Shown here piece after piece: positions 1 to 64,000 of a DNA stretch of 64,000 bases (the first letter of the stretch is position 1; each line of letters begins with the position of its first letter). A model generated the notes under the pieces. The model saw only the letters and a list, made by a program, of their open reading frames with translations. It searched no databases and had not been told where the DNA came from. This DNA is from an uncultured Flavobacteriaceae bacterium (GTDB taxonomy: Bacteria > Bacteroidota > Bacteroidia > Flavobacteriales > Flavobacteriaceae): assembly GCA_905182295.1 (NCBI GenBank), contig CAJJAZ010000003.1:62001-126000 (forward strand). The letters are read 5' to 3'. A program made the translations under genes and the position numbers.

Positions 1-1
1 T

Positions 2-523
2 GACAGGCTCGTAGTACCTATATCGCTTGGCGCTTTCTGCATAAGGCTGGGGAATTTTTTTAACTCTGAGATCAACGGTAAAATAGTCAGTGGCGACTTT
101 ATTTTTGCCACTAAATTCATCCGGGATTCTGAAGACATGTCTGCATATAAAGCCATGGGGATTACAGGGGAGCGTACCCCAGATGTTGCCTACGCTATGA
201 TTGAAACAAATCCAGACTTTGCCTCATACTTAGAGGCCATTCCGTTTAGACACCCTGCACAGCTTTATGAAGGGATTGCCTATTTAGCCATCTTTGTTTT
301 ATTGTACTATATTTTTTGGCATACCGCTAAAAAAGACAAACCAGGATACCTTTTTGGCCTATTCTTTATCCTACTCTGGGCCACCAGATTTTTTGTAGAG
401 TATGTTAAGAAAAGCCAAGGAGGATTTGAAGAAAGTCTGGGCTTATTAAGCACAGGCCAATGGCTCAGTATTCCTTTTGTAATCATAGGCGCATACTATA
501 TGCTGCGCCCTGTAAAAAAATAA
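2..523 (+). CDS. lgt: Prolipoprotein diacylglyceryl transferase, C-terminal part (5' end outside window)
   Basis: Lgt transfers diacylglycerol from phosphatidylglycerol to the lipobox cysteine of prelipoproteins in the inner membrane, the first step of lipoprotein maturation. The frame is open from base 2, well before the first ATG at 137. It encodes the family signature RLGNFFNSEI around bases 41-85, then HPAQLYEG with the conserved His region, and two hydrophobic helices with an intervening RFFVEYVK motif. The gene is therefore cut by the window edge and does not start at 137. It ends with a Lys-rich tail 6 bases before the next gene, so the two are probably cotranscribed. Several predicted lipoproteins in this window would be its substrates. 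Confidence 0.93.
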   Translation, partial: DRLVVPISLGAFCIRLGNFFNSEINGKIVSGDFIFATKFIRDSEDMSAYKAMGITGERTPDVAYAMIETNPDFASYLEAIPFRHPAQLYEGIAYLAIFVLLYYIFWHTAKKDKPGYLFGLFFILLWATRFFVEYVKKSQGGFEESLGLLSTGQWLSIPFVIIGAYYMLRPVKK

Positions 524-529
524 AAACAG

Positions 530-1741
530 ATGCCTTCGCATCTACATCTTTTCACAGGAAATCACATCAGTGAGGACCAGATCTATAGATATTTAAAGGA
601 AGCTTATCCGAATACACAAAAAGCCTCTTGGTTCTCTAAAAAATCCATTGAAGCGCTTATTTTAGAAGAGCGTATCCATGATTTAAAATTGTTCATAGAC
701 CCTTATGGTCAAACACTAGAAAGCATGTCTAGTGGCCAACAGGGCATGGCATATTTTAAGTATATACTGAACCAACAAAAAGAAACCATTGTGCTCATTA
801 ACCCAATGGCGCATTTAGATGCATTCAATAGGCGCTCAATAGAAGAGAAACTAGATCGCATCTGTAACCAAATTAATCTCATAATAGTCACTTCAAATGA
901 ACATTGGATCCCCAAGTTCAATTTTGAAAAATCCTATCTAGAATACGATTCAACTTCAGAAATTCAAAATAAATTATCCCCCACTGAACTAACAAATTCT
1001 GACCAAAAACTGTTGCGTATTATTAAAAAAAATAGTGCTGAAATAACTGTTCCACAAACACTGGTTAGCCTTAAAAATGTCCAGGTTTCCTATGGAAGAA
1101 AAAAGGTTTTACACCAGATTAACTGGACCATTAAAAGTGGTGATTTCTGGCAGTTAAAAGGAGGAAATGGGACAGGAAAAACCACCTTACTCTCCTTGAT
1201 TACAGGGGAGAATCCAAAGGGATTTGGTCAAGACTTATGGCTATTTGGCCACAAAAAAGGAAGCGGAGAAAGCGTTTGGGAGATTAAGAAACAAATAGGC
1301 TACTATGCCCCTTCCATGGTGCAAATGTTCCATGGAGCACACAGCGCATTAGAAATGATCTTGGGTGGGGTATTAGACCAAGTGGGTTTATACACTATGC
1401 CTTCTGAAGAAATGATTCAAAAAGCCAGGTTATGGCTTAAGGCGGTTGGAATCTCCCCTCTAGAAAAACAGCCTTTCCATTCATTATCTGAAGGGCAAAA
1501 AGGAATGGTAATGACCTTAAGGGCCATGATAAAATTTCCTGCACTACTTATACTAGATGAACCTACTAGTGGATTAGATTCCATACAAAGCGCTCAATAT
1601 ATACAGCTAGTGGGCTCTCTGGCAAAGCAAACAGACACTGCCATTGTTTTGGTGTCTCATATTGAGGTGCACGAGTTTAAGAAAGCCAAACAAATAGTAC
1701 TTCACAAAACACCCCAAGGCAGTATAGCTAAAATAATATAA
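530..1741 (+). CDS. ModF-like ABC ATPase with a degenerate N-terminal half
   Basis: A 403-residue soluble ABC protein without membrane segments. The C-terminal domain is intact: Walker A GGNGTGKTT at about 211-219, signature LSEGQ at 319-323, Walker B LLILDEP at about 339-345. The stretch from the Walker A to GSGESVWEIKKQIGY resembles the second domain of E. coli ModF/PhrA. The first half keeps only a signature-like SSGQQ (67-71) and a Walker-B-like IVLINPMAHLD (87-97); it has no P-loop and lacks the catalytic Glu. The domain therefore seems to be a dead partner. No permease or binding-protein gene is adjacent. Its role is unknown; ModF itself is only loosely tied to molybdate uptake. It lies 6 bases after lgt and ends at a strong terminator. 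Confidence 0.8.
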   Translation: MPSHLHLFTGNHISEDQIYRYLKEAYPNTQKASWFSKKSIEALILEERIHDLKLFIDPYGQTLESMSSGQQGMAYFKYILNQQKETIVLINPMAHLDAFNRRSIEEKLDRICNQINLIIVTSNEHWIPKFNFEKSYLEYDSTSEIQNKLSPTELTNSDQKLLRIIKKNSAEITVPQTLVSLKNVQVSYGRKKVLHQINWTIKSGDFWQLKGGNGTGKTTLLSLITGENPKGFGQDLWLFGHKKGSGESVWEIKKQIGYYAPSMVQMFHGAHSALEMILGGVLDQVGLYTMPSEEMIQKARLWLKAVGISPLEKQPFHSLSEGQKGMVMTLRAMIKFPALLILDEPTSGLDSIQSAQYIQLVGSLAKQTDTAIVLVSHIEVHEFKKAKQIVLHKTPQGSIAKII

Positions 1742-1772
1742 AAAAAGGCGGCCATATGGCCGCCTTTTTTTA
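1741..1772. terminator. Bidirectional intrinsic terminator between the ABC ATPase gene and secDF
   Basis: An A-run, the perfect palindrome GGCGGCCATATGGCCGCC (1747-1764) and a T-run form a symmetrical hairpin. It sits between two convergent genes and can stop transcription in both directions. Confidence 0.9.
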
Positions 1773-1793
1773 TGCATCGAACTAAGGTTCGAA

Positions 1794-4736
1794 TTATTTT
1801 CCTGATTGAACCTTCTTCTTTAAGAAGTCAAACATAATTGGTGTTGCAATAAAAAGTGATGAGTAGGTCCCTACTAACACCCCTATGATCATAGCGAACA
1901 TAAACCCTCGAAGTGACTCTCCTCCAAAGATGAAGATAGACAACAATACTACTAAGGTAGTTAAAGAAGTGTTTAAAGTACGGCTTAGCGTACTGTTCAA
2001 AGCCAAATTGGTGTTTTCACCAGACTTCCATCCTTTTTCTGCAATAATCTCACGAATACGGTCAAATACAACCACGGTATCATTTAACGAGTATCCAATA
2101 ACAGTAAGAATAGCCGCAATAAATGCCTGATCAATTTCCATATTAAATGGCATGTAATTACCTAATAAAGAAAAAATACCCAATACGATTAAGACATCAT
2201 GGAATACCGCCACTACAGCGCCCAATGAGAACTGCCATCTTCTAAACCTCAATAAGATATATAAGAATACCACCAATAGAGATCCTAAGATTGCTAAGAA
2301 AGCGTTGTTTTTAATATCATCTGCGATCGTTGGCCCCACTTTAGAAGACTGCATAATACCAATCGCTCCACTACCGTCTCCAACAATAAAGTCTTCATAA
2401 CTAGTTCCTGCTGGTAAATATTTCTGAAGCGATGTGTACAATGAATTTTGAATCTCATTGTCTACTTCAATTCCTTCTACGTCTACTTTGTAAGCCGTAG
2501 TGATTTTTACCTGATTGTCTTCTCCGTAAGTCTTTACATTGGTTCCTGTTCCAAACACATCTGATAATTCAGAAGATAATTCAGAAGGATTGACCGCTTG
2601 TTCAAAACGAACCGTATAAGAACGGCCTCCAATAAAGTCTACCCCTTGTTGTAAACCTTGTGTAAATAAAGATCCTAAACTCACTAATACAAAAGCACCT
2701 GATATAGCGTAAGCTATGGTTCTCTTTCCGAGGAAGTTAATATTAGGCTGCTTAAATAAGTTCTTTGTAATAGCCGTATTAAAGTCTAAAGATGCAGACT
2801 TTTTAGCCGTGTAACCGTCAATCAATAATCTAGTGATAAAAATCGCTGTGAATAAAGAAGTGATAATACCTATTAATAAAGTAGTGGCAAATCCTTTGAT
2901 AGGTCCTGAACCAAATACAAATAATATAATCGCTGTAAGTCCTGTAGTAATGTTCGCATCTAAGATCGAAGACAAGGCATTGCTGAATCCGTCTGCAATA
3001 GCGATGGCTTTTCCTTTCCCTTTAGCCAATTCTTCTTTAATACGTTCAAAGATCAATACGTTTGCATCTACAGACATACCAATGGTCAATACAATACCAG
3101 CAATTCCTGGAAGGGTTAATACCGCATTTAAACTCACCAATACACCAAAAATAAGTACGATGTTTAACAATAGGGCAATGTCTGCAAAAAGACCTGCTCT
3201 ACCGTAGTATAAGATCATCCATAACAACACCAATACCATGGCTAAAGAAAATGAATTAAACCCACTATCAATAGCTTCCTGACCTAATGATGGACCTACA
3301 ATTTCAGACTGAATGATTTCAGCAGAAGCTGGTAATTTACCTGCACGTAAAACGTTGGATATATCTTTGGTTTCATTCACTGTAAATGAACCCGTAATTT
3401 CTGAACGACCTCCTGAGATAGGACCTGAAGAGACACCTGGTGCAGTGTATACTTTGTTATCTAAAACAATCGCAATACCTGTTTGGTTGTTAAATGCATC
3501 TCCAGTTAATTTCTCCCACTCTTTAGCTCCTTTAGTGTTCATAGTCATAGACACTGCAGGACGGCTGAATTGGTCAAAATCATCTCTAGCGTCACTGACC
3601 ACATCTCCACTAATTCTAGGAGTGTTGTCTCTGTTAGATTTTAAAGCGTATAAACCAACTACCTCCGAATTGGCTGAAGGACGCTCCCATACAAACTTTA
3701 CATTAGCTAAAGAAGCTGGAATGAGCCTGCGAATTTCTTTCATTCTTAAATAAGCCCCTACCGTAGCAGTATCTCTTACTGAAAACTTAAAAGTTTCATA
3801 TCCTTGACCTTGTCCTCTGATTAAGTCAATTAAAGGGTTTTGTTGGTTGGACAATGAATCTTGCGTAACATCTGCCAATAGAGAATCAATCTCTGAAGCA
3901 GGCTTTTGAGTTTCTTTTTCAGTAACTACTAGAGACTTTAAACGCTCGTTAGCAGCAACAAAGAAAGAAGCAATATCTTGATTGTTCGGTGGGTATGTTT
4001 CCCAAAATTCCAATTGAGCGGTACTAGACAATAAATCTTGCGCTCTAGCAATGTCTTTAACTCCTGGTAACTCTACAAGAATTCTTCCAGAGTTTCCTTC
4101 TCTTTGAATGTTTGGTTGTGTCACCCCAAAACCATCAATACGCTCTCTCAATACTTCAAAAGCAGAAACGATAGACTCGTCAATTTTTTGATTTAAAATA
4201 GGCCTAACCTCATCATCTGACATTTGAAAATTAATCGCGTCCGATAGGGCTTTGTTTGCGAAAATAGAAGGATCTGCTAACTTAGTATCTCCTTTAATAG
4301 CGTCAAACGACTCGAAGAATAAGTTTAAGTAAGTGTCATCACTACTTTTAGAGGCATTGTCTGCATCTGCTAGGGCCTTATTGAAAACTGGGTTCTTAGA
4401 ATTGTTAGCCAATCCTTTTAAAATGTCTTTTACAGAAATCTGTAAAGTCACGTTAATCCCTCCTTTAAGGTCCAATCCTTTGTTTAATTCTTTTTTCTTT
4501 GCGTCTGCATAGCTGGTAAATCCAAAGATTGGATTGTTACTTACAGAATCTAAGAAAGCGGTTTTTTCTGTCCCTCTTTTTGCGAGATAATCTGTGTCAG
4601 TATCTGCAATCTTAGCGGCAGCGAAAGCTACTGAATCTTGTTCTACCTTACTGGTAATGAAGGTAAAAGATAGCTGGTAAATACTCACTATCCCGAATAA
4701 AAAAGCAAATAGCTTTATAAGTCCTTTATTTTGCAT
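1794..4736 (-). CDS. secDF: Protein translocase subunit SecDF (fused)
   Basis: A single 980-residue chain joins SecD and SecF, as is usual in Bacteroidetes. SecDF uses the proton motive force to help complete protein export through SecYEG. After an N-terminal membrane helix comes the SecD motif GLDLKGGINVTL (about residues 88-99), a large periplasmic P1 region, and the six-helix SecD membrane block with IAGIVLTIGMSVDANVLIFERI. The SecF half follows with GVDFIGG and the second block, AAILTVIGYSLNDTVVVFDRIRE. The start follows a perfect -7 box at 4775-4782. The gene runs from its own promoter to the shared terminator at 1741-1772. In marine bacteria SecDF may be sodium-driven, but the sequence does not decide this. 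Confidence 0.97.
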   Translation of the reverse strand: MQNKGLIKLFAFLFGIVSIYQLSFTFITSKVEQDSVAFAAAKIADTDTDYLAKRGTEKTAFLDSVSNNPIFGFTSYADAKKKELNKGLDLKGGINVTLQISVKDILKGLANNSKNPVFNKALADADNASKSSDDTYLNLFFESFDAIKGDTKLADPSIFANKALSDAINFQMSDDEVRPILNQKIDESIVSAFEVLRERIDGFGVTQPNIQREGNSGRILVELPGVKDIARAQDLLSSTAQLEFWETYPPNNQDIASFFVAANERLKSLVVTEKETQKPASEIDSLLADVTQDSLSNQQNPLIDLIRGQGQGYETFKFSVRDTATVGAYLRMKEIRRLIPASLANVKFVWERPSANSEVVGLYALKSNRDNTPRISGDVVSDARDDFDQFSRPAVSMTMNTKGAKEWEKLTGDAFNNQTGIAIVLDNKVYTAPGVSSGPISGGRSEITGSFTVNETKDISNVLRAGKLPASAEIIQSEIVGPSLGQEAIDSGFNSFSLAMVLVLLWMILYYGRAGLFADIALLLNIVLIFGVLVSLNAVLTLPGIAGIVLTIGMSVDANVLIFERIKEELAKGKGKAIAIADGFSNALSSILDANITTGLTAIILFVFGSGPIKGFATTLLIGIITSLFTAIFITRLLIDGYTAKKSASLDFNTAITKNLFKQPNINFLGKRTIAYAISGAFVLVSLGSLFTQGLQQGVDFIGGRSYTVRFEQAVNPSELSSELSDVFGTGTNVKTYGEDNQVKITTAYKVDVEGIEVDNEIQNSLYTSLQKYLPAGTSYEDFIVGDGSGAIGIMQSSKVGPTIADDIKNNAFLAILGSLLVVFLYILLRFRRWQFSLGAVVAVFHDVLIVLGIFSLLGNYMPFNMEIDQAFIAAILTVIGYSLNDTVVVFDRIREIIAEKGWKSGENTNLALNSTLSRTLNTSLTTLVVLLSIFIFGGESLRGFMFAMIIGVLVGTYSSLFIATPIMFDFLKKKVQSGK

Positions 4737-4774
4737 TAGTTCAATGAATTATTATTTGGTATATAAATTGCGTG

Positions 4775-4805
4775 CAAATATATCATTTCCATTAGGAACT
4801 GACAA
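4775..4805 (-). promoter_or_regulatory. Predicted secDF promoter
   Basis: On the minus strand TTG (4805-4803) and TATATTTG (4782-4775) are separated by 20 bases. This matches the Bacteroidetes consensus TTTG-N19-21-TAnnTTTG. The ATG of secDF lies 38 bases downstream. Confidence 0.7.
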
Positions 4806-4833
4806 TAATTTGTTTTAATTCACAAAATAAGTA

Positions 4834-4852
4834 GGCACCTCCAGCGGAGGCG
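4834..4852 (-). terminator. Possible terminator downstream of mdh
   Basis: On the minus strand GCGCCTCC-GCT-GGAGGTGC forms an 8-bp stem with one G-T pair. The downstream tract is only moderately T-rich, so termination may be partial. It lies just after the mdh stop and before the secDF promoter. Confidence 0.5.
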
Positions 4853-4872
4853 CTTATATACCTGTTGAGTTA

Positions 4873-5799
4873 TTATACGTCTAAAAGACTGTTTGTTTTT
4901 CTTACCCCCTCAGCACTCTCTGCCAACTTCGCTTTTTCTTGGTCGTTCAATGGAATTGTTACAATTTCTTCAATACCATTTACACCTAAGATTACCGGGA
5001 CACCAATACAGATGTCAGACAAACCGTACTCTCCTTCTAATAAGGTTGAACAAGGGAACATTTTCTTCTGATCACATACAATGGCTTGTGCCATAGCAGA
5101 CACAGCAGCACCTGGGGCATACCATGCAGAAGTACCTAATAATTTAGTCAGGGTAGCACCCCCAACTTTAGTGTCTTCTACTACTTGATCAAGACGCTCA
5201 GCGCTCACAAAATTAGAAATAGGCACAGAGTTTCTTGTAGCCAATCTGCTCAATGGAACCATTCCTGTATCTGAATGACCTCCTATTACCATTCCGTCTA
5301 TATCTGAAATAGGTGCTGCAACCGCTTCTGCCAAACGATACTTAAATCTAGCGCTATCTAAAGCACCTCCCATACCTATTATTCTGTGCTTGGGCAATCC
5401 TGTTGCTTTGTGAACCAGGTAAGTCATGGTGTCCATTGGGTTACTAACGACCATGATAATGACCTCTGGAGAGTGGGCTAAAATACTTTGAGCCACTGTT
5501 TTTACAATTCCAGCATTAATTCCAATAAGCTCTTCTCTTGTCATTCCTGGTTTTCTTGGAATACCAGAAGTAATGATCGCTAAATGACTCGCAGCTGTTT
5601 TGCTATAATCACCAGTCGTTCCTGTTATTTTTGTATCAAAACCATTCAAGGAGGCCGTTTGCATTAAATCCATCGCCTTTCCTTCTGCATAACCTTCTTT
5701 AATGTCTACCAACACTACTTCTGAGGCAAAATTCTTAATAGCAATATACTCTGCGCAACTTGCACCAACAGCACCTGCTCCTACCACTGTAATTTTCAT
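4873..5799 (-). CDS. mdh: Malate dehydrogenase
   Basis: A 308-residue NAD-dependent malate dehydrogenase of the LDH-like type, interconverting malate and oxaloacetate in the TCA cycle. The Rossmann motif GAGAVG is at residues 7-12, with Asp in VVLVDIKEG favouring NAD over NADP. The substrate-loop arginines are in IPRKPGMTREEL, the third Arg is in LDSARFKYR, and the catalytic His is in GGHSDTGMVPL. The Arg in the specificity loop indicates malate rather than lactate. The gene follows gyrB by 35 bases on the same strand without an obvious promoter between them, so the two may share a transcript. Confidence 0.96.
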   Translation of the reverse strand: MKITVVGAGAVGASCAEYIAIKNFASEVVLVDIKEGYAEGKAMDLMQTASLNGFDTKITGTTGDYSKTAASHLAIITSGIPRKPGMTREELIGINAGIVKTVAQSILAHSPEVIIMVVSNPMDTMTYLVHKATGLPKHRIIGMGGALDSARFKYRLAEAVAAPISDIDGMVIGGHSDTGMVPLSRLATRNSVPISNFVSAERLDQVVEDTKVGGATLTKLLGTSAWYAPGAAVSAMAQAIVCDQKKMFPCSTLLEGEYGLSDICIGVPVILGVNGIEEIVTIPLNDQEKAKLAESAEGVRKTNSLLDV

Positions 5800-5834
5800 T
5801 CTAATTCTATTTTATGTGTTTATAATTTTTCTGA

Positions 5835-7787
<1,953 letters not shown>

Positions 7788-7815
7788 TTATTTGTTTATT
7801 TATTAAGCAATCCCA

Positions 7816-7823
7816 CAAATATA
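7816..7823 (-). promoter_or_regulatory. Predicted gyrB promoter, -7 box
   Basis: Minus-strand TATATTTG matches the Bacteroidetes -7 consensus TAnnTTTG exactly and lies about 40 bases before the gyrB ATG. A TTT about 18 bases upstream may serve as a weak -33 element. Confidence 0.6.
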
Positions 7824-7925
7824 ACCAATAGCCTATTAAATGGGGATTTAATATGGTTTAGAAGCCCCTAAGTTATTAACAATTATTGTGAAAAATGAAG
7901 GTATTATTAGACAAAAATATAACAA

Positions 7926-7952
7926 AAAAAGCCCTTCATTATGAAGGGCTTA
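7926..7952 (-). terminator. Terminator downstream of asnB
   Basis: Minus-strand AAGCCCTTCAT/ATGAAGGGCTT hairpin followed by a run of seven T. It separates asnB from gyrB. Confidence 0.85.
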
Positions 7953-7993
7953 AAACCAGAAATGAATACTATAATCCATTTCTACAATGAAAT

Positions 7994-9664
7994 TTATTTG
8001 CCGTAAGCGTCTGAGTGCACTTTCGCTACTGCCCTACCCGAAGGATCATTCATGTTTTTAAAAGCTTCATCCCATTCAAGTGCTATAGGGGTACTACAAG
8101 CTACAGATGGCACAGATGGCACACAAAGCGCTGCAGCATCTGAAGGAAAATGAGACTCAAATATAGACCTGTAATAAAATTCTTCTTTAGACGTAGGTGT
8201 TTGCAGTGGGAACCTGTAAGCCGCGTTAGCCAACTGTTCGTCCGTAACTGCTTCTGCAACGACTTCTTTTAGGGTGTCTATCCAATCGTATCCAACGCCG
8301 TCGGAAAATTGTTCTTTTTGACGCCAAACGACAGATTCTGGCAAGTATGCTTCAAAAGCCTTTCGTAGCACCCATTTCTCCATACGCTCGCCATTAATCA
8401 TTTTGTCTTGTGGATTAATTCTCATGGCCACATCCATAAATTCTTTATCTAAAAACGGCACCCTTCCTTCAATTCCCCATGCAGCCAATGATTTATTGGC
8501 ACGCAGACAGTCGTACATATGAAGCTTGTCTAGTTTACGAACAGTCTCCTCGTGAAAGTCTTTAGCAGAAGGTGCCTTGTGAAAGTAAAGGTACCCACCA
8601 AAAAGCTCGTCGGCGCCCTCGCCAGATAAAACCATTTTAATACCCATAGATTTAATTACCCTGGCCATAAGATACATAGGCGTGGAGGCTCTAATGGTAG
8701 TAATATCATAAGTTTCTAGGTTGTAAATGACATCCTTAATAGCATCTAAACCCTCTTGGATGGTAAACTTTATTTCATGGTGTACCGTACCAATATGAAG
8801 GGCCACTTTCTGTGCTGCTACTAAATCTGGTGAACCTTCTAAGCCAACAGAGAAAGAGTGTAATTGTGGCCACCAAGCGTCTGTCGTATCTCCAGACTCT
8901 ATCCTTTTTTGGGCGTATTTTTTGGCTATTGCCGATGTCACTGAAGAGTCCAACCCACCAGATAAAAGTACTCCGTAAGGAACGTCAGACATAAGCTGCC
9001 TGTGCACTGCTGCCTCCAAAGCATCTTTAATCTCCTGAATATTGGTTTTATTGTCTTTCACAGCCTCATAATCCATCCATTCTCTTTCATACCACCTGAC
9101 CATTTCGCCATTACTCGAATGCATATAATGTCCTGGAGGGAATAATTCTATTTTAGAACAAACCCCTTCCAATGCCTTTAATTCAGAAGCTACGTAAAAA
9201 GTTCCGTGAATATCCCATCCAATATACAGTGGGATAATTCCCATATGATCTCTAGCGACAAAATATTCATCCTTTTGAGCGTCATAAATAGCAAATCCAA
9301 AAATTCCGTTCAGTTCATCTAAGAAAGACACTCCTTTTTCTTGGTAAAGCGCCAAAATCACTTCACAATCAGACTGTGTTTTAAAATCGTATTTTCCCTC
9401 AAATTGAGCCCTTAACTCACGGTGGTTGTATATCTCTCCATTGGCTGCCAATACCAAAGAACCGTCTGCATTGAGCAGTGGCTGCTTTCCAGAAGCTGGA
9501 TCTACAATAGCCAAACGTTCATGAGTCATGATCGCATTATCATGGTCATAAATACCACTCCAATCCGGACCTCTATGACGTATTTTTTTAGACATTTCTA
9601 ACAACTGAGGTCTTAAATCTCCAGCAGCTTGTTTCAAATCAAAGGCACATACAATACCACACAT
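7994..9664 (-). CDS. asnB: Asparagine synthase (glutamine-hydrolysing), AsnB type
   Basis: A 556-residue enzyme that forms asparagine from aspartate, ATP and glutamine-derived ammonia. It begins MCGIV, so Cys2 is the class II glutaminase nucleophile once Met is removed, which fixes the start. The N-terminal amidotransferase domain has RHRGPDWSG and LAANGEIYNHRELR. The synthetase domain has the PP-loop SGGLDSS (in YGVLLSGGLDSSVTSAIAKK) and GEGADELFGGYLYFHKAP. The length matches E. coli AsnB. A terminator follows directly. The C-terminal stretch with ALCVPSVPSVACSTPIALEW is the usual end of this subgroup. Confidence 0.95.
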   Translation of the reverse strand: MCGIVCAFDLKQAAGDLRPQLLEMSKKIRHRGPDWSGIYDHDNAIMTHERLAIVDPASGKQPLLNADGSLVLAANGEIYNHRELRAQFEGKYDFKTQSDCEVILALYQEKGVSFLDELNGIFGFAIYDAQKDEYFVARDHMGIIPLYIGWDIHGTFYVASELKALEGVCSKIELFPPGHYMHSSNGEMVRWYEREWMDYEAVKDNKTNIQEIKDALEAAVHRQLMSDVPYGVLLSGGLDSSVTSAIAKKYAQKRIESGDTTDAWWPQLHSFSVGLEGSPDLVAAQKVALHIGTVHHEIKFTIQEGLDAIKDVIYNLETYDITTIRASTPMYLMARVIKSMGIKMVLSGEGADELFGGYLYFHKAPSAKDFHEETVRKLDKLHMYDCLRANKSLAAWGIEGRVPFLDKEFMDVAMRINPQDKMINGERMEKWVLRKAFEAYLPESVVWRQKEQFSDGVGYDWIDTLKEVVAEAVTDEQLANAAYRFPLQTPTSKEEFYYRSIFESHFPSDAAALCVPSVPSVACSTPIALEWDEAFKNMNDPSGRAVAKVHSDAYGK

Positions 9665-9817
9665 AATTGTTATTTATTTAATGAGACAACAAAAATGAAC
9701 CAAAACATTAATTTATAAAAGCAAAAAAGATATTTTAATTACAATATGTAACTTTAATTGATTAATAAGCATTAAATAGATAGCAAACAATGCCATAACA
9801 GCTCACTGAACTTACAT

Positions 9818-9836
9818 TTGAAAGCTGCGCTTTCAA
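9818..9836. repeat. Palindrome in the asnB / DUF2911 divergent intergenic region
   Basis: TTGAAAGC-TGC-GCTTTCAA is a perfect 8-bp inverted repeat with a 3-base spacer. It lies in the 245-base gap between two divergent genes and has no T-run beside it. It could be an operator or an RNA hairpin. Confidence 0.5.
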
Positions 9837-9909
9837 TATTCGTTTTAAATGCGGAACTTAGGCTCATAAATTTTAATGCAAAAAAGTAAACATTAATAAA
9901 ACACTTATT

Positions 9910-10452
9910 ATGAAAACAAACTTATTTTACAGCCTTTGCCTTTTTAGTCTTATATGGAGCAGCAACCTAAGCGCTCAAGACTTTGGAAAATTAGACGCAA
10001 GTCCAATGGATATTGCCTGGTTTCCTGCAAAACACATGGACGCCAATAAAAAAATGAGGGTTATTTACAATAGACCTCAACTGAAAAGCAGGTCATTAAG
10101 CACCTTAGCACCCAATGATGCCGTATGGAGAACAGGTGCCAACGAATCCTCTGAAATTACTTTCTACCAAGACGTTGTATTTGGTGGTAAAAATGTAAAA
10201 GCAGGCACTTATGCTTTGTTTACCATTCCAGGAGAAAATAGCTGGACCATTATTCTAAACAGCCACCTCAACCAATGGGGGTCTTACTCCTATGATGAAA
10301 AAGCAGACGTTTTAAGGGTTAAAGCCATTGTCAGTAAAGATTCCGAGGCTTTAGAATATTTTAGCATGGTTTTCCATGAAGAAAATGACAACCTACAATT
10401 GTCTATGGGTTGGAACACTACAAGGGTTCACTTACCCATTTCAATGCAGTAG
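9910..10452 (+). CDS. DUF2911 family exported protein
   Basis: A 180-residue protein with a cleavable-looking signal peptide (MKTNLFYSLCLFSLIWSSNL, then SAQ at about 21-23). The mature part fits the DUF2911 pattern: VKAGTYALFTIPGENSWTIILN followed by QWGSYSYDEKADVLRVKA. The family is common in Bacteroidetes and has no assigned function. An all-beta periplasmic domain is likely, as inferred from alternating hydrophobic strands. It is monocistronic, divergent from asnB, and ends at a strong terminator. Confidence 0.85.
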   Translation: MKTNLFYSLCLFSLIWSSNLSAQDFGKLDASPMDIAWFPAKHMDANKKMRVIYNRPQLKSRSLSTLAPNDAVWRTGANESSEITFYQDVVFGGKNVKAGTYALFTIPGENSWTIILNSHLNQWGSYSYDEKADVLRVKAIVSKDSEALEYFSMVFHEENDNLQLSMGWNTTRVHLPISMQ

Positions 10453-10470
10453 TACCTATCAAACAACACA

Positions 10471-10502
10471 AAAAAAGGCGCTTTAAAAGCGCCTTTTTTT
10501 TT
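10471..10502. terminator. Bidirectional terminator between the DUF2911 gene and the amidohydrolase gene
   Basis: An A-run, then GGCGCTTTTAAAGCGCC-like stem (GGCGCTTT/AAAGCGCC), then a T-run of nine. It serves both convergent genes. Confidence 0.9.
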
Positions 10503-10520
10503 ATCTATAAGTAAGCTAAT

Positions 10521-12152
10521 CTAATCATATACCAATTCACCCCCTACATAAGTCCTGTACACCTCAGTATTAGGGACTTCGATTAAAGGTACCTGCATCA
10601 TATCTTGGTGGTACAGCACAAAGTCTGCCATTTTACCCACTGAAATACTCCCGCGTTCTGCTTCCTGAAAATTTGAGTAAGCTGCCCACAAGGTCATCCC
10701 TTTTAAAGTTTCTTCTCTCGTTAGGCCATCTTGAATTTGAAAACCACCCTCAGGATAACCTGACGTATCTTGCCTGACTGTTGCCGCTAAAAAAGTTAAG
10801 AATGGGCTTACTTGTTCCACTGGAAAATCAGTACCAAGTGCAATTGTTCCAGCCTTGTCTAACAATGTTTTAAAAGCGTAAGCACCTGCCATTCGCTTTG
10901 AACCCAGGCGGTCTTCTGCCCAGTACATGTCTGAGGTTGCATGGGTAGGTTGTACCGAAGGGATAATTCCTCCGTTAAAATAATCAAAATCTTGGGGGCT
11001 GATAATTTGAGCGTGTTCTACTTTCCACCGCTTGTCTGTGGTGCCCACTAGCGCCTCTGCATAGGCACGAAGTACAACAATGTTCGCAGAGTCTCCAATC
11101 GCATGGGTGTTCATCTGATAATTAGTGGCTGCAATTCTTTTGGCCAAAGCTTCAATCTCTTTAACACCTGTGACCATAGCGCCAAAGTGGTGGTCCCTAT
11201 CTGAATAAGCTTCCCTAAGGGTAGCTCCCCGAGATCCAAGCGCTCCGTCTGCATATACTTTAACGCTCCCCACCCTAAGCCTTGGGGTCTCTATAACGCC
11301 TTTAGGCAAGAAGTAATCTAAATTTTCTGGACTGTTACTCACCATAGCATAAATCCTCATTTTAAGGTCTCCCGTCTGGTGTAAACTGTCTATGATTTCT
11401 ATGACATCCCTATTTAAACCAGCGTCATTTACGGTAGTTAATCCGTAAGAAAAAGCAATACGCTGGGCGTCTTTTAAGGCGGTCACTATATCTTCTACCG
11501 TTGGCTTAGGCATAACAGCGTCTACTAAAGCCATTGGATTGTCTACCAATATCCCTATAAGTGTGCCGTTTTCCTTTTCTATACTCCCTCCAACTACTTC
11601 AGTATCTATAGTAATACCCGCTAAGTCTAAAGCAGCCTGATTCACTAAATATGCATGTCCGTCTACCCTTTCCAAGGCAACTGGTGTGTCTGGAAACAAG
11701 GCGTCTAAAGCGGCTTTAGTAGGGTATTTTTTTTCTTCCCAGTCATTCTGATCCCATCCCCTACCTCTAATAAATACGGCAGGCTTCTCATCGTGAAATG
11801 CCACGACCCTGTCGAGCACTTCCTGGTAACTTTTTGTCCCCACCAAGTCTACCACCTGTTGGTTTTGTCCCAAACCATAGAAATGACAATGGGCGTCTAT
11901 TAATCCAGGAGTAACGGCTTTACCTTGGGCATCTATAACCTTTGAAGCTTTATAGTGATTTTGGAGCGTTTCTGTCTCACCTACAGCAACAAAACGACCT
12001 TGGTGTACGGCAAAAGCAGTAGCGGTCTTTTGAGCATCGTCTACAGTATAAACTTTGGCGTTCACCACCAAAAGGTCTATAGACTCTTTAGGGCTACAGC
12101 CAACGGCGAGTGCAGTAATTGCAGTAAAAAATAACGATTTGTACAATGTCAT
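10521..12152 (-). CDS. YtcJ-type amidohydrolase lipoprotein
   Basis: A 543-residue metal-dependent hydrolase of amidohydrolase family 3 (YtcJ / N-substituted formamide deformylase-like). The N-terminus has a lipobox (TALAVGC, Cys at about 19), so it should be an envelope lipoprotein matured by Lgt. The metal-binding HxH is in PGLIDAHCHFYGLG, later ligands are in VEHAQIISP, and the catalytic Asp is in GTDFPVEQVSP. A C-terminal AEDRGSI-like GSISVGKMADFVLYHQDMM closes the composite beta domain. The substrate cannot be read from sequence. It is divergent from nothing close and ends at the shared terminator with the DUF2911 gene. Confidence 0.88.
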   Translation of the reverse strand: MTLYKSLFFTAITALAVGCSPKESIDLLVVNAKVYTVDDAQKTATAFAVHQGRFVAVGETETLQNHYKASKVIDAQGKAVTPGLIDAHCHFYGLGQNQQVVDLVGTKSYQEVLDRVVAFHDEKPAVFIRGRGWDQNDWEEKKYPTKAALDALFPDTPVALERVDGHAYLVNQAALDLAGITIDTEVVGGSIEKENGTLIGILVDNPMALVDAVMPKPTVEDIVTALKDAQRIAFSYGLTTVNDAGLNRDVIEIIDSLHQTGDLKMRIYAMVSNSPENLDYFLPKGVIETPRLRVGSVKVYADGALGSRGATLREAYSDRDHHFGAMVTGVKEIEALAKRIAATNYQMNTHAIGDSANIVVLRAYAEALVGTTDKRWKVEHAQIISPQDFDYFNGGIIPSVQPTHATSDMYWAEDRLGSKRMAGAYAFKTLLDKAGTIALGTDFPVEQVSPFLTFLAATVRQDTSGYPEGGFQIQDGLTREETLKGMTLWAAYSNFQEAERGSISVGKMADFVLYHQDMMQVPLIEVPNTEVYRTYVGGELVYD

Positions 12153-12231
12153 GTTATAGGGGTTTGGTTTGATAATTTAAATACACTGTTAAAAGCAACT
12201 AAAGATAGGGAACTGAGGACAAAAAGAAAAC

Positions 12232-13965
12232 CTATAAATCAAATCGGTACTGCGCACCAGCCATCACTATCCTAGGGGGGGCTACAAAACCAGACCACAG
12301 CGCATAGGTACTACCCGTGAGGTTACTGCCTTTGACAAAAACAGATAGTCGGTCATTCGCCTGATAATACAACTGGGCGTCTAACCTATGAAATCCTGGC
12401 AGTTCAAATACTTCAGAAGGCAGTGCTCCAGGAACAATAAATTGCACCATTTGACTAGATCTGGCGGTTCTAACTCCTGTATAATTCCAAGAGCCATTTA
12501 ATGTAAATCGGGTTAAAAAGTCGTATTCCAACTGTATTCTTGCGCTTTCTTTGGGTAAATGCCAAGCCTCTTGGGCTGGAGTGGTGGTATAATCAAAACG
12601 ATGGTAATGGCCCGAAAGACTCAGCCCTTGTAATGGAGCTGCTTCTAAAGCTATTCCCAAACGCTGGGTATCTATTGCGTCATAGACCACCTCAAAGCTG
12701 TTGCCATAATTAAACTGTTTTTCATAGGCGTTTAAATAATTCTTGGGATTCTGAACAAACAATGCCTGGTTGTTTGTGCTGTTTTCCATCCATGACAAGG
12801 TATAGGAAAAAGCAGCTCCACCACCTTTTACCCCCAATTCAAATGCATAACGCTGGTCAGAAGGAAGTACTTCTAGCGAAGGAGACACAAAGGGATTCTC
12901 TTGAACAAAAGAAGCGTAATCATTTAAGTTAAAATCTCCACTTAGACTGGCAAAAGCACTCAAGAAATCTGTCACAAGGGCGTATTGCCCATAAATATCT
13001 GGGTAAATTTTTAGTCCATTGGAGTAAATTATTTTTGAACCTAGCTTAAAAAAAGCATCGGCGCCAGCCAACTCAATCACAGGGTTTAATGCCACTTTAT
13101 GAAACTGGTACCCCAATCCATTGCTTTGGTCAAAAGAAGACAGCGGTGGGGTGGTAAACTGGCCTCCCCTAAAGTGGTAACTGGCATTCCAAAGCAGTGG
13201 TTTATTTCCAAGCATAAAGCGTCCATTCCCTTTAACATTAATTTTCTGGGCGTTGGATTGGGTGGCATCTCTAAAATCGCCCCCCCTGATACTCAAGGAT
13301 TCCAATGCGCCTTTCTCTTGCTTAAAGGATCCGAAGATTTCTGTAGAGAAATAGTTTTGCTGCAAATCATACACAGGAACCGCTATGGAAAGTTGTGCCA
13401 TTCCCCCTTGCATGCTTGGCATTCCATACCAAGAATAGGCCATATGTTGCAGTGACGCCCCGGCCTGGTAGTGCTTTTTGCGCTTAGAAAAAAAATAACT
13501 TCCTTTTAATTGGGTGTTAAAAAAATTGCTGTCCCAATCCACCTCAGGAAGGTCCTGCACCATACTGTTATGAAGGAGTTGTAGCCCTATATGGGCATAT
13601 CTAGATTGCTTCATCTCGCTGTCTGCCCAAAGCGCTGCCGTACTCCTGCTCCCCAAACCCAAATGCACTAGGGTATTGTAGGTCTTTGGGGCTTTTTCAG
13701 AAGGCAAGGCATCTGGTGCTGCCAATTGCGGGATGAAAGAAGAAGCTACAGGAAATTCTTTGATACGATACGTTAAGGTCCTTTTCTTATCCCAAGAAAC
13801 CTCTTTCAGAATGGGTGCTACAAGGGGCTTTGCTCCTATTAAAATGACTGGTGCATAATTCTTCACCACCGTCACAGACTCTGTACCCAAGTCTTGGTCC
13901 TGAGCCAAAAGAGAGCTTGTAGCCAATAAAAAGAGTAATGAAAAGTAAAGGTTTTGTTTAAGCAT
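12232..13965 (-). CDS. Plugless TonB-receptor-like outer-membrane beta-barrel protein
   Basis: About 577 residues from the ATG at 13965. Two further in-frame ATGs at 13977 and 13974 would add 3-4 residues. A signal peptide (MLKQNLYFSLLFLLATSSLLAQ) leads to a short periplasmic stretch with VTVVKNYAPVILIGAKPLVAP. Then come many alternating amphipathic strands rich in aromatic residues, ending in YRFDL. The segment FHRLDAQLYYQANDRLSVFVKGSNLTGSTYALW resembles the last strands of TonB-dependent receptors. No TonB-box/plug domain is visible, so active TonB-driven import is doubtful. It overlaps the upstream TPR gene by 8 bases, implying coupled translation and a shared function. Confidence 0.72.
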   Translation of the reverse strand: MLKQNLYFSLLFLLATSSLLAQDQDLGTESVTVVKNYAPVILIGAKPLVAPILKEVSWDKKRTLTYRIKEFPVASSFIPQLAAPDALPSEKAPKTYNTLVHLGLGSRSTAALWADSEMKQSRYAHIGLQLLHNSMVQDLPEVDWDSNFFNTQLKGSYFFSKRKKHYQAGASLQHMAYSWYGMPSMQGGMAQLSIAVPVYDLQQNYFSTEIFGSFKQEKGALESLSIRGGDFRDATQSNAQKINVKGNGRFMLGNKPLLWNASYHFRGGQFTTPPLSSFDQSNGLGYQFHKVALNPVIELAGADAFFKLGSKIIYSNGLKIYPDIYGQYALVTDFLSAFASLSGDFNLNDYASFVQENPFVSPSLEVLPSDQRYAFELGVKGGGAAFSYTLSWMENSTNNQALFVQNPKNYLNAYEKQFNYGNSFEVVYDAIDTQRLGIALEAAPLQGLSLSGHYHRFDYTTTPAQEAWHLPKESARIQLEYDFLTRFTLNGSWNYTGVRTARSSQMVQFIVPGALPSEVFELPGFHRLDAQLYYQANDRLSVFVKGSNLTGSTYALWSGFVAPPRIVMAGAQYRFDL

Positions 13966-16900
13966 CTGTATCATCATTTAATTTGGCGTCTTCTAACTGG
14001 GCTATTTTAGTTTCTGCTTCCCTGATTAATTTTGGGTATTGTGGGAAATTTTCTAATACATTCTGCCACAAATACTGGGCCTGAAATAAATCTTCTAAGG
14101 CGTAAAAATTATCTCCCATAAGCAGTAATCCTTTAGCAGACCACAATTTATAGGCGCCGTAATCACTGGCCAGTTCAAGCACCAATTCATTGGAAGCCTC
14201 AAAATTTGCCGACTCATTTTTATAATAGGCCAGCCAATACAAAGATTCTGCTACCAACGCGCCAGAAGACACCCCTCTGAGTGATTCATAGCCGGCAATG
14301 GCTGCTTCAGCATCTCCGTTGTTGTGCGCTCCTCTTGCCAACATAATCTGTGCGTCTTGCTTAATCTCTTCTGGCACCTCAGCAAGAGCCATAACCGATT
14401 GAGCGTAGGTTAAAGCAGCTTCTAAAGATTGGTTCTCATAACTCAAACGCATGAGGTTAGAAAAAGCATAGGCCTTGCTAGCTGGGTCTTGTGACCTAGA
14501 CAACAATTGCTTTAAAGCAGCTTCTGGATTTTCTCCAAAGCCTTTTTCTAGCTGTAGTTTTATGTATGCAACCAAGGCTGCTTCTGCATGAATGGATTGT
14601 GCCTTAGCCACAAAATCATACAGCGGGAATGCTTTGCTGTCCTGAGCAGTCTGGGTGTAGAGAAGGGCCAAATTATAACGAACACTTAATGCGTTCGCTC
14701 CGTTGGGAAAATCTTTTAAATACTGTTCAAATTTATTCATTTGCGCTGTAAGGTCCATAGATGCCAGGGTCCTGTTCAATTGATCATAGGTTTGCTTTTC
14801 TAAAGAAGCCTCAGATTCTTGGGGCAGATTAAACTGGACCACCCATTCTCTGTACTCACTTAAACGCCCTTGGTCAATATAAATTCGCTTTGCCGCAGAA
14901 ACGGCTTGGAAAAAAGAGGCGGACTTTGGAAAACGATTGACCAAGTCTTGGAATGTTTTTAAAGAGGCGTCTGCTTCTGATATGTTAAAGAGCAGCAATC
15001 CTTTTCTTAGCATGGCCTGAGGCACTAAATCGCTTTTAGGGAATTCTGTCATTAGGCGGTCGTAATAAGCGACTGCCTTCGAGTTTTTTTCTTGGGCTGC
15101 TTCACTAAGTCCCAATTCTAAATAAACTTTTGGCAGGTAATTGTGTCCTGGAAAACGGCTAGTAAAGGACACTAATACCCCTATTTTTTTAGCGGTATTC
15201 CCATTTAATCCATGCGCCATAGCCTTGTTAAATTCAGCATAAGCTGCTGCTTGGGGCTGTGATTTTGCCACGGACTCATAACTAGAAATGGCCATTGAAA
15301 ATTGACCACTGCTGTACTGAGCGTCTGCTATTCTAAGGGCAGCTTGGTTCCGTTCCACCTCTAAATCAGTGATGGATTGGGTCTGACTTAAAAATTGTTT
15401 AAACGCAGCAATGGCCTTCGTGAATTCTTTTGTTTTAAAATAAGCATACCCCTTTTGGTACGGTAGTAATAATCGCAATCGATCCGGCAGTAGTGATTCG
15501 TTTTTTATGGTTGCTAAAAAAGTAAATGCATTGGAATACGCATAAGTTCTTAGGGCCAGTTCGGACTGCCAAAAAAGGGCTTCTACTGCTGCTGCGGAAT
15601 GGGTGTCTAAGGCAATAAGCGCCTCAAAATAGCCTTGAGCCAAAGCCATTTGCTTTTGATCAATGGCCATGAGTCCTGCTTGTAAACCTATCGATTGTCT
15701 GGTTTTTACATCATTTGGATTTCGCTGGGCCAAGAGCGCCAAAGCGCCTTTAAAGTCTCCTTCCGACAAACTGGCTTCCAGAAGTAATTCTTCTAGGGAC
15801 GCAGTCCTTGAGTCTTTGGGATAAGCAATTATAAATTGATCAAAAACTGCTTGAAGAGACACATAAGGATTGCCTATCTCGAAGCTGAGTTGGGCATAAT
15901 TAAAGCGGGCTTCTTTTTGAGTCTCTGCATTAAACTTAAGGTCTGCTGCACGTTTAAATGCATTGAGTGCCTGTGATTTTTGGTCTTCCTTTAAGTAAGC
16001 TGCGGCCAACAAATAATAAGCGTTCTGTACCAAATCAGTTTCTTGGTTTAGAATCTTGTTAAACTGTGCTATGGCTTCTTTTGATTGGCCAGTGATATAA
16101 TAACAATACCCTAATTGATAGTAATCTTCTGCGCGCCAAACCCTCCTGTCACCCCTGTAATCTAATAAATATGGTATGGCTTTTTCATACTGTTGAAGGC
16201 TAAAATAAGCCTCTCCCAATACCTTACTCAGCTGGGAGACTTCCGATCGTTTGGCCTTGGGCAAATACCCTAATGCAGACTGAATGGCTGCCTGATAGTT
16301 GCCTTCTCTAAAATAAATGTCGGCCATAAAATAAGGTAGCCTGTCTGTTTTTAAACCTGAAAAATCACTTTGGAACAAACCCTTAGCAGTCTTATAATCA
16401 CCAGAGGCATAGGCTATATAGGCTTTGTAATACACAACAGCTTTAGTATAAATACTGGTAGCAGCTATTTTACGGAATAGATCTGCAGCGCCTTTGTAGT
16501 CTTTGTTTACGAATTTGCTATAGCCGTAATAAAAATAATAATCCTGTTGTTCCTTTGTAGAAAGACCGCCAATAGCGACCTTTTGAAGCCAAGGCAATGC
16601 TTTAGAATATTGGCCAATCCTAAAAAAAGACCCTCCTGCTTTAAAATAAATTTGATTGGCCCCTATGGCATTGGGATAGTTTTTAACAAAATCAGAGGCA
16701 AGTGATATGGCATTGGGCTCTTCCATACCAATTGCAGCCAACACTTCTATTTGAGCTGCTTTTTGGGCAATCATTTTATCTGGATGGTCTTTTAAACCTG
16801 CCCCCATATCTGCAGCCACCGAGTAGCGTTTTCCATGAAGCCATTGTTGGGCAATATGCAACTGCTGTTGCGCGTGGGAGTCTCCTAAGTGAACTTGTGC

Positions 16901-16969
16901 CAAAAGCGAGATTGGACCTAAAAACAACAGAAAAAAACTACGACTAAAAAGAGACAATCTCATGGACAT
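13958..16969 (-). CDS. Large exported tetratricopeptide-repeat protein
   Basis: 1003 residues with a signal peptide (MSMRLSLFSRSFFLLFLGPISLLAQ). The mature chain is made almost entirely of TPR-like helical pairs. Examples are YYFYYGYSKFVNKDYKGAADLF, EDYYQLGYCYYITGQSKEAI, YLPKVYLELGLSEAAQEKNSKAVAYYDRLM and MLRKGLLLFNISEADASLKTFQDLVN. A periplasmic or outer-membrane-associated scaffold is likely. Either of two ATGs (16969 or 16963) could start it. Its 3' end overlaps the barrel gene, so the two proteins are probably partners. No catalytic domain is visible. It is divergent from ftsE with 130 bases between. Confidence 0.85.
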   Translation of the reverse strand: MSMRLSLFSRSFFLLFLGPISLLAQVHLGDSHAQQQLHIAQQWLHGKRYSVAADMGAGLKDHPDKMIAQKAAQIEVLAAIGMEEPNAISLASDFVKNYPNAIGANQIYFKAGGSFFRIGQYSKALPWLQKVAIGGLSTKEQQDYYFYYGYSKFVNKDYKGAADLFRKIAATSIYTKAVVYYKAYIAYASGDYKTAKGLFQSDFSGLKTDRLPYFMADIYFREGNYQAAIQSALGYLPKAKRSEVSQLSKVLGEAYFSLQQYEKAIPYLLDYRGDRRVWRAEDYYQLGYCYYITGQSKEAIAQFNKILNQETDLVQNAYYLLAAAYLKEDQKSQALNAFKRAADLKFNAETQKEARFNYAQLSFEIGNPYVSLQAVFDQFIIAYPKDSRTASLEELLLEASLSEGDFKGALALLAQRNPNDVKTRQSIGLQAGLMAIDQKQMALAQGYFEALIALDTHSAAAVEALFWQSELALRTYAYSNAFTFLATIKNESLLPDRLRLLLPYQKGYAYFKTKEFTKAIAAFKQFLSQTQSITDLEVERNQAALRIADAQYSSGQFSMAISSYESVAKSQPQAAAYAEFNKAMAHGLNGNTAKKIGVLVSFTSRFPGHNYLPKVYLELGLSEAAQEKNSKAVAYYDRLMTEFPKSDLVPQAMLRKGLLLFNISEADASLKTFQDLVNRFPKSASFFQAVSAAKRIYIDQGRLSEYREWVVQFNLPQESEASLEKQTYDQLNRTLASMDLTAQMNKFEQYLKDFPNGANALSVRYNLALLYTQTAQDSKAFPLYDFVAKAQSIHAEAALVAYIKLQLEKGFGENPEAALKQLLSRSQDPASKAYAFSNLMRLSYENQSLEAALTYAQSVMALAEVPEEIKQDAQIMLARGAHNNGDAEAAIAGYESLRGVSSGALVAESLYWLAYYKNESANFEASNELVLELASDYGAYKLWSAKGLLLMGDNFYALEDLFQAQYLWQNVLENFPQYPKLIREAETKIAQLEDAKLNDDTDA

Positions 16970-17073
16970 AACACAATTAAAAAGGGACGCTACTTCCTAA
17001 ACGCTTCAATTTTAAATAAAGTATAAAGGAACGGAAATTTAAAAAACCTAGAGCGGGTTACAAAAGAACTTAG

Positions 17074-17081
17074 TACATTTA
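17074..17081 (+). promoter_or_regulatory. Possible ftsE promoter, -7 box
   Basis: TACATTTA differs from the TAnnTTTG consensus only at its last base and lies 18 bases before the ATG. Confidence 0.4.
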
Positions 17082-17099
17082 TATTCACAATTTTAACAG

Positions 17100-17783
17100 A
17101 TGCCTACACCAATTTTAGAAATTCAGCACGCAACTATTTTTCAGGACCAACACATGGTCCTTCAGGACATTTCGCTACGTCTAGAAAAAGGGTCTTTCAC
17201 TTACCTGATCGGAAAAACAGGCAGCGGAAAGAGCAGTCTCATGAAAACGCTCTACGGAGAAATTCCTTTGAAAAAAGGCTCTGGACACATTGTGGGTGTT
17301 AATTTGGTTGGCCTCAAAGAGGCCGATATTCCTTTTCTAAGACGTAAAATAGGGATAGTATTCCAAGACTTTAAACTCCTTCCAGACAGGTCCGTTTTAA
17401 ACAACCTGCTTTTTGTACTCAAAGCCACCGGCTGGACAGACGCTTTAAAAATGGAAGAAAAAGCCAATGAAGTATTGGACAAAGTAGCCATGAAAACCAA
17501 AGGCTTTAAATACCCTCACGAACTCTCCGGTGGAGAGCAACAGCGTATAGCTATAGCCAGGGCACTACTCAATGACCCAGAACTTATCTTGGCAGACGAA
17601 CCCACGGGCAACCTTGACCCTCAAACCAGCGCAGAGGTGATGAAAGTCTTGACAGAGATTAATCAAAATGGCAAAACCATTTTAATGGTGACCCACGACT
17701 ACGCCCTACTATTAAAATTCCCTTTCAAAACCCTCAAATGTGAAGACAGTAAAATCTTTGAAGTGGTTCAAAAAGCGCTGTGA
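17100..17783 (+). CDS. ftsE: Cell division ATP-binding protein FtsE
   Basis: A 227-residue ABC ATPase. With FtsX it links the divisome to peptidoglycan hydrolase activation. Walker A is GKTGSGKSS (about 38-46), the Q-loop lies in [15 protein letters not shown], the signature is [15 protein letters not shown], Walker B is [13 protein letters not shown], and the H-loop is [17 protein letters not shown] is typical of FtsE and distinguishes it from the otherwise similar LolD family. ftsX is not adjacent, as is usual in Bacteroidetes. The TPR/barrel operon lies divergently upstream. Confidence 0.88.
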
Positions 17784-17826
17784 TATTTTTTTCGTTTCTT
17801 TGTTTTGCTAAAATTATTACGCATAC

Positions 17827-18564
17827 ATGGAAGTACTAGGCATAGATATTGGAGGTTCGGGAATTAAAGGCGCATTGGTCAATACAGCAACAGGGACCAT
17901 GCTTACAGATCGGTTTAGAATCCCCACACCCAGTTCCAGAAAACCAGAAGAGATGGCGAAGGTAGTGGCACAAATTGCCCAACACTACCATTATTCAGGC
18001 CCCATTGGTGTGGGTTTTCCCAGCATTATAAAAAAAGGAGTTTGTAAGAGCAAGGGCAACCTTCACAAATCATGGGTAGGGGTTAATGTTGTTGATTTGT
18101 TTGAAAAATACACAGGTGCTAAGGTGTTTGTAAACAATGACGCAGACGCTGCAGCCTCCGCTGAAATGGCTTTTGGGGCCGGTAAAGACAAGAAAGGACT
18201 GGTCATGATGGTGACTATTGGCACCGGACTTGGCAGTGGCGCCTTTCTAGACGGTAAGCTCATTCCTAATTTTGAATTGGGGCAAATTCCTTACCAAGGC
18301 TACGACAAAATAGAATTGTGGGCATCGGCGGCAGCCAAAGAAAAAGAAATGCTTTCTTTTAAAAGATGGGCCAAACGTTTCAATACTTTCCTAGAATATG
18401 TAGAGATCATATGCGCACCAGACCTCATCATTGTGGGTGGTGGAACGTCTAAAGACTGGGAGCGATTTTCTGAACACATCTGTATTGAAACCCCTATTCT
18501 GCCTGCAGAATTTTTAAATCAAGCAGGGATTATTGGTGCTGCTATGGGTGCGGTACAGCAATAA
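17827..18564 (+). CDS. ppgK: Polyphosphate glucokinase-like ROK family sugar kinase
   Basis: A 245-residue ROK kinase expected to phosphorylate glucose, with polyphosphate or ATP as donor. The phosphate-binding motif is GIDIGGSGIKGALV (5-18), the catalytic Asp is in VNNDADAAASAEMAFG, and a second phosphate loop is in MVTIGTGLGSGAF. As in known PPGKs, the Cys-rich zinc motif of classical ROK proteins is absent. PNFELGQ replaces the usual PNTELGH, so a Gln stands where His is common. Short length and these motifs favour PPGK; donor preference is inferred. It follows ftsE by 43 bases and ends at a strong terminator. Confidence 0.8.
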   Translation: MEVLGIDIGGSGIKGALVNTATGTMLTDRFRIPTPSSRKPEEMAKVVAQIAQHYHYSGPIGVGFPSIIKKGVCKSKGNLHKSWVGVNVVDLFEKYTGAKVFVNNDADAAASAEMAFGAGKDKKGLVMMVTIGTGLGSGAFLDGKLIPNFELGQIPYQGYDKIELWASAAAKEKEMLSFKRWAKRFNTFLEYVEIICAPDLIIVGGGTSKDWERFSEHICIETPILPAEFLNQAGIIGAAMGAVQQ

Positions 18565-18586
18565 TTATTTACCACTATATAAAAAT

Positions 18587-18616
18587 AAAAAGGCCCGCTT
18601 TTAGCGGGCCTTTTCT
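18587..18616. terminator. Bidirectional terminator between ppgK and typA
   Basis: AAAAGGCCCGC-TTTTA-GCGGGCCTTTT forms a perfect stem flanked by A and T tracts, serving both convergent genes. Confidence 0.9.
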
Positions 18617-18633
18617 ATACATTTAAATTGCAA

Positions 18634-20433
18634 TTAGGCAATTTTATTTCTCTTTCTATCTACTTCTGTAAGGTGAATTTTTCTCAACCTCAAGAACTTT
18701 GGCGTTACCTCTACGTATTCATCTTTTTGAATGTATTCTAAAGCCTCTTCTAAAGAGAATTTAATAGCAGGTACAATCTTAGCCTTGTCGTCTGCTCCAG
18801 AAGAACGTACGTTAGAGAGTTTCTTCGTTTTGGTTACGTTAACCGCCATGTCGTCTCCACGAGAATTCTCGCCAATCACTTGGCCTTCGTAAATATCTTC
18901 TCCCGGATCTACGAAAAACTTACCTCTATCCTGAAGTTTATCTATAGAGTAAGGGATGGCTTTTCCTAATTCCATAGAAACTAGTGATCCGTTTTGTCTC
19001 ATTGGAATGTTACCTTTCATAGGCTGATACTCTAAGAACCTGTGCGCCATAATAGCCTCACCTGCAGTAGCCGTTAACAATTGGTTTCTAAGACCTATAA
19101 TACCTCTAGAAGGGATTAAAAACTCACACACCATTCTTTCTCCTTTGGCTTCCATAGAAGTCATCTCACCTTTTCTCATTGAAACCATCTCTACAGCCCT
19201 TCCAGAAACTGATTCTGGTAAATCTATAGTCAAGAACTCAATGGGCTCACATTTAACACCGTCTATTTCTTTGATAATTACTTGTGGCTGACCAATCTGA
19301 AGCTCGTGTCCTTCTCTTCTCATGGTTTCAATAAGTACAGAAAGGTGTAATACCCCACGTCCAAAAACCAAAAATTTATCTGCTGAATCTGTTTCGTTTA
19401 CCCTAAGGGCTAAATTCTTCTCTAGCTCTCTAGTCAAACGCTCTTTAATATGTCTTGAGGTTACGAACTTACCGTCTTTACCAAAGAATGGGCTGTCGTT
19501 AATAGTAAACAACATACTCATAGTAGGTTCATCTATGGCAATGGACGCTAATTTTTCTGGTGCTTCAAAATCTGCTACCGTATCTCCAATCTCAAATCCT
19601 TCAATACCTACTAAAGCACAAATATCTCCAGCCATTACTTCTGGTACTTTTAAACGGCCTAAACCTTCAAAAGTGTATAATTCCTTAATTCTTGATTTTA
19701 CAATACTTCCATCTCTTTTAACCAAAGAAATGGGCTGTCCTTCTTTTAAAGTCCCTCTCTGTAAACGACCAATCGCGATTCTTCCTGTAAATGAGGAGAA
19801 ATCTAAAGAGGTAATTAACATTTGCGTATTTCCTTCCTTCACTTCAAAGGTTGGAATATGCTCAATGACCATATCTAAAAGTGGCTCTATATTATCTGTA
19901 ATATTCTTAGGATCATCACTCATCCAGTTGTTCTTAGCTGAACCATAAACAGTTGGAAAATCTAATTGCCACTCTTCTGCACCCAATTCATACATGAGGT
20001 CAAAAACTTTTTCATGTACCTCTTCTGGCGTACAGTTTTCTTTATCTACTTTATTGATCACCACACAAGGCTTTAATCCTAAGTTAATGGCTTTCTGTAA
20101 CACAAATCTAGTCTGAGGCATGGGTCCTTCAAAAGCATCTACTAATAACAACACACCATCTGCCATGTTTAATACACGCTCTACCTCTCCGCCAAAATCC
20201 GCGTGACCAGGAGTATCGATAATATTAATCTTAGTTCCTTTGTATTGAACTGAAACGTTTTTAGATACAATGGTAATTCCACGTTCTCTTTCTAAATCAT
20301 TGCTATCTAGAATGAGGTCTCCTGTTTGTTGGTTTTCACGAAATAACTGACAATGGTACATGATTTTGTCTACCAAGGTGGTCTTTCCGTGGTCTACGTG
20401 GGCAATAATGGCAATGTTCTTTGTATTAGACAT
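18634..20433 (-). CDS. typA: Ribosome-associated GTPase TypA/BipA
   Basis: A 599-residue translational GTPase that binds the 70S ribosome and supports 50S assembly and stress growth. The G1 motif is AHVDHGKTT, G2 is in RERGITI, G3 is DTPGHADFGGEVERVL, G4 is NKVDKENC, and G5 is near YGSAKN. EF-G-like domains III and V follow, then the TypA-specific C-terminal domain with RSSGADDKAKIVPAIKFSLEEALEYI. The start follows a perfect -7 box and a leader hairpin. The length is normal. Confidence 0.97.
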   Translation of the reverse strand: MSNTKNIAIIAHVDHGKTTLVDKIMYHCQLFRENQQTGDLILDSNDLERERGITIVSKNVSVQYKGTKINIIDTPGHADFGGEVERVLNMADGVLLLVDAFEGPMPQTRFVLQKAINLGLKPCVVINKVDKENCTPEEVHEKVFDLMYELGAEEWQLDFPTVYGSAKNNWMSDDPKNITDNIEPLLDMVIEHIPTFEVKEGNTQMLITSLDFSSFTGRIAIGRLQRGTLKEGQPISLVKRDGSIVKSRIKELYTFEGLGRLKVPEVMAGDICALVGIEGFEIGDTVADFEAPEKLASIAIDEPTMSMLFTINDSPFFGKDGKFVTSRHIKERLTRELEKNLALRVNETDSADKFLVFGRGVLHLSVLIETMRREGHELQIGQPQVIIKEIDGVKCEPIEFLTIDLPESVSGRAVEMVSMRKGEMTSMEAKGERMVCEFLIPSRGIIGLRNQLLTATAGEAIMAHRFLEYQPMKGNIPMRQNGSLVSMELGKAIPYSIDKLQDRGKFFVDPGEDIYEGQVIGENSRGDDMAVNVTKTKKLSNVRSSGADDKAKIVPAIKFSLEEALEYIQKDEYVEVTPKFLRLRKIHLTEVDRKRNKIA

Positions 20434-20454
20434 AAAGTGCTTATTTATAGATTA

Positions 20455-20469
20455 CTTAGCTCCGCTAAG
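20455..20469 (-). promoter_or_regulatory. typA leader hairpin
   Basis: Minus-strand CTTAGC-GGA-GCTAAG is a perfect 6-bp hairpin lying directly after the predicted transcription start. The typA mRNA would therefore begin with, or within a base or two of, this stem. It may protect the 5' end; that role is inferred. Confidence 0.45.
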
Positions 20470-20475
20470 CGCGCG

Positions 20476-20483
20476 CAAAGATA
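20476..20483 (-). promoter_or_regulatory. Predicted typA promoter, -7 box
   Basis: Minus-strand TATCTTTG matches TAnnTTTG exactly, 42 bases before the typA ATG. Confidence 0.65.
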
Positions 20484-20602
20484 CTCCTATTTTTTATCAG
20501 GTAGTTAATTAATTTGTTTTTTTATTGTTTTGCCCTTGCTCTATGTTTCATTAGTTTGTCTTAGCGAAGGAACGTCTTGGGTGTAAATAGATAAAAAAGG
20601 AA

Positions 20603-20610
20603 TATCTTTG
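20603..20610 (+). promoter_or_regulatory. Predicted kdsA promoter, -7 box
   Basis: TATCTTTG is an exact TAnnTTTG match, with a TTG 23 bases upstream (20577-20579). It overlaps the upstream in-frame ATG at 20608, so that ATG cannot be the translated start. Confidence 0.6.
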
Positions 20611-20628
20611 CCCTTTAAAACAGTCCTT

Positions 20629-21450
20629 ATGCAATTAGATTTAATTCCCCAGATTAAGCACACTAAAAGTGATAACTTCTTTCTTTTATCTGGCCCTTGT
20701 GCCATTGAAGGAGAAGACATGGCGCTTAGAATTGCGGAGAAAATTGTTCGTATAACAGACGCTTTAGAGATTCCTTATATTTTTAAAGGGAGTTTTAAAA
20801 AAGCCAACCGCTCTAGGGTAGACTCTTTTACCGGTATTGGAGATGAAAAGGCCTTAAGAATTTTACAAAAAGTATCTCAGACATTTGGTGTGCCTACCGT
20901 AACAGATATTCACGAAAAATCAGATGCAGCCTTGGCCGCAGCATATGTAGATGTGTTACAAATCCCTGCCTTTTTAGTAAGACAAACAGACCTAGTTGTT
21001 GCTGCTGCTAAAACAGGAAAAGTCGTAAATCTCAAAAAAGGACAGTTCATGAGTCCGGAGAGCATGAAACACGCCGTACAAAAAGTATTGGACAGCGGGA
21101 ATAAACAAGTGGCCATTACAGATAGAGGGACTATGTTTGGCTACCAAGATATGGTGGTAGACTTTAGGGGAATACCCACCATGAAAGCCTACGCGCCTGT
21201 TGTATTAGATGTAACCCACTCCTTACAACAACCCAATCAGAATTCTGGCGTGACTGGCGGCAGACCAGATATGATTGAAACCATCGCTAGGGCTGGAATT
21301 GCTACTGGAGCCGATGGCATATTTATTGAAACCCATTTTGATCCTGCCCATGCTAAAAGTGATGGCGCTAATATGCTTCACTTAGATCACTTGGAAAGAC
21401 TATTGACCAATCTAGTGGCCATTAGAAAAACCGTTCAAAGCCTTAAATAG
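20629..21450 (+). CDS. kdsA: 3-deoxy-8-phosphooctulonate (KDO-8-P) synthase
   Basis: Condenses phosphoenolpyruvate with arabinose-5-phosphate to make KDO-8-phosphate for the lipopolysaccharide core. About 273 residues from the ATG at 20629. An earlier in-frame ATG at 20608 lies inside the predicted -7 box and was rejected. Family motifs are LLSGPCAIEG, FKGSFKKANRSR (substrate-binding lysines), PVVLDVTHSLQQPN and HFDPAHAKSDGANML. The gene is monocistronic and converges on the saccharopine-dehydrogenase-like gene. Confidence 0.95.
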   Translation: MQLDLIPQIKHTKSDNFFLLSGPCAIEGEDMALRIAEKIVRITDALEIPYIFKGSFKKANRSRVDSFTGIGDEKALRILQKVSQTFGVPTVTDIHEKSDAALAAAYVDVLQIPAFLVRQTDLVVAAAKTGKVVNLKKGQFMSPESMKHAVQKVLDSGNKQVAITDRGTMFGYQDMVVDFRGIPTMKAYAPVVLDVTHSLQQPNQNSGVTGGRPDMIETIARAGIATGADGIFIETHFDPAHAKSDGANMLHLDHLERLLTNLVAIRKTVQSLK

Positions 21451-21456
21451 TTTTAT

Positions 21457-22662
21457 TTACTTACCATTGATGTAAGACTCGAGATACCTATAGCGTTCTG
21501 TGAGTTTTCCCCCTTTGGTCATTTGAGCCCTTGCTAAAACGCCCTCTTTATCGCCATTAAAAAATGCAGGTATCACATGGGTTAAAAAAGCGGCTCCAAA
21601 ACCTTCAGAGGCGTCTCTTGGTAATTCACAAGGAAGGTTGTCTACCGCCATAACAGCTATGGCATTTGGCTCCATATAATCTATTTCTTTACCTGTCTCC
21701 CTATCTATTCCATAAATAGGATCTGCAATGGTACTCGCCCTAAGGGTCGTTGGAATTGGATGGCCAATATCACAACTCACATCTGCAATGACAGAAACCT
21801 TAAAATGAGGTCCCTGAATGTCTTTGAGCTTAAAAAATGCTGGAGCCCCTTGACCGTAGAAATGTCCTGCAATAAATAGATCTGCTTCTTCTGTGTATTG
21901 TAAAAAATTAGACCCATAAGCCTCAGGATTGTTAAAAAAATCCTTTTTATCTCCAACGAGTCCGTCCATTCGCTTGTTGTATTCCAAGACATCTATCTGC
22001 GTATAAACAGGACCTATAAAATGCCTTCTCATGAAATGATCTGGGCACACTTTCAACACACCTGCAGCGTCTAATAATTGAGCAGCGCCATTGCCAACCC
22101 TACCAATTCCCGTTAGCACCACTTTAATTGGAGGGAGTGATACTGACTTAATAGCAGCTGTAAGCGCCTCTAAGTTTCTTAAATCGCTGGCTTTAGGTAA
22201 TTCAAACAATTGGTGCTTTAACCCATAGGTTCTTAAGCCGTTGTATGCACCTACTAATCCGGCATACCTTCCAAAAGCCACGAGTCTTTGGCCGCTGGCC
22301 GATCTTATGACCTCATGATCAAAAAGACTGATGTTTTTCTCCAATACCGCCCTTAATAAATCTCTATTATAAGGTTGCTTTTTAATCGTATGAGAAAAGA
22401 AAAAATATTTTTTATTAGGAATTAGTGCCTCAATGGGCACTTCTTTAACCCCCAAAAGCACATCGCAGTCTTCCATGGAAGCAGAGACGAGCAGCCCTTT
22501 TTCTTGATATTCATGGTCTTTAAAAACCCTTATATCCGAGGGTTCTATGATTATTTGCGCACTAGGATACTCATCCTTAATGACTTGACAAAATTCAGGC
22601 GTAAGCACTACTCTTTTGTCCGGTGGATTTTTTCGCTCTGTGATAATACCAAAAGAAGTCAT
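21457..22662 (-). CDS. NAD(P)-dependent saccharopine dehydrogenase (lysine-forming)/alanine dehydrogenase-like protein
   Basis: A 401-residue protein with the AlaDH/PNT N-terminal fold: FGIITERKNPPDKRVVLTP, followed by an FFSHTIKKQPYNR motif typical of LYS1-like saccharopine dehydrogenases. The nucleotide-binding domain has VVLTGIGRVGNGAAQLL, whose glycine-rich loop GxGRVG is intact. DNLPCELPRDASEGFG is another hallmark. The yeast enzyme makes lysine from saccharopine; the bacterial role (lysine breakdown or another amino acid dehydrogenase) cannot be decided here. Its stop is 6 bases from that of convergent kdsA and no terminator hairpin is visible between them. Confidence 0.78.
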   Translation of the reverse strand: MTSFGIITERKNPPDKRVVLTPEFCQVIKDEYPSAQIIIEPSDIRVFKDHEYQEKGLLVSASMEDCDVLLGVKEVPIEALIPNKKYFFFSHTIKKQPYNRDLLRAVLEKNISLFDHEVIRSASGQRLVAFGRYAGLVGAYNGLRTYGLKHQLFELPKASDLRNLEALTAAIKSVSLPPIKVVLTGIGRVGNGAAQLLDAAGVLKVCPDHFMRRHFIGPVYTQIDVLEYNKRMDGLVGDKKDFFNNPEAYGSNFLQYTEEADLFIAGHFYGQGAPAFFKLKDIQGPHFKVSVIADVSCDIGHPIPTTLRASTIADPIYGIDRETGKEIDYMEPNAIAVMAVDNLPCELPRDASEGFGAAFLTHVIPAFFNGDKEGVLARAQMTKGGKLTERYRYLESYINGK

Positions 22663-22720
22663 AGGCTTTATTTTATTGCTCTAATTTAAGAGGATTTCGC
22701 TGGCTTGGCAAACTTTTTAC

Positions 22721-22728
22721 TAACTTTG
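22721..22728 (+). promoter_or_regulatory. Predicted ssrA promoter, -7 box
   Basis: TAACTTTG matches TAnnTTTG exactly and lies 11 bases before the mature tmRNA 5' end, in the right position for it. Confidence 0.65.
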
Positions 22729-22739
22729 CAAGTTCTTAC

Positions 22740-23134
22740 GGGGCCGACCGGTTTTGACAGCGAGGCCAATTGGGATGTAAGCATGCCGAGCGCTGAATTA
22801 CAGCTCGTAAATCTCATTTTTCACACTTTTAATAGGCGAGAATAACTACGCTCTAGCTGCTTAATCCGAATTATAGTAGGATTTAGCCACGTCCTTACAA
22901 GGTAGGGAGGCCAGATGTTCCCTGAGAAGCCCTTGTTGTTGGCGTCTCAATCCGGAACACCATCAAAAACAACATAGAGAGATTAAGGCTTCGGTAATCT
23001 CTTAAAATTAAAGAAGCTAAGGTTGTGTTGGGCGGTTTTCGGTCAGGCACCTCACGAAAACCAATCGAAAACTAAGCATGAAGAAAGCATTGTAATTGCT
23101 TGTTTGGACGAGGGTTCGACTCCCTCCGGCTCCA
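22740..23134 (+). ncRNA. ssrA: Transfer-messenger RNA (tmRNA), tag GENNYALAA
   Basis: tmRNA with SmpB rescues stalled ribosomes and tags the nascent chain for proteolysis. The 5' end GGGGCCG (22740-22746) pairs with CGGCTCC (23127-23133), giving a 7-bp acceptor stem with one G-T pair. The T-arm contains GGTTCGACTCCC and the 5' part has the conserved GACCGGTTTTGACAG. The tag reading frame at 22835-22864 encodes GENNYALAA and a stop, close to other Bacteroidetes tags. CCA is not encoded: the discriminator A is followed by CAT. An open frame overlapping the 3' part is not a gene. Confidence 0.97.
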
Positions 23135-23137
23135 CAT

Positions 23138-23183
23138 TAAAAATCTCTATTCTATTTATTATTAATAGTTTAGAGATTTTTTA
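23138..23183 (+). terminator. Terminator of ssrA
   Basis: AAATCTCTA pairs with TAGAGATTT across a long AT-rich loop and is followed by a T-rich tract. Confidence 0.65.
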
Positions 23184-23329
23184 TTTTTATATTGTACGGT
23201 ATATGTACGATGATATGAATTTTAAAACTAAAGCCTAAAAAACATCCCTAAGTCAAACTGTTGAGCATAGATTTAAGAAAATAGTCCTCAATTCGTAAGG
23301 AATTGAAATTTGATCTAATCTTATTCCTA

Positions 23330-24049
23330 TTAATTCTTTTCAAAAATCATACAATGCTGCCAGGGAAGATTATTAATGTTTTCTTTTAATTTAAATCCAG
23401 CTGCCTTCATTTCTAGAACAGATTGTTTTTCTGTCATTTTGTGAATTTTTTTAATGGGGACACTTGAATCTTCACCTCTGTACTCTATTAAAAAAAGTAA
23501 TCCCTTAGGCTTTAAAGCATCTTTTATAGATTTAATCATTTCAAAAGGATAACTAAACTCATGATATACATCTACTAATAAAACTTTATCTAGCGTGTGC
23601 TTAGGCAAATCGATGCCTTTCTCAGATCCAAGAATTGTCTTAATATTCAAGATCTTATTTGACTTCTTTTTTAATTCAATTTCATTCAACATTTCAGATT
23701 GAATATCTACAGCATAAATCAAACCATTTTTAACCAATGAAGCCAACTTAAAGGCATGATATCCTGAACCTGCGCCTATATCTGCAATATGATCAACAGA
23801 TTTAATCTTCATGTTTTTTATCAATGTAGAAACATCCTCTTCTTTTTCTCTTTCTGATCTCTCCAACCAATCAATCCCTTGAAATCCCATTACATAGGCA
23901 ATTTCTCTGCCCATATACCATTTCCCTATACCATTAAAATCACCTGTTTTGTAGGTGTATTTTGCATCTTTTTCGTTTACTTGTGCTAATGATTTAGCGG
24001 AGATTAAAAAGCAACTAATAAAGAAGATAAGTGAAAATGTATTTTTCAT
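23330..24049 (-). CDS. Exported class I SAM-dependent methyltransferase
   Basis: About 239 residues from the ATG at 24049; a GTG three codons upstream is less likely. A signal peptide (MKNTFSLIFFISCFLISAKSLAQ) precedes YMGREIAYVMGFQGIDWLERSEREKEED, a conserved block in this subgroup. A class I methyltransferase core follows: motif I IADIGAGSGYHAFKLA, motif II IYAVDIQSEML, and KVLLVDVYHEF near motif IV. A methyltransferase outside the cytoplasm is puzzling, since SAM is cytoplasmic. The substrate is unknown. Sampled rows in this gene hold 28-33 % G+C, lower than neighbouring operons. It is preceded on the same strand by the pseudouridine synthase gene, 94 bases away. Confidence 0.75.
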   Translation of the reverse strand: MKNTFSLIFFISCFLISAKSLAQVNEKDAKYTYKTGDFNGIGKWYMGREIAYVMGFQGIDWLERSEREKEEDVSTLIKNMKIKSVDHIADIGAGSGYHAFKLASLVKNGLIYAVDIQSEMLNEIELKKKSNKILNIKTILGSEKGIDLPKHTLDKVLLVDVYHEFSYPFEMIKSIKDALKPKGLLFLIEYRGEDSSVPIKKIHKMTEKQSVLEMKAAGFKLKENINNLPWQHCMIFEKN

Positions 24050-24143
24050 ATCGAACACCTTTGGATTAATTTAAAGATATCTAATTTGAGTTAAAATGCT
24101 AAAAAGCTTCAGTACATCACTCAATTAAATAGAAGCGCTGGGT

Positions 24144-24866
24144 TTAGTAGAGACGGTTTTCTTTACTGAGGTTGGTTGACTCATAGGATAAGCCATGTCG
24201 AAAACTATTCCAAAAATTGTTTTTTGGCAAAGGTGCTTCGAAGGTTTTGAATTCCTTAGAACCAGGGACTTGATAGGTGAATTTCCATGCATGAAGGCAA
24301 ATAGATAAAGGGAAATATTCTTGATCTGAACTATATTTTACATCTCCAATAATAGGGAGTCCAATATTTGATAATTGTGCCCTTATTTGATGGAATCGAC
24401 CAGTTTTTGGTTTTATTTCTAAAAGATAACCAAAATCATTTTTGCCTATAACCTGATAGGACAGACTGCAGTCTAGGGAGTCTTTTGATTTTGATTGGAT
24501 TATATCTGCTCTTTTTTCTCGGTGATTCTTTACAAGAAAATTAATTAAGTTTTCTTTCTTTTTTGGTGGATTGTTTTTAACTATTGCCAAATAAGTTTTT
24601 TGAGCTTTTCGACTAAATAATAGATCATTAAATTCAGTAAGAACACTTTTTTTCTTGGCAAAAACCAATACTCCGCTTGTCACGCGATCTAATCTATGTA
24701 TTACGCCTACAAAGGGCTTTCGCTTACTTTTTAAAAGGTGATTAAAAACTTGATCTTCAACAGTGCAATCTTCGTAAGGACTTTTTTCACTTATAAGTCC
24801 AGCCATTTTGTTAACGACTATATAATCATTGTTTTCATGCACTACTTCAAGATTCGGCATTAGCAT
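24144..24866 (-). CDS. RluA-family RNA pseudouridine synthase
   Basis: A 240-residue enzyme that isomerises uridine in RNA. The catalytic motif HRLDRVTSGVLVFAK contains the essential Asp (about 60). A second family motif is KPKTGRFHQIRAQLSNIGLPIIGD. There is no N-terminal S4 domain, as in RluA, TruC or RluE-like enzymes, so the target (rRNA or tRNA) cannot be assigned. Starts at either ATG 24866 or 24860 are possible (MLMPNLEVV). It is AT-rich like the methyltransferase gene downstream, and both lie beside ssrA. Confidence 0.85.
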   Translation of the reverse strand: MLMPNLEVVHENNDYIVVNKMAGLISEKSPYEDCTVEDQVFNHLLKSKRKPFVGVIHRLDRVTSGVLVFAKKKSVLTEFNDLLFSRKAQKTYLAIVKNNPPKKKENLINFLVKNHREKRADIIQSKSKDSLDCSLSYQVIGKNDFGYLLEIKPKTGRFHQIRAQLSNIGLPIIGDVKYSSDQEYFPLSICLHAWKFTYQVPGSKEFKTFEAPLPKNNFWNSFRHGLSYESTNLSKENRLY

Positions 24867-25130
24867 TTTTTTTAAAATTTAAAATAGTATTTATACGTTC
24901 AAGAAGTTTAGTTGCAATCTGATTGTCTGAGTTTTAGTCAAAAAATTAATTGTTGGTCAGGAAAACTGACACAAATCACGCGACTTTCTTTTTATGGTAT
25001 GATTTATTATATTAAGTCTCAACCATTATTCTTCCATTAGTAAGCAATTGCCGCTAACGTTAAGCCTAAGATACGTTTTAATAGATTCTGAGACATTGTT
25101 ATGCTCAGGCTTTTTGTTATTTTTACTCCT
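24867..25130. other. Divergent AT-rich intergenic region without a convincing gene
   Basis: This 264-base stretch separates the pseudouridine synthase from the SdpI-family gene. It contains a small hairpin GTCAG-GAAAA-CTGAC near 24957 and a possible -7 box (TATTTTTA, about 25119-25126) for the rightward gene. A 19-codon minus-strand frame (25096-25037) ends LGLTLAAIAY but has no supporting signal. Confidence 0.4.
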
Positions 25131-25490
25131 ATGGAAGTACTATTCAATCCTTTGTTTATTACCCTGGGAAGTTGTGGCCTTATTTTTATGGTCATGGGGT
25201 ATATTATGCGCAAAAAACCGCCAAAGGAGATCAATGGCCTGTATGGTTACCGAACCCCTAGGGCTATGAAAAATCAAAAAATATGGGATTATGCACAAGT
25301 GTATAGTGCCAAAGTAATGATCAAATACGGTGGATATTTTCTACTACTTTGCCTTCCTGGATACTTTATTTACATAGAACCAGAAATAGCCGCCGGTGCT
25401 GGGCTTGTTATCTTATTAATAGGGGTTGCTTTAATGATCTTCCAAGTAGAAGGGCACCTCAAAAAATGGGAAAGTGAAAATAAGGGCTAA
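25131..25490 (+). CDS. SdpI-family small membrane protein
   Basis: About 119 residues from the ATG at 25131; an upstream ATG at 25101 lies before the likely -7 box and was rejected. An N-terminal membrane helix (LFITLGSCGLIFMVMGYIM) is followed by the SdpI-family block INGLYGYRTPRAMKNQKIWDYAQ. Two further helices follow (YFLLLCLPGYFIYI and GLVILLIGVALMIF). SdpI in Bacillus gives immunity to a toxic peptide; most family members have no known role, and no toxin gene is visible here. Confidence 0.75.
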   Translation: MEVLFNPLFITLGSCGLIFMVMGYIMRKKPPKEINGLYGYRTPRAMKNQKIWDYAQVYSAKVMIKYGGYFLLLCLPGYFIYIEPEIAAGAGLVILLIGVALMIFQVEGHLKKWESENKG

Positions 25491-25502
25491 AAAGACCTAA
25501 GT

Positions 25503-25628
25503 TTATTTCTTTTGTCCAAAAATGAAACCCAAAAGAACTAGTATTAATACAATACAGACAGCGGCAAAAACCCCTATCATAACAATACCATTACTCCAGT
25601 CTACAAGAGGCAATATCAATGATTTCAT
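25503..25628 (-). CDS. 41-residue single-pass membrane protein
   Basis: A short open frame starting MKSLILPLVDWSNG, followed by a strongly hydrophobic helix (about residues 15-37) and ending GQKK, which suggests N-out/C-in insertion. It fills most of the 234-base gap downstream of the MBL-rhodanese gene, on the same strand but beyond that gene's terminator. The Lys at position 2, the uninterrupted helix and the positive end look like a real small protein. I do not recognise a family. Confidence 0.55.
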   Translation of the reverse strand: MKSLILPLVDWSNGIVMIGVFAAVCIVLILVLLGFIFGQKK

Positions 25629-25686
25629 ATCGTTGTGATTTAATAATTCAAAGATAGGAAGGGCGTTGAAAAGGAAATATGATAAA

Positions 25687-25715
25687 TATCAGCCTTCTCT
25701 TCGAGAAGGCTGATA
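25687..25715 (-). terminator. Terminator downstream of the MBL-rhodanese gene
   Basis: TATCAGCCTTCTC-TTC-GAGAAGGCTGATA is a perfect 13-bp hairpin, only 9 bases after the stop codon. The T tract beyond it on the minus strand is short, so read-through to the small gene is possible. Confidence 0.75.
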
Positions 25716-25724
25716 TAATTTTTA

Positions 25725-27134
25725 TTAAAGTGTAGACGGACACACATATTCAGAGGTTTTAGCACCTGATTCTTGCAGGCTTTTGAACCCTCCAGCCACG
25801 TCTATTAAATTGTGTATTCCCCTGCTCTTCAATATAGAAGACGCTATTACAGAACGGTAGCCTCCTGCGCAATGCACTAGGAAGTCGCCTTCAGAGGGGA
25901 AGGATGATAAGTGATCATTTAAAGCATCTAAAGGAGCTGTTTCTGCAGTTAATACATGTTCAGAAAGGTATTCTGGTGTATTTCGTACGTCAAAAACGGC
26001 TTGGTTATTTTTCTCTACTCTTTCAATAGCTTCTGCCGCTGAGATGGAGTGAATTTGATCTACTTCTTTACCACTTGCTTTCCAAGCGTCAAAACCACCT
26101 TCTAAATAACCCATGGTTTGGTCAAAACCAACTCTGGAGAGTCTGGTAATGGCTTCTTTTTCTCTTCCTTTTGGCGCAATGAGTAAGATAGGTTGTTTTA
26201 CGTCTGCAATAAGTGCCCCTACCCATGGTGCAAAGGAACCATCTAATCCTATAAAAATGGATCTTGGTACAAATCCTTTTACAAAGTCTGATTGGTGACG
26301 CACGTCTAAAACAATGGCTTCTGTTTCGTTGGCCGCTGCTTCAAAAGCCTCTGGAGACAGTGGTTTTATACCACGCTCTAGTACTTTGTCAAAATCTTCA
26401 TAGCCTTCCTTGTTCATTTTAACATTTAAAGGGAAGTATTTTGGGGGTGGCATTAAACCGTCAGTAACTTCTTTGATGAACTCTTCCTTGGTCATGTCGG
26501 CCCGAAGGGCATAGTTCATTTTCTTTTGGTTTCCTAGGCTGTCTACCGTTTCTTTCATCATATTTTTACCGCAGGCAGATCCTGCCCCATGTGCTGGATA
26601 TACGGTAATACTGTCTGCCAAGGGCATGATTTTAGTTCTAAGGCTGTCGAATAGTGTTCCCGCCAAATCTTCTTGGGTCATATGGGCGGCCTTTTGAGCC
26701 AAATCAGGACGTCCTACATCGCCTAAAAAGAGGGTGTCTCCAGAAAAAATCGCATGGTCTTCTCCTTGGGCATCCTTTAGCAAAAAGGTGGTGCTCTCCA
26801 TAGTGTGACCTGGTGTATGTAGGGTCACAAAAGTAAGGTCTCCTAATTTAAATTCCTGACCATCGGTTGCAATAAGTGCTTCAAAGGATGGGTTTGCTAA
26901 TGGACCATATACAATGGTAGCGCCAGTCTCTTTAGCCAAAGTTACGTGCCCGCTCACAAAATCTGCATGAAAATGGGTCTCAAAAATATATTTGATCTTT
27001 GCATTATTGGCTTTGGCTTTTTCGATATAAGGCCCTACTTCTCTAAGGGGATCTATAATGGCTACTTCGCCATTAGACTCTATATAATAGGCGCCTTGCG
27101 CCAAGCATCCGGTATAAATTTGTTCTATTTTCAT
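25725..27134 (-). CDS. Persulfide dioxygenase-like metallo-beta-lactamase fused to two rhodanese domains
   Basis: A 469-residue enzyme resembling CstB/ETHE1-rhodanese fusions that oxidise glutathione or low-molecular-weight persulfides. The MBL domain (1-240) has THFHAD (53-58), H63, H110 in HTPGH, D133 in SGDTLF, and a His in YPAHGAGS. The first rhodanese domain (about 262-358) has LDVRHQSDF but LIAPKGRE where the active-site Cys loop should be, so it is inactive. The second (about 364-469) has C422 in HCAGGYRS and should be active. It is downstream of the Crp/Fnr gene and has its own promoter with a palindromic operator. Confidence 0.88.
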   Translation of the reverse strand: MKIEQIYTGCLAQGAYYIESNGEVAIIDPLREVGPYIEKAKANNAKIKYIFETHFHADFVSGHVTLAKETGATIVYGPLANPSFEALIATDGQEFKLGDLTFVTLHTPGHTMESTTFLLKDAQGEDHAIFSGDTLFLGDVGRPDLAQKAAHMTQEDLAGTLFDSLRTKIMPLADSITVYPAHGAGSACGKNMMKETVDSLGNQKKMNYALRADMTKEEFIKEVTDGLMPPPKYFPLNVKMNKEGYEDFDKVLERGIKPLSPEAFEAAANETEAIVLDVRHQSDFVKGFVPRSIFIGLDGSFAPWVGALIADVKQPILLIAPKGREKEAITRLSRVGFDQTMGYLEGGFDAWKASGKEVDQIHSISAAEAIERVEKNNQAVFDVRNTPEYLSEHVLTAETAPLDALNDHLSSFPSEGDFLVHCAGGYRSVIASSILKSRGIHNLIDVAGGFKSLQESGAKTSEYVCPSTL

Positions 27135-27156
27135 GCCTTTTATGTTTTGTTATTGT

Positions 27157-27164
27157 CAAAAGTA
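27157..27164 (-). promoter_or_regulatory. Predicted promoter of the MBL-rhodanese gene, -7 box
   Basis: Minus-strand TACTTTTG matches TAnnTTTG exactly, 23 bases upstream of the ATG. No TTTG is present at the -33 position, which suits an activator-dependent promoter. Confidence 0.6.
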
Positions 27165-27183
27165 TTAAATAAAGTCAGTATGC

Positions 27184-27203
27184 TTTGTAACATCTGTTAC
27201 CAA
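27184..27203. promoter_or_regulatory. Candidate Crp/Fnr operator
   Basis: The palindrome TTxGTAAC-ATCT-GTTACxAA has 5-bp perfect inner arms and matching outer TT/AA. Its centre lies roughly 40-44 bases upstream of the predicted start of the MBL-rhodanese transcript, which is the class II activator position. The gene for a Crp/Fnr regulator ends just upstream. Confidence 0.6.
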
Positions 27204-27210
27204 GGGTTAC

Positions 27211-27846
27211 TTACAAATCAATCACAGTAATGTCGTTCCTATGCATAGAAATTTTACCCTCATTCTCTAATTTTTTTAAGAGCCTAGAAATAACCACTCT
27301 TGAGGTGTGCAAGTCATAAGCAATCTCTTGATGGGTGGCATGTATGTGGTCATCTCCCGTCACTTTCGCTTTGTCTTGCAGGTGCTTTAAAAGGCGGTCG
27401 TCCATGCGCATAAAAGCTAAGGTGTCTATGGTTTGCAACAATTCCTTCATTCTTGCCTGATAACTATCTAACACAAATTGCTGCCAGGTCTTGTACTTGC
27501 CCATCCAAGATTCCATTTGAGCAACAGGGATCATGACAATCTCTGCATCTGTCTCTGCCACAGCACGAATGTCACTTTTGCTGCCTCCCATACAACATGA
27601 AAAACTCATGGCACAGGTATCTCCTTTTTCTATGAAGTACAAAAGCAATTCGTCTGATTTCTCATCTTCTCTCATGATTTTAATCGCTCCTGAAAGTAAT
27701 AAAGGCATGTGGGTAATGAGCTCCCCTATTTCAATAAGTTGCTGTCCCGCAGCAACTTTCTTTAAACTACCATATGCAAGAATTTCTTCCATCAATGGCG
27801 GCTCAAAAAGAAAACCGTAATGTTGTTCTAATGCTTCTTTAAACAT
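27211..27846 (-). CDS. Crp/Fnr-family transcriptional regulator with a C-x5-CC motif
   Basis: A 211-residue regulator. The N-terminal cyclic-nucleotide-binding-type beta-roll (about 20-120) carries C78, C84 and C85 in DTCAMSFSCC, a candidate thiol sensor. The C-terminal winged helix (about 165-205) has THQEIAYDL followed by the recognition helix TSRVVISRLLKKLE. There, Val replaces the Glu that in E. coli CRP and FNR contacts the DNA core, so a different operator is expected. The four-cysteine N-terminal cluster of classical FNR is absent. It lies 4 bases after the M20 peptidase gene and 76 bases before the MBL-rhodanese gene, its likely target. Confidence 0.88.
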   Translation of the reverse strand: MFKEALEQHYGFLFEPPLMEEILAYGSLKKVAAGQQLIEIGELITHMPLLLSGAIKIMREDEKSDELLLYFIEKGDTCAMSFSCCMGGSKSDIRAVAETDAEIVMIPVAQMESWMGKYKTWQQFVLDSYQARMKELLQTIDTLAFMRMDDRLLKHLQDKAKVTGDDHIHATHQEIAYDLHTSRVVISRLLKKLENEGKISMHRNDITVIDL

Positions 27847-27850
27847 ATAA

Positions 27851-29158
27851 TTATGGATGTAAAAGTCTATAAATTAAGACAGCCGTTCTTTGGGTGAGCG
27901 CTTCAATAGTTTTTAAATTCACCGTTTCTTGTGGGGTATGAGCGCCCGTTCCCATGGTCCCTAGACCATCTAAACAAGCTACATAGTTCGCCACAAATGA
28001 GGTGTCTGCAGCCCCTCTTTTTCCTGGATCATAGGCCAACACTGCTCCCTGATTTAGATCTAAGCTTACTTGGTTTAACTGGGTTAAAAGCGCAATATTC
28101 TGTGGTGTTGGTGGCATGGCTGGATAACTGTCAGTGAAAAATATTTTCGCAGTAGTTTGTGGGAGGTTTCTACTAATTACTTCCCTCATTTTGTTTCTAG
28201 CGCTGTCTTTTTGTGCTTCGGTAATAAACCTCAACCCTCCTTGAACGGTAGCCGTCTGTGCCACTACATTACTCTTTCCAAAAGCGGTTGCGTTACCTGT
28301 GAGTGGGTCTATACTTGTAAAAGTTCCACCAACCATCATTCCAGGGTTAAAACTCAATAAATCTGGGCCTTTAACCTGTTGGTAAAAATCATTTAAAATT
28401 CTGCCCATTTCAAAAATGGCACCAGCTCCAGTGCGTTCACTGAAAACACCTGAAGAATGGGCTCTTTTTCCAGTGGTGGTAACTTTCCATCCAGAAGCAC
28501 CTCTTCTGGCCACTGTGGCGTAATTAAACCCTGTAGATGTTTCAAAACCTAGGGCAATATCTGATTTTTTAGCTGCGTCAATGAGATCCTTTCTACTAAT
28601 GGAAAGTGGCTTCCCTGAACTCTCCTCATCTCCGGTAAAGGCTACAATTACCTGAGTATTTTTAAGTAATCCTTGCTCATTCAGGGCTTTCAAAGCATAG
28701 AGAATAATAACGTTTCCACCTTTCATGTCATTCCCCCCTGGCGCATGGGCAATACTATCATTGATTCTCTCAAAGTTTTGAAAAGGACTGTTTTCTTCAA
28801 AGACAGTGTCCAAGTGGCCTATCAGTAAAAGTCTTTTTCCAGTGGGTTTTTTTACGGAGGGGGTTTCTACAAACAAATGCCCGGCCCTATTTAATGAATC
28901 TGGCATAGAAATCCACCTAGGTTCCATCCCAATAGATTCAAAAGCACCACTAAAAACAGTCCCTACCTCTTTTACCCCTTTGAGATTTAATGTGCCACTA
29001 TTGATATTTACTACCTTTTCTAAAAATAAAATAGCCTCTGAATTGTTTGCAGATACCGAAGCTATAAGCTGTTGCTCTATTTTGTTGCGTTTTTGGGCGT
29101 TTAGAGAGTGAAAAATAAAACTTACAAGAAGCAGTGTGACAAAGAATGGTTTACTCAT
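27851..29158 (-). CDS. M20-family metallopeptidase, glutamate carboxypeptidase-like
   Basis: A 435-residue exported zinc peptidase with a signal peptide (MSKPFFVTLLLVSFIFHSLNAQ). Zinc ligands and catalytic residues are visible in GHLDTVF, NDMKGGNVI, TGDEESSGK (general base Glu) and GTGAHTPQE. A dimerisation lid lies between TTTGKRAHSSG and the C-terminal part. RGAADTSFV resembles the carboxypeptidase G2 group. It probably trims C-terminal glutamate or similar residues from peptides or folates in the periplasm; the substrate is inferred. It is the first gene of the M20-Crp group. Confidence 0.85.
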   Translation of the reverse strand: MSKPFFVTLLLVSFIFHSLNAQKRNKIEQQLIASVSANNSEAILFLEKVVNINSGTLNLKGVKEVGTVFSGAFESIGMEPRWISMPDSLNRAGHLFVETPSVKKPTGKRLLLIGHLDTVFEENSPFQNFERINDSIAHAPGGNDMKGGNVIILYALKALNEQGLLKNTQVIVAFTGDEESSGKPLSISRKDLIDAAKKSDIALGFETSTGFNYATVARRGASGWKVTTTGKRAHSSGVFSERTGAGAIFEMGRILNDFYQQVKGPDLLSFNPGMMVGGTFTSIDPLTGNATAFGKSNVVAQTATVQGGLRFITEAQKDSARNKMREVISRNLPQTTAKIFFTDSYPAMPPTPQNIALLTQLNQVSLDLNQGAVLAYDPGKRGAADTSFVANYVACLDGLGTMGTGAHTPQETVNLKTIEALTQRTAVLIYRLLHP

Positions 29159-29220
29159 GGTGGTTCGTTTGTTATTTAGAGGTTCAATTTACTAAAATTA
29201 GCACAAAGCTTTTAAAGTGT

Positions 29221-30462
29221 TTAGTCAAATTTTAATGCTTTAACTACAGAAACCTTAGATACTATGACAGATGGAAGTATAAGCATTAGGGAACAAAGTA
29301 TAAGCACCAGCGCATTTAAACCCAAAACTATAGATACATCCATATATACGGGTATTTCTCTAATATAATATTCTTTTGGATTCGGAAACTGAAGCCACTT
29401 AAAGCGGTCTTGCACATAAATAATACCCAATCCTACAAAATTACCCACCAATAGTCCAAAACCTATTAAGTAAATGGCCTGATACAGAAATACTTTTCTT
29501 ACGGTCCAATCTGCAGCGCCTAATGCTTTGAGGATCCCAATCATAGGGGTGCGTTCAAGAATGAGAACTAAAAGTGCTGTGACCATATTAATTCCTCCAA
29601 CCAATATCATAATACCAATAATGAGAATCATGTTAAAATCAAAAAGAGAAATCCATTCAAAAATATTGTAATAGCGCTCTTTTACCGAACGTACATCTAA
29701 ATCTGATTGAGTGGCTGCATATACCTCTGCTGTTTTTTGATCTATTTGGTCAAAATCTGATACAAATACTTCAAAAGCACTTATTTGGTCTACTTCCCAA
29801 CCAGATATTCTTTGTAAATGCCTCAGGTCTACAAAAATAAAACTACTGTCAAAAGCCTCAAAACCGGAATCATATATTCCTGCTATTTTAAAAATCCGTT
29901 GACTTGGGATGGTGTTTTTTGAATCGTTTTTAATAAAGAAAGTTCTAAAAGTGTCTCCTGTTTTTAAGGCCAATTTTTGGGCCATTAAATCAGAAATGAG
30001 CACTTCATTATTTAGTGTTCCTCTATAATTTGGCAGGCGACCACTGATAATAAAATCTTTAAAAGCAGTCCAATTATAATCTGTAGACACCCCTTTCGCT
30101 ACAATTCCCTCAAAAGTCTCTTCTGTCCTAATAATCCCTGGTGTGGTAATAATTCCTTGAATATGGGCTATTCCTGAAACAGATTTAAAGTCAGGATAAA
30201 ATGTTTGATTTTTAGAAATTGGCGATCCGGAAATATGGGCAGTGTTGGTCTCGTAGCTAATTATTTGTAGGTCTCCATTAAAAGCAGCTACTTTTTCCCT
30301 AATTTTATAATTCAATCCAAGACCTGTTGCTACCGATATAAGCATCATCACCATGCCTATCGCAATAGCCGCAATAGCAATCTTAATAATAGGAGCAGAA
30401 ATATGGCTTTTACCATGACCTCCCAAAATAAGCCTTTTGGCTATAAATAGAGATATATTCAA
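29221..30462 (-). CDS. LolC/LolE-like ABC transporter permease, TTG start
   Basis: A 413-residue FtsX/MacB-type permease. An N-terminal helix (about 27-48) is followed by a periplasmic core domain (about 55-265) and three C-terminal helices. The ABC-coupling helix region is ERTPMIGILKALGAADWTVRK. The family releases lipoproteins from the inner membrane or exports other envelope cargo. The start is TTG at 30462, since NISLFIAKRLILGG is the conserved N-terminus and no ATG precedes it. That codon abuts the ATG of the divergent gene with no gap. A LolD-type ATPase is not adjacent. Confidence 0.82.
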   Translation of the reverse strand: MNISLFIAKRLILGGHGKSHISAPIIKIAIAAIAIGMVMMLISVATGLGLNYKIREKVAAFNGDLQIISYETNTAHISGSPISKNQTFYPDFKSVSGIAHIQGIITTPGIIRTEETFEGIVAKGVSTDYNWTAFKDFIISGRLPNYRGTLNNEVLISDLMAQKLALKTGDTFRTFFIKNDSKNTIPSQRIFKIAGIYDSGFEAFDSSFIFVDLRHLQRISGWEVDQISAFEVFVSDFDQIDQKTAEVYAATQSDLDVRSVKERYYNIFEWISLFDFNMILIIGIMILVGGINMVTALLVLILERTPMIGILKALGAADWTVRKVFLYQAIYLIGFGLLVGNFVGLGIIYVQDRFKWLQFPNPKEYYIREIPVYMDVSIVLGLNALVLILCSLMLILPSVIVSKVSVVKALKFD

Positions 30463-31674
30463 ATGAATAAGACTTTTAATACACCCAAAAATACCACTTT
30501 ATTTATACTTCTATTCGTCCTTTCAATTCCTTTTACAAACTGCAGCAGCCAATCGCAATTACCTTTAATAGTTGGCGCCAACAGAACAGAGACTTATTTG
30601 CCCTATCTCAAAGGAAAAAACATAGCTGTTGTGGCTAATCCCACCTCTGTGATATTTAAAAACAGTGGACATTCACAAGGCCACACACATATAGTAGACT
30701 CTTTATTGACATTAGGGGTGAATATAGTCAAGGTATTCTCTCCAGAACACGGCTTTAGAGGAAATATAGATGCTGGAGAAAAGGTGGAAGATGGTATAGA
30801 TACCACTACAGGTATACCCATAATGTCTCTTTATGGCAATCAAAGAAAGCCAAGTCCTGAAAGCCTGCAAAATATAGACCTAGTCTTGTTTGACATTCAA
30901 GATGTTGGGGTCCGATTTTACACCTATATCGCTACCCTTCAACTCGTTATGCAGGCCTGTGGTGAAGCAGGCATTCCCCTCTTTGTACTAGACAGACCCA
31001 ATCCAAATGGACATTATGTAGACGGACCAACGATGGAAAAAGCCCACCAGAGTTTTCTGGGAATGACCCCTATACCGCTCGTTTATGGAATGACCATTGG
31101 AGAGTACGCCAGTATGGTCAACACAGAAGAAGGTTGGCTCGGAACAGACAAACATCCAGCACTTTCGGTAGTGGGTCTGAAAAATTACAATAGAGACCTC
31201 TCCTACTCACTCCCTATTAGGCCTTCCCCAAATTTACCCAACGACCAGTCCATTGCACTCTATCCGAGTTTAGGATTATTCGAAGGAACTACCATCAATG
31301 CAGGTAGGGGAACAGAAGCGCAATTCACCCGCTACGGCGCACCAGAACTTTCTAATAAAATGTCTTTTAGCTATACCCCTGAACCCAATTTTGGGGCAAA
31401 ATATCCAAAACACAATGGCGAAATTTGCTTTGGAGAAGACTTAGCTGAGATAAACCCTCCTAAATCAGTAGATCTCAATTGGCTGGTGAAAGCATACGCG
31501 AATAGCAGCAAGAAAGAGCCGTTTTTCCTCACTTCAGGATTCACCAAACACGCTGGAAATGAAAAGCTTCAAAAACAAATAGAAAACGGACTAAGCGCAG
31601 CAGAAATAAGAAGTAGCTGGCAAGAAGACTTGGACACCTTCAAAGTGATCAGAGCCAAATACCTCAGATACTAA
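30463..31674 (+). CDS. namZ: DUF1343 exo-beta-N-acetylmuramidase (NamZ-like)
   Basis: A 403-residue envelope protein with an N-terminal hydrophobic segment (TLFILLFVLSIPFTNCSS) that may be a lipoprotein signal with Cys at about 27. Family motifs are VVANPTSV, VFSPEHGFRG, LFDIQDVGVRFYTYI, DRPNPNGHYVDGP and PSPNLPNDQSI. The first characterised DUF1343 protein, NamZ of Bacillus, removes N-acetylmuramic acid from peptidoglycan ends and belongs to glycosidase family GH171, so a role in wall recycling is likely. The start codon directly touches the divergent permease start. No terminator follows. Confidence 0.88.
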   Translation: MNKTFNTPKNTTLFILLFVLSIPFTNCSSQSQLPLIVGANRTETYLPYLKGKNIAVVANPTSVIFKNSGHSQGHTHIVDSLLTLGVNIVKVFSPEHGFRGNIDAGEKVEDGIDTTTGIPIMSLYGNQRKPSPESLQNIDLVLFDIQDVGVRFYTYIATLQLVMQACGEAGIPLFVLDRPNPNGHYVDGPTMEKAHQSFLGMTPIPLVYGMTIGEYASMVNTEEGWLGTDKHPALSVVGLKNYNRDLSYSLPIRPSPNLPNDQSIALYPSLGLFEGTTINAGRGTEAQFTRYGAPELSNKMSFSYTPEPNFGAKYPKHNGEICFGEDLAEINPPKSVDLNWLVKAYANSSKKEPFFLTSGFTKHAGNEKLQKQIENGLSAAEIRSSWQEDLDTFKVIRAKYLRY

Positions 31675-31743
31675 GGCAACACTTTAGGGAATTCAGACCC
31701 TTTAATCTCAAACCAGATGAGCTGTTTGTTAAACTGACGGCTT

Positions 31744-32574
31744 CTACCCCGAAATCTCAGACTTTCTGTAAGCGTTAAAAGGAATCTTGAGAAGTTCTTT
31801 GAGTGATTTATTGGCTGCTGGATCTGGGTAAGTATCTACCCCGTAAACAATCTGATCTACAGGCATGGTGGAAAAAGTACCAAAAAGTCTGTCCCATATA
31901 GAAAATATATTTCCGTAATTGCTGTCTGTGTATGGCAGTTGATAATGGTGGTGTATCTTGTGCATATTAGGAGAAACAATGAACCAGCTTAGCAAAGCGT
32001 CTGCTTTGGCAGGTAGTTTTATATTGGCATGATTGAACTGAGAGAACACCACAGACAATCCTTGATACAACATGATATAGGCTACCGGAGCACCCACTAA
32101 AAAAACCGCCAAACAGGTAAATAAAAACCGCACTACGCTCTCCAAAGGATGGTGCCTATTGGCAGAGGTGGTGTCTACTTCCATATCAGTATGGTGCACC
32201 AAGTGAAAGCCCCACAATACACGCACCTTATGCTCAACAAAATGAGCCAACCAAGCCCCAATTAAATCTAGGAACATCACCCCTACAAAGACTTCTAACC
32301 AAAGTGGCATTTTAGGCAACCAATAAAGTATTCCAAAAGAATTTGAAGCCGTCCAATCACTGGTATACAGCAATAAAAAAGCCAAAGGGAAGTTGACCAA
32401 AATGGTCGTAAGCGTGAAGAAAATATTCACCCCCGCATGTTTGCCTTTATGGTAAGACAATTTAAACAGTGGCAGCATGTATTCTAGTATCCAAAAAAAA
32501 GTAATTCCACCCACTAAAATAAGGCTTCTATGCAAGGGTGGAATGGTTTCAAAATAAGAGATAATCTGTTCCAA
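31744..32574 (-). CDS. Sterol desaturase / fatty acid hydroxylase superfamily membrane protein
   Basis: A 276-residue membrane protein with about five hydrophobic segments and a di-iron histidine set: HFVEH, HLVHH, NRHH, FNHAN and HKIHHH. The superfamily hydroxylates or desaturates lipids at a di-iron centre. The bacterial substrate is unknown and could be a carotenoid or an acyl chain. Its start is 20 bases from the YkgJ-family gene stop upstream on the same strand, which suggests an operon. Confidence 0.85.
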   Translation of the reverse strand: MEQIISYFETIPPLHRSLILVGGITFFWILEYMLPLFKLSYHKGKHAGVNIFFTLTTILVNFPLAFLLLYTSDWTASNSFGILYWLPKMPLWLEVFVGVMFLDLIGAWLAHFVEHKVRVLWGFHLVHHTDMEVDTTSANRHHPLESVVRFLFTCLAVFLVGAPVAYIMLYQGLSVVFSQFNHANIKLPAKADALLSWFIVSPNMHKIHHHYQLPYTDSNYGNIFSIWDRLFGTFSTMPVDQIVYGVDTYPDPAANKSLKELLKIPFNAYRKSEISG

Positions 32575-32594
32575 AGTGATTTTTTATTTTAAAA

Positions 32595-33089
32595 TTACAA
32601 CTTTATTTTAATTTTCATAGCCTCCACTACCTTGTAAGCAGCAGGACAGATTGGAATATTTTTTTGGGTAAGGGCTGTAATCTGATGAAACTTCTTGCGG
32701 TTGGTGTGCGGAAATTCACTACAAGCTTTTGGCCTGTGATCGTATATACTGCAATAATTATCAGCCCCTAAAAAAGCACAAGGCACTTGCTGCAGCACAT
32801 AGTCATTGTCTTCATCTATTTTTAAATATTGCGACACAAACTGAGCAGATTTTATCTTTAAGTGCTTGGCTATTCGATCAATATCTGCGCGGGTAAAAAG
32901 GGGGCCTGTAGTCTTACAACAATTGGCACAACTCAAACAATCAACCTTTTTAAACACTTGATCATGTAATTCTTGCATGGTGTAGTCCAATTGCTTGGGG
33001 GGCTTCTTTTTAAGCTTTGCAAAATAGGCAGCCGTTTCCTTAGAGGACTCTTTGGCCAGTTTAGGTAATTTTTTTAAAAATTCATCCAT
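32595..33089 (-). CDS. YkgJ-family cysteine-cluster protein
   Basis: A 164-residue protein. Cysteines are arranged as CLSCANCCKTTGP, VPCAFL, NYCSIYDHRPKACSEFP and IPICP, the UPF0153/YkgJ pattern predicted to bind zinc or an Fe-S cluster. The N-terminal 45 residues are lysine-rich and helical. Its function is unknown. It is followed by the sterol-desaturase-family gene and is divergent from the methyltransferase gene. Confidence 0.85.
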   Translation of the reverse strand: MDEFLKKLPKLAKESSKETAAYFAKLKKKPPKQLDYTMQELHDQVFKKVDCLSCANCCKTTGPLFTRADIDRIAKHLKIKSAQFVSQYLKIDEDNDYVLQQVPCAFLGADNYCSIYDHRPKACSEFPHTNRKKFHQITALTQKNIPICPAAYKVVEAMKIKIKL

Positions 33090-33176
33090 AGATAGAAAAA
33101 GAAGGCCTTTATGAAATTAGTCGTGATCATTTGGGTTAAAAATAAGACATTTGTAGCGCTCAAAAAATTTAAACCC

Positions 33177-33878
33177 ATGGATGTTTTTGGAAATGCCTTA
33201 CTAGACTATTGGAATGGAATAGCCACAGAAAATATTTTGACACACTCCAATCTAGGAGATACGGATGAAATTCCCCTTGACTACCTATTTAGGGACTACA
33301 AACAAATGCCTCCATTAGAAAAAAAAGCACTCAAGTGCTGCAAGGGGTCTATCTTAGATTTAGGCGCTGGTACAGGGTCACACGCCTTGTATTTACAAAA
33401 GCAACACAAGACCGTTACGGCCTTAGATATTTCAAAGGGCGCCACTGAGGTTTGCAAACTGAGGGGTATTGAGACGGTGCTTTGTGAAGATTTATTTGAC
33501 CACAACCTTAAATACGACACCATACTTCTCCTTATGAATGGCACAGGCCTAGCTGGAACATTGAAAGGATTAGGCCCGTTTTTAGAGCAGCTAAAAAAAC
33601 TCTTACATCCAAACGGGAGTATTTTTATTGAAGGCACTGATATATTATATATGTTTGAATCAGATGAAGAAGACGGAGGGTACTGGGTCCCAAACCAGGT
33701 AGATTATTACGGAGAGCTTCGCTTTACCATGCGTTATAAAGACCAAACAACAACAGAATTTCCTTGGCTCTATTTAGACTATAATACCTTAGCTAGGGCC
33801 GCTCAATACCATGGATTTGAAACAAGTTTAGTCATGGAAGGACCACAAAACAATTATCTAGCCAAGCTTAGCTTATAA
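33177..33878 (+). CDS. Class I SAM-dependent methyltransferase, cytoplasmic
   Basis: About 233 residues from ATG 33177. The 22-codon extension from 33111 (MKLVVIIWVKNKTF) is not needed for the fold and is less likely. Motif I is ILDLGAGTGSHALYL and motif II is VTALDISKGATEVC, followed by LLLMNGTGLAGTLKGL and PNGSIFIEGTD. No signal peptide is present. The substrate is unknown. It converges on queE with 5 bases between the two stops and no terminator. Confidence 0.8.
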   Translation: MDVFGNALLDYWNGIATENILTHSNLGDTDEIPLDYLFRDYKQMPPLEKKALKCCKGSILDLGAGTGSHALYLQKQHKTVTALDISKGATEVCKLRGIETVLCEDLFDHNLKYDTILLLMNGTGLAGTLKGLGPFLEQLKKLLHPNGSIFIEGTDILYMFESDEEDGGYWVPNQVDYYGELRFTMRYKDQTTTEFPWLYLDYNTLARAAQYHGFETSLVMEGPQNNYLAKLSL

Positions 33879-33883
33879 AAGCG

Positions 33884-34513
33884 CTATGGAATATTAAGGT
33901 ATTTGTGTGTTTGCAAGGAGACTTTCCAAGCTGGATTTGCCATCACAAAATCTACAATCATGGGTACTACCTTATCTTTCACACTCCATTCTGGTTGCAA
34001 ATACAAGTGACAATTAGGCCCTACCTTAGCGGCTTGCTCTTGAGCAAATGCTAAATCGTGCTTGTTAAAAACAATCACTTTAAGTTCGTGGGCTTCTTTA
34101 TAGATAGGCGCTAATGGCAACTTATTCTTCTTAGGAGATAGACAAATCCAGTTCCATTCACCCGTGAGTGTATAAGCACCAGAGGTCTCAATATGGGTTT
34201 GCAAACCAGCCTCTTTTAAGCCAGCTGTTACAGGTCCCATGTCCCAAGTAAGTGGCTCTCCTCCAGTAATCACGATGGTTTTATAAGGACTTGCGTCTTG
34301 GATGATTTTTTCTATCGCCGTAGGCGGATGCTTCTCTGCGTCCCAACTTTCTTTTACGTCGCACCAATGGCAACCCACATCACAACCACCTACCCTTATA
34401 AAATAAGCGGCAGTGCCTTTGTGGTAGCCCTCTCCTTGAATGGTGTAAAATGCCTCCATTAAAGGCAAATAAATGCCCTTGTTCACCGCACTTAAAATAT
34501 CCTGCTTTTTCAT
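33884..34513 (-). CDS. queE: 7-carboxy-7-deazaguanine synthase (radical SAM)
   Basis: A 209-residue radical SAM enzyme that converts 6-carboxy-tetrahydropterin to 7-carboxy-7-deazaguanine in queuosine biosynthesis. The cluster motif is GGCDVGCHWCD (C-x3-C-x2-C). FYTIQGEGYHKGTAAYFIR and ITGGEPLTW are further QueE hallmarks. Other queuosine genes are not in the window. Its ATG lies 66 bases from the divergent lipoprotein gene. Confidence 0.93.
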   Translation of the reverse strand: MKKQDILSAVNKGIYLPLMEAFYTIQGEGYHKGTAAYFIRVGGCDVGCHWCDVKESWDAEKHPPTAIEKIIQDASPYKTIVITGGEPLTWDMGPVTAGLKEAGLQTHIETSGAYTLTGEWNWICLSPKKNKLPLAPIYKEAHELKVIVFNKHDLAFAQEQAAKVGPNCHLYLQPEWSVKDKVVPMIVDFVMANPAWKVSLQTHKYLNIP

Positions 34514-34579
34514 GCCGCAAAGATATTAGAATTAGATTACTTTTACAGGACTATTTTATGTATTTAAAAGACTTCTTTA

Positions 34580-35131
34580 ATGAATAAATATTTTCTCCTA
34601 TTTGCTGCTATTGGCCTAACCATAATAGGTTGTACTTCTCAAAATGATCCTTTCTCAATTTCTGAAGGAAGGGTGGGTAAGTTTCACAAAACAGACGCTA
34701 TAAAAGATTTGTATACTATTTACGCCAACGACTCCATTGTAGGAGATTCTATCGCTATTTCTAGTGGACTTATAGGATCTAGAATTAGTATTTTTGAAAA
34801 AGGAGGGGCTCCTTTGCTTTACTTAAACCCTATTCAAGATTCTATATCTGTCATTGGGAGTGTTAGGGTGTTAGACAAGCGTTTTAAAACAGATAAAGGC
34901 ATTGGACTGGAAAGCAATTTCAAAGCAGTATCAAAAACTTATGCTATAGACAAAATCCAAACCACTTTTAGCAGTGTAATTGTCTCATTTAAAGGATTAG
35001 AAGTATATGTTACTATTGACAGAAGAGAACTTCCTGAAGATTTAAGATATGGGCCTATTGAAACTTTAGACGCTATTCAAATTCCTGAAGAAGCCCCTAT
35101 AAAAAACCTAATGATCAGCTGGCAGCGTTAA
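34580..35131 (+). CDS. Hypothetical lipoprotein
   Basis: A 183-residue protein with a clear lipobox (LTIIGC, Cys at 18). The mature part is mostly beta strands with no recognisable motif. It is followed after 1 base by the alpha/beta hydrolase gene, then a VOC protein, so the three likely form an operon ended by the terminator at 36419-36454. I do not recognise the family. Confidence 0.75.
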   Translation: MNKYFLLFAAIGLTIIGCTSQNDPFSISEGRVGKFHKTDAIKDLYTIYANDSIVGDSIAISSGLIGSRISIFEKGGAPLLYLNPIQDSISVIGSVRVLDKRFKTDKGIGLESNFKAVSKTYAIDKIQTTFSSVIVSFKGLEVYVTIDRRELPEDLRYGPIETLDAIQIPEEAPIKNLMISWQR

Positions 35132-35132
35132 T

Positions 35133-35978
35133 ATGAGTGCAAAAGCATTAAAAATACTCGCACTTGCTTATGGGACCTACTTTAATACCATAGCTATTTT
35201 TTCTAAAAAGAAAGCGGCTATAAAAGCATTTGCGCTATTCTGTACCCCTAGAAAAGGCAAGCTCCTACCCCACCAAAAGGATTACCTCAACCAATTTGAC
35301 AAAGAAATAGTTTCTGTGGTTGACCATCAAATTCAAACATACCAATGGAAAGGAAGTGAAGGACCTACTGTACTACTTTGTCACGGTTGGGAGAGTAACG
35401 CTTTTAGGTGGAGAAACCTCATCGAAAAACTTCAAGCCAAAGGATTTCATATTATCATCTTTGACGCTCCGGGACATGGAGCCTCTTCTGGGGCACATTT
35501 ACATGTGCCTATTTATGAAGCATGCACCAGTGAACTGATCAAAAAATACCAACCACAATATGTCATTGGACATTCTATAGGAGGTTTAGCACTATTGTAC
35601 AGCCAGTATAAATCTCCTCAACCATCGGTAGAAAAAATAGTCAGCCTAGGCGCGCCATCTGATTTAGGAGATATTATGAACAACTACCAAAAACTCGTTG
35701 GTTTTAACCAAAAAGTTTTGGAAGGATTAGACCGCTATTTCAAAGAGCGTTTCACCTTTGGAATTGATGAATTTTCAATGGCCAAATTCATTAAATCTGT
35801 TGACAAAAAAGGACTTATTGTCCACGATCTAGAAGACAGAATAGCGCCTTACCAAGCAGCTGTATCCATGCATGCCAATTGGCAAAATGCCCAACTAATC
35901 ACTACGGAAGGTTTAGGCCATTCCTTACACCAAGACCTAGTGAACGATCAGATTATTTCATTTTTAGAAGCCTCTTAA
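35133..35978 (+). CDS. Alpha/beta hydrolase
   Basis: A 281-residue serine hydrolase. The oxyanion region is [16 protein letters not shown], the nucleophile elbow is GHSIGG (Ser about 148), the likely acid is the Asp in [12 protein letters not shown], and the catalytic His is in LGHSLHQD. The N-terminus is basic and partly hydrophobic, as in related membrane-associated hydrolases. The substrate is unknown. It is the middle gene of a three-gene unit. Confidence 0.85.
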
Positions 35979-35988
35979 ACTTTATATT

Positions 35989-36417
35989 ATGAAACAAAAA
36001 GTAACGCCTTTTCACATTGCCATTCCGGTTCACAATCTAGAGGAATGCCGCATTTTTTACGGAGAAATATTAGATTGCGAGGAAGGCAGAAGCAGTGACC
36101 ATTGGGTAGATTTTAACTTATTCGGACACCAATTGGTCATACATTACAAGGAAAAAAGTTCAGATCATGACTTACACACCAACGCAGTAGACGGCAAGAA
36201 TGTGCCTGTACCTCATTATGGCGTAGTACTTTCCTGGGGAACTTTTAACGCATTTGCTTCGCGCCTAAAATCAAAAGAGGTCTCCTTTATCATTGAGCCA
36301 TACATCCGTTTTAAAGGTCAGGTAGGAGAGCAAGCCACCATGTTTTTTCTAGATCCCGCTGGAAATGCACTAGAATTTAAAGCCTTTAAAGATATGGGAC
36401 AATTATTCGCTAAATAA
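35989..36417 (+). CDS. VOC-family (glyoxalase/dioxygenase-fold) protein
   Basis: A 142-residue single-domain protein with the two beta-alpha-beta-beta-beta modules of the vicinal oxygen chelate fold. [21 protein letters not shown] supplies the first metal-site His, [18 protein letters not shown] begins the second module, and [15 protein letters not shown] supplies the Glu. It could be a glyoxalase-like or dioxygenase-like enzyme; the substrate cannot be named. It follows the hydrolase gene by 10 bases. Confidence 0.85.
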
Positions 36418-36418
36418 C

Positions 36419-36454
36419 AAAAAAAAGACCGCTCATTGGCGGTCTTTTTTTTTT
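36419..36454. terminator. Bidirectional terminator between the VOC gene and folD
   Basis: AAAAAAGACCGC-TCATTG-GCGGTCTTTTTT with long flanking A and T runs. Its T tract touches the folD stop codon, so it serves both convergent transcripts. Confidence 0.9.
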
Positions 36455-37337
36455 AGTTTTTTGCTCTGTGACGCTCTCTTGCTAAGAGGGTATTTTTAAG
36501 AAGCATAGCAATAGTCATAGGACCTACACCACCAGGAACTGGGGTAATATGCGAGGCTTTTTTAGACACATTCTCAAAATCTACATCTCCAGTGATATAA
36601 TATCCTTTTTCTAAACTGTCGTCTGCTACTCTTGTAATACCTACATCAATCACTACAGCACCTTCTTTAACCATCTCCGCTTTTAAGAAATTAGGCACCC
36701 CTAAAGCAGAAATAACAATGTCTGCTTGAGAGATAATTTGGGTGATATTTTTAGTGTGGCTATGGGTTAGGGTAACTGTTGAATTTCCAGGCCATCCTTT
36801 TCTACCCATTAAAATACTCATTGGCCTACCTACTATATGACTCCTACCAATCACTACAGTGTGCTTTCCTTTTGTATCTACTTTATACCGTTCTAAGAGC
36901 TCTAAAATACCAAATGGAGTAGCCGGAATAAAAGTACTCATATCCAAAGCCATTTTCCCAAAGTTCATAGGATGGAATCCATCTACATCCTTATCTGGAT
37001 CAATAGCCATTAACACAGATTGGGTATCTATCTGTTTTGGCAAAGGAAGCTGTACAATAAACCCATCAATTTCTGGATTTTCATTGAGCTTCTTGATTTC
37101 TTTTAAAAGCTCTACTTCAGACGTAGTAGCTGGCAAACGCAATAAAGTAGATTCAAAACCAACACGCTCACAAGACCTTACTTTGCTTCCAACATATGTT
37201 AATGAAGCACCATCGTTTCCTACTATGACCGCAGCTAAATGAGGTGCTTTTTCTCCTCTGGCTTTCATGTCGGAAACAGCCATAGCTATTTCATCTTTAA
37301 TGTCGTTGGACACTTTTTTTCCATCTAATAATTCCAT
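36453..37337 (-). CDS. folD: Methylenetetrahydrofolate dehydrogenase / cyclohydrolase
   Basis: A 294-residue bifunctional enzyme interconverting 5,10-methylene- and 10-formyl-tetrahydrofolate. The catalytic Tyr and Lys are in SLTYVGSKVRSCERVG, the folate site is in VQLPLPKQID, the nucleotide site is GRSHIVGRPMSILM, and the C-terminal motif is PVPGGVGPMTIAML. It follows ffh by 24 bases and is probably cotranscribed with it. Confidence 0.97.
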   Translation of the reverse strand: MELLDGKKVSNDIKDEIAMAVSDMKARGEKAPHLAAVIVGNDGASLTYVGSKVRSCERVGFESTLLRLPATTSEVELLKEIKKLNENPEIDGFIVQLPLPKQIDTQSVLMAIDPDKDVDGFHPMNFGKMALDMSTFIPATPFGILELLERYKVDTKGKHTVVIGRSHIVGRPMSILMGRKGWPGNSTVTLTHSHTKNITQIISQADIVISALGVPNFLKAEMVKEGAVVIDVGITRVADDSLEKGYYITGDVDFENVSKKASHITPVPGGVGPMTIAMLLKNTLLARERHRAKN

Positions 37338-37361
37338 AGAATCCTCTTAATTTTATTTTTA

Positions 37362-38699
37362 TTAACGCATGCCGTCAAGGCCACCCATCATTTGCATCAT
37401 CTTTTTACCACCACCACCTTGCATCATCTTCATCATTTTAGACATCTGATCAAACTGCTTAAGCAATTGGTTTACATCTTGCGTGGTCCTACCACTACCT
37501 TTCGCTATACGCTTCTTTCTGCTCGCGTCTAACTTAGAAGGCTGGCTTCGTTCCAATGGGGTCATAGAGTGAATAATCGCTTCAATATGCTTGAAAGCGT
37601 CGTCGTCTATATCTAACCCTTTAAGGGCCTTTCCTGCTCCTGGGATCATTCCCATAAGATCTTTTAAGTTACCCATCTTTTTAATCTGTTGAATCTGGGT
37701 AAGGAAGTCATCAAAACCAAAGGTGTTTTTCGCAATTTTCTTTTGAATCTTTCGCGCTTCTTCCTCGTCAAACTGATCCTGAGCCCTCTCTACTAGGGAA
37801 ACTACATCTCCCATTCCCAAGATACGTTCTGCCATACGCTCTGGATAGAAAACATCTAAGGCTTCCATTTTTTCACCAGTACCTATAAATTTTATGGGCT
37901 TGGTTACTACAGATTTAATAGAAATTGCTGCTCCACCCCTAGTATCCCCATCTAGCTTGGTTAAAATAACTCCATCAAAATTTAAAACATCATGAAATGC
38001 TTTGGCAGTATTTACAGCATCCTGACCCGTCATAGCGTCTACGACAAATAAAGTCTCACTTGGGGTAACGGCTTTGTGAATATTGGCAATTTCTGCCATC
38101 ATAGCTTTATCTACCGCCAATCTACCAGCCGTATCTATAATCACTAAGTTGTGCCCATTTGCTTTAGCATAAGCTATACCCGCTTGGGCAATGGCCACTG
38201 GATTGGATTCCTCCTTATTTGAATATACAGCAACACCTATCTGATCTCCCACAACATGTAATTGATCAATAGCTGCTGGCCTATACACATCACAAGCCAC
38301 TAAAAGTGGGTTTTTAGATTTCTTTAATTTTAAATACAATGCCAACTTTCCAGAGAAAGTAGTCTTACCAGACCCCTGAAGACCTGCCATTAAAATAATA
38401 GATGGATTGTCTGATAGGTTTAAACCAACAGATTCACCTCCCATAAGCTGGGTCAGTTCATCTTTAACCAGCTTAACCATAAGCTGACCTGGCTGAAGGC
38501 TAGTGAGTACTTGCTGACCTAGTGCCTTTTCTTTAACGGTATTTGTAAACTCTTTAGCAATTTTAAAGTTAACATCGGCATCTAGTAAGGCACGCCTTAC
38601 TTCTTTTAAAGTCTCTGCAACGTTAATCTCTGTAATCTGACCATGCCCTTTTAATACATGAAGGGCTTTGTCTAGTTTATCGCTTAAATTATCGAACAT
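37362..38699 (-). CDS. ffh: Signal recognition particle protein Ffh
   Basis: The 445-residue SRP54 GTPase that targets inner-membrane proteins to SecYEG through FtsY. The N domain is followed by G1 [10 protein letters not shown], the DTAGR box, [10 protein letters not shown], and a methionine-rich M domain that binds 4.5S RNA and ends in [18 protein letters not shown] perfect -7 box lies in the 55-base gap after blh, so it need not depend on blh transcription. Confidence 0.97.
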
Positions 38700-38719
38700 A
38701 TGGTCTGAATATTAAAGGG

Positions 38720-38727
38720 CAAATTTA
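38720..38727 (-). promoter_or_regulatory. Predicted ffh promoter, -7 box
   Basis: Minus-strand TAAATTTG matches TAnnTTTG exactly, 21 bases before the ffh ATG and inside the blh-ffh gap. Confidence 0.6.
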
Positions 38728-38754
38728 AGAAATCACCCGAGAAAAAAGATAGTT

Positions 38755-39630
38755 CTAATCTACTTTCTTTGAAAAGTACATCAGAAATATGTGGGGCATA
38801 GTCAAAGCTGTCAGGAAAGCAAAAAACATGGAGAGTTCTAAAACAAAATATTGTTTTAAAATAAAATAATACCCCACAAGTGACAATACTGCCATAGCCC
38901 AATACAAAAAACTGGACTTCACAAACATCACAAAGCCTTTAAAATCCGTGCGTCCATATAAAAAATTCATTTGATCAACCAATGAGGGAAGTGAGTGCCA
39001 GAAAATAAAATATATGGCAAAAGCCCACAATAAGGTAGTACTGTTAAATACAACGAAGAAAACTAGTAGATAAAAAATCTGACGGAGTGTAAAGGAATAC
39101 TCAAATGTCTTTTGGTATTTAATAGCATATAAGATTGCTGTAATGGCCAAACTCGCATACATTGACATCTGAATAAGCGTGGGAGATAACCTAACATTGC
39201 TAATATCTTGAATAATATCAGATACTAAAAGGCTGTGTGCACTAAAGAGCAGTGTAAAAATAGACATCCCATAAGCAGTCATAAACAATTTAGCAAATAC
39301 CCCTTTATTGGATATTAACGACTCCCAATGCTGCTCTCCAAAATGGTATGCACTAAACAAAACAAATAATGTGAGGGTCATTGTAGGGAATTGCATAAGT
39401 AAAAAAGCAACACTAAAAATGGCCAATACATATATAAGGAGTAAAATCCATTTTTTTGAAATAAACGCATGCGCATGAAGGGTTTTTTTTCCAATACCAA
39501 GGTCATTGGCACCGTGAAGAATTCCCAAACTTAGAATACAAAAGTATGCGGTATAATCTTCCAGCTTTTCATTAAAAAAAATTGATAGCCAAATAGTGAA
39601 AAAAGTTAAAATTAATTTTGTATTTTTCAA
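38755..39630 (-). CDS. blh: Beta-carotene 15,15'-dioxygenase, Brp/Blh family (TTG start)
   Basis: A 291-residue polytopic membrane enzyme that cleaves beta-carotene into two retinal molecules, supplying the chromophore for proteorhodopsin. Four conserved His contexts are visible: GILHGANDLG (H39), SAYHFGEQHW (H96), IFWHSLPSLVDQ (H212) and TMPHIFLMYF (H280), among about seven hydrophobic helices. The start is TTG at 39630: an in-frame stop lies five codons upstream and no ATG lies between. It is divergent from the rhodopsin gene across 141 bases, and ffh follows on the same strand. Confidence 0.93.
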   Translation of the reverse strand: MKNTKLILTFFTIWLSIFFNEKLEDYTAYFCILSLGILHGANDLGIGKKTLHAHAFISKKWILLLIYVLAIFSVAFLLMQFPTMTLTLFVLFSAYHFGEQHWESLISNKGVFAKLFMTAYGMSIFTLLFSAHSLLVSDIIQDISNVRLSPTLIQMSMYASLAITAILYAIKYQKTFEYSFTLRQIFYLLVFFVVFNSTTLLWAFAIYFIFWHSLPSLVDQMNFLYGRTDFKGFVMFVKSSFLYWAMAVLSLVGYYFILKQYFVLELSMFFAFLTALTMPHIFLMYFSKKVD

Positions 39631-39632
39631 TA

Positions 39633-39691
39633 TGATAAATATTTAACATCAAAATTATTAAAATTATATTTAATAGGTGTTGATTTTATCA
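39633..39691. promoter_or_regulatory. Inverted repeat in the blh / proteorhodopsin intergenic region
   Basis: TGATAAA (39633-39639) and TTTATCA (39685-39691) are perfect inverted arms 45 bases apart between the two divergent genes. They could be paired operator half-sites for both genes. The region is very AT-rich, so chance is a real alternative. Confidence 0.3.
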
Positions 39692-39711
39692 AATTAATGT
39701 TTAACTTTAAC

Positions 39712-39719
39712 CAGATTTC
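39712..39719 (+). promoter_or_regulatory. Possible proteorhodopsin promoter, -7 box
   Basis: TAACTTTA is one base from TAnnTTTG and lies 52 bases before the chosen ATG. An in-frame ATG at 39697 precedes it and would not be transcribed from here, which supports the start at 39772. Confidence 0.4.
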
Positions 39720-39771
39720 ATTAAACACTGTAATTGAGATCGGAATTATTAACCAAAAAAACCTAATTATT

Positions 39772-40500
39772 ATGCAAAACTTATTCGCATCCCTTCCTTT
39801 AGCTGCCCAAATGGCAACTGATGATTATGTTGGCTTCACATTCTTTGTAGGGTGTATGGCTATGATGGCTGCTTCTGCGTTTTTCTTCTTATCTATGAAT
39901 GGATTTGACAAAAAATGGAGAACTTCTATCCTTGTATCTGGACTAATTACTTTCATTGCCGCAGTACACTATTGGTATATGAGAGACTATTGGGCAGAAT
40001 TTGGAGAATCTCCTACATTCTTTAGGTATGTAGACTGGATTCTTACTGTTCCATTAATGTGTGTAGAATTCTATTTAATTTTAAAAGCTGCAGGAGCTAA
40101 GAAGTCTTTGATGTGGAGAATGATCTTTTTCTCTGTAGTTATGTTAGTAACAGGATATATTGGAGAGGCTGTAAACAGAGAAATGGCTCAAATATGGGGT
40201 CTAATTTCAGGATTGGCTTACTTTGCCATTGTTTATGACATCTGGTTTGGTGAAGCTAAAAAATTAGCAGAAGCTGCTGGTGGCGCTGTTTTAAGCGCTC
40301 ACAAAACCTTATGCTGGTTTGTACTTGTAGGATGGGCTATCTATCCTATTGGATACATGGCTGGTACTCCAGGGTGGTACGATGGTATCTTTGGAGGTTT
40401 AGATTTAGATATTATTTACAACATTGGAGATGCTGTAAATAAAATTGGATTTGGATTGGTTATCTACGGATTGGCAGTTGCCAAGTCTGAGGAAAAATAA
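39772..40500 (+). CDS. Proteorhodopsin, green-tuned proton pump
   Basis: A 242-residue seven-helix light-driven proton pump. Key residues are D88 (acceptor), T92 and E99 (donor) in RYVDWILTVPLMCVEFYLIL, which form the DTE set of proton pumps rather than the NDQ set of sodium pumps. M96 at the spectral tuning site predicts green absorption. H66 pairs with the acceptor and K224 in DAVNKIGFGL binds retinal. The start at 39772 fits related flavobacterial proteins. The gene ends at a strong terminator and is divergent from blh, the retinal-producing enzyme. Confidence 0.97.
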   Translation: MQNLFASLPLAAQMATDDYVGFTFFVGCMAMMAASAFFFLSMNGFDKKWRTSILVSGLITFIAAVHYWYMRDYWAEFGESPTFFRYVDWILTVPLMCVEFYLILKAAGAKKSLMWRMIFFSVVMLVTGYIGEAVNREMAQIWGLISGLAYFAIVYDIWFGEAKKLAEAAGGAVLSAHKTLCWFVLVGWAIYPIGYMAGTPGWYDGIFGGLDLDIIYNIGDAVNKIGFGLVIYGLAVAKSEEK

Positions 40501-40521
40501 TACCTACTTACACAAAATATT

Positions 40522-40552
40522 AAAGGCGGCCTATGGGCCGCCTTTTTTTTTT
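40522..40552. terminator. Bidirectional terminator between proteorhodopsin and argS
   Basis: AAAGGCGGCC-TATG-GGCCGCCTTT stem with a ten-base T run on the plus strand, between convergent genes. Confidence 0.92.
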
Positions 40553-40574
40553 AAAAAATAGCACACCAAAAAAA

Positions 40575-42362
40575 TTACATACGCTCTGGCACTTCAATCC
40601 CTAAAAGACCCAAAGCATCTTGGATCACCTGGGCCACTTTTCTAGAGAGTGCCACCCTAAATACTTTTAAATCTTCACTAGACTCTCCTAAAATTGATAC
40701 GTTCTGGTAAAAACTATTAAAGGCCTTTACCAAGTCATAGGTGTAGTTAGCCACCAAAGCAGGACTATAATTTTGTGCAGCCAATTGAATGGTTTCAGGG
40801 AATAAAAACAACTGCTTTAATAACGCCACTTCTTTTTCATGTAAAAAAGATTCTTGGCCTTCAAAAGCAGGTACAACAGACGTGTCAAAATTTGCTTTTC
40901 TCAAAATAGACTGAATTCTAGCGTAAGTATATTGCATAAAAGGACCTGTATTTCCCTGGAAATCTACAGACTCTTTTGGATCAAATAAAATTCGCTTCTT
41001 AGGATCTACTTTTAAAATATAGTATTTGAGTGCACCCAAACCAATAGTCTCATACAGAGCTGTTTTCTGCTCTTGAGTATATCCTGATAATTTACCCAAA
41101 TCTTCCGAGATACTTTCTGCTGTAGCAGTCATTTCCGTAATTAAGTCGTCTGCATCTACCACAGTTCCTTCCCTACTTTTCATTTTCCCGCTAGGCAAAT
41201 CTACCATCCCGTAACTCAAATGAAACAATTGCTGTGCCCAACTAAATCCTAATTTATTTAGAATTAAAAACAATACCTTAAAGTGGTAATCTTGCTCATT
41301 CCCCACAGTATAAACCATCCCGTTAACATCTGAGTAATCAGCAACACGCTGAATAGCGGTTCCTATATCTTGGGTCATATAAACGGCAGTACCATCTGAA
41401 CGCAATACAATTTTCTCATCAAGCCCTTCTTCTGTGAGGTCTATCCATACACTTCCGTCTTCTTTCTTGAAAAACACCCCTTGATCTAAACCTTTGGCAA
41501 CAACATCTTTTCCAAGTAAATAAGTGTCACTCTCGTAATAATAACTGTCAAAGCTTACGCCCAAACGCTTATAGGTTTCTTCAAACCCTTTGTAGACCCA
41601 GGCATTCATTTTCTTCCATAGCGCTACTACTTCAGCATCTCCAGATTCCCAACGAATAAGCATTTCTTGGGCTTCTTTCAGTAGTGTTGTAGCTTTTTCA
41701 GCTTCAGATTGCTCCATACCATTAGCTACTAGAGCTGCTATCTCTGCCTTGTATGCTTTATCAAAAGCCACATAGTATTTACCCACTAATGCGTCTCCTT
41801 TAAGACCTGTAGATTCAGGCGTTTCTCCATGTCCAAATTTTTCCCAAGCCAACATACTTTTACAAATATGAATACCACGGTCATTGATGATTTGGGTCTT
41901 GTATACTTTTTTACCAGAAGCCTCCAGGATTTTAGCTACTGAATAGCCTAATAAGTTATTTCTAATATGCCCTAAATGTAGGGGTTTATTAGTGTTTGGA
42001 GAAGAGTACTCCACCATCACCGCATGAGGGTCTTTTTGGGTGACATTACCATAAGTGGTGTCCTTTAGCGCATGAGCGAAAGCACCAAGAAAAAAACGAT
42101 CCGTAAAGCTGATATTCAAAAAGCCTTTGACTACATTAAATGACTTTACCTCCTTAAGTTGCTCTTGTAAATAAGTCCCTATCTGGTTCCCGATCACTTC
42201 CGGGTTTCCTTTGATCTCTTTAAGCAAAGAAAAGACCACCACTGTAATATCTCCTTCAAAGTCTTTTCTGGTAGGCACAAATTCCACAGAAGACAATGAC
42301 TTGCCAAAAATTTTTTCAACGCCAGAAAGGACGGTTTTTTCAATCAGGGGTAATACATTCAT
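40575..42362 (-). CDS. argS: Arginyl-tRNA synthetase
   Basis: A 595-residue class I synthetase. The N-terminal Add-1 domain (about 1-110) is followed by the HIGH-type motif HLGHIRNN in SSPNTNKPLHLGH. The KMSKS position reads MKSREGTVV, in line with the many arginyl enzymes that have a degenerate motif. The DALR anticodon-binding C-terminus contains QYTYARIQSILRK. The start follows a perfect -7 box at 42383-42390. Confidence 0.97.
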   Translation of the reverse strand: MNVLPLIEKTVLSGVEKIFGKSLSSVEFVPTRKDFEGDITVVVFSLLKEIKGNPEVIGNQIGTYLQEQLKEVKSFNVVKGFLNISFTDRFFLGAFAHALKDTTYGNVTQKDPHAVMVEYSSPNTNKPLHLGHIRNNLLGYSVAKILEASGKKVYKTQIINDRGIHICKSMLAWEKFGHGETPESTGLKGDALVGKYYVAFDKAYKAEIAALVANGMEQSEAEKATTLLKEAQEMLIRWESGDAEVVALWKKMNAWVYKGFEETYKRLGVSFDSYYYESDTYLLGKDVVAKGLDQGVFFKKEDGSVWIDLTEEGLDEKIVLRSDGTAVYMTQDIGTAIQRVADYSDVNGMVYTVGNEQDYHFKVLFLILNKLGFSWAQQLFHLSYGMVDLPSGKMKSREGTVVDADDLITEMTATAESISEDLGKLSGYTQEQKTALYETIGLGALKYYILKVDPKKRILFDPKESVDFQGNTGPFMQYTYARIQSILRKANFDTSVVPAFEGQESFLHEKEVALLKQLFLFPETIQLAAQNYSPALVANYTYDLVKAFNSFYQNVSILGESSEDLKVFRVALSRKVAQVIQDALGLLGIEVPERM

Positions 42363-42382
42363 AGTCTTTACTTATAAGGGGG

Positions 42383-42390
42383 CAAAATTA
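42383..42390 (-). promoter_or_regulatory. Predicted argS promoter, -7 box
   Basis: Minus-strand TAATTTTG matches TAnnTTTG exactly, 20 bases before the argS ATG. Confidence 0.6.
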
Positions 42391-42456
42391 AGATTTTATT
42401 CTCAATAAATACGGGCTCTTTTACAATAAGACCGCTTAGTCAGTGTTTAAATATAG

Positions 42457-42464
42457 TACCTTTA
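42457..42464 (+). promoter_or_regulatory. Possible promoter of the hypothetical gene at 42475, -7 box
   Basis: TACCTTTA is one base from consensus and lies 10 bases before the ATG, so the mRNA would have almost no leader. Confidence 0.4.
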
Positions 42465-42474
42465 ACTTAAAAAA

Positions 42475-42897
42475 ATGCTGTGCAACGACTCTTATAACAA
42501 CCCAAGCCAAACCAAAACCATAAACGAAATAGTTGGAACGCCATACTCCATTAGAGAGCGTTTTAAAATGGGTGGTATTGGCTCTCCAAAAATGGAGATA
42601 GTTTCTAGCAGTGCGACCATTTATTCGCTATTAAGCCTAGACCACAACACCAATTACAGCTCTATTGAGCTTAGACCTAAAGGAATTATACTGCGTTTTA
42701 GGTCTCTTTTAGAAACCTACGCACTGGTCATACCCTTTTATAAGCTCACTATTTTCAAAGGAGACATAGGGATATATAGCGTGTATATGGATGATTACTT
42801 TGTCAAATTAAAAGCAGACACCAAAGGGATTCAAAAATATTTTAAAAGGGTCTTAGAGGCTAAAATAGCCAATGACCCTAATCAAACATATCATTAA
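42475..42897 (+). CDS. Hypothetical protein
   Basis: A 140-residue protein without a signal peptide, membrane segment or Cys cluster. The middle (about 40-110) alternates short beta strands, and the end (KGIQKYFKRVLEAKIAND) is a charged helix. I do not recognise a family. Its stop codon overlaps that of the convergent ctlX gene within TTAA, leaving no room for a terminator. Confidence 0.65.
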   Translation: MLCNDSYNNPSQTKTINEIVGTPYSIRERFKMGGIGSPKMEIVSSSATIYSLLSLDHNTNYSSIELRPKGIILRFRSLLETYALVIPFYKLTIFKGDIGIYSVYMDDYFVKLKADTKGIQKYFKRVLEAKIANDPNQTYH

Positions 42898-43832
42898 TTT
42901 TCCATCCTAGGCAAAAACACCTCTGCCATCATACAACGAGCACTTCCACCACCACAGGTTTCAATCGTGGAAAGGTCTGCGTGAATAATCTCGCAGTGCT
43001 TTCTGATTTTTGACAACTGACCTGGTGTAATACTTTCAAAAGCAGTAGTGCTCATGACCAAATAAGGGGTCTCGTTTGAACCAAGTACTTGAAGCATGTT
43101 TCCAGCAAAAGAATGCATTTGAGCTTCACTAATAGCAATGACTTCTTTCCCGTCTTCTTTTAAGCGATTCAATACCTCTTTGCGCTCTTTCTTGTCGTCT
43201 ATGCTGTCCGTGCAAATCACGGCGAAAGTCTCTGCCAAACACATCATTACATTGGTGTGATAAATAGGCAAGCGGTTTCCTTCTACCGTTTGATTGGCCG
43301 TAAAAATGACAGGAGTATATTCAAAATCCTCACAGAATTCAATAAATAGTTCTTCATCTGCTCTAGAAGACAATGCACAATAGGCATTTTTATGAACCCT
43401 ATCTAAAAGTAAGCTCCCAGTCCCTTCTAAGAAAATACCTGAGTCTTCTGCAGCAGTGTAATCCATGATCTGATCAATAATAAACCCATCTTCTTCCAGA
43501 ATTTCTAGAACCGCTTCCCTTCTCTCTAAACGCCTATTTTTTGCAAACATAGGATAAAGCGCCACCGTAGCATCCTGGTGAAAAGACACCCAATTATTGG
43601 GGAATATTGCGTCTGGCGTGTCTGGGTCTAGGGTATCTTGAACCACTGTGACCTGAACCCCTTTTTCTCTTAAAAGCAGCACATAGGCGTCAAACTCATC
43701 TTGGGCTTTTTTTACCACCTCTTCAGGCGGCATAGTCGCAAGCGCTTGAAAGTAATTATTCACAGCTGTTTGCTCGTTCATCCTGAACTGAGCTGGCCTG
43801 ATCATTAAAATATGATTGGTCAATTGTTTCAT
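42894..43832 (-). CDS. ctlX: Citrulline/arginine hydrolase of the CtlX type
   Basis: A 312-residue amidinotransferase-superfamily (pentein fold) hydrolase. Family motifs are IRPAQFRMNEQTAVNNYFQ, DAIFPNNWVSFH, the catalytic His in LPIYHTNVMMCL, and the nucleophile Cys in GGGSARCMM. CtlX in Francisella cleaves citrulline, releasing ornithine. Substrate choice between citrulline and arginine is not visible here. It starts on the base where the upstream amidinotransferase-like gene stops (one-base overlap), so the two are translationally coupled. Confidence 0.82.
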   Translation of the reverse strand: MKQLTNHILMIRPAQFRMNEQTAVNNYFQALATMPPEEVVKKAQDEFDAYVLLLREKGVQVTVVQDTLDPDTPDAIFPNNWVSFHQDATVALYPMFAKNRRLERREAVLEILEEDGFIIDQIMDYTAAEDSGIFLEGTGSLLLDRVHKNAYCALSSRADEELFIEFCEDFEYTPVIFTANQTVEGNRLPIYHTNVMMCLAETFAVICTDSIDDKKERKEVLNRLKEDGKEVIAISEAQMHSFAGNMLQVLGSNETPYLVMSTTAFESITPGQLSKIRKHCEIIHADLSTIETCGGGSARCMMAEVFLPRMEN

Positions 43833-44746
43833 TAGTCTCTTATTAATGGTAAGGTGCTACACCTCAATAATCCTTCTTGTTTGGCAATTTCTTTGTATTC
43901 AATGGCTTCTACGGTAATACCCTTACTAGTAAGCCAAGCATTTAACCTAGTAAAGCGTCCATCAGAAACCACCACATTCGGAGCAATAGAAAAAATATTA
44001 GAATTCATCTGATACATCTCTTCTTTGGTAATCTCAAATACATGGTCTTTTCCAAAAAAATCTCTAAGCCATTCGTATTCTGATTCAATTAAAAAGCCCT
44101 CTTTGTGTAATATAGCCATGTTTTTGCCTACAGGCTGAAAACAACAGTCTAAGTGCAATGCATTCTCTTTAGGATCCGTATTGGATTTCTTAAGTTCAAA
44201 TGCCTTCACCGTTTTGTTAGGAAACAAAGCAGTTAGAAAATTAACGGCCTTTTTATTGGTCCTAGCGGTTATATAATTCGGATAATCTTGACCGGTATAA
44301 GTTCCCACAAAAATATAATCGTTCCAGGGCATAACATCTCCGCCTTCTACATGAACCTCCTCTGGAGGGTAAACTACCTTAGCAGGATCTATCTGATCTA
44401 CCAAATATTTAATGGCCTGGTATTCTTCTTCTCTATCTGGAAGTATATTGGCTTTTATAAGGAAATCTTCAATAACAAAGGCAATATCTCTAGAAAAAAT
44501 CTGATTGCAGTTTGGAATTACTTTAGGCCTATACACTTTTACGCCATGCTTTACCAATACCGCTGTAAAACCTTCCATCTCACGAACCATATCAGACTCT
44601 TCAGGATAAGTCCCAGCCACAATATGTTCTCTAGATTTTGGATCGTAAGCGTCTTCTAGCTTTGGCTCAGGTCCATTCTGCTTGGCTATACCTAATACCA
44701 CCGCTTTTAAGGGAGCGGTCTCATCAACCACATGAAGCTTTATCAT
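43832..44746 (-). CDS. Amidinotransferase / dimethylarginine dimethylaminohydrolase-like pentein protein
   Basis: About 304 residues from the ATG at 44746; a TTG 12 codons upstream lies inside the gltA terminator and was rejected. Pentein residues are visible in PNCNQIFSRDIAFVIED, VEGGDVMPW, the catalytic His in LHLDCCFQP, and the nucleophile Cys in LLRCSTLPL. The group includes glycine amidinotransferase, arginine deiminase and DDAH. With CtlX downstream, an arginine-to-ornithine route is plausible but inferred. Confidence 0.78.
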   Translation of the reverse strand: MIKLHVVDETAPLKAVVLGIAKQNGPEPKLEDAYDPKSREHIVAGTYPEESDMVREMEGFTAVLVKHGVKVYRPKVIPNCNQIFSRDIAFVIEDFLIKANILPDREEEYQAIKYLVDQIDPAKVVYPPEEVHVEGGDVMPWNDYIFVGTYTGQDYPNYITARTNKKAVNFLTALFPNKTVKAFELKKSNTDPKENALHLDCCFQPVGKNMAILHKEGFLIESEYEWLRDFFGKDHVFEITKEEMYQMNSNIFSIAPNVVVSDGRFTRLNAWLTSKGITVEAIEYKEIAKQEGLLRCSTLPLIRD

Positions 44747-44768
44747 AAGTACTGTTTTTTTTAAATAA

Positions 44769-44801
44769 AAAAGCCTTGTCAAAAATACAACAAGGCTTTT
44801 A
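44769..44801 (-). terminator. Terminator downstream of gltA
   Basis: Minus-strand AAAAGCCTTGT / ACAAGGCTTTT stem with a 10-base loop followed by Ts, 19 bases after the gltA stop. Confidence 0.85.
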
Positions 44802-44819
44802 TTATAAAGTAATATTCGG

Positions 44820-46103
44820 TTATCTATTTTCTACTGGAACGAAATCTCTGAAGTTTTCTCCAACATATACCTGTCTAGGTCTTCCAATAGGTTCATTGTT
44901 TTCTCGCATCTCTTTCCATTGAGCAATCCAACCTGGTAGACGACCAAGTGCAAACATCACAGTAAACATCTCAGTTGGAATTCCTAGTGCCCTGTATATA
45001 ATACCTGAGTAGAAATCTACATTAGGATATAATTTTCTATCTACAAAATACGGGTCTTCTAAAGCTTCTTTTTCTAATCCTTTAGCAATAGCTAGGATAG
45101 GATCATCTATGCCTAGATCATTTAATACCTCGTCTGCCGCTTTTTTGATGATTTTAGCCCTAGGGTCAAAATTCTTATACACACGGTGACCGAAGCCCAT
45201 TAATCTAAATGAATCGTTTTTATCCTTAGCCTTAGCCATATATTTTTTAGTATCTCCTCCATCTGCTTCAATAGCCTCTAACATTTCTAGCACTGCCTGG
45301 TTGGCACCACCATGTAAAGGACCCCACAAAGCAGAAATACCTGCAGAAAGAGAGGCAAATAAACCAGCATGAGAAGAACCCACGATTCTTACAGTAGAGG
45401 TAGAACAGTTTTGCTCGTGGTCTGCATGTAAGATCAATAATTTATCTAAAGCGTCAATGATCACTTTGTTTTTAGTGTATTCTTGGCTTGGCTTTTTAAA
45501 CATCATTTTATGGATGTTTTCTACATAACCAAGGCTGTCGTCGCCATAATCCAAAGGCAATCCTTTTTTCTTTCTCATGGTCCATGCAACCAATACAGGA
45601 AACTTAGCCACTATTCTTACAATAGCCCCGTACATTTCTTTATCAGAAGATACATTAAAAGAATTAGGATTAAAAGAAATAAGTGCGCTAGTCAAAGAAG
45701 CTAAAACACCCATTGGATGGGCAGATTTTGGAAAACCATCTAAAATTTTCTTCATTTCCTCATCTACATGAGATTCAGCAACTATATCTTTCTGAAAATT
45801 AGTCAAAACTTCAGCTGTTGGAAGCGCTCCGAAGATTAACAAATAAACAACTTCAATAAAGCTAGCTTTTTCGGCAAGATCTTCAATAGAGTAGCCCCTA
45901 TACCTTAAAATACCTTTTTCACCATCTAGAAAAGTAATCGCACTCTCACAAGATCCTGTGTTTTTAAAACCTGGATCAATAGTAATCATACCGCTTTGAG
46001 CTCTTAGGGTTTTAATATCTATAGCCAATTCATTTTCTGAACCCTGAATGACAGGAAACTCAAAAGTTTTATCTTGATATTGTAAAAGCGCTTTATCTGA
46101 CAT
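44820..46103 (-). CDS. gltA: Citrate synthase
   Basis: A 427-residue type II (Gram-negative-like) citrate synthase, the TCA entry enzyme. The catalytic residues are in GPLHGGANQAVLEML, MGFGHRVYKNFDPRA and NVDFYSGIIYRALG. The start is ATG 46103 (MSDKALLQYQDKTF). The GTG nine codons upstream lies against the -7 box and is unlikely to be used. Confidence 0.97.
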   Translation of the reverse strand: MSDKALLQYQDKTFEFPVIQGSENELAIDIKTLRAQSGMITIDPGFKNTGSCESAITFLDGEKGILRYRGYSIEDLAEKASFIEVVYLLIFGALPTAEVLTNFQKDIVAESHVDEEMKKILDGFPKSAHPMGVLASLTSALISFNPNSFNVSSDKEMYGAIVRIVAKFPVLVAWTMRKKKGLPLDYGDDSLGYVENIHKMMFKKPSQEYTKNKVIIDALDKLLILHADHEQNCSTSTVRIVGSSHAGLFASLSAGISALWGPLHGGANQAVLEMLEAIEADGGDTKKYMAKAKDKNDSFRLMGFGHRVYKNFDPRAKIIKKAADEVLNDLGIDDPILAIAKGLEKEALEDPYFVDRKLYPNVDFYSGIIYRALGIPTEMFTVMFALGRLPGWIAQWKEMRENNEPIGRPRQVYVGENFRDFVPVENR

Positions 46104-46129
46104 ATTCAAAAATCTTTTTTTTATAATCA

Positions 46130-46137
46130 CAAATTTA
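46130..46137 (-). promoter_or_regulatory. Predicted gltA promoter, -7 box
   Basis: Minus-strand TAAATTTG matches TAnnTTTG exactly, 26 bases before the chosen ATG. Confidence 0.6.
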
Positions 46138-46185
46138 CTAAAAAGGGACCATGTTAACCATCTGAAAGAGGCTAATTATTTCAAA

Positions 46186-46211
46186 AAAAAGGCCCTAAAA
46201 GGGCCTTTTAA
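46186..46211 (-). terminator. Terminator downstream of eno
   Basis: AAAAGGCCC-TAAAA-GGGCCTTTT palindrome with a run of eight T on the minus strand, 24 bases after the eno stop. Confidence 0.87.
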
Positions 46212-46232
46212 ATATATAGGTAATTTAAAAAG

Positions 46233-47588
<1,356 letters not shown>

Positions 47589-47674
47589 TAGGGTTTTTAA
47601 CGAAAAAATATCACTATAACGTTTTAGTAAACAGGTGTTTTACTTAAAACAATTTCCGCATACTACGTATTGAT

Positions 47675-48790
47675 CTATGCTTTAACTGAGGCATTCATTA
47701 GATCAAAAAATTGATCGAATAAATAAGTAGCGTCATTTGGACCTGGACCTGCTTCAGGATGGTATTGAACAGAGAAAACAGGCTTACTAGTCATTTCTAT
47801 TCCGGCCACAGTTTGATCATTCAAATGAATATGCGTGATTGAGACATCTGGATGCTTTTCAGTGGCCTCCTTATCTATAGCAAAACCATGGTTTTGAGAA
47901 GTTATTTCTCCTTTACCTGTTTTTAAATTTTTAATGGGATGATTAATACCCCTGTGTCCATTATACATTTTATAGGTAGGAATTCCATTCGCTAAAGCAA
48001 TTACTTGGTGACCCAAACAAATACCAAACAGAGGAAGACCACTACCAATCATTTTCTGAGCTGTTTCAATAGCTTCAGTTAAAGGTTCTGGATCCCCAGG
48101 TCCATTAGAAATAAAATAACCATCTGCATCCCAGGATTCGAATTCATGAAAAGGTGTGTCGTGTGGAAAGACTTTAATATAAGCCCCTCGCTTCTCTAAA
48201 TTACGAAGTATATTTTTCTTTATCCCAATATCAAGCGCAGCTACTTTAAAAGAGCTTTCGGAATCTCCAACATAATAAGCCTCTTTAGTAGAAACTTCAC
48301 CAGCCAATGCAAGACCTTGCATAGTAGGCACTTTTGCAAGCGCCAACTTTAATGCGTCTATTTCATCTACTCTAGTAGAGATTGCCGCATTCATAGCACC
48401 ATGATCTCTAATGTAACTCACCAAAGCACGCGTGTCTATATCTGAGATGGCAAAGAGATTGTGGTCGTTTAAATAATCTTCTAAAGAAGCAGTCGCATCT
48501 GTTCTAGAGAACTCATAAGAAAAGTTTTTACATATAAGTCCTGCAATCTTAACGCCATCAGATTCAACTTCATTTGGATTTGTTCCATAATTTCCAATAT
48601 GGGCATTGGTCGTTACCATTAACTGACCAAAATAAGAAGGATCGGTAAAAATTTCCTGATAACCAGTCATTCCGGTATTAAAACAAACTTCTCCAAAAGC
48701 AGTCCCCGATTTATCTCCCACAGCTTTACCGTGGAAAATAGTCCCGTCTGCCAATAAAATAATAGCGCTTCTTTTTTTCTGATATTTCAT
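47675..48790 (-). CDS. carA: Carbamoyl-phosphate synthase small subunit
   Basis: The 371-residue glutaminase subunit that supplies ammonia to CarB for pyrimidine and arginine synthesis. The catalytic Cys is in FGICLGHQVIAL, and the His and Glu are in VQYHPEAGPGP. The N-terminal domain has ADGTIFHGKAVG and CFNTGMTGYQEIFTDPSY. The start is ATG 48790; the frame from 48841 overlaps the rplQ terminator. carB is not adjacent. Confidence 0.96.
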   Translation of the reverse strand: MKYQKKRSAIILLADGTIFHGKAVGDKSGTAFGEVCFNTGMTGYQEIFTDPSYFGQLMVTTNAHIGNYGTNPNEVESDGVKIAGLICKNFSYEFSRTDATASLEDYLNDHNLFAISDIDTRALVSYIRDHGAMNAAISTRVDEIDALKLALAKVPTMQGLALAGEVSTKEAYYVGDSESSFKVAALDIGIKKNILRNLEKRGAYIKVFPHDTPFHEFESWDADGYFISNGPGDPEPLTEAIETAQKMIGSGLPLFGICLGHQVIALANGIPTYKMYNGHRGINHPIKNLKTGKGEITSQNHGFAIDKEATEKHPDVSITHIHLNDQTVAGIEMTSKPVFSVQYHPEAGPGPNDATYLFDQFFDLMNASVKA

Positions 48791-48821
48791 GGTGTTAAAA
48801 TTCTTTATATAAACAAAAAAA

Positions 48822-48857
48822 CAAAAAAAAAGGACAAGCAATAAAGCTTATCCTTTT
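48822..48857 (-). terminator. Terminator of the ribosomal protein supercluster, after rplQ
   Basis: Minus-strand AAAAGGATAAGC / GCTTGTCCTTTT stem (one T-G pair) followed by nine Ts, 25 bases after the rplQ stop. Confidence 0.87.
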
Positions 48858-48882
48858 AAATTATAAAACATTTAATAACAGT

Positions 48883-49422
48883 TTATGCTTTAGCATCATC
48901 TGTATTTTCTGTGTTGTCATTATCAGCAGCTGGCGCTTCTTTAACTAGAGCTTCAGCAGCGACCCCTGTAACAGGATCAGCAACTTTAGCTTTACCTCTA
49001 CGGGTAGTTTTCTTAGCCACTTTTTTAGCGTTACTGTATAACTCATTAAAATCTACCAATTCAATCATGGCCATATCTGCATTATCACCAAGTCTATTTC
49101 CTAGTTTAATGATACGCGTATAACCCCCTGGTCTGTCTGCTACTTTTTCTGCAACAGTAGAGAATAATTCAGTAACCGCATACTTGTCGCGTAGGTACTT
49201 AAATACGATACGTCTGTTGTGCGTTCCTTTATCTACTGATTGATTGTTCGCTGCTTTAGATTTTGTAATAATAGGCTCTAAAAATACTTTTAAAGCTTTC
49301 GCCTTAGCAACTGTTGTATTGATTCTTTTGTGCTCAATTAGAGAACAAGCCATATTGGCTAACATAGCTTTTCTATGTGCTGTTTTTCTCCCTAAATGAT
49401 TAACTTTCTTACCGTGTCTCAT
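48883..49422 (-). CDS. rplQ: 50S ribosomal protein L17
   Basis: A 179-residue protein at the peptide-exit side of the large subunit. It starts [21 protein letters not shown], the universal L17 N-terminus. Residues beyond about 125 form a tail, first basic ([12 protein letters not shown]) and then acidic and Ala-rich ([18 protein letters not shown]), absent from the 127-residue E. coli protein. Such tails are common in Bacteroidetes. It is the last gene of the cluster, 43 bases after rpoA. Confidence 0.97.
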
Positions 49423-49465
49423 GGTATTGTTCTATATGAATGCTGTGAAAAATCGCAGCGCTTAA

Positions 49466-50458
49466 TTAATCTTTATCTAATTTATATTTTGAAAGGTCCA
49501 TCCCGAAACTCAATCCTTTGTTAATCACTAACTCTTCTAATTCGGTTAATGATTTCTTGCCAAAGTTTCTAAACTTCATTAGGTCATTCTTGTTAAAAGA
49601 AACCAAGTCTCCTAAAGTGTCTACCTCTGCAGCTTTCAAGCAATTTAATGCCCTCACCGAAAGATCCATATCTACTAACTTAGTTTTTAATAACTGACGC
49701 ATGTGAAGAGATTCTTCATCATAAGTTTCTGTTTGGGCTATCTCATCTGCCTCTAGCGTAATTCTCTCATCAGAGAATAACATAAAGTGGTGAATTAATA
49801 CCTTAGCAGCCTCTGTTAAAGCGTCTTTTGGATGAATTGAACCATCTGAAACAATTTCGAAAACTAACTTTTCGTAATCCGTCTTTTGCTCTACCCTAAA
49901 GTTCTCAATACTGTACTTCACATTCTTGATAGGTGTGAATATAGAATCAATAGCTATAGTTCCTATTGGAGCGCCTGATTTTTTGTTTTCTTCTGCTGGT
50001 ACATAACCCCTACCTTTTTCAATGGTAAGTTCCATGTTAATATTCACCTTAGCATCCATATTACAGATCACTAAGTCTGGATTTAACACTTGAAAACCAG
50101 AAATAAATTTCTGAAAATCACCCGCAGTTAATTGTTGTTTTCCACTTAGTGCAATAGAGATTGTTTCATTGTCAACATCATCTATTTGTCTCTTGAAACG
50201 TACTTGTTTCAAGTTGAGGATTATTTCGGTTACATCTTCTACCACTCCAGGAATCACAGAGAATTCATGCGCTACTTTGTCCATACGAACAGAAGTAATC
50301 GCAAAACCTTCAAGCGCAGAAAGCATTACCCTTCTAAGTGCATTCCCAACTGTCAATCCATAACCAGGTTCTAAAGGGCGGAATTCGAATTTCCCTTCAA
50401 AATCGGTAGAATCAATCATGATTACTTTATCGGGCTTCTGAAAATTAAATAATGCCAT
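49466..50458 (-). CDS. rpoA: RNA polymerase alpha subunit
   Basis: A 330-residue subunit that dimerises to nucleate RNA polymerase and contacts activators and upstream promoter DNA. The N-terminal domain has [34 protein letters not shown]. The C-terminal domain has the helix-hairpin-helix [21 protein letters not shown] and [13 protein letters not shown]. Length and position between rpsD and rplQ are typical. Confidence 0.98.
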
Positions 50459-50475
50459 AATTGGGTCAGTTGTTT

Positions 50476-51081
50476 TTATTTAGAGTATAACTCGACGATT
50501 AATTGTTCCTTAATATTTTCAGGAATCTGTAGTCTTTCTGGAATAGCAACAAAGCTACCTTCCAATTTTTCTGTATTCCATGTAATCCATTCGTATACAT
50601 TTGAGCTTACAGAAAGTGCATTTGATATTGTTTCTAAAGACTTAGATTTTTCTCTAACTCCTACAATATCTCCAGCTTTTAAAGAATATGATGGAATATT
50701 CACAATAGATCCATTCACAGTAATGTGTCTGTGAGAAACCAGTTGTCTTGCTCCGCTTCTAGAGGTAGAAACACCCATTCTGTAAACCACGTTATCTAAA
50801 CGAGATTCACAAAATTGAAGTAAAACCTCTCCGGTAACTCCTTTGCTTCTATTTGCCTTTGCAAATATATTTCTAAATTGTTTTTCAAGAATACCGTAAG
50901 TGTACTTCGCTTTTTGCTTTTCCATTAACTGTACTTTGTATTCTGATTCTTTTCCACGGCGTCTGTTGTTACCGTGTTGTCCTGGAGGAAAGTTTCTTTT
51001 TTCAAAAGACTTATCTTCTCCGAAGATTGCTTCACCGAATCTACGTGCAATCTTAGTTTTTGGTCCTGTATATCTTGCCAT
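50476..51081 (-). CDS. rpsD: 30S ribosomal protein S4
   Basis: A 201-residue primary 16S rRNA-binding protein. It begins [21 protein letters not shown], lacks the N-terminal zinc cysteines, and has the S4 RNA-binding domain in [33 protein letters not shown]. It is preceded by a 93-base gap, wide for this cluster, which might hold a leader for S4 autoregulation. Confidence 0.98.
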
Positions 51082-51174
51082 TTTCTAAAAATTTGATGCT
51101 GTGATCATGAATTAAGGCTATCCTTCGATAATCGTATCTACAGTATCTGTGAAATGCCCTTGGGCGTTAATTAA
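51082..51174 (-). promoter_or_regulatory. Wide rpsK-rpsD gap, candidate leader of rpsD
   Basis: Most gaps between rplC and rpsD are under 25 bases; this one is 93. It contains GATAC repeats and short inverted repeats but no TAnnTTTG box. S4 autoregulates its operon in E. coli and B. subtilis, so a binding leader is plausible. This is weak inference. Confidence 0.3.
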
Positions 51175-51567
51175 TTAAACTCTTCTTCTTTTTGGAGGTC
51201 TACAACCGTTGTGTGGCATTGGAGTAACGTCAATAATTTCTGTCACTTCAATTCCAGCGTTGTGAATAGATCTAATAGCAGATTCTCTACCATTTCCTGG
51301 TCCTTTCACATACACTTTAACTTTGCGTAAACCACCCTCATGTGCCACTTTAGCACAATCTTCTGATGCCAACTGAGCAGCGTAAGGAGTATTTTTCTTA
51401 GAACCTCTGAAACCCATTTTTCCAGCAGATGACCATGAGATGACATCTCCTTTTTTATTGGTTAAAGAAATAATGATATTGTTAAAAGATGCAGTTACAT
51501 GTGCTTCTCCAACAGACTCAATAATAACTTTACGCTTTTTTGTTGCTTTTGTATTTGCCTTTGCCAT
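51175..51567 (-). CDS. rpsK: 30S ribosomal protein S11
   Basis: A 130-residue platform protein near the mRNA exit. After a basic extension ([13 protein letters not shown]) come [44 protein letters not shown] and the C-terminal [18 protein letters not shown], both universal. It starts 13 bases after rpsM. Confidence 0.98.
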
Positions 51568-51580
51568 AATACGCTACTTA

Positions 51581-51955
51581 TTATTTAGTTGCCTTTTTCT
51601 TGTTAGCAACTGTTTTTCTTTTTCCTTTACGAGTCCTAGAGTTGTTCTTAGTACGCTGACCTCTTAACGGTAAACCAGTACGGTGTCTAATACCTCTGTA
51701 ACAACCAATATCCATTAATCGCTTAATGTTCAGTTGAGTTTCAGAACGCAATTCTCCCTCAATGGTAAAAGCAGAAACTGCTTCCCTGATTTTTGAAATC
51801 TCATCGTCATTCCATTCAGAAACTTTAGTGTCTTCACTAACGCCTGCTGCAATTAAGATTTCTTTTGCTCTAGTTCTACCAACACCAAATATGTAGGTAA
51901 GGGCAATAACCCCTCTTTTCTGTTTGGGTATATCTACCCCTGCAATTCTTGCCAT
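51581..51955 (-). CDS. rpsM: 30S ribosomal protein S13
   Basis: A 124-residue head protein that contacts the P-site tRNA and L5. Motifs are [33 protein letters not shown] and the C-terminal [25 protein letters not shown]. It starts 2 bases after rpmJ. Confidence 0.98.
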
Positions 51956-51957
51956 AA

Positions 51958-52074
51958 TTACCCTTGTCTTTGTTTAAATCTAGGATTCTTTTTATTAATT
52001 ACGTACAACCTGCCTTTCCTGCGTACAATCTTGCAGTCGGCACTTCTTTTTTTAATTGATGCTCTTACTTTCAT
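51958..52074 (-). CDS. rpmJ: 50S ribosomal protein L36, zinc-free form
   Basis: A 38-residue protein, [14 protein letters not shown]... ending PRFKQRQG. It has only one Cys (position 14): the other two Cys and the His of the zinc-ribbon form are Ser, Asn and Phe. This is the C-minus type that does not need zinc. It sits between infA (9-base gap) and rpsM (2-base gap). Confidence 0.97.
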
Positions 52075-52083
52075 CCTATATAC

Positions 52084-52299
52084 TTAATATCTATATGTAA
52101 TTCTCGCTTTTGTTAAATCGTATGGGCTCATTTCTAATTTCACCCTGTCTCCTGGTAACAACTTAATATAATGCATGCGCATTTTACCAGATATATGTGC
52201 CGTTACAACGTGTCCATTCTCCAATTCTACACGAAACATAGCATTTGACAATGCTTCTATAATAGTTCCGTCTTGTTCAATTGCAGCTTGTTTAGCCAT
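52084..52299 (-). CDS. infA: Translation initiation factor IF-1
   Basis: A 71-residue OB-fold factor that blocks the ribosomal A site during initiation. [53 protein letters not shown] and the terminal ARITYRY are diagnostic. It is 1 base from the secY stop. Confidence 0.98.
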
Positions 52300-52300
52300 A

Positions 52301-53644
52301 TTATACTTCTTTTCTATTTTTACCAGACTTCATCAATCCGTCGTAGTGTCTATTTAAAAGATAAGCATTCACCTGTTGCACTGTATCTATAGCAACTCCC
52401 ACCATAATAAGAAGTGATGTACCCCCATAGAATAAAGCCCATCCCGGCTGAATATCTGCCAATTTCACAGCTAAGGCCGGCAAAATTGCGAGCAAAGCTA
52501 AGAAAATAGATCCAGGTAACGTAATTAATGACATAATCTTATCTAAAAAATCTCCAGTTTCTTTCCCAGGAAGGACTCCAGGGATAAAACCACCGCTTCT
52601 TTTAAGATCATCTGCCATTTTATTTGTTGGAACTGTGATAGCTGTATAGAAATAAGTAAAGATAATGATCAGTAAAGCAAATAATATATTATAAGCCAAA
52701 CCAAAAATGTCTTGAAACTGAACTTCCATCCATTGACCCAATGCGGTATTATTGAAAGTCTTACCTAATAAACCAGGTGCGAACATGATTGCCTGAGCAA
52801 AAATGATTGGCATTACTCCTGAAGCATTTAATTTCAATGGTATGTATTGTCTGGTTCCAACCGCATTTTTATCAAAACCACCAGAAGCAGTTCTTCTTGC
52901 ATATTGAACAGGTATTTGTCTTGTAGCCATCACCAATAAAACACTTCCAAGGATCACAAGGAACCAAAGAATAATTTCTATCAATACAAACATTAAACCA
53001 CCACTAGTAGTAGATGTTCTAGAGATGAACTCTTGAACGAATGATTGAGGCATGTTAGCTATAATACCTACCATGATTAAAAGGGAAATACCATTACCAA
53101 TACCTTTATCCGTAATTTTCTCTCCCAGCCACATAGCAAATACAGTTCCAGTAACCAAAATAACTATAGATGGAATGATAAAATCTAATCCTTTACCTAA
53201 TACAAAAGCAGAATCTGGTACACCAAGAGCACCTAAAGAATACAAATAAGCAGGTGCCTGAACCACACAAATACCGATGGTCAACCATCTAGTAATTTGA
53301 TTAATGGTTTTTCTACCACTTTCGCCTTCTTTTTGAAGCTTCTGTAAATAAGGTATCGCAATACCCATTAACTGTACCACAATAGATGCCGAAATATAAG
53401 GCATAATTCCCAATGCAAAAACAGAAGCATTTGCAAATGCACCTCCTGTAAAAGCATTTAAGATGCCTAAAATACCGCTATCTGTATTGGACGTTAATTG
53501 TGCCAATTGCGTAGTATCAATACCTGGTAAAACAATTTGAGCACCAAAACGGTACACCAATAAAAGACTTAAAGTAACAAGAATTCGCCCTTTAAGTTCT
53601 TCTATTTTCCAGATATTAGATAAAGTTTCTATAAATTTCTTCAT
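52301..53644 (-). CDS. secY: Preprotein translocase subunit SecY
   Basis: The 447-residue channel subunit of SecYEG with about ten membrane helices. Motifs are VLPGIDT near the N-terminus, [16 protein letters not shown] (plug region and helix 2b), [17 protein letters not shown], and FNPEEVADNLK-like [25 protein letters not shown]. It follows rplO by 10 bases. SecDF at 1794-4736 works with it. Confidence 0.98.
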
Positions 53645-53654
53645 AATCTGTATA

Positions 53655-54107
53655 TTATAAACTTATTGCTTCACCTCCAACAGCTTCAATAGCCGCTTTA
53701 GCAGTAGCAGTAAATTTATGAGCAGTTACAGAAAGTTTTGCTTTTAACTCTCCTCCACCTAAAATCTTAACTAAGTCATTTTTACCAACTACCCTGTTAG
53801 TGATTAATGCTTCTAGGCTAACGGTATCTTTAATAACACCGTTGTCTACTAAAAGCTGTAGTTTATCTAGGTTAATCCCAGCGTATTCTTTTCTGTTGAT
53901 GTTCTTAAATCCAAATTTAGGAACACGTCTCTGTAAAGGCATTTGACCTCCTTCGAAACCAACTTTTTTAGAATACCCAGATCTAGACTTGGCACCTTTG
54001 TGACCACGAGTGGCAGTACCACCTTTTCCAGATCCTTGACCTCTACCTACTACTTTTCCTTCTCTGTGAATAGCACCTTCGGCAGGCTTTAAACTATTTA
54101 AATTCAT
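53655..54107 (-). CDS. rplO: 50S ribosomal protein L15
   Basis: A 150-residue late-assembly protein. The Gly-rich N-terminus (LKPAEGAIHREGKVVGRGQGSGKGGTATRGHKGAKSRSG) and QMPLQRRVPKFGFKN are diagnostic. It lies between rpmD and secY. Confidence 0.98.
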   Translation of the reverse strand: MNLNSLKPAEGAIHREGKVVGRGQGSGKGGTATRGHKGAKSRSGYSKKVGFEGGQMPLQRRVPKFGFKNINRKEYAGINLDKLQLLVDNGVIKDTVSLEALITNRVVGKNDLVKILGGGELKAKLSVTAHKFTATAKAAIEAVGGEAISL

Positions 54108-54122
54108 AATGAATGTGGTATA

Positions 54123-54302
54123 TTAAGCTTCTGTTGTAGAAACTAAGTGTTTTACTTTATTAATCATTCCAATAACTGCTGGTGATGCATCGTGAGATAC
54201 TTCTTGACCGATCTTTCTAAGACCTAAAGCAGCTAATGTTTGTTTTTGTCTGAGTGGCTTTTTAATACTACTCTTTACTTGTTTTACTATAATTTTTGCC
54301 AT
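54123..54302 (-). CDS. rpmD: 50S ribosomal protein L30
   Basis: A 59-residue protein starting MAKIIVKQVKSSIKKPLRQKQT, with TLAALGLRKIGQEVSHDASPAVIGMINKVKHLV. The pattern of length, basic N-terminus and GLRKIG is diagnostic. It begins 10 bases after rpsE ends and precedes rplO. Confidence 0.97.
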   Translation of the reverse strand: MAKIIVKQVKSSIKKPLRQKQTLAALGLRKIGQEVSHDASPAVIGMINKVKHLVSTTEA

Positions 54303-54312
54303 GATGCTTGAA

Positions 54313-54837
54313 TTATCCTTTAAATACTTTTTCTAAAGATACGCCACGTTGCGAAGCAATCGTTTTAGCATCTCTCATTTGTAATAAAGCGTCAAAAGTT
54401 GCTTTAACTACGTTGTGAGGGTTTGAGGATCCTTGAGACTTTGAAAGTACATCGTGAACGCCTACTGCTTCCAATACAGAACGAACTGCACCACCAGCAA
54501 TAACCCCGGTACCATGTGAAGCTGGCTGAACATAAACCCTAGCCCCTCCAAATTTACCTTTCTGCTCGTGTGGCAAGGTTCCCTTAATCAATGGAATTCT
54601 AACTAAGTTTTTCTTAGCGTCTTCAATGGCTTTAGAAATAGCTGTAGGCACTTCTTTAGATTTCCCTAAACCGTGTCCAACTACTCCGTTCTCGTCGCCT
54701 ACAACTACAATTGCGGAAAAGCCAAATGCCCTACCTCCTTTTGTAACTTTAGTCACTCTTTGAACACCAACTAAGCGATCTTTTAATTCTAAACCACCTG
54801 GCTTTACCGTTTCTGCGTTTTTGTAATTTTGGTACAT
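54313..54837 (-). CDS. rpsE: 30S ribosomal protein S5
   Basis: A 174-residue protein that affects decoding accuracy. The double-stranded RNA-binding domain has [44 protein letters not shown]. The C-terminal domain has [45 protein letters not shown]. It follows rplR by 6 bases. Confidence 0.98.
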
Positions 54838-54843
54838 AATATT

Positions 54844-55200
54844 TTAGAATTTAAGTCCTGCTTCTCTAGCGCCTTCTGCCAAAGATTTGATTCTACCATG
54901 GTACAAGTTTCCACCTCTATCGAAAGCAACTGTTTCAATTTTAATGGTCTTTCCTTTTTCTGCTATTGCCTTACCAACTAAGGAAGCAATTTCAATTTTA
55001 GTCCCTTTAGCAGCGCTAAGGTCCTTATCTCTAGAAGATGCAGCAGCTAATGTAACGCCATTAACGTCATCTATTAACTGTGCGTAAATCTCTTTGTTAC
55101 TTCTAAACACAGCCAGTCTTGGTGTGTTAGCGGTACCAGAGGAAACCTTACGGATTCTTCTTCTAATTCTTAATCTTCTTTCAGTTTTCGATAATCTCAT
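54844..55200 (-). CDS. rplR: 50S ribosomal protein L18
   Basis: A 118-residue 5S rRNA-binding protein. [37 protein letters not shown] and the terminal [26 protein letters not shown] are diagnostic. It follows rplF by 11 bases. Confidence 0.98.
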
Positions 55201-55211
55201 GATGCTATGTA

Positions 55212-55754
55212 TTAAGCCGATTTACCTGCTTTTCTTCTTAATTGTTCTCCTACGAATTTAACTCCTTTTCCTTTGTATGGCTCAGGCTTACGGAAGGCCC
55301 TGATTTTTGCAGCCACTTGACCTACTAATTGTTTGTCAAAAGAAGTTAATTTGATGATAGGATTCTTTCCTTTTTCAGAAATAGTCTCCACTTTTACTTC
55401 AGGAGCAACATTTAAAACAATGTTGTGAGAGAAACCAAGTGCAATATCTAATTTTTGACCTTGATTACTTGCTCTATAACCTACACCAACTAATTCTAAT
55501 TCTTTAGTCCAACCTATAGAAACTCCTAGTACCATATTGGATACTAAAGATCTATATAGACCGTGTTTTGCTTTGTGTTCTTTTGAATCTGATGGTCTTG
55601 TCACTAAAACATTACCTTCTTCTACAGTGATCGCTACACCAGAATAATCTTGTGTTAACTCACCTAGTTTACCTTTTACGGTAAGCACATTGTCTTTTAC
55701 CTCTACGGTTACCCCTTCAGGAATCGCTACTGGATTATTACCTATTCTAGACAT
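55212..55754 (-). CDS. rplF: 50S ribosomal protein L6
   Basis: A 180-residue protein near the factor-binding site. [19 protein letters not shown] and the terminal [25 protein letters not shown] are diagnostic. It follows rpsH by 20 bases. Confidence 0.98.
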
Positions 55755-55774
55755 TATTCTTGCTCTTTACTATA

Positions 55775-56173
55775 TTAATAAACGTAGCATACAACTTCGC
55801 CACCTACTTTTTCTAACTTAGCTTGTTTGCTTGTCATTACTCCGTGAGAAGTAGACACAATAGCAATACCCAAACCGTTTAATACTCTAGGTAGTTCAGT
55901 AGCTCCAGCATACTTACGTAAACCAGGCTTACTTATACGACTAATTTTTTTGATCACTGGCTCTTTAGTAGCAGTGTTGTATTTAAGGGCGATTTTAATA
56001 GAACCTTGTGGTCCTTCTTCCTCAAATTTGTAGCTTAAAATATATCCTTGATCGAATAATATTTTAGTGATTTCTTTTTTAAGATTAGATGCAGGAATAC
56101 TCACCACTCTGTGGCCAGCACTGTTTGCGTTTCTAATTCTTGTTAGGTAATCCGAAATTGGATCTGTAAACAT
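55775..56173 (-). CDS. rpsH: 30S ribosomal protein S8
   Basis: A 132-residue 16S rRNA-binding protein. The start is ATG 56173 (MFTDPISDYLTRIRNA), the universal N-terminus. An in-frame ATG at 56224 would add 17 residues in the gap after rpsN and is not supported. The end PRVLNGLGIAIVSTSHGVMTSKQAK is typical. Confidence 0.97.
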   Translation of the reverse strand: MFTDPISDYLTRIRNANSAGHRVVSIPASNLKKEITKILFDQGYILSYKFEEEGPQGSIKIALKYNTATKEPVIKKISRISKPGLRKYAGATELPRVLNGLGIAIVSTSHGVMTSKQAKLEKVGGEVVCYVY

Positions 56174-56239
56174 AGGTGTATATTTGCGGTAACGGTTTTT
56201 AACATTAGTTAAACCTGGAACCAATTAATAATTATTTTT

Positions 56240-56509
56240 TTACCAGCTCGCTTTTCTAACGCCTGGAATAAGACCATTATTGGCCATCTCTCTAAATAAA
56301 ACCCTAGAAATTCCAAAAGTTCTCATGTAACCTTTTGGTCTACCAGTTAATTTACATCTGTTGTGCATACGCACAGGAGATGCATTCTTTGGTAATTTCT
56401 GTAAAGCTTCGTAATCACCAGCTTCTTTTAAAGCTTTTCTTTTTTCTGCGTACTTGGCTACCGTTTTTGCTCTTTTAACTTCACGGGCCTTCATTGATTC
56501 TTTAGCCAT
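56240..56509 (-). CDS. rpsN: 30S ribosomal protein S14, zinc-free form
   Basis: An 89-residue long-form S14. [27 protein letters not shown] is diagnostic. The CxxC zinc knuckles of the short form are missing, as for L36 in this genome. It starts 1 base after rplE. Confidence 0.98.
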
Positions 56510-56510
56510 A

Positions 56511-57062
56511 CTAATTCTTTTTAAAAGGAAGTCCTAACTGTGTTAATAATGATTTTGCCTCTTGATCAGTGTCAGCAGAGGTAACAAATGTAATATCCAT
56601 CCCATTGATTCTATTGATCTTGTCAATATTAATCTCTGGAAAAATAATTTGCTCCGTAACCCCTAAAGAATAATTTCCACGTCCGTCAAAACCAGTCGCT
56701 TTAATTCCTTGAAAATCTCTTACACGTGGTAAGGCTGCAGTGATTAATCTGTCTAAGAATTCATACATGCGCTCTCCTCTTAAAGTTACTTTGGCACCAA
56801 TTGGCATCCCTTTACGTAACTTAAAATTAGCGACATCTTTCTTAGAAATAGTAGACACTGCTTTCTGACCTGTAATTAAGGTCATTTCTTCTACGGCGTG
56901 GTCGATAAGTTTTTTGTCTGCAACTGCAGCACCAACTCCTCTTGAAACAACTATTTTCTCTAATTTAGGAACCTGCATTACATTTTTGTAACTAAATTCT
57001 TCTGTTAGAGCAGCCATTACACGCTCCTTATACTCTTGTTTTAATCTTGGAATGTACCCCAT
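56511..57062 (-). CDS. rplE: 50S ribosomal protein L5
   Basis: A 183-residue 5S rRNA-binding protein of the central protuberance. [49 protein letters not shown] and [18 protein letters not shown] are diagnostic. It is 2 bases after rplX. Confidence 0.98.
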
Positions 57063-57064
57063 AA

Positions 57065-57379
57065 CTAAATTACTTCATTAGATTTTTTAGAAAACCTTAC
57101 TTTCTTCTCTCCACGAACCTCATATCCAACTCTTGTAGCTTCACCAGACTTAGGATCCAATAAAGAAAGGTTTGAAATATGAATAGGAGATTCTTTCTTA
57201 ACAATCCCCCCTTGTGGATTCTGAGCACTAGGCTTCTGGTGTTTTGAAACCATATTGGTTCCTTCTACAATAGCTCTACTTTTCTTAAGATCTACAGAAA
57301 CAACTTTCCCTTGGTCCCCTTTATGGTCCCCAGCGATCACCTTTACTGTATCTCCTACTTTTATTTTAATTTTTGTCAT
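57065..57379 (-). CDS. rplX: 50S ribosomal protein L24
   Basis: A 104-residue assembly-initiating protein. The KOW motif [19 protein letters not shown] and [26 protein letters not shown] are diagnostic. It lies 11 bases after rplN. Confidence 0.98.
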
Positions 57380-57390
57380 CTTATTGGAAA

Positions 57391-57759
57391 TTAAAGCACC
57401 TCAGGAGCTAATGAAACAATCTTCATGAATTGCTTGTCGCGAAGCTCTCTAGCTACGGGACCAAATACACGGGTACCTTTCATTTCGCCTGTTGGATTTA
57501 AAAGCACACACGCGTTGTCGTCAAAACGAATATAAGAACCATCTGCTCTACGCACTTCTTTCTTTGTTCTAATTACTACCGCAGTAGAAACAGCTCCTTT
57601 CTTCACACTCCCATTAGGAGTGGCGTCTTTTACTGTAACTACAATCTTATCTCCTACAGATGCATACCTTCTTTTAGTACCTCCAAGTACTCTAATGGTC
57701 AAAACTTCTTTTGCCCCGGTATTATCTGCAACTTTTAGTCTGGATTCTTGCTGTAACAT
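57391..57759 (-). CDS. rplN: 50S ribosomal protein L14
   Basis: A 122-residue intersubunit-face protein. [27 protein letters not shown] and [24 protein letters not shown] are diagnostic. It is 1 base after rpsQ. Confidence 0.98.
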
Positions 57760-57760
57760 A

Positions 57761-58018
57761 TTATTTAGCTCTTTCTAAAATTTCCACTAATCTCCAACAT
57801 TTGGTCTTACTTAAAGGACGTGTCTCCATGATCTTTACAGTATCACCAATGTTACAATTGTTTGTCTCGTCGTGCGCAACATATTTCTTAGTTTTCAACA
57901 CGAACTTTCCGTACATAGGGTGCTTCACTCGTTTCACTTCTGAAACCACAATGGATTTCTCCATTTTGTTGCTAGTAACAACGCCTACTCTCTCTTTTCT
58001 TAAATTTCTTTTTTCCAT
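57761..58018 (-). CDS. rpsQ: 30S ribosomal protein S17
   Basis: An 85-residue OB-fold protein. [34 protein letters not shown] and [23 protein letters not shown] are diagnostic. It follows rpmC by 13 bases. Confidence 0.98.
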
Positions 58019-58031
58019 AAAGCAGAACCTG

Positions 58032-58223
58032 TTATTGGTTTTCCCTTTTAGTTAACTCTGTAGCCAATCTTGCCACCGTTCTTCTCACTTTTCTAATCAA
58101 AAGTGGATTCTCTAAAGGGGTAACAGAATGAGCTAATTTTAAATCTGAATGTTGCTTTTTAAATACAGCTAGTTGTTCTACTAGCGCTTCAGCTGATAAT
58201 TCTTTTATTTCTGATTGTTTCAT
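58032..58223 (-). CDS. rpmC: 50S ribosomal protein L29
   Basis: A 63-residue helical-hairpin protein at the exit tunnel. [29 protein letters not shown] and [20 protein letters not shown] are diagnostic. It follows rplP by 16 bases. Confidence 0.97.
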
Positions 58224-58239
58224 GATTCCTAATTAAAAG

Positions 58240-58659
58240 TTAAGCTGAATAATCTCTAGCAACAATGAATTTGGTTTTTACCGGTAACTTCTGAGCTGCA
58301 AGACGCAAAGCCTCTTTTGCAATATCATGAGATACACCACCAATTTCGAACATGATTCTACCTGGAAGAACCACTGCAACGAAATATTCTGGAGCACCTT
58401 TACCTTTACCCATACGTACCTCGAGAGGCTTCTTCGTAATAGGCTTATCCGGAAAGATCTTAATCCATAATTGACCTTCTCTCTTCATATACCTTGTAGC
58501 CGCAATACGAGCCGCTTCAATCTGACGCGCTGTAATAAAACTAGTATCCAAGGACTTAATACCAAACATACCGTTAGAGAGCTGGTGCCCCCTACCTGAT
58601 ATCCCTTTCATACGCCCTTTCTGGGCTTTGCGAAATTTGGTTCTTTTTGGTTGTAACAT
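58240..58659 (-). CDS. rplP: 50S ribosomal protein L16
   Basis: A 139-residue protein near the peptidyl-transferase A site. [36 protein letters not shown] and [14 protein letters not shown] are diagnostic. It follows rpsC by 20 bases. Confidence 0.98.
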
Positions 58660-58679
58660 TGTTCTGTTTCTTTATAAAA

Positions 58680-59396
58680 TTACTTTCTACGACGTGGTTT
58701 TTTTGGTCCATCTTGGTTACCTCCTTTGGAAGGGCTAGTAGCCATTCCTACCAATGGAGATAATTCACGTTTTCCGTATACCTCGCCTTTCATAATCCAC
58801 ACCTTAATACCTAATCTTCCATAAGTAGTGTGTGCTTCATGCAATGCATAGTCAATATCTGCTCTAAAAGTAGACAGTGGAATTCTACCATCTTTATACC
58901 CCTCAGAACGTGCCATTTCAGCACCGTTCAAACGACCAGAAATTAACACTTTAATTCCTTCTGCATTCATTCTCATAGCAGCAGCGATAGCCATTTTAAT
59001 AGCCCTTCTATAAGAAATTCTTCCTTCAATTTGTCTGCAAATACTAGCAGCAACTAAATTAGCGTCGACCTCAGGTCTTTTGATCTCAAAAATATTGATC
59101 TGAACCTCTTTGTCAGTGATCTTCTTAAGCTCTTCTTTAAGCTTGTCTACTTCCTGACCACCTTTTCCAATAATAATACCAGGTCTAGCAGTAGTGATAG
59201 TGATAGTGACTAATTTAAGCGTACGTTCTATAATCACTCTAGAAACACTCGCTTTTGCTAAACGTGCAAAAACGTATTTTCTGATCTTGTCGTCTTCTGC
59301 AAGTCTATCTCCGTAATCATTACCACCATACCAGTTAGATTCCCAACCTCTGATGATTCCTAGACGATTTCCAATTGGATTTGTTTTTTGTCCCAT
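58680..59396 (-). CDS. rpsC: 30S ribosomal protein S3
   Basis: A 238-residue protein lining the mRNA entry. [25 protein letters not shown] is diagnostic, the KH domain has [20 protein letters not shown], and the C-terminal domain has [35 protein letters not shown]. It ends in a basic KKPRRRK tail. Confidence 0.98.
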
Positions 59397-59406
59397 AGTT
59401 CGTATC

Positions 59407-59814
59407 CTAGCTTTGTATGTTATTGTTGTCTCCTAAAACCAAAGTAACGTGATTGGAGCGTTTTCTAATTCTATGTGCTCTTCCTTGAGGCGCAGGACGT
59501 AGTCTCTTCAACATACTTCCGCCATCTACACGAATTTCTTTTACAAAAAGATCAGCGTCTTCAATGTTAGCGTCTTCATTCTTAGCTTGCCAATTAGCAA
59601 TTGCAGACAATAACAACTTTTCAATTTTACCTGAAGCTTCCTTCTGGTTAAATTTCAAGATAGCCAAAGCTGGCTCTACTTGCTTTCCTCTCACTAGATC
59701 AGCAACCAAACGCATTTTTCTAGGTGAAGTAGGACAGTTGTTTAACTTTGCAAAAGCAATTTGCTTTTTTTCTTCCTTAATGGCTTCTGCCATGTTTCTT
59801 TTACGAACTCCCAT
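59407..59814 (-). CDS. rplV: 50S ribosomal protein L22
   Basis: A 135-residue exit-tunnel protein. [25 protein letters not shown] and the tunnel loop [26 protein letters not shown] are diagnostic. A short N-terminal extension ([17 protein letters not shown]) precedes the core; an internal ATG eight codons in is an alternative start. Confidence 0.96.
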
Positions 59815-59817
59815 AGC

Positions 59818-60096
59818 TTACTTTTTACCTTTGTTTTTAGCACCTGCATGTCCTCTAAAGGAACGTGTTGGTGAAAATTCTCCAAGTTTGTGTCCTACCA
59901 TGTTTTCTGTAACATAAACAGGAACAAATTGTTTCCCGTTGTGAACAGCGATAGTTTGACCTACGAAATCTGGAGTAATCATAGAGGCTCTAGACCAAGT
60001 CTTCACCACTGTTGATTTTCCTGTTGTTATATTTTCTTGAACTTTTTTCTCTAAACTATAGTGAACAAAAGGTCCTTTTTTTAATGAACGTGCCAT
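59818..60096 (-). CDS. rpsS: 30S ribosomal protein S19
   Basis: A 92-residue head protein. [68 protein letters not shown] are diagnostic. It is 3 bases before rplV and 12 after rplB. Confidence 0.98.
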
Positions 60097-60108
60097 GTCT
60101 TTCTACTT

Positions 60109-60933
60109 TTATTTCTTTCTACGTTCTATGATATACTTGTTGGTGCTCTTGGTTTTAGAACGGGTTCTAAATCCTTTAGCTGGGATACCTTTTCTAGATC
60201 TTGGATGACCTCCTGAAGATCTTCCTTCTCCACCACCCATTGGGTGATCTACCGGGTTCATAGCTACTGGTCTAACACGTGGTCTTCTTCCTAACCATCT
60301 ACTTCTACCAGCTTTACCAGAAACCAATAATTGGTGGTCTGAGTTAGATACAGCACCAATAGTTGCCATACATACTGAAAGAATTAAACGCGTTTCTCCT
60401 GAAGGCATTTTCACTGTAACGAACTTACCGTCTTTCGCCATTAACTGTGCAAAAGTACCAGCACTTCTTGCCATTACCGCTCCTTGTCCAGGACGTAATT
60501 CAATACAAGAAATTATAGTTCCAAGTGGAATAGCATTTAATGGTAACGCATTACCAATCTCTGGAGCTGCTTCAGCACCTACAGATATAGTTTGCCCAAC
60601 GGTTAAACCGTTTTGAGCAATCACATATCTCTTTTCCCCATCTGCATAGGTAAGTAGTGCAATAAATGCAGTTCTGTTTGGATCGTATTGAATAGAAGTA
60701 ACCGTAGCAGTCACATCTGACTTATTACGTTTAAAATCTATCTCACGATACCTTCTCTTGTGGCCTCCACCTTTTTGACGGATGGTCATTTTTCCTTGAC
60801 TGTTTCTACCCCCAGTTCTTTTTATCGGACTAAGCAAGCTTTTTTCCGGCTTATCAGTAGTAATGGCGTCAAAACCGTTAACTACTCTAAAACGCTGCCC
60901 TGGGGTGATTGGTTTTAATTTTCTAACTGACAT
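60109..60933 (-). CDS. rplB: 50S ribosomal protein L2
   Basis: A 274-residue protein needed for subunit association and peptidyl transfer. [43 protein letters not shown] and the C-terminal loop [30 protein letters not shown] are diagnostic. Confidence 0.98.
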
Positions 60934-60942
60934 TTCTTGTCT

Positions 60943-61233
60943 TTATAGATTACTGTAAAAATCAATGATATCTCCTTGTTTAACATCCACAATGGCTTTT
61001 TTATAAGCAGACGTCTTACCGTGCTGCACCCCTGTTTTTGTGTAACGAGATTTTCTTGAAGGACCATAGTTCATGGTGCGTACTGCATTCACAGAAACAC
61101 CGTAAGAAGCCTCAACAGCTTCTTTTATCTGTATCTTATTCGCATTAGGATCAACGATAAAGCCATAGCGATTATACAACTCGCTATCTGCTGTCATTTT
61201 TTCCGTAATGATTGGTTTTATCAACACACTCAT
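60943..61233 (-). CDS. rplW: 50S ribosomal protein L23
   Basis: A 96-residue exit-site protein that docks trigger factor and SRP. LIKPIITEKMTADSELYNRYGFIVDPNANKIQIKEAVEASYGVSVNAVRTMN is diagnostic. It is 7 bases after rplD. Confidence 0.97.
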   Translation of the reverse strand: MSVLIKPIITEKMTADSELYNRYGFIVDPNANKIQIKEAVEASYGVSVNAVRTMNYGPSRKSRYTKTGVQHGKTSAYKKAIVDVKQGDIIDFYSNL

Positions 61234-61240
61234 GGTTCCT

Positions 61241-61870
61241 CTATTTTGTTAAATTTGTTTCAATTCCCGCGATTGAACCCTCCAACAATACAATGCTTGA
61301 AGCATTAAGTATTTTGTAAGTGCTTAATTCTGAGTTAATTACAACATCAGTTTGGGTCAAATTACGTGACGACAAATATACATTATTATTTGAATCGCCC
61401 AACACTACTAGGGATTTTTTATTGTCTATCCCTAATGATCTCAATACTTGTAAGAAATCTTTGGTTTTTGGCGCTTCTAAATTAAAGTCTTCTACCACAA
61501 CGATAGATTTCTCTCCAGCCTTAATAGACAAAGCAGATTTACGTGCCAAACGCTTTACATTCTTGTTAAGCTTTTGGGTATAATCTTTTGGCCTAGGGCC
61601 AAAAATACGTCCACCACCTCTAAATACAGGAGATTTAATACTACCTGCACGAGCGGTACCAGTACCTTTTTGCTTCTTGATCTTACGCGTACTACCTGCT
61701 ATTTCAGCACGTTCTTTAGATTTGTGCGTTCCCTGACGTTGGTGTGCCAAGTACTGCTTAACATCTAAATAAATAGCGTGATTGTTTGGGTCTATTGCAA
61801 ATACAGCATCAGAAAGGTCTGCCTTTCTACCTGTATCTTTTCCTTTACTATCTAAAACTGCTACTTTCAT
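61241..61870 (-). CDS. rplD: 50S ribosomal protein L4
   Basis: A 209-residue protein whose loop reaches the exit tunnel. RAEIAGSTRKIKKQKGTGTARAGSIKSPVFRGGGRIFGPRPKDY is diagnostic. In gammaproteobacteria L4 represses its own operon; here the gap before rplC (62488-62659) is where such a leader would lie. Start and rplC stop overlap by one base. Confidence 0.98.
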   Translation of the reverse strand: MKVAVLDSKGKDTGRKADLSDAVFAIDPNNHAIYLDVKQYLAHQRQGTHKSKERAEIAGSTRKIKKQKGTGTARAGSIKSPVFRGGGRIFGPRPKDYTQKLNKNVKRLARKSALSIKAGEKSIVVVEDFNLEAPKTKDFLQVLRSLGIDNKKSLVVLGDSNNNVYLSSRNLTQTDVVINSELSTYKILNASSIVLLEGSIAGIETNLTK

Positions 61871-62487
61871 TACTTCTCAATAGTTACGTAAGCGTTCTTA
61901 TGACCAGGTACACATCCTTTTACTACTAAAATGTTTTTCTCTGGAACAACTTTTAAAATTCTAAGGTTTAAAGCAGATACTCTAACACCACCCATTCTTC
62001 CAGCCATTTTCATGCCTTTGAATACCCTAGCTGGATAAGAAGCAGCACCAATAGATCCTGGTGCTCTTAACCTGTTGTGTTGTCCGTGAGTCGCTTGTCC
62101 AACACCGGCAAAACCGTGTCTCTTAACAACCCCTTGAAAACCTTTACCTTTTGAGTTTGCAGCAATATCTACAAATTCACCTTCTACAAAAAGATCCACA
62201 CCAATGGTGTCACCTAATTTGTAATCTCCTTCAAAATCTCGGAACTCAACAACTTTTCTTTTAGCAGAAACACCCGCTTTTTTAAAGTGACCTGCAGCCG
62301 CTTTAGTGACGTGTTTCTCTGCCTTGTCATCGAAACCAAGTTGAAGGGCATTGTACCCGTCTACCTCTTCGGTTCTGACTTGGGTAACCGTACATGGGCC
62401 AGTCTCAATAACGGTACATGGCATATTCTTTCCATTCTCGTCAAAAATACTGGTCATGCCAATCTTTCTTCCTATTAACCCAGACAT
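61870..62487 (-). CDS. rplC: 50S ribosomal protein L3
   Basis: A 205-residue early-assembly protein. [52 protein letters not shown] and [34 protein letters not shown] are diagnostic. It begins the S10-like unit after a 172-base structured gap. Confidence 0.98.
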
Positions 62488-62659
62488 AATTATTAGTATT
62501 TAATTAATTTATATTCAATCTATTTTTGGGACGCATCCCTAAAAAAACAGGGTCAAAAATAATTCAACCCTGATTATTTTTTTCCGTTTTTCCTTTGCTC
62601 GAAGCGCAGGACATGTAATGGAGATAAAATCTCCGTGTTATTGGCCGTTAGGCAATTTA
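62488..62659 (-). promoter_or_regulatory. Structured rpsJ-rplC gap: candidate ribosomal protein leader or attenuator
   Basis: Read on the minus strand, the gap holds a perfect GGAGAT-TTT-ATCTCC hairpin (62620-62634), then a terminator-like stem CAGGGTT / GACCCTG followed by seven Ts (62541-62572), then GGGA-TGCG-TCCC with a following A-run (62528-62539). The A-run could pair with the T tract. It could simply terminate the fusA-rpsJ transcript or control rplC-rplD. Confidence 0.5.
62541..62572 (-). terminator. Terminator-like hairpin between rpsJ and rplC
   Basis: Minus-strand CAGGGTT-(11-base loop)-GACCCTG with TTTTTTT directly after. It lies about 90 bases after the rpsJ stop and 54 bases before the rplC start. 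Confidence 0.65.
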
Positions 62660-62965
62660 TCACACTTTAATCTCTACTTCTACTCCAGAAGGCAACTCTA
62701 ATTTCATTAGAGCGTCAATGGTCTTAGAAGACGAAGAGTAAATATCAAGGAGTCTTTTGTAAGAACTCAATTGAAACTGCTCTCTAGATTTTTTATTCAC
62801 GTGCGGGCTACGCAAAACTGTGAATATTTTCTTGTGAGTTGGCAAAGGTATTGGGCCAGTAACCACTGCGCCAGTAGTCTTTACCGTCTTTACAATCTTC
62901 TCAGCAGACTTGTCTACCAAGTTAAAGTCGTAGGATTTAAGTTTAATTCTAATTTTTTGGCTCAT
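62660..62965 (-). CDS. rpsJ: 30S ribosomal protein S10
   Basis: A 101-residue head protein, also a NusE transcription factor partner. [61 protein letters not shown] is diagnostic. It follows fusA by 9 bases, the usual Bacteroidetes order. Confidence 0.98.
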
Positions 62966-62974
62966 CGTACTTAA

Positions 62975-64000
62975 TTATGCAGTTATACCTTTAGCTTTTT
63001 TGATTACTTCTTCTGAAATATTAGAAGGTGTCTCTTCGTAGTGGTCAAATTCCATAGTAGAAGTGGCTCTACCGGAAGACATAGTTCTAAGTGCAGTTAC
63101 ATAACCGAACATCTCAGAAAGCGGCACCGTGGCTTTAATCACCTTAGCCCCAGCCCTGTCGTCCATATTAGTCACCTGTCCTCTTCGTCTGTTTAAATCT
63201 CCTACAATGTCTCCCATGTTTATCTCAGGAGTCAATACTTCTAGTTTCATAATTGGCTCAAGAATTACTGCACGGGCTGCTTTAGCTGCCGCTTTATAAC
63301 CCATTTTAGCTGCCAATTCAAAAGATAGTGCATCTGAATCTACCGGGTGGAAAGATCCATCCTTGATAGTCACCTTCATGGAGTCCATTTCGAAACCAGC
63401 CAAAGGACCGTTTCTCATAGCTTCTTTAAAACCTTTTTCTACCGCAGGAATAAATTCCTTAGGAACATTACCTCCTTTAATTTTATTTTCAAATTCAAGA
63501 CCCGATTTACCTTCCGGTGCCGGCTCAATAGTAAACACAATATCTGCGAATTTACCGCGACCACCAGACTGCTTCTTGTAAACCTCTCTATGGTTTGCAG
63601 AAGCTGTAAATGCTTCTTTGTACTCTACTTGAGGTTGCCCTTGATTAACTTCTACCTTAAATTCTCTTTTTAAACGGTCACAAATAATATCTAAGTGCAA
63701 CTCACCCATTCCAGAGATAATCGTTTGGCCAGAAGCCTCATCTGTTTTCACTTGGAAGGTTGGATCTTCTTCAGCCAATTTAGCCAAAGCCATACCCAAT
63801 TTATCTACATCTGCTTTTGTCTTAGGCTCCACAGCAATACCAATAACTGGATCTGGGAAGTCCATACTCTCCAATACAATAGGAAATTTCTCAGCAGATA
63901 AGGTATCTCCTGTCTTAATATCTTTAAATCCAACCGCTGCTCCAATATCTCCTGCCTCAATAAAATCAATGGCATTTTGCTTATTGGCGTGCATTTGGTA
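62975..64000 (-). CDS. fusA: Elongation factor G, C-terminal part (5' end outside window)
   Basis: The translocation GTPase of protein synthesis. The frame stays open to the last base (YQ precedes the Met at 63994), so this is a fragment of about 341 residues without the GTP-binding domain. Domain III has [24 protein letters not shown], domain IV has [11 protein letters not shown] and [28 protein letters not shown], and domain V has [24 protein letters not shown]. It heads into rpsJ with a 9-base gap. Confidence 0.97.

Follow-up and report, generated by a model that had tools for sequence, protein, structure and literature searches.

What does the Crp/Fnr regulator encoded beside an MBL-rhodanese gene in an uncultured Flavobacteriaceae bacterium control, and which signal might it read? 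The question arises from a 64,000-nucleotide stretch of contig CAJJAZ010000003.1 (assembly GCA_905182295.1, positions 62,001 to 126,000), hereafter the window, which belongs to a 1.36 Mb genome that is 61% complete. The regulator is, in our view, probably a flavobacterial representative of a Crp/Fnr activator family for reactive-sulfur defence that crosses phyla, and would act from an operator near -41 with C78 as a persulfide or polysulfide switch. This reading starts from what can be seen directly in the DNA and its homologues: the operator, its geometry, the content of the predicted regulon, the pairing of residue 184 with the third operator base and the conservation of C78. On the minus strand, the gene order is regulator, palindrome, -7 box and MBL-rhodanese gene, the last starting at 27134, and the elements are as follows.

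27211..27846, minus strand: Crp/Fnr-family regulator of 211 aa with a cNMP-binding-like sensor domain and HTH_Crp_2 (Pfam domains, homologues)
27613..27615, minus strand: Cys78 codon, the sole invariant Cys in the aligned sets (alignments)
27595-27597, minus strand: Cys84 codon (alignments)
27592-27594, minus strand: Cys85 codon (alignments)
27295..27297, minus strand: Val184 codon, recognition helix; other members have Glu (covariation with the third half-site base)
27184..27203, no strand assigned: predicted operator TTTGTAAC-ATCT-GTTACCAA, directly past the regulator stop codon (sequence)
27157..27164, minus strand: -7 box TACTTTTG, offset by 29 from the centre of the palindrome (sequence)
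25725..27134, minus strand: MBL plus two rhodanese domains, CstB-like, 469 aa, predicted regulon member (Pfam, structure matches)

The initial annotation had picked out the palindrome at 27184-27203, a perfect -7 box at 27157-27164 with no -33 TTTG, and C78, C84, C85 and V184 in the regulator; each of these was recovered at its position, and the 22-base spacer between palindrome and box holds no TTTG. It had also called the downstream gene a persulfide dioxygenase-rhodanese fusion, on which domains and structure matches agree. The product of 25725..27134 contains Lactamase_B and two rhodanese stretches by Pfam and matches 3tp9 (1e-64) and 3r2u (2e-49), the latter presumably CstB, nearly end-to-end. 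Its GSACGK and HCAGGYRS segments align, and the Cys of GSxCGK and that of the rhodanese loop, which we take to be the key Cys of CstB, are present. The window enzyme therefore has every part of a CstB or persulfide dioxygenase-rhodanese, namely MBL, pseudo-rhodanese, rhodanese and both Cys.

Taken alone, the palindrome is a modest find: it is the sole match in the window within two mismatches, and shuffled sequences contain 0.36 matches on average, with at least one in 29 of 100 shuffles. With its context, it is not a chance occurrence. The bare 14-mer GTAACN4GTTAC occurs four times in the window's genome against five for the reversed pattern, which is not above chance, whereas the exact operator followed by the -7 box occurs four times against none in the control, far above chance. 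We fetched 80 loci with a 12-member profile (Flavobacteriaceae, with one MAG labelled Saprospiraceae) and added 15 kb of the window. Around these orthologues, exact GTAAC-N4-GTTAC is found in 115 copies in 132.5 kb of intergenic DNA and 12 copies in 1134 kb of genic DNA, counts that are not independent because many of the loci are related. Half-site spacings of 0-3 and 5-10 gave 0-1 copies in the 80 loci and the window, intergenic or genic, and other orders of the five half-site letters gave at most nine intergenic copies. The genes downstream of the operator in 121 site-gene pairs, labelled from BLAST clusters with a Pfam check on one representative each, are TauE (33), MBL-rhodanese (25), rhodanese (16), SulP (7), SQR-like (5; SQR being the name that we assume for the Pyr_redox_2 protein at these loci), HMA (5), YeeE (4) and further genes; only two operator copies precede the regulator gene. 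The 25 pairs with MBL-rhodanese bear out the expected conservation of the operator before homologous enzymes adjoining this Crp subgroup.

We then asked the same of whole genomes, searching 60 genomes of the window's family, including its own, for the operator, 21-23 bases and TAnnTTTG. This gave 102 matches, spread over 42 of the 60 genomes; the backward-read pattern gave none. A box accompanies each of the four exact sites in the window's genome, and the genes that follow are, site by site, the YeeE pair (Sulf_transp), MBL-rhodanese, TauE, and a rhodanese with an SQR-like remnant behind it. A sister genome (G343) has seven exact palindromes: six are located at rhodanese, SQR-like, TolC-MFP-RND, TauE, 1-Cys peroxiredoxin and MBL-rhodanese genes, and one stands between unnamed genes; of six palindromes inspected for a box, just two have a perfect one. 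In the 98%-complete genome G166, one site with a box heads TolC-MFP and the other is flanked by an SQR-like gene and a divergent one. Across 100 of the 102 matches (at least G006:C4:437 was left out; seven of the 100 are internal to a called ORF), first genes break down as TolC-like (20), TauE (18), MBL-rhodanese (16), rhodanese (7), YeeE (6), SulP (3), and CydA, NrfD/Fe-S, cytochrome c and HMA (2 each); 19 are unnamed or in other clusters, and three sites have no called gene. The TauE site of the window's genome was counted as unnamed because its called start spans the site. Judged from gene content, a predicted sulfur regulon for this regulator is supported.

The regulator itself belongs to the CRP/FNR superfamily, with PF00027 at 37.6 bits and PF13545 at 37 bits, both above cut-off, and no NCBIfam equivalog reached its cut-off against it. 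Homologues are present in 340 of 397 genomes of the family (E<=1e-20). In G166, the only Crp-size frame with a cNMP-binding match is the window-type regulator, the other such match being in a 673-aa frame. The structure model has a mean pLDDT of 81.9, with block means of 65 and 55 over residues 71-90. The closest solved structure is 3dv8, a Crp/Fnr protein of Eubacterium rectale whose title assigns no function; it shares the fold of the regulator, as does CRP/CAP, and has the same C-x5-C spacing as C78/C84. Two familiar classes were considered and rejected. For a cAMP-responsive CRP, the Arg-Ser of the phosphate-binding cassette, which we take to be Arg82 and Ser83 in CRP numbering, aligns with Ser91-Asp92 of the regulator, in a comparison that used the Crp of L356 and an alignment without E. 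coli CRP; S91 is found in 156 of 159 homologues, and position 92 is mostly Glu. FNR of the 4Fe-4S type has an N-terminal Cys triad and one central Cys, and the only columns with Cys above 10% in our 160 rows are 78, 84 and 85.

The regulator and the operator go together. Six of the 60 genomes lack the regulator (E 1e-12), and operator plus box is found in none of them; of the 54 with a regulator, 42 have operator plus box and 12 have no exact one. Among the 54, 19 were typed at residue 184 (16 Val, 3 Glu): several Val-type genomes without an exact site have near matches adjoining the gene, such as GTAAT-N4-GTTAC, and one GTAAC-type site turned up in G010, a Glu-type genome. Of the 159 homologues, 117 have Val at residue 184 and 42 have Glu. 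Since the strict operator-plus-box scan gave one match at Glu-type loci, it was replaced by a scan that left the third half-site base free, in which this base is A 290, T 24, G 21 and C 7 at Val loci and G 64, A 26 and T 2 at Glu loci. A GTGA half occurs in the nearest site at all 34 Glu loci having a site (8 have none) and at 9 of 85 Val loci having a site (32 have none), a difference with a Fisher value of 8e-22 when kinship is ignored. When the helix was left out of the tree, about five Val/Glu changes were counted, and three starred independent pairs gave 2.8 concordant on average and none opposite (sign test p 0.25). A correlation of CRP residue 181 with an operator base across CRP/FNR proteins is described in PMC1274295. 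The covariation of residue 184 with the third half-site base ties the regulator to the operator DNA.

Homologues are also found on plasmids of other phyla. A tblastn search of plasmid records returned 27 records, 20 of which were examined, and the 13 from Pseudomonadota all have C78, C84 and E184. Between regulator and next gene, 12 of these 13 carry GT[AG]A[CT]-N3-[AG]T[TC]AC, with 0.03 expected over the 15 loci scanned; this N3 spacing was noticed before being counted, and several of the loci are near relatives. Other spacings from 0 to 8 gave nothing at the scanned plasmid loci, and A. lipoferum has no operator-like site after its regulator. The pairing of a Glu-type regulator with GTGAC in Pseudomonadota fits the residue-184 rule derived from Bacteroidota sequences. 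Of the 12 annotated Pseudomonadota plasmids, 9 have an MBL-fold gene no more than four genes downstream of the regulator; eight of these nine loci contain SulP, and five contain YeeE and/or DUF6691 in the same run. Thiothrix and two Azospirillum plasmids have a DUF2892 gene and no MBL, and in P. sediminicola a peroxiredoxin and CydAB adjoin the regulator. Among four annotated Bacteroidota plasmids, those of Spirosoma, Pontibacter and Runella have TauE and MBL beside the regulator and that of Persicobacter does not, as is the case for the clostridial Pusillibacter. The Runella regulator is in two pieces.

The initial annotation had expected all three Cys of the regulator to be conserved. This was upheld for C78, which is invariant in the aligned sets, and failed in part for C84, which is partly lost, and for C85, which is variable. 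Among the 159 homologues, residue 78 is Cys in 158, the single gap being L274, whose match holds an in-frame stop; residue 84 is Cys in 120 (Gly 26, Ala 9, Asn 3, Ser 1) and residue 85 in 98. The 80-locus set gave C78 in 80/80, C84 in 80/80 and C85 in 78/80, and is biased toward C78 and V184 because the retrieval peptides GDTCAM and DL[HN]TSRVV contained them. A phylum set of 80 loci was picked by profile score without a peptide filter, and 79 were counted after L315, which has no called regulator ORF, was dropped; here C78 is found in 78/79 (one gap), C84 in 40/79 and C85 in 20/79. Both C78 and C84 are complete in the best protein matches (L001-L030, 30/30 each), and a further 19 genomes have C78 in 19/19 and C84 in 16/19. 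C84 is thus kept in near relatives and Pseudomonadota and lost in part of Bacteroidota. The distant Fusobacterium tblastn hit H27 (E 1e-9) lacks the Cys and was excluded from the family for this reason, which is partly circular.

In the alignment with the L356 Crp, C78 lies just before the phosphate-binding-cassette stretch and C84 and C85 lie within it. At L278, the sulfur neighbourhood remains though C84 and C85 are lost, and a need for all three Cys was rejected on the basis of this locus and of the counts in the 159 homologues. With C84 and C85 lost beside sulfur genes, as at L278, a C78-C84 bridge is excluded as the general mechanism. Such losses argue that one thiol may be enough in groups without C84 and C85, or that the sensing there is of another kind. 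The regulon and the position of the Cys suggest that the regulator responds to persulfide or redox state. The same genes could instead be governed by another signal, such as H2O2, HOCl, disulfide stress, O2 through a metal or Fe-S at C78/C84/C85, or sulfite or thiosulfate. A single invariant Cys would suit such a signal, as would the 1-Cys peroxiredoxin, CydA and RND efflux operon among the predicted members, but the core neighbours across two phyla are MBL-rhodanese, TauE, YeeE, rhodanese and SulP, and we regard this alternative as unlikely.

The operator sequence itself is not new, having been published for the HcpR2 branch of CRP/FNR proteins (Rodionov et al. 2005, PMC1274295), whose members in Clostridium, Bacteroides and others are encoded beside hcp; that paper gives the motif GTAACnnnnGTTAC and explains it by Pro replacing Glu-181. 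The window operator conforms to GTAACnnnnGTTAC, and HcpR2 shares the CRP/FNR fold, which raises the idea that our regulator is of the HcpR2 type, serving nitrosative stress with heme/NO, and that the motif stands before sulfur genes by happenstance. The Crp L372 (genome G614) strengthens the resemblance, as it adjoins hcp and has the same operator with a TATCTTTG box downstream, of the TAnnTTTG form, before hcp. However, L372 is 17% identical to the window regulator (E 1.4), has no Cys cluster and has Pro at the 184 position (SRPSL helix) where the window family has Val or Glu. In a 43-row tree, which carries long-branch warnings, a 95/95 branch separates the family plus two clostridial rows from a set of eight Crps, L372 among them. 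HcpR2 regulates hcp, whereas none of the 63 genomes with hcp among 296 of the phylum is in the window's family, no hcp match was found in the window's genome at its 61% completeness, and hcp is not among the named first genes at the 100 family sites. When hcp-linked Crps were sought with the family profile, 1 of 30 loci matched, at 17 bits. HcpR2 membership was rejected on the lack of an hcp match in the window's 61%-complete genome and of hcp among the named first genes, the Pro versus Val/Glu difference and the separate branch, and an HcpR2-type regulator with its operator before sulfur genes by happenstance is very improbable.

The regulator is also distinct from known sensors of reactive sulfur. 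FisR is a Fis-family regulator with a fold other than that of Crp, the cst operon holds CstB, and the target genes of SqrR/BigR are MBL, TauE, YeeE and the like. CstR of Staphylococcus aureus has the CsoR family and fold and SqrR/BigR the ArsR family and fold, both unlike the Crp/Fnr regulator. PMC9774590 describes CstR as a persulfide-responsive thiol sensor of the cst operon and a repressor, SqrR/BigR as two-Cys sensors of sulfide or persulfide and repressors, and FisR as an RSS-responsive activator with three conserved Cys. The earlier proposal of a switch distinct from CstR/FisR agrees with the Crp/Fnr domains, and PF02583 (CsoR/CstR-type), which is found in 7 of 100 genomes of the family, was not found in the window's genome. 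The Crp of Acinetobacter baumannii, for which the effect of persulfidation is given as unknown in the part of PMC7315123 at hand, is 50% identical to E. coli Crp, which places it outside the window regulator's family.

The promoter geometry bears on the direction of control. Among the 121 pairs, 59 have TAnnTTTG beginning 29 bases from the operator centre and seven have it at 28 or 30, other offsets occur at most once each, and a reversed-string control gave none at 28-30; a perfect box at 28-30 is missing in 55 pairs. In 163 distinct spacers, TTTG occurs 20 times versus 17.9 in shuffled sequences and TTG 56 times versus 57.4, indicating no -33 element at the operator promoters. The site of a class II CRP/FNR activator is centred about -41.5. 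An operator at about -41 from the predicted start site, a box at 28-30 and no -33 element is the layout of a class II activator, and the class II geometry proposed at the outset holds in 66 of the 121 pairs. We infer activation rather than repression from this arrangement. A repressor of the sulfur genes released by persulfide would follow CstR, SqrR and BigR, with FisR as the activator among the known sensors (PMC9774590), but is hardly likely given a site centre near -41 that is clear of the -7 box at promoters with no -33 element.

For the persulfide-responsive activator that we favour, the following course can be envisaged. Sulfide or thiol stress would give rise to persulfide or polysulfide, and we infer that this modifies C78 as the switch, together with C84 where present, for example by a C78-C84 polysulfide link. 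The modified region would be the counterpart of the CRP phosphate-binding cassette, and its modification may bring the dimer into the DNA-binding state. The dimer on GTAAC-N4-GTTAC, centred near -41, would then recruit RNA polymerase at TAnnTTTG promoters that have no -33 element. The targets would be MBL-rhodanese at this locus, with TauE/SafE, the YeeE pair and the rhodanese operon at other sites in the genome.

Thiosulfate oxidation in marine sediments has been reported for bacteria that include flavobacteria (PMC12345210). In the open-licence literature, we found no description of a window-type regulator and no named regulator of flavobacterial reactive-sulfur genes. On balance, we lean slightly towards an undescribed group of Crp/Fnr activators spanning Bacteroidota, Alphaproteobacteria and Thiothrix. 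In this group, a persulfide-sensing Cys site (C78, ancestrally C-x5-C) would have evolved from the cAMP-pocket region, making it the Crp/Fnr counterpart of CstR/SqrR/FisR. Between the phyla, its operator would have shifted from N4 to N3, and from GTAAC to GTGAC with residue 184. If this is true, a Crp/Fnr branch would join the known persulfide sensors, and the operator motif would be a tool for finding new reactive-sulfur genes, such as the efflux operon at 20 of the 100 sites. The family would also offer a natural series of Cys losses for learning how one or two thiols switch the Crp fold, and the recurrence of the regulator with similar genes in two phyla makes this possible new kind of sulfur sensor directly testable.

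The TolC-MFP-RND efflux operon was the most frequent single target of the pattern that combines the operator with the downstream TAnnTTTG -7 box, accounting for 20 of the 100 sites in the family genomes. It was delineated at two fetched loci, and in the sister genome (G343) a 101-aa gene is placed downstream of both an SQR gene and such an operon.

L418 3752-9360 and L422 1327-5000: TolC-MFP-RND efflux operon, with OEP, HlyD and ACR_tran domains
L213 769-1362 (G000:C7, the window's own genome, outside the window): SQR-like gene, compared with L418 (G343:C9)

The SQR-like product of the window's genome is 197 aa long; its residues 1-144 match the sister SQR at 82%, while the remainder matches the product of the 101-aa sister gene. 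This gene represents a several-kb deletion with an in-frame fusion, either real or a fault of assembly.

The GTAAC-N4-GTTAC operator is also common to a separate Crp adjacent to hcp (L372 around 1042; L329 around 3189); therefore, the motif alone is insufficient for assigning a regulator in Bacteroidota. Pseudomonadota loci (among the plasmid-record loci L428-L446) have 3 bases between the operator half-sites and Bacteroidota (window 27184-27203) have 4; the half-sites themselves are similar.

The C-x5-C pair of the regulator is retained in its clostridial relatives (L435 5989-6648; PDB 3dv8, from Eubacterium rectale), and the neighbour genes of the Pusillibacter relative include no annotated MBL, TauE or YeeE.

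27851-29158: M20-family peptidase gene, directly upstream of the Crp regulator

The gene order FtsX, PALP enzyme, M20, epimerase-like and Crp was repeated in many of the loci where operator neighbourhoods were mapped, which perhaps ties thiol amino-acid use to the regulator.
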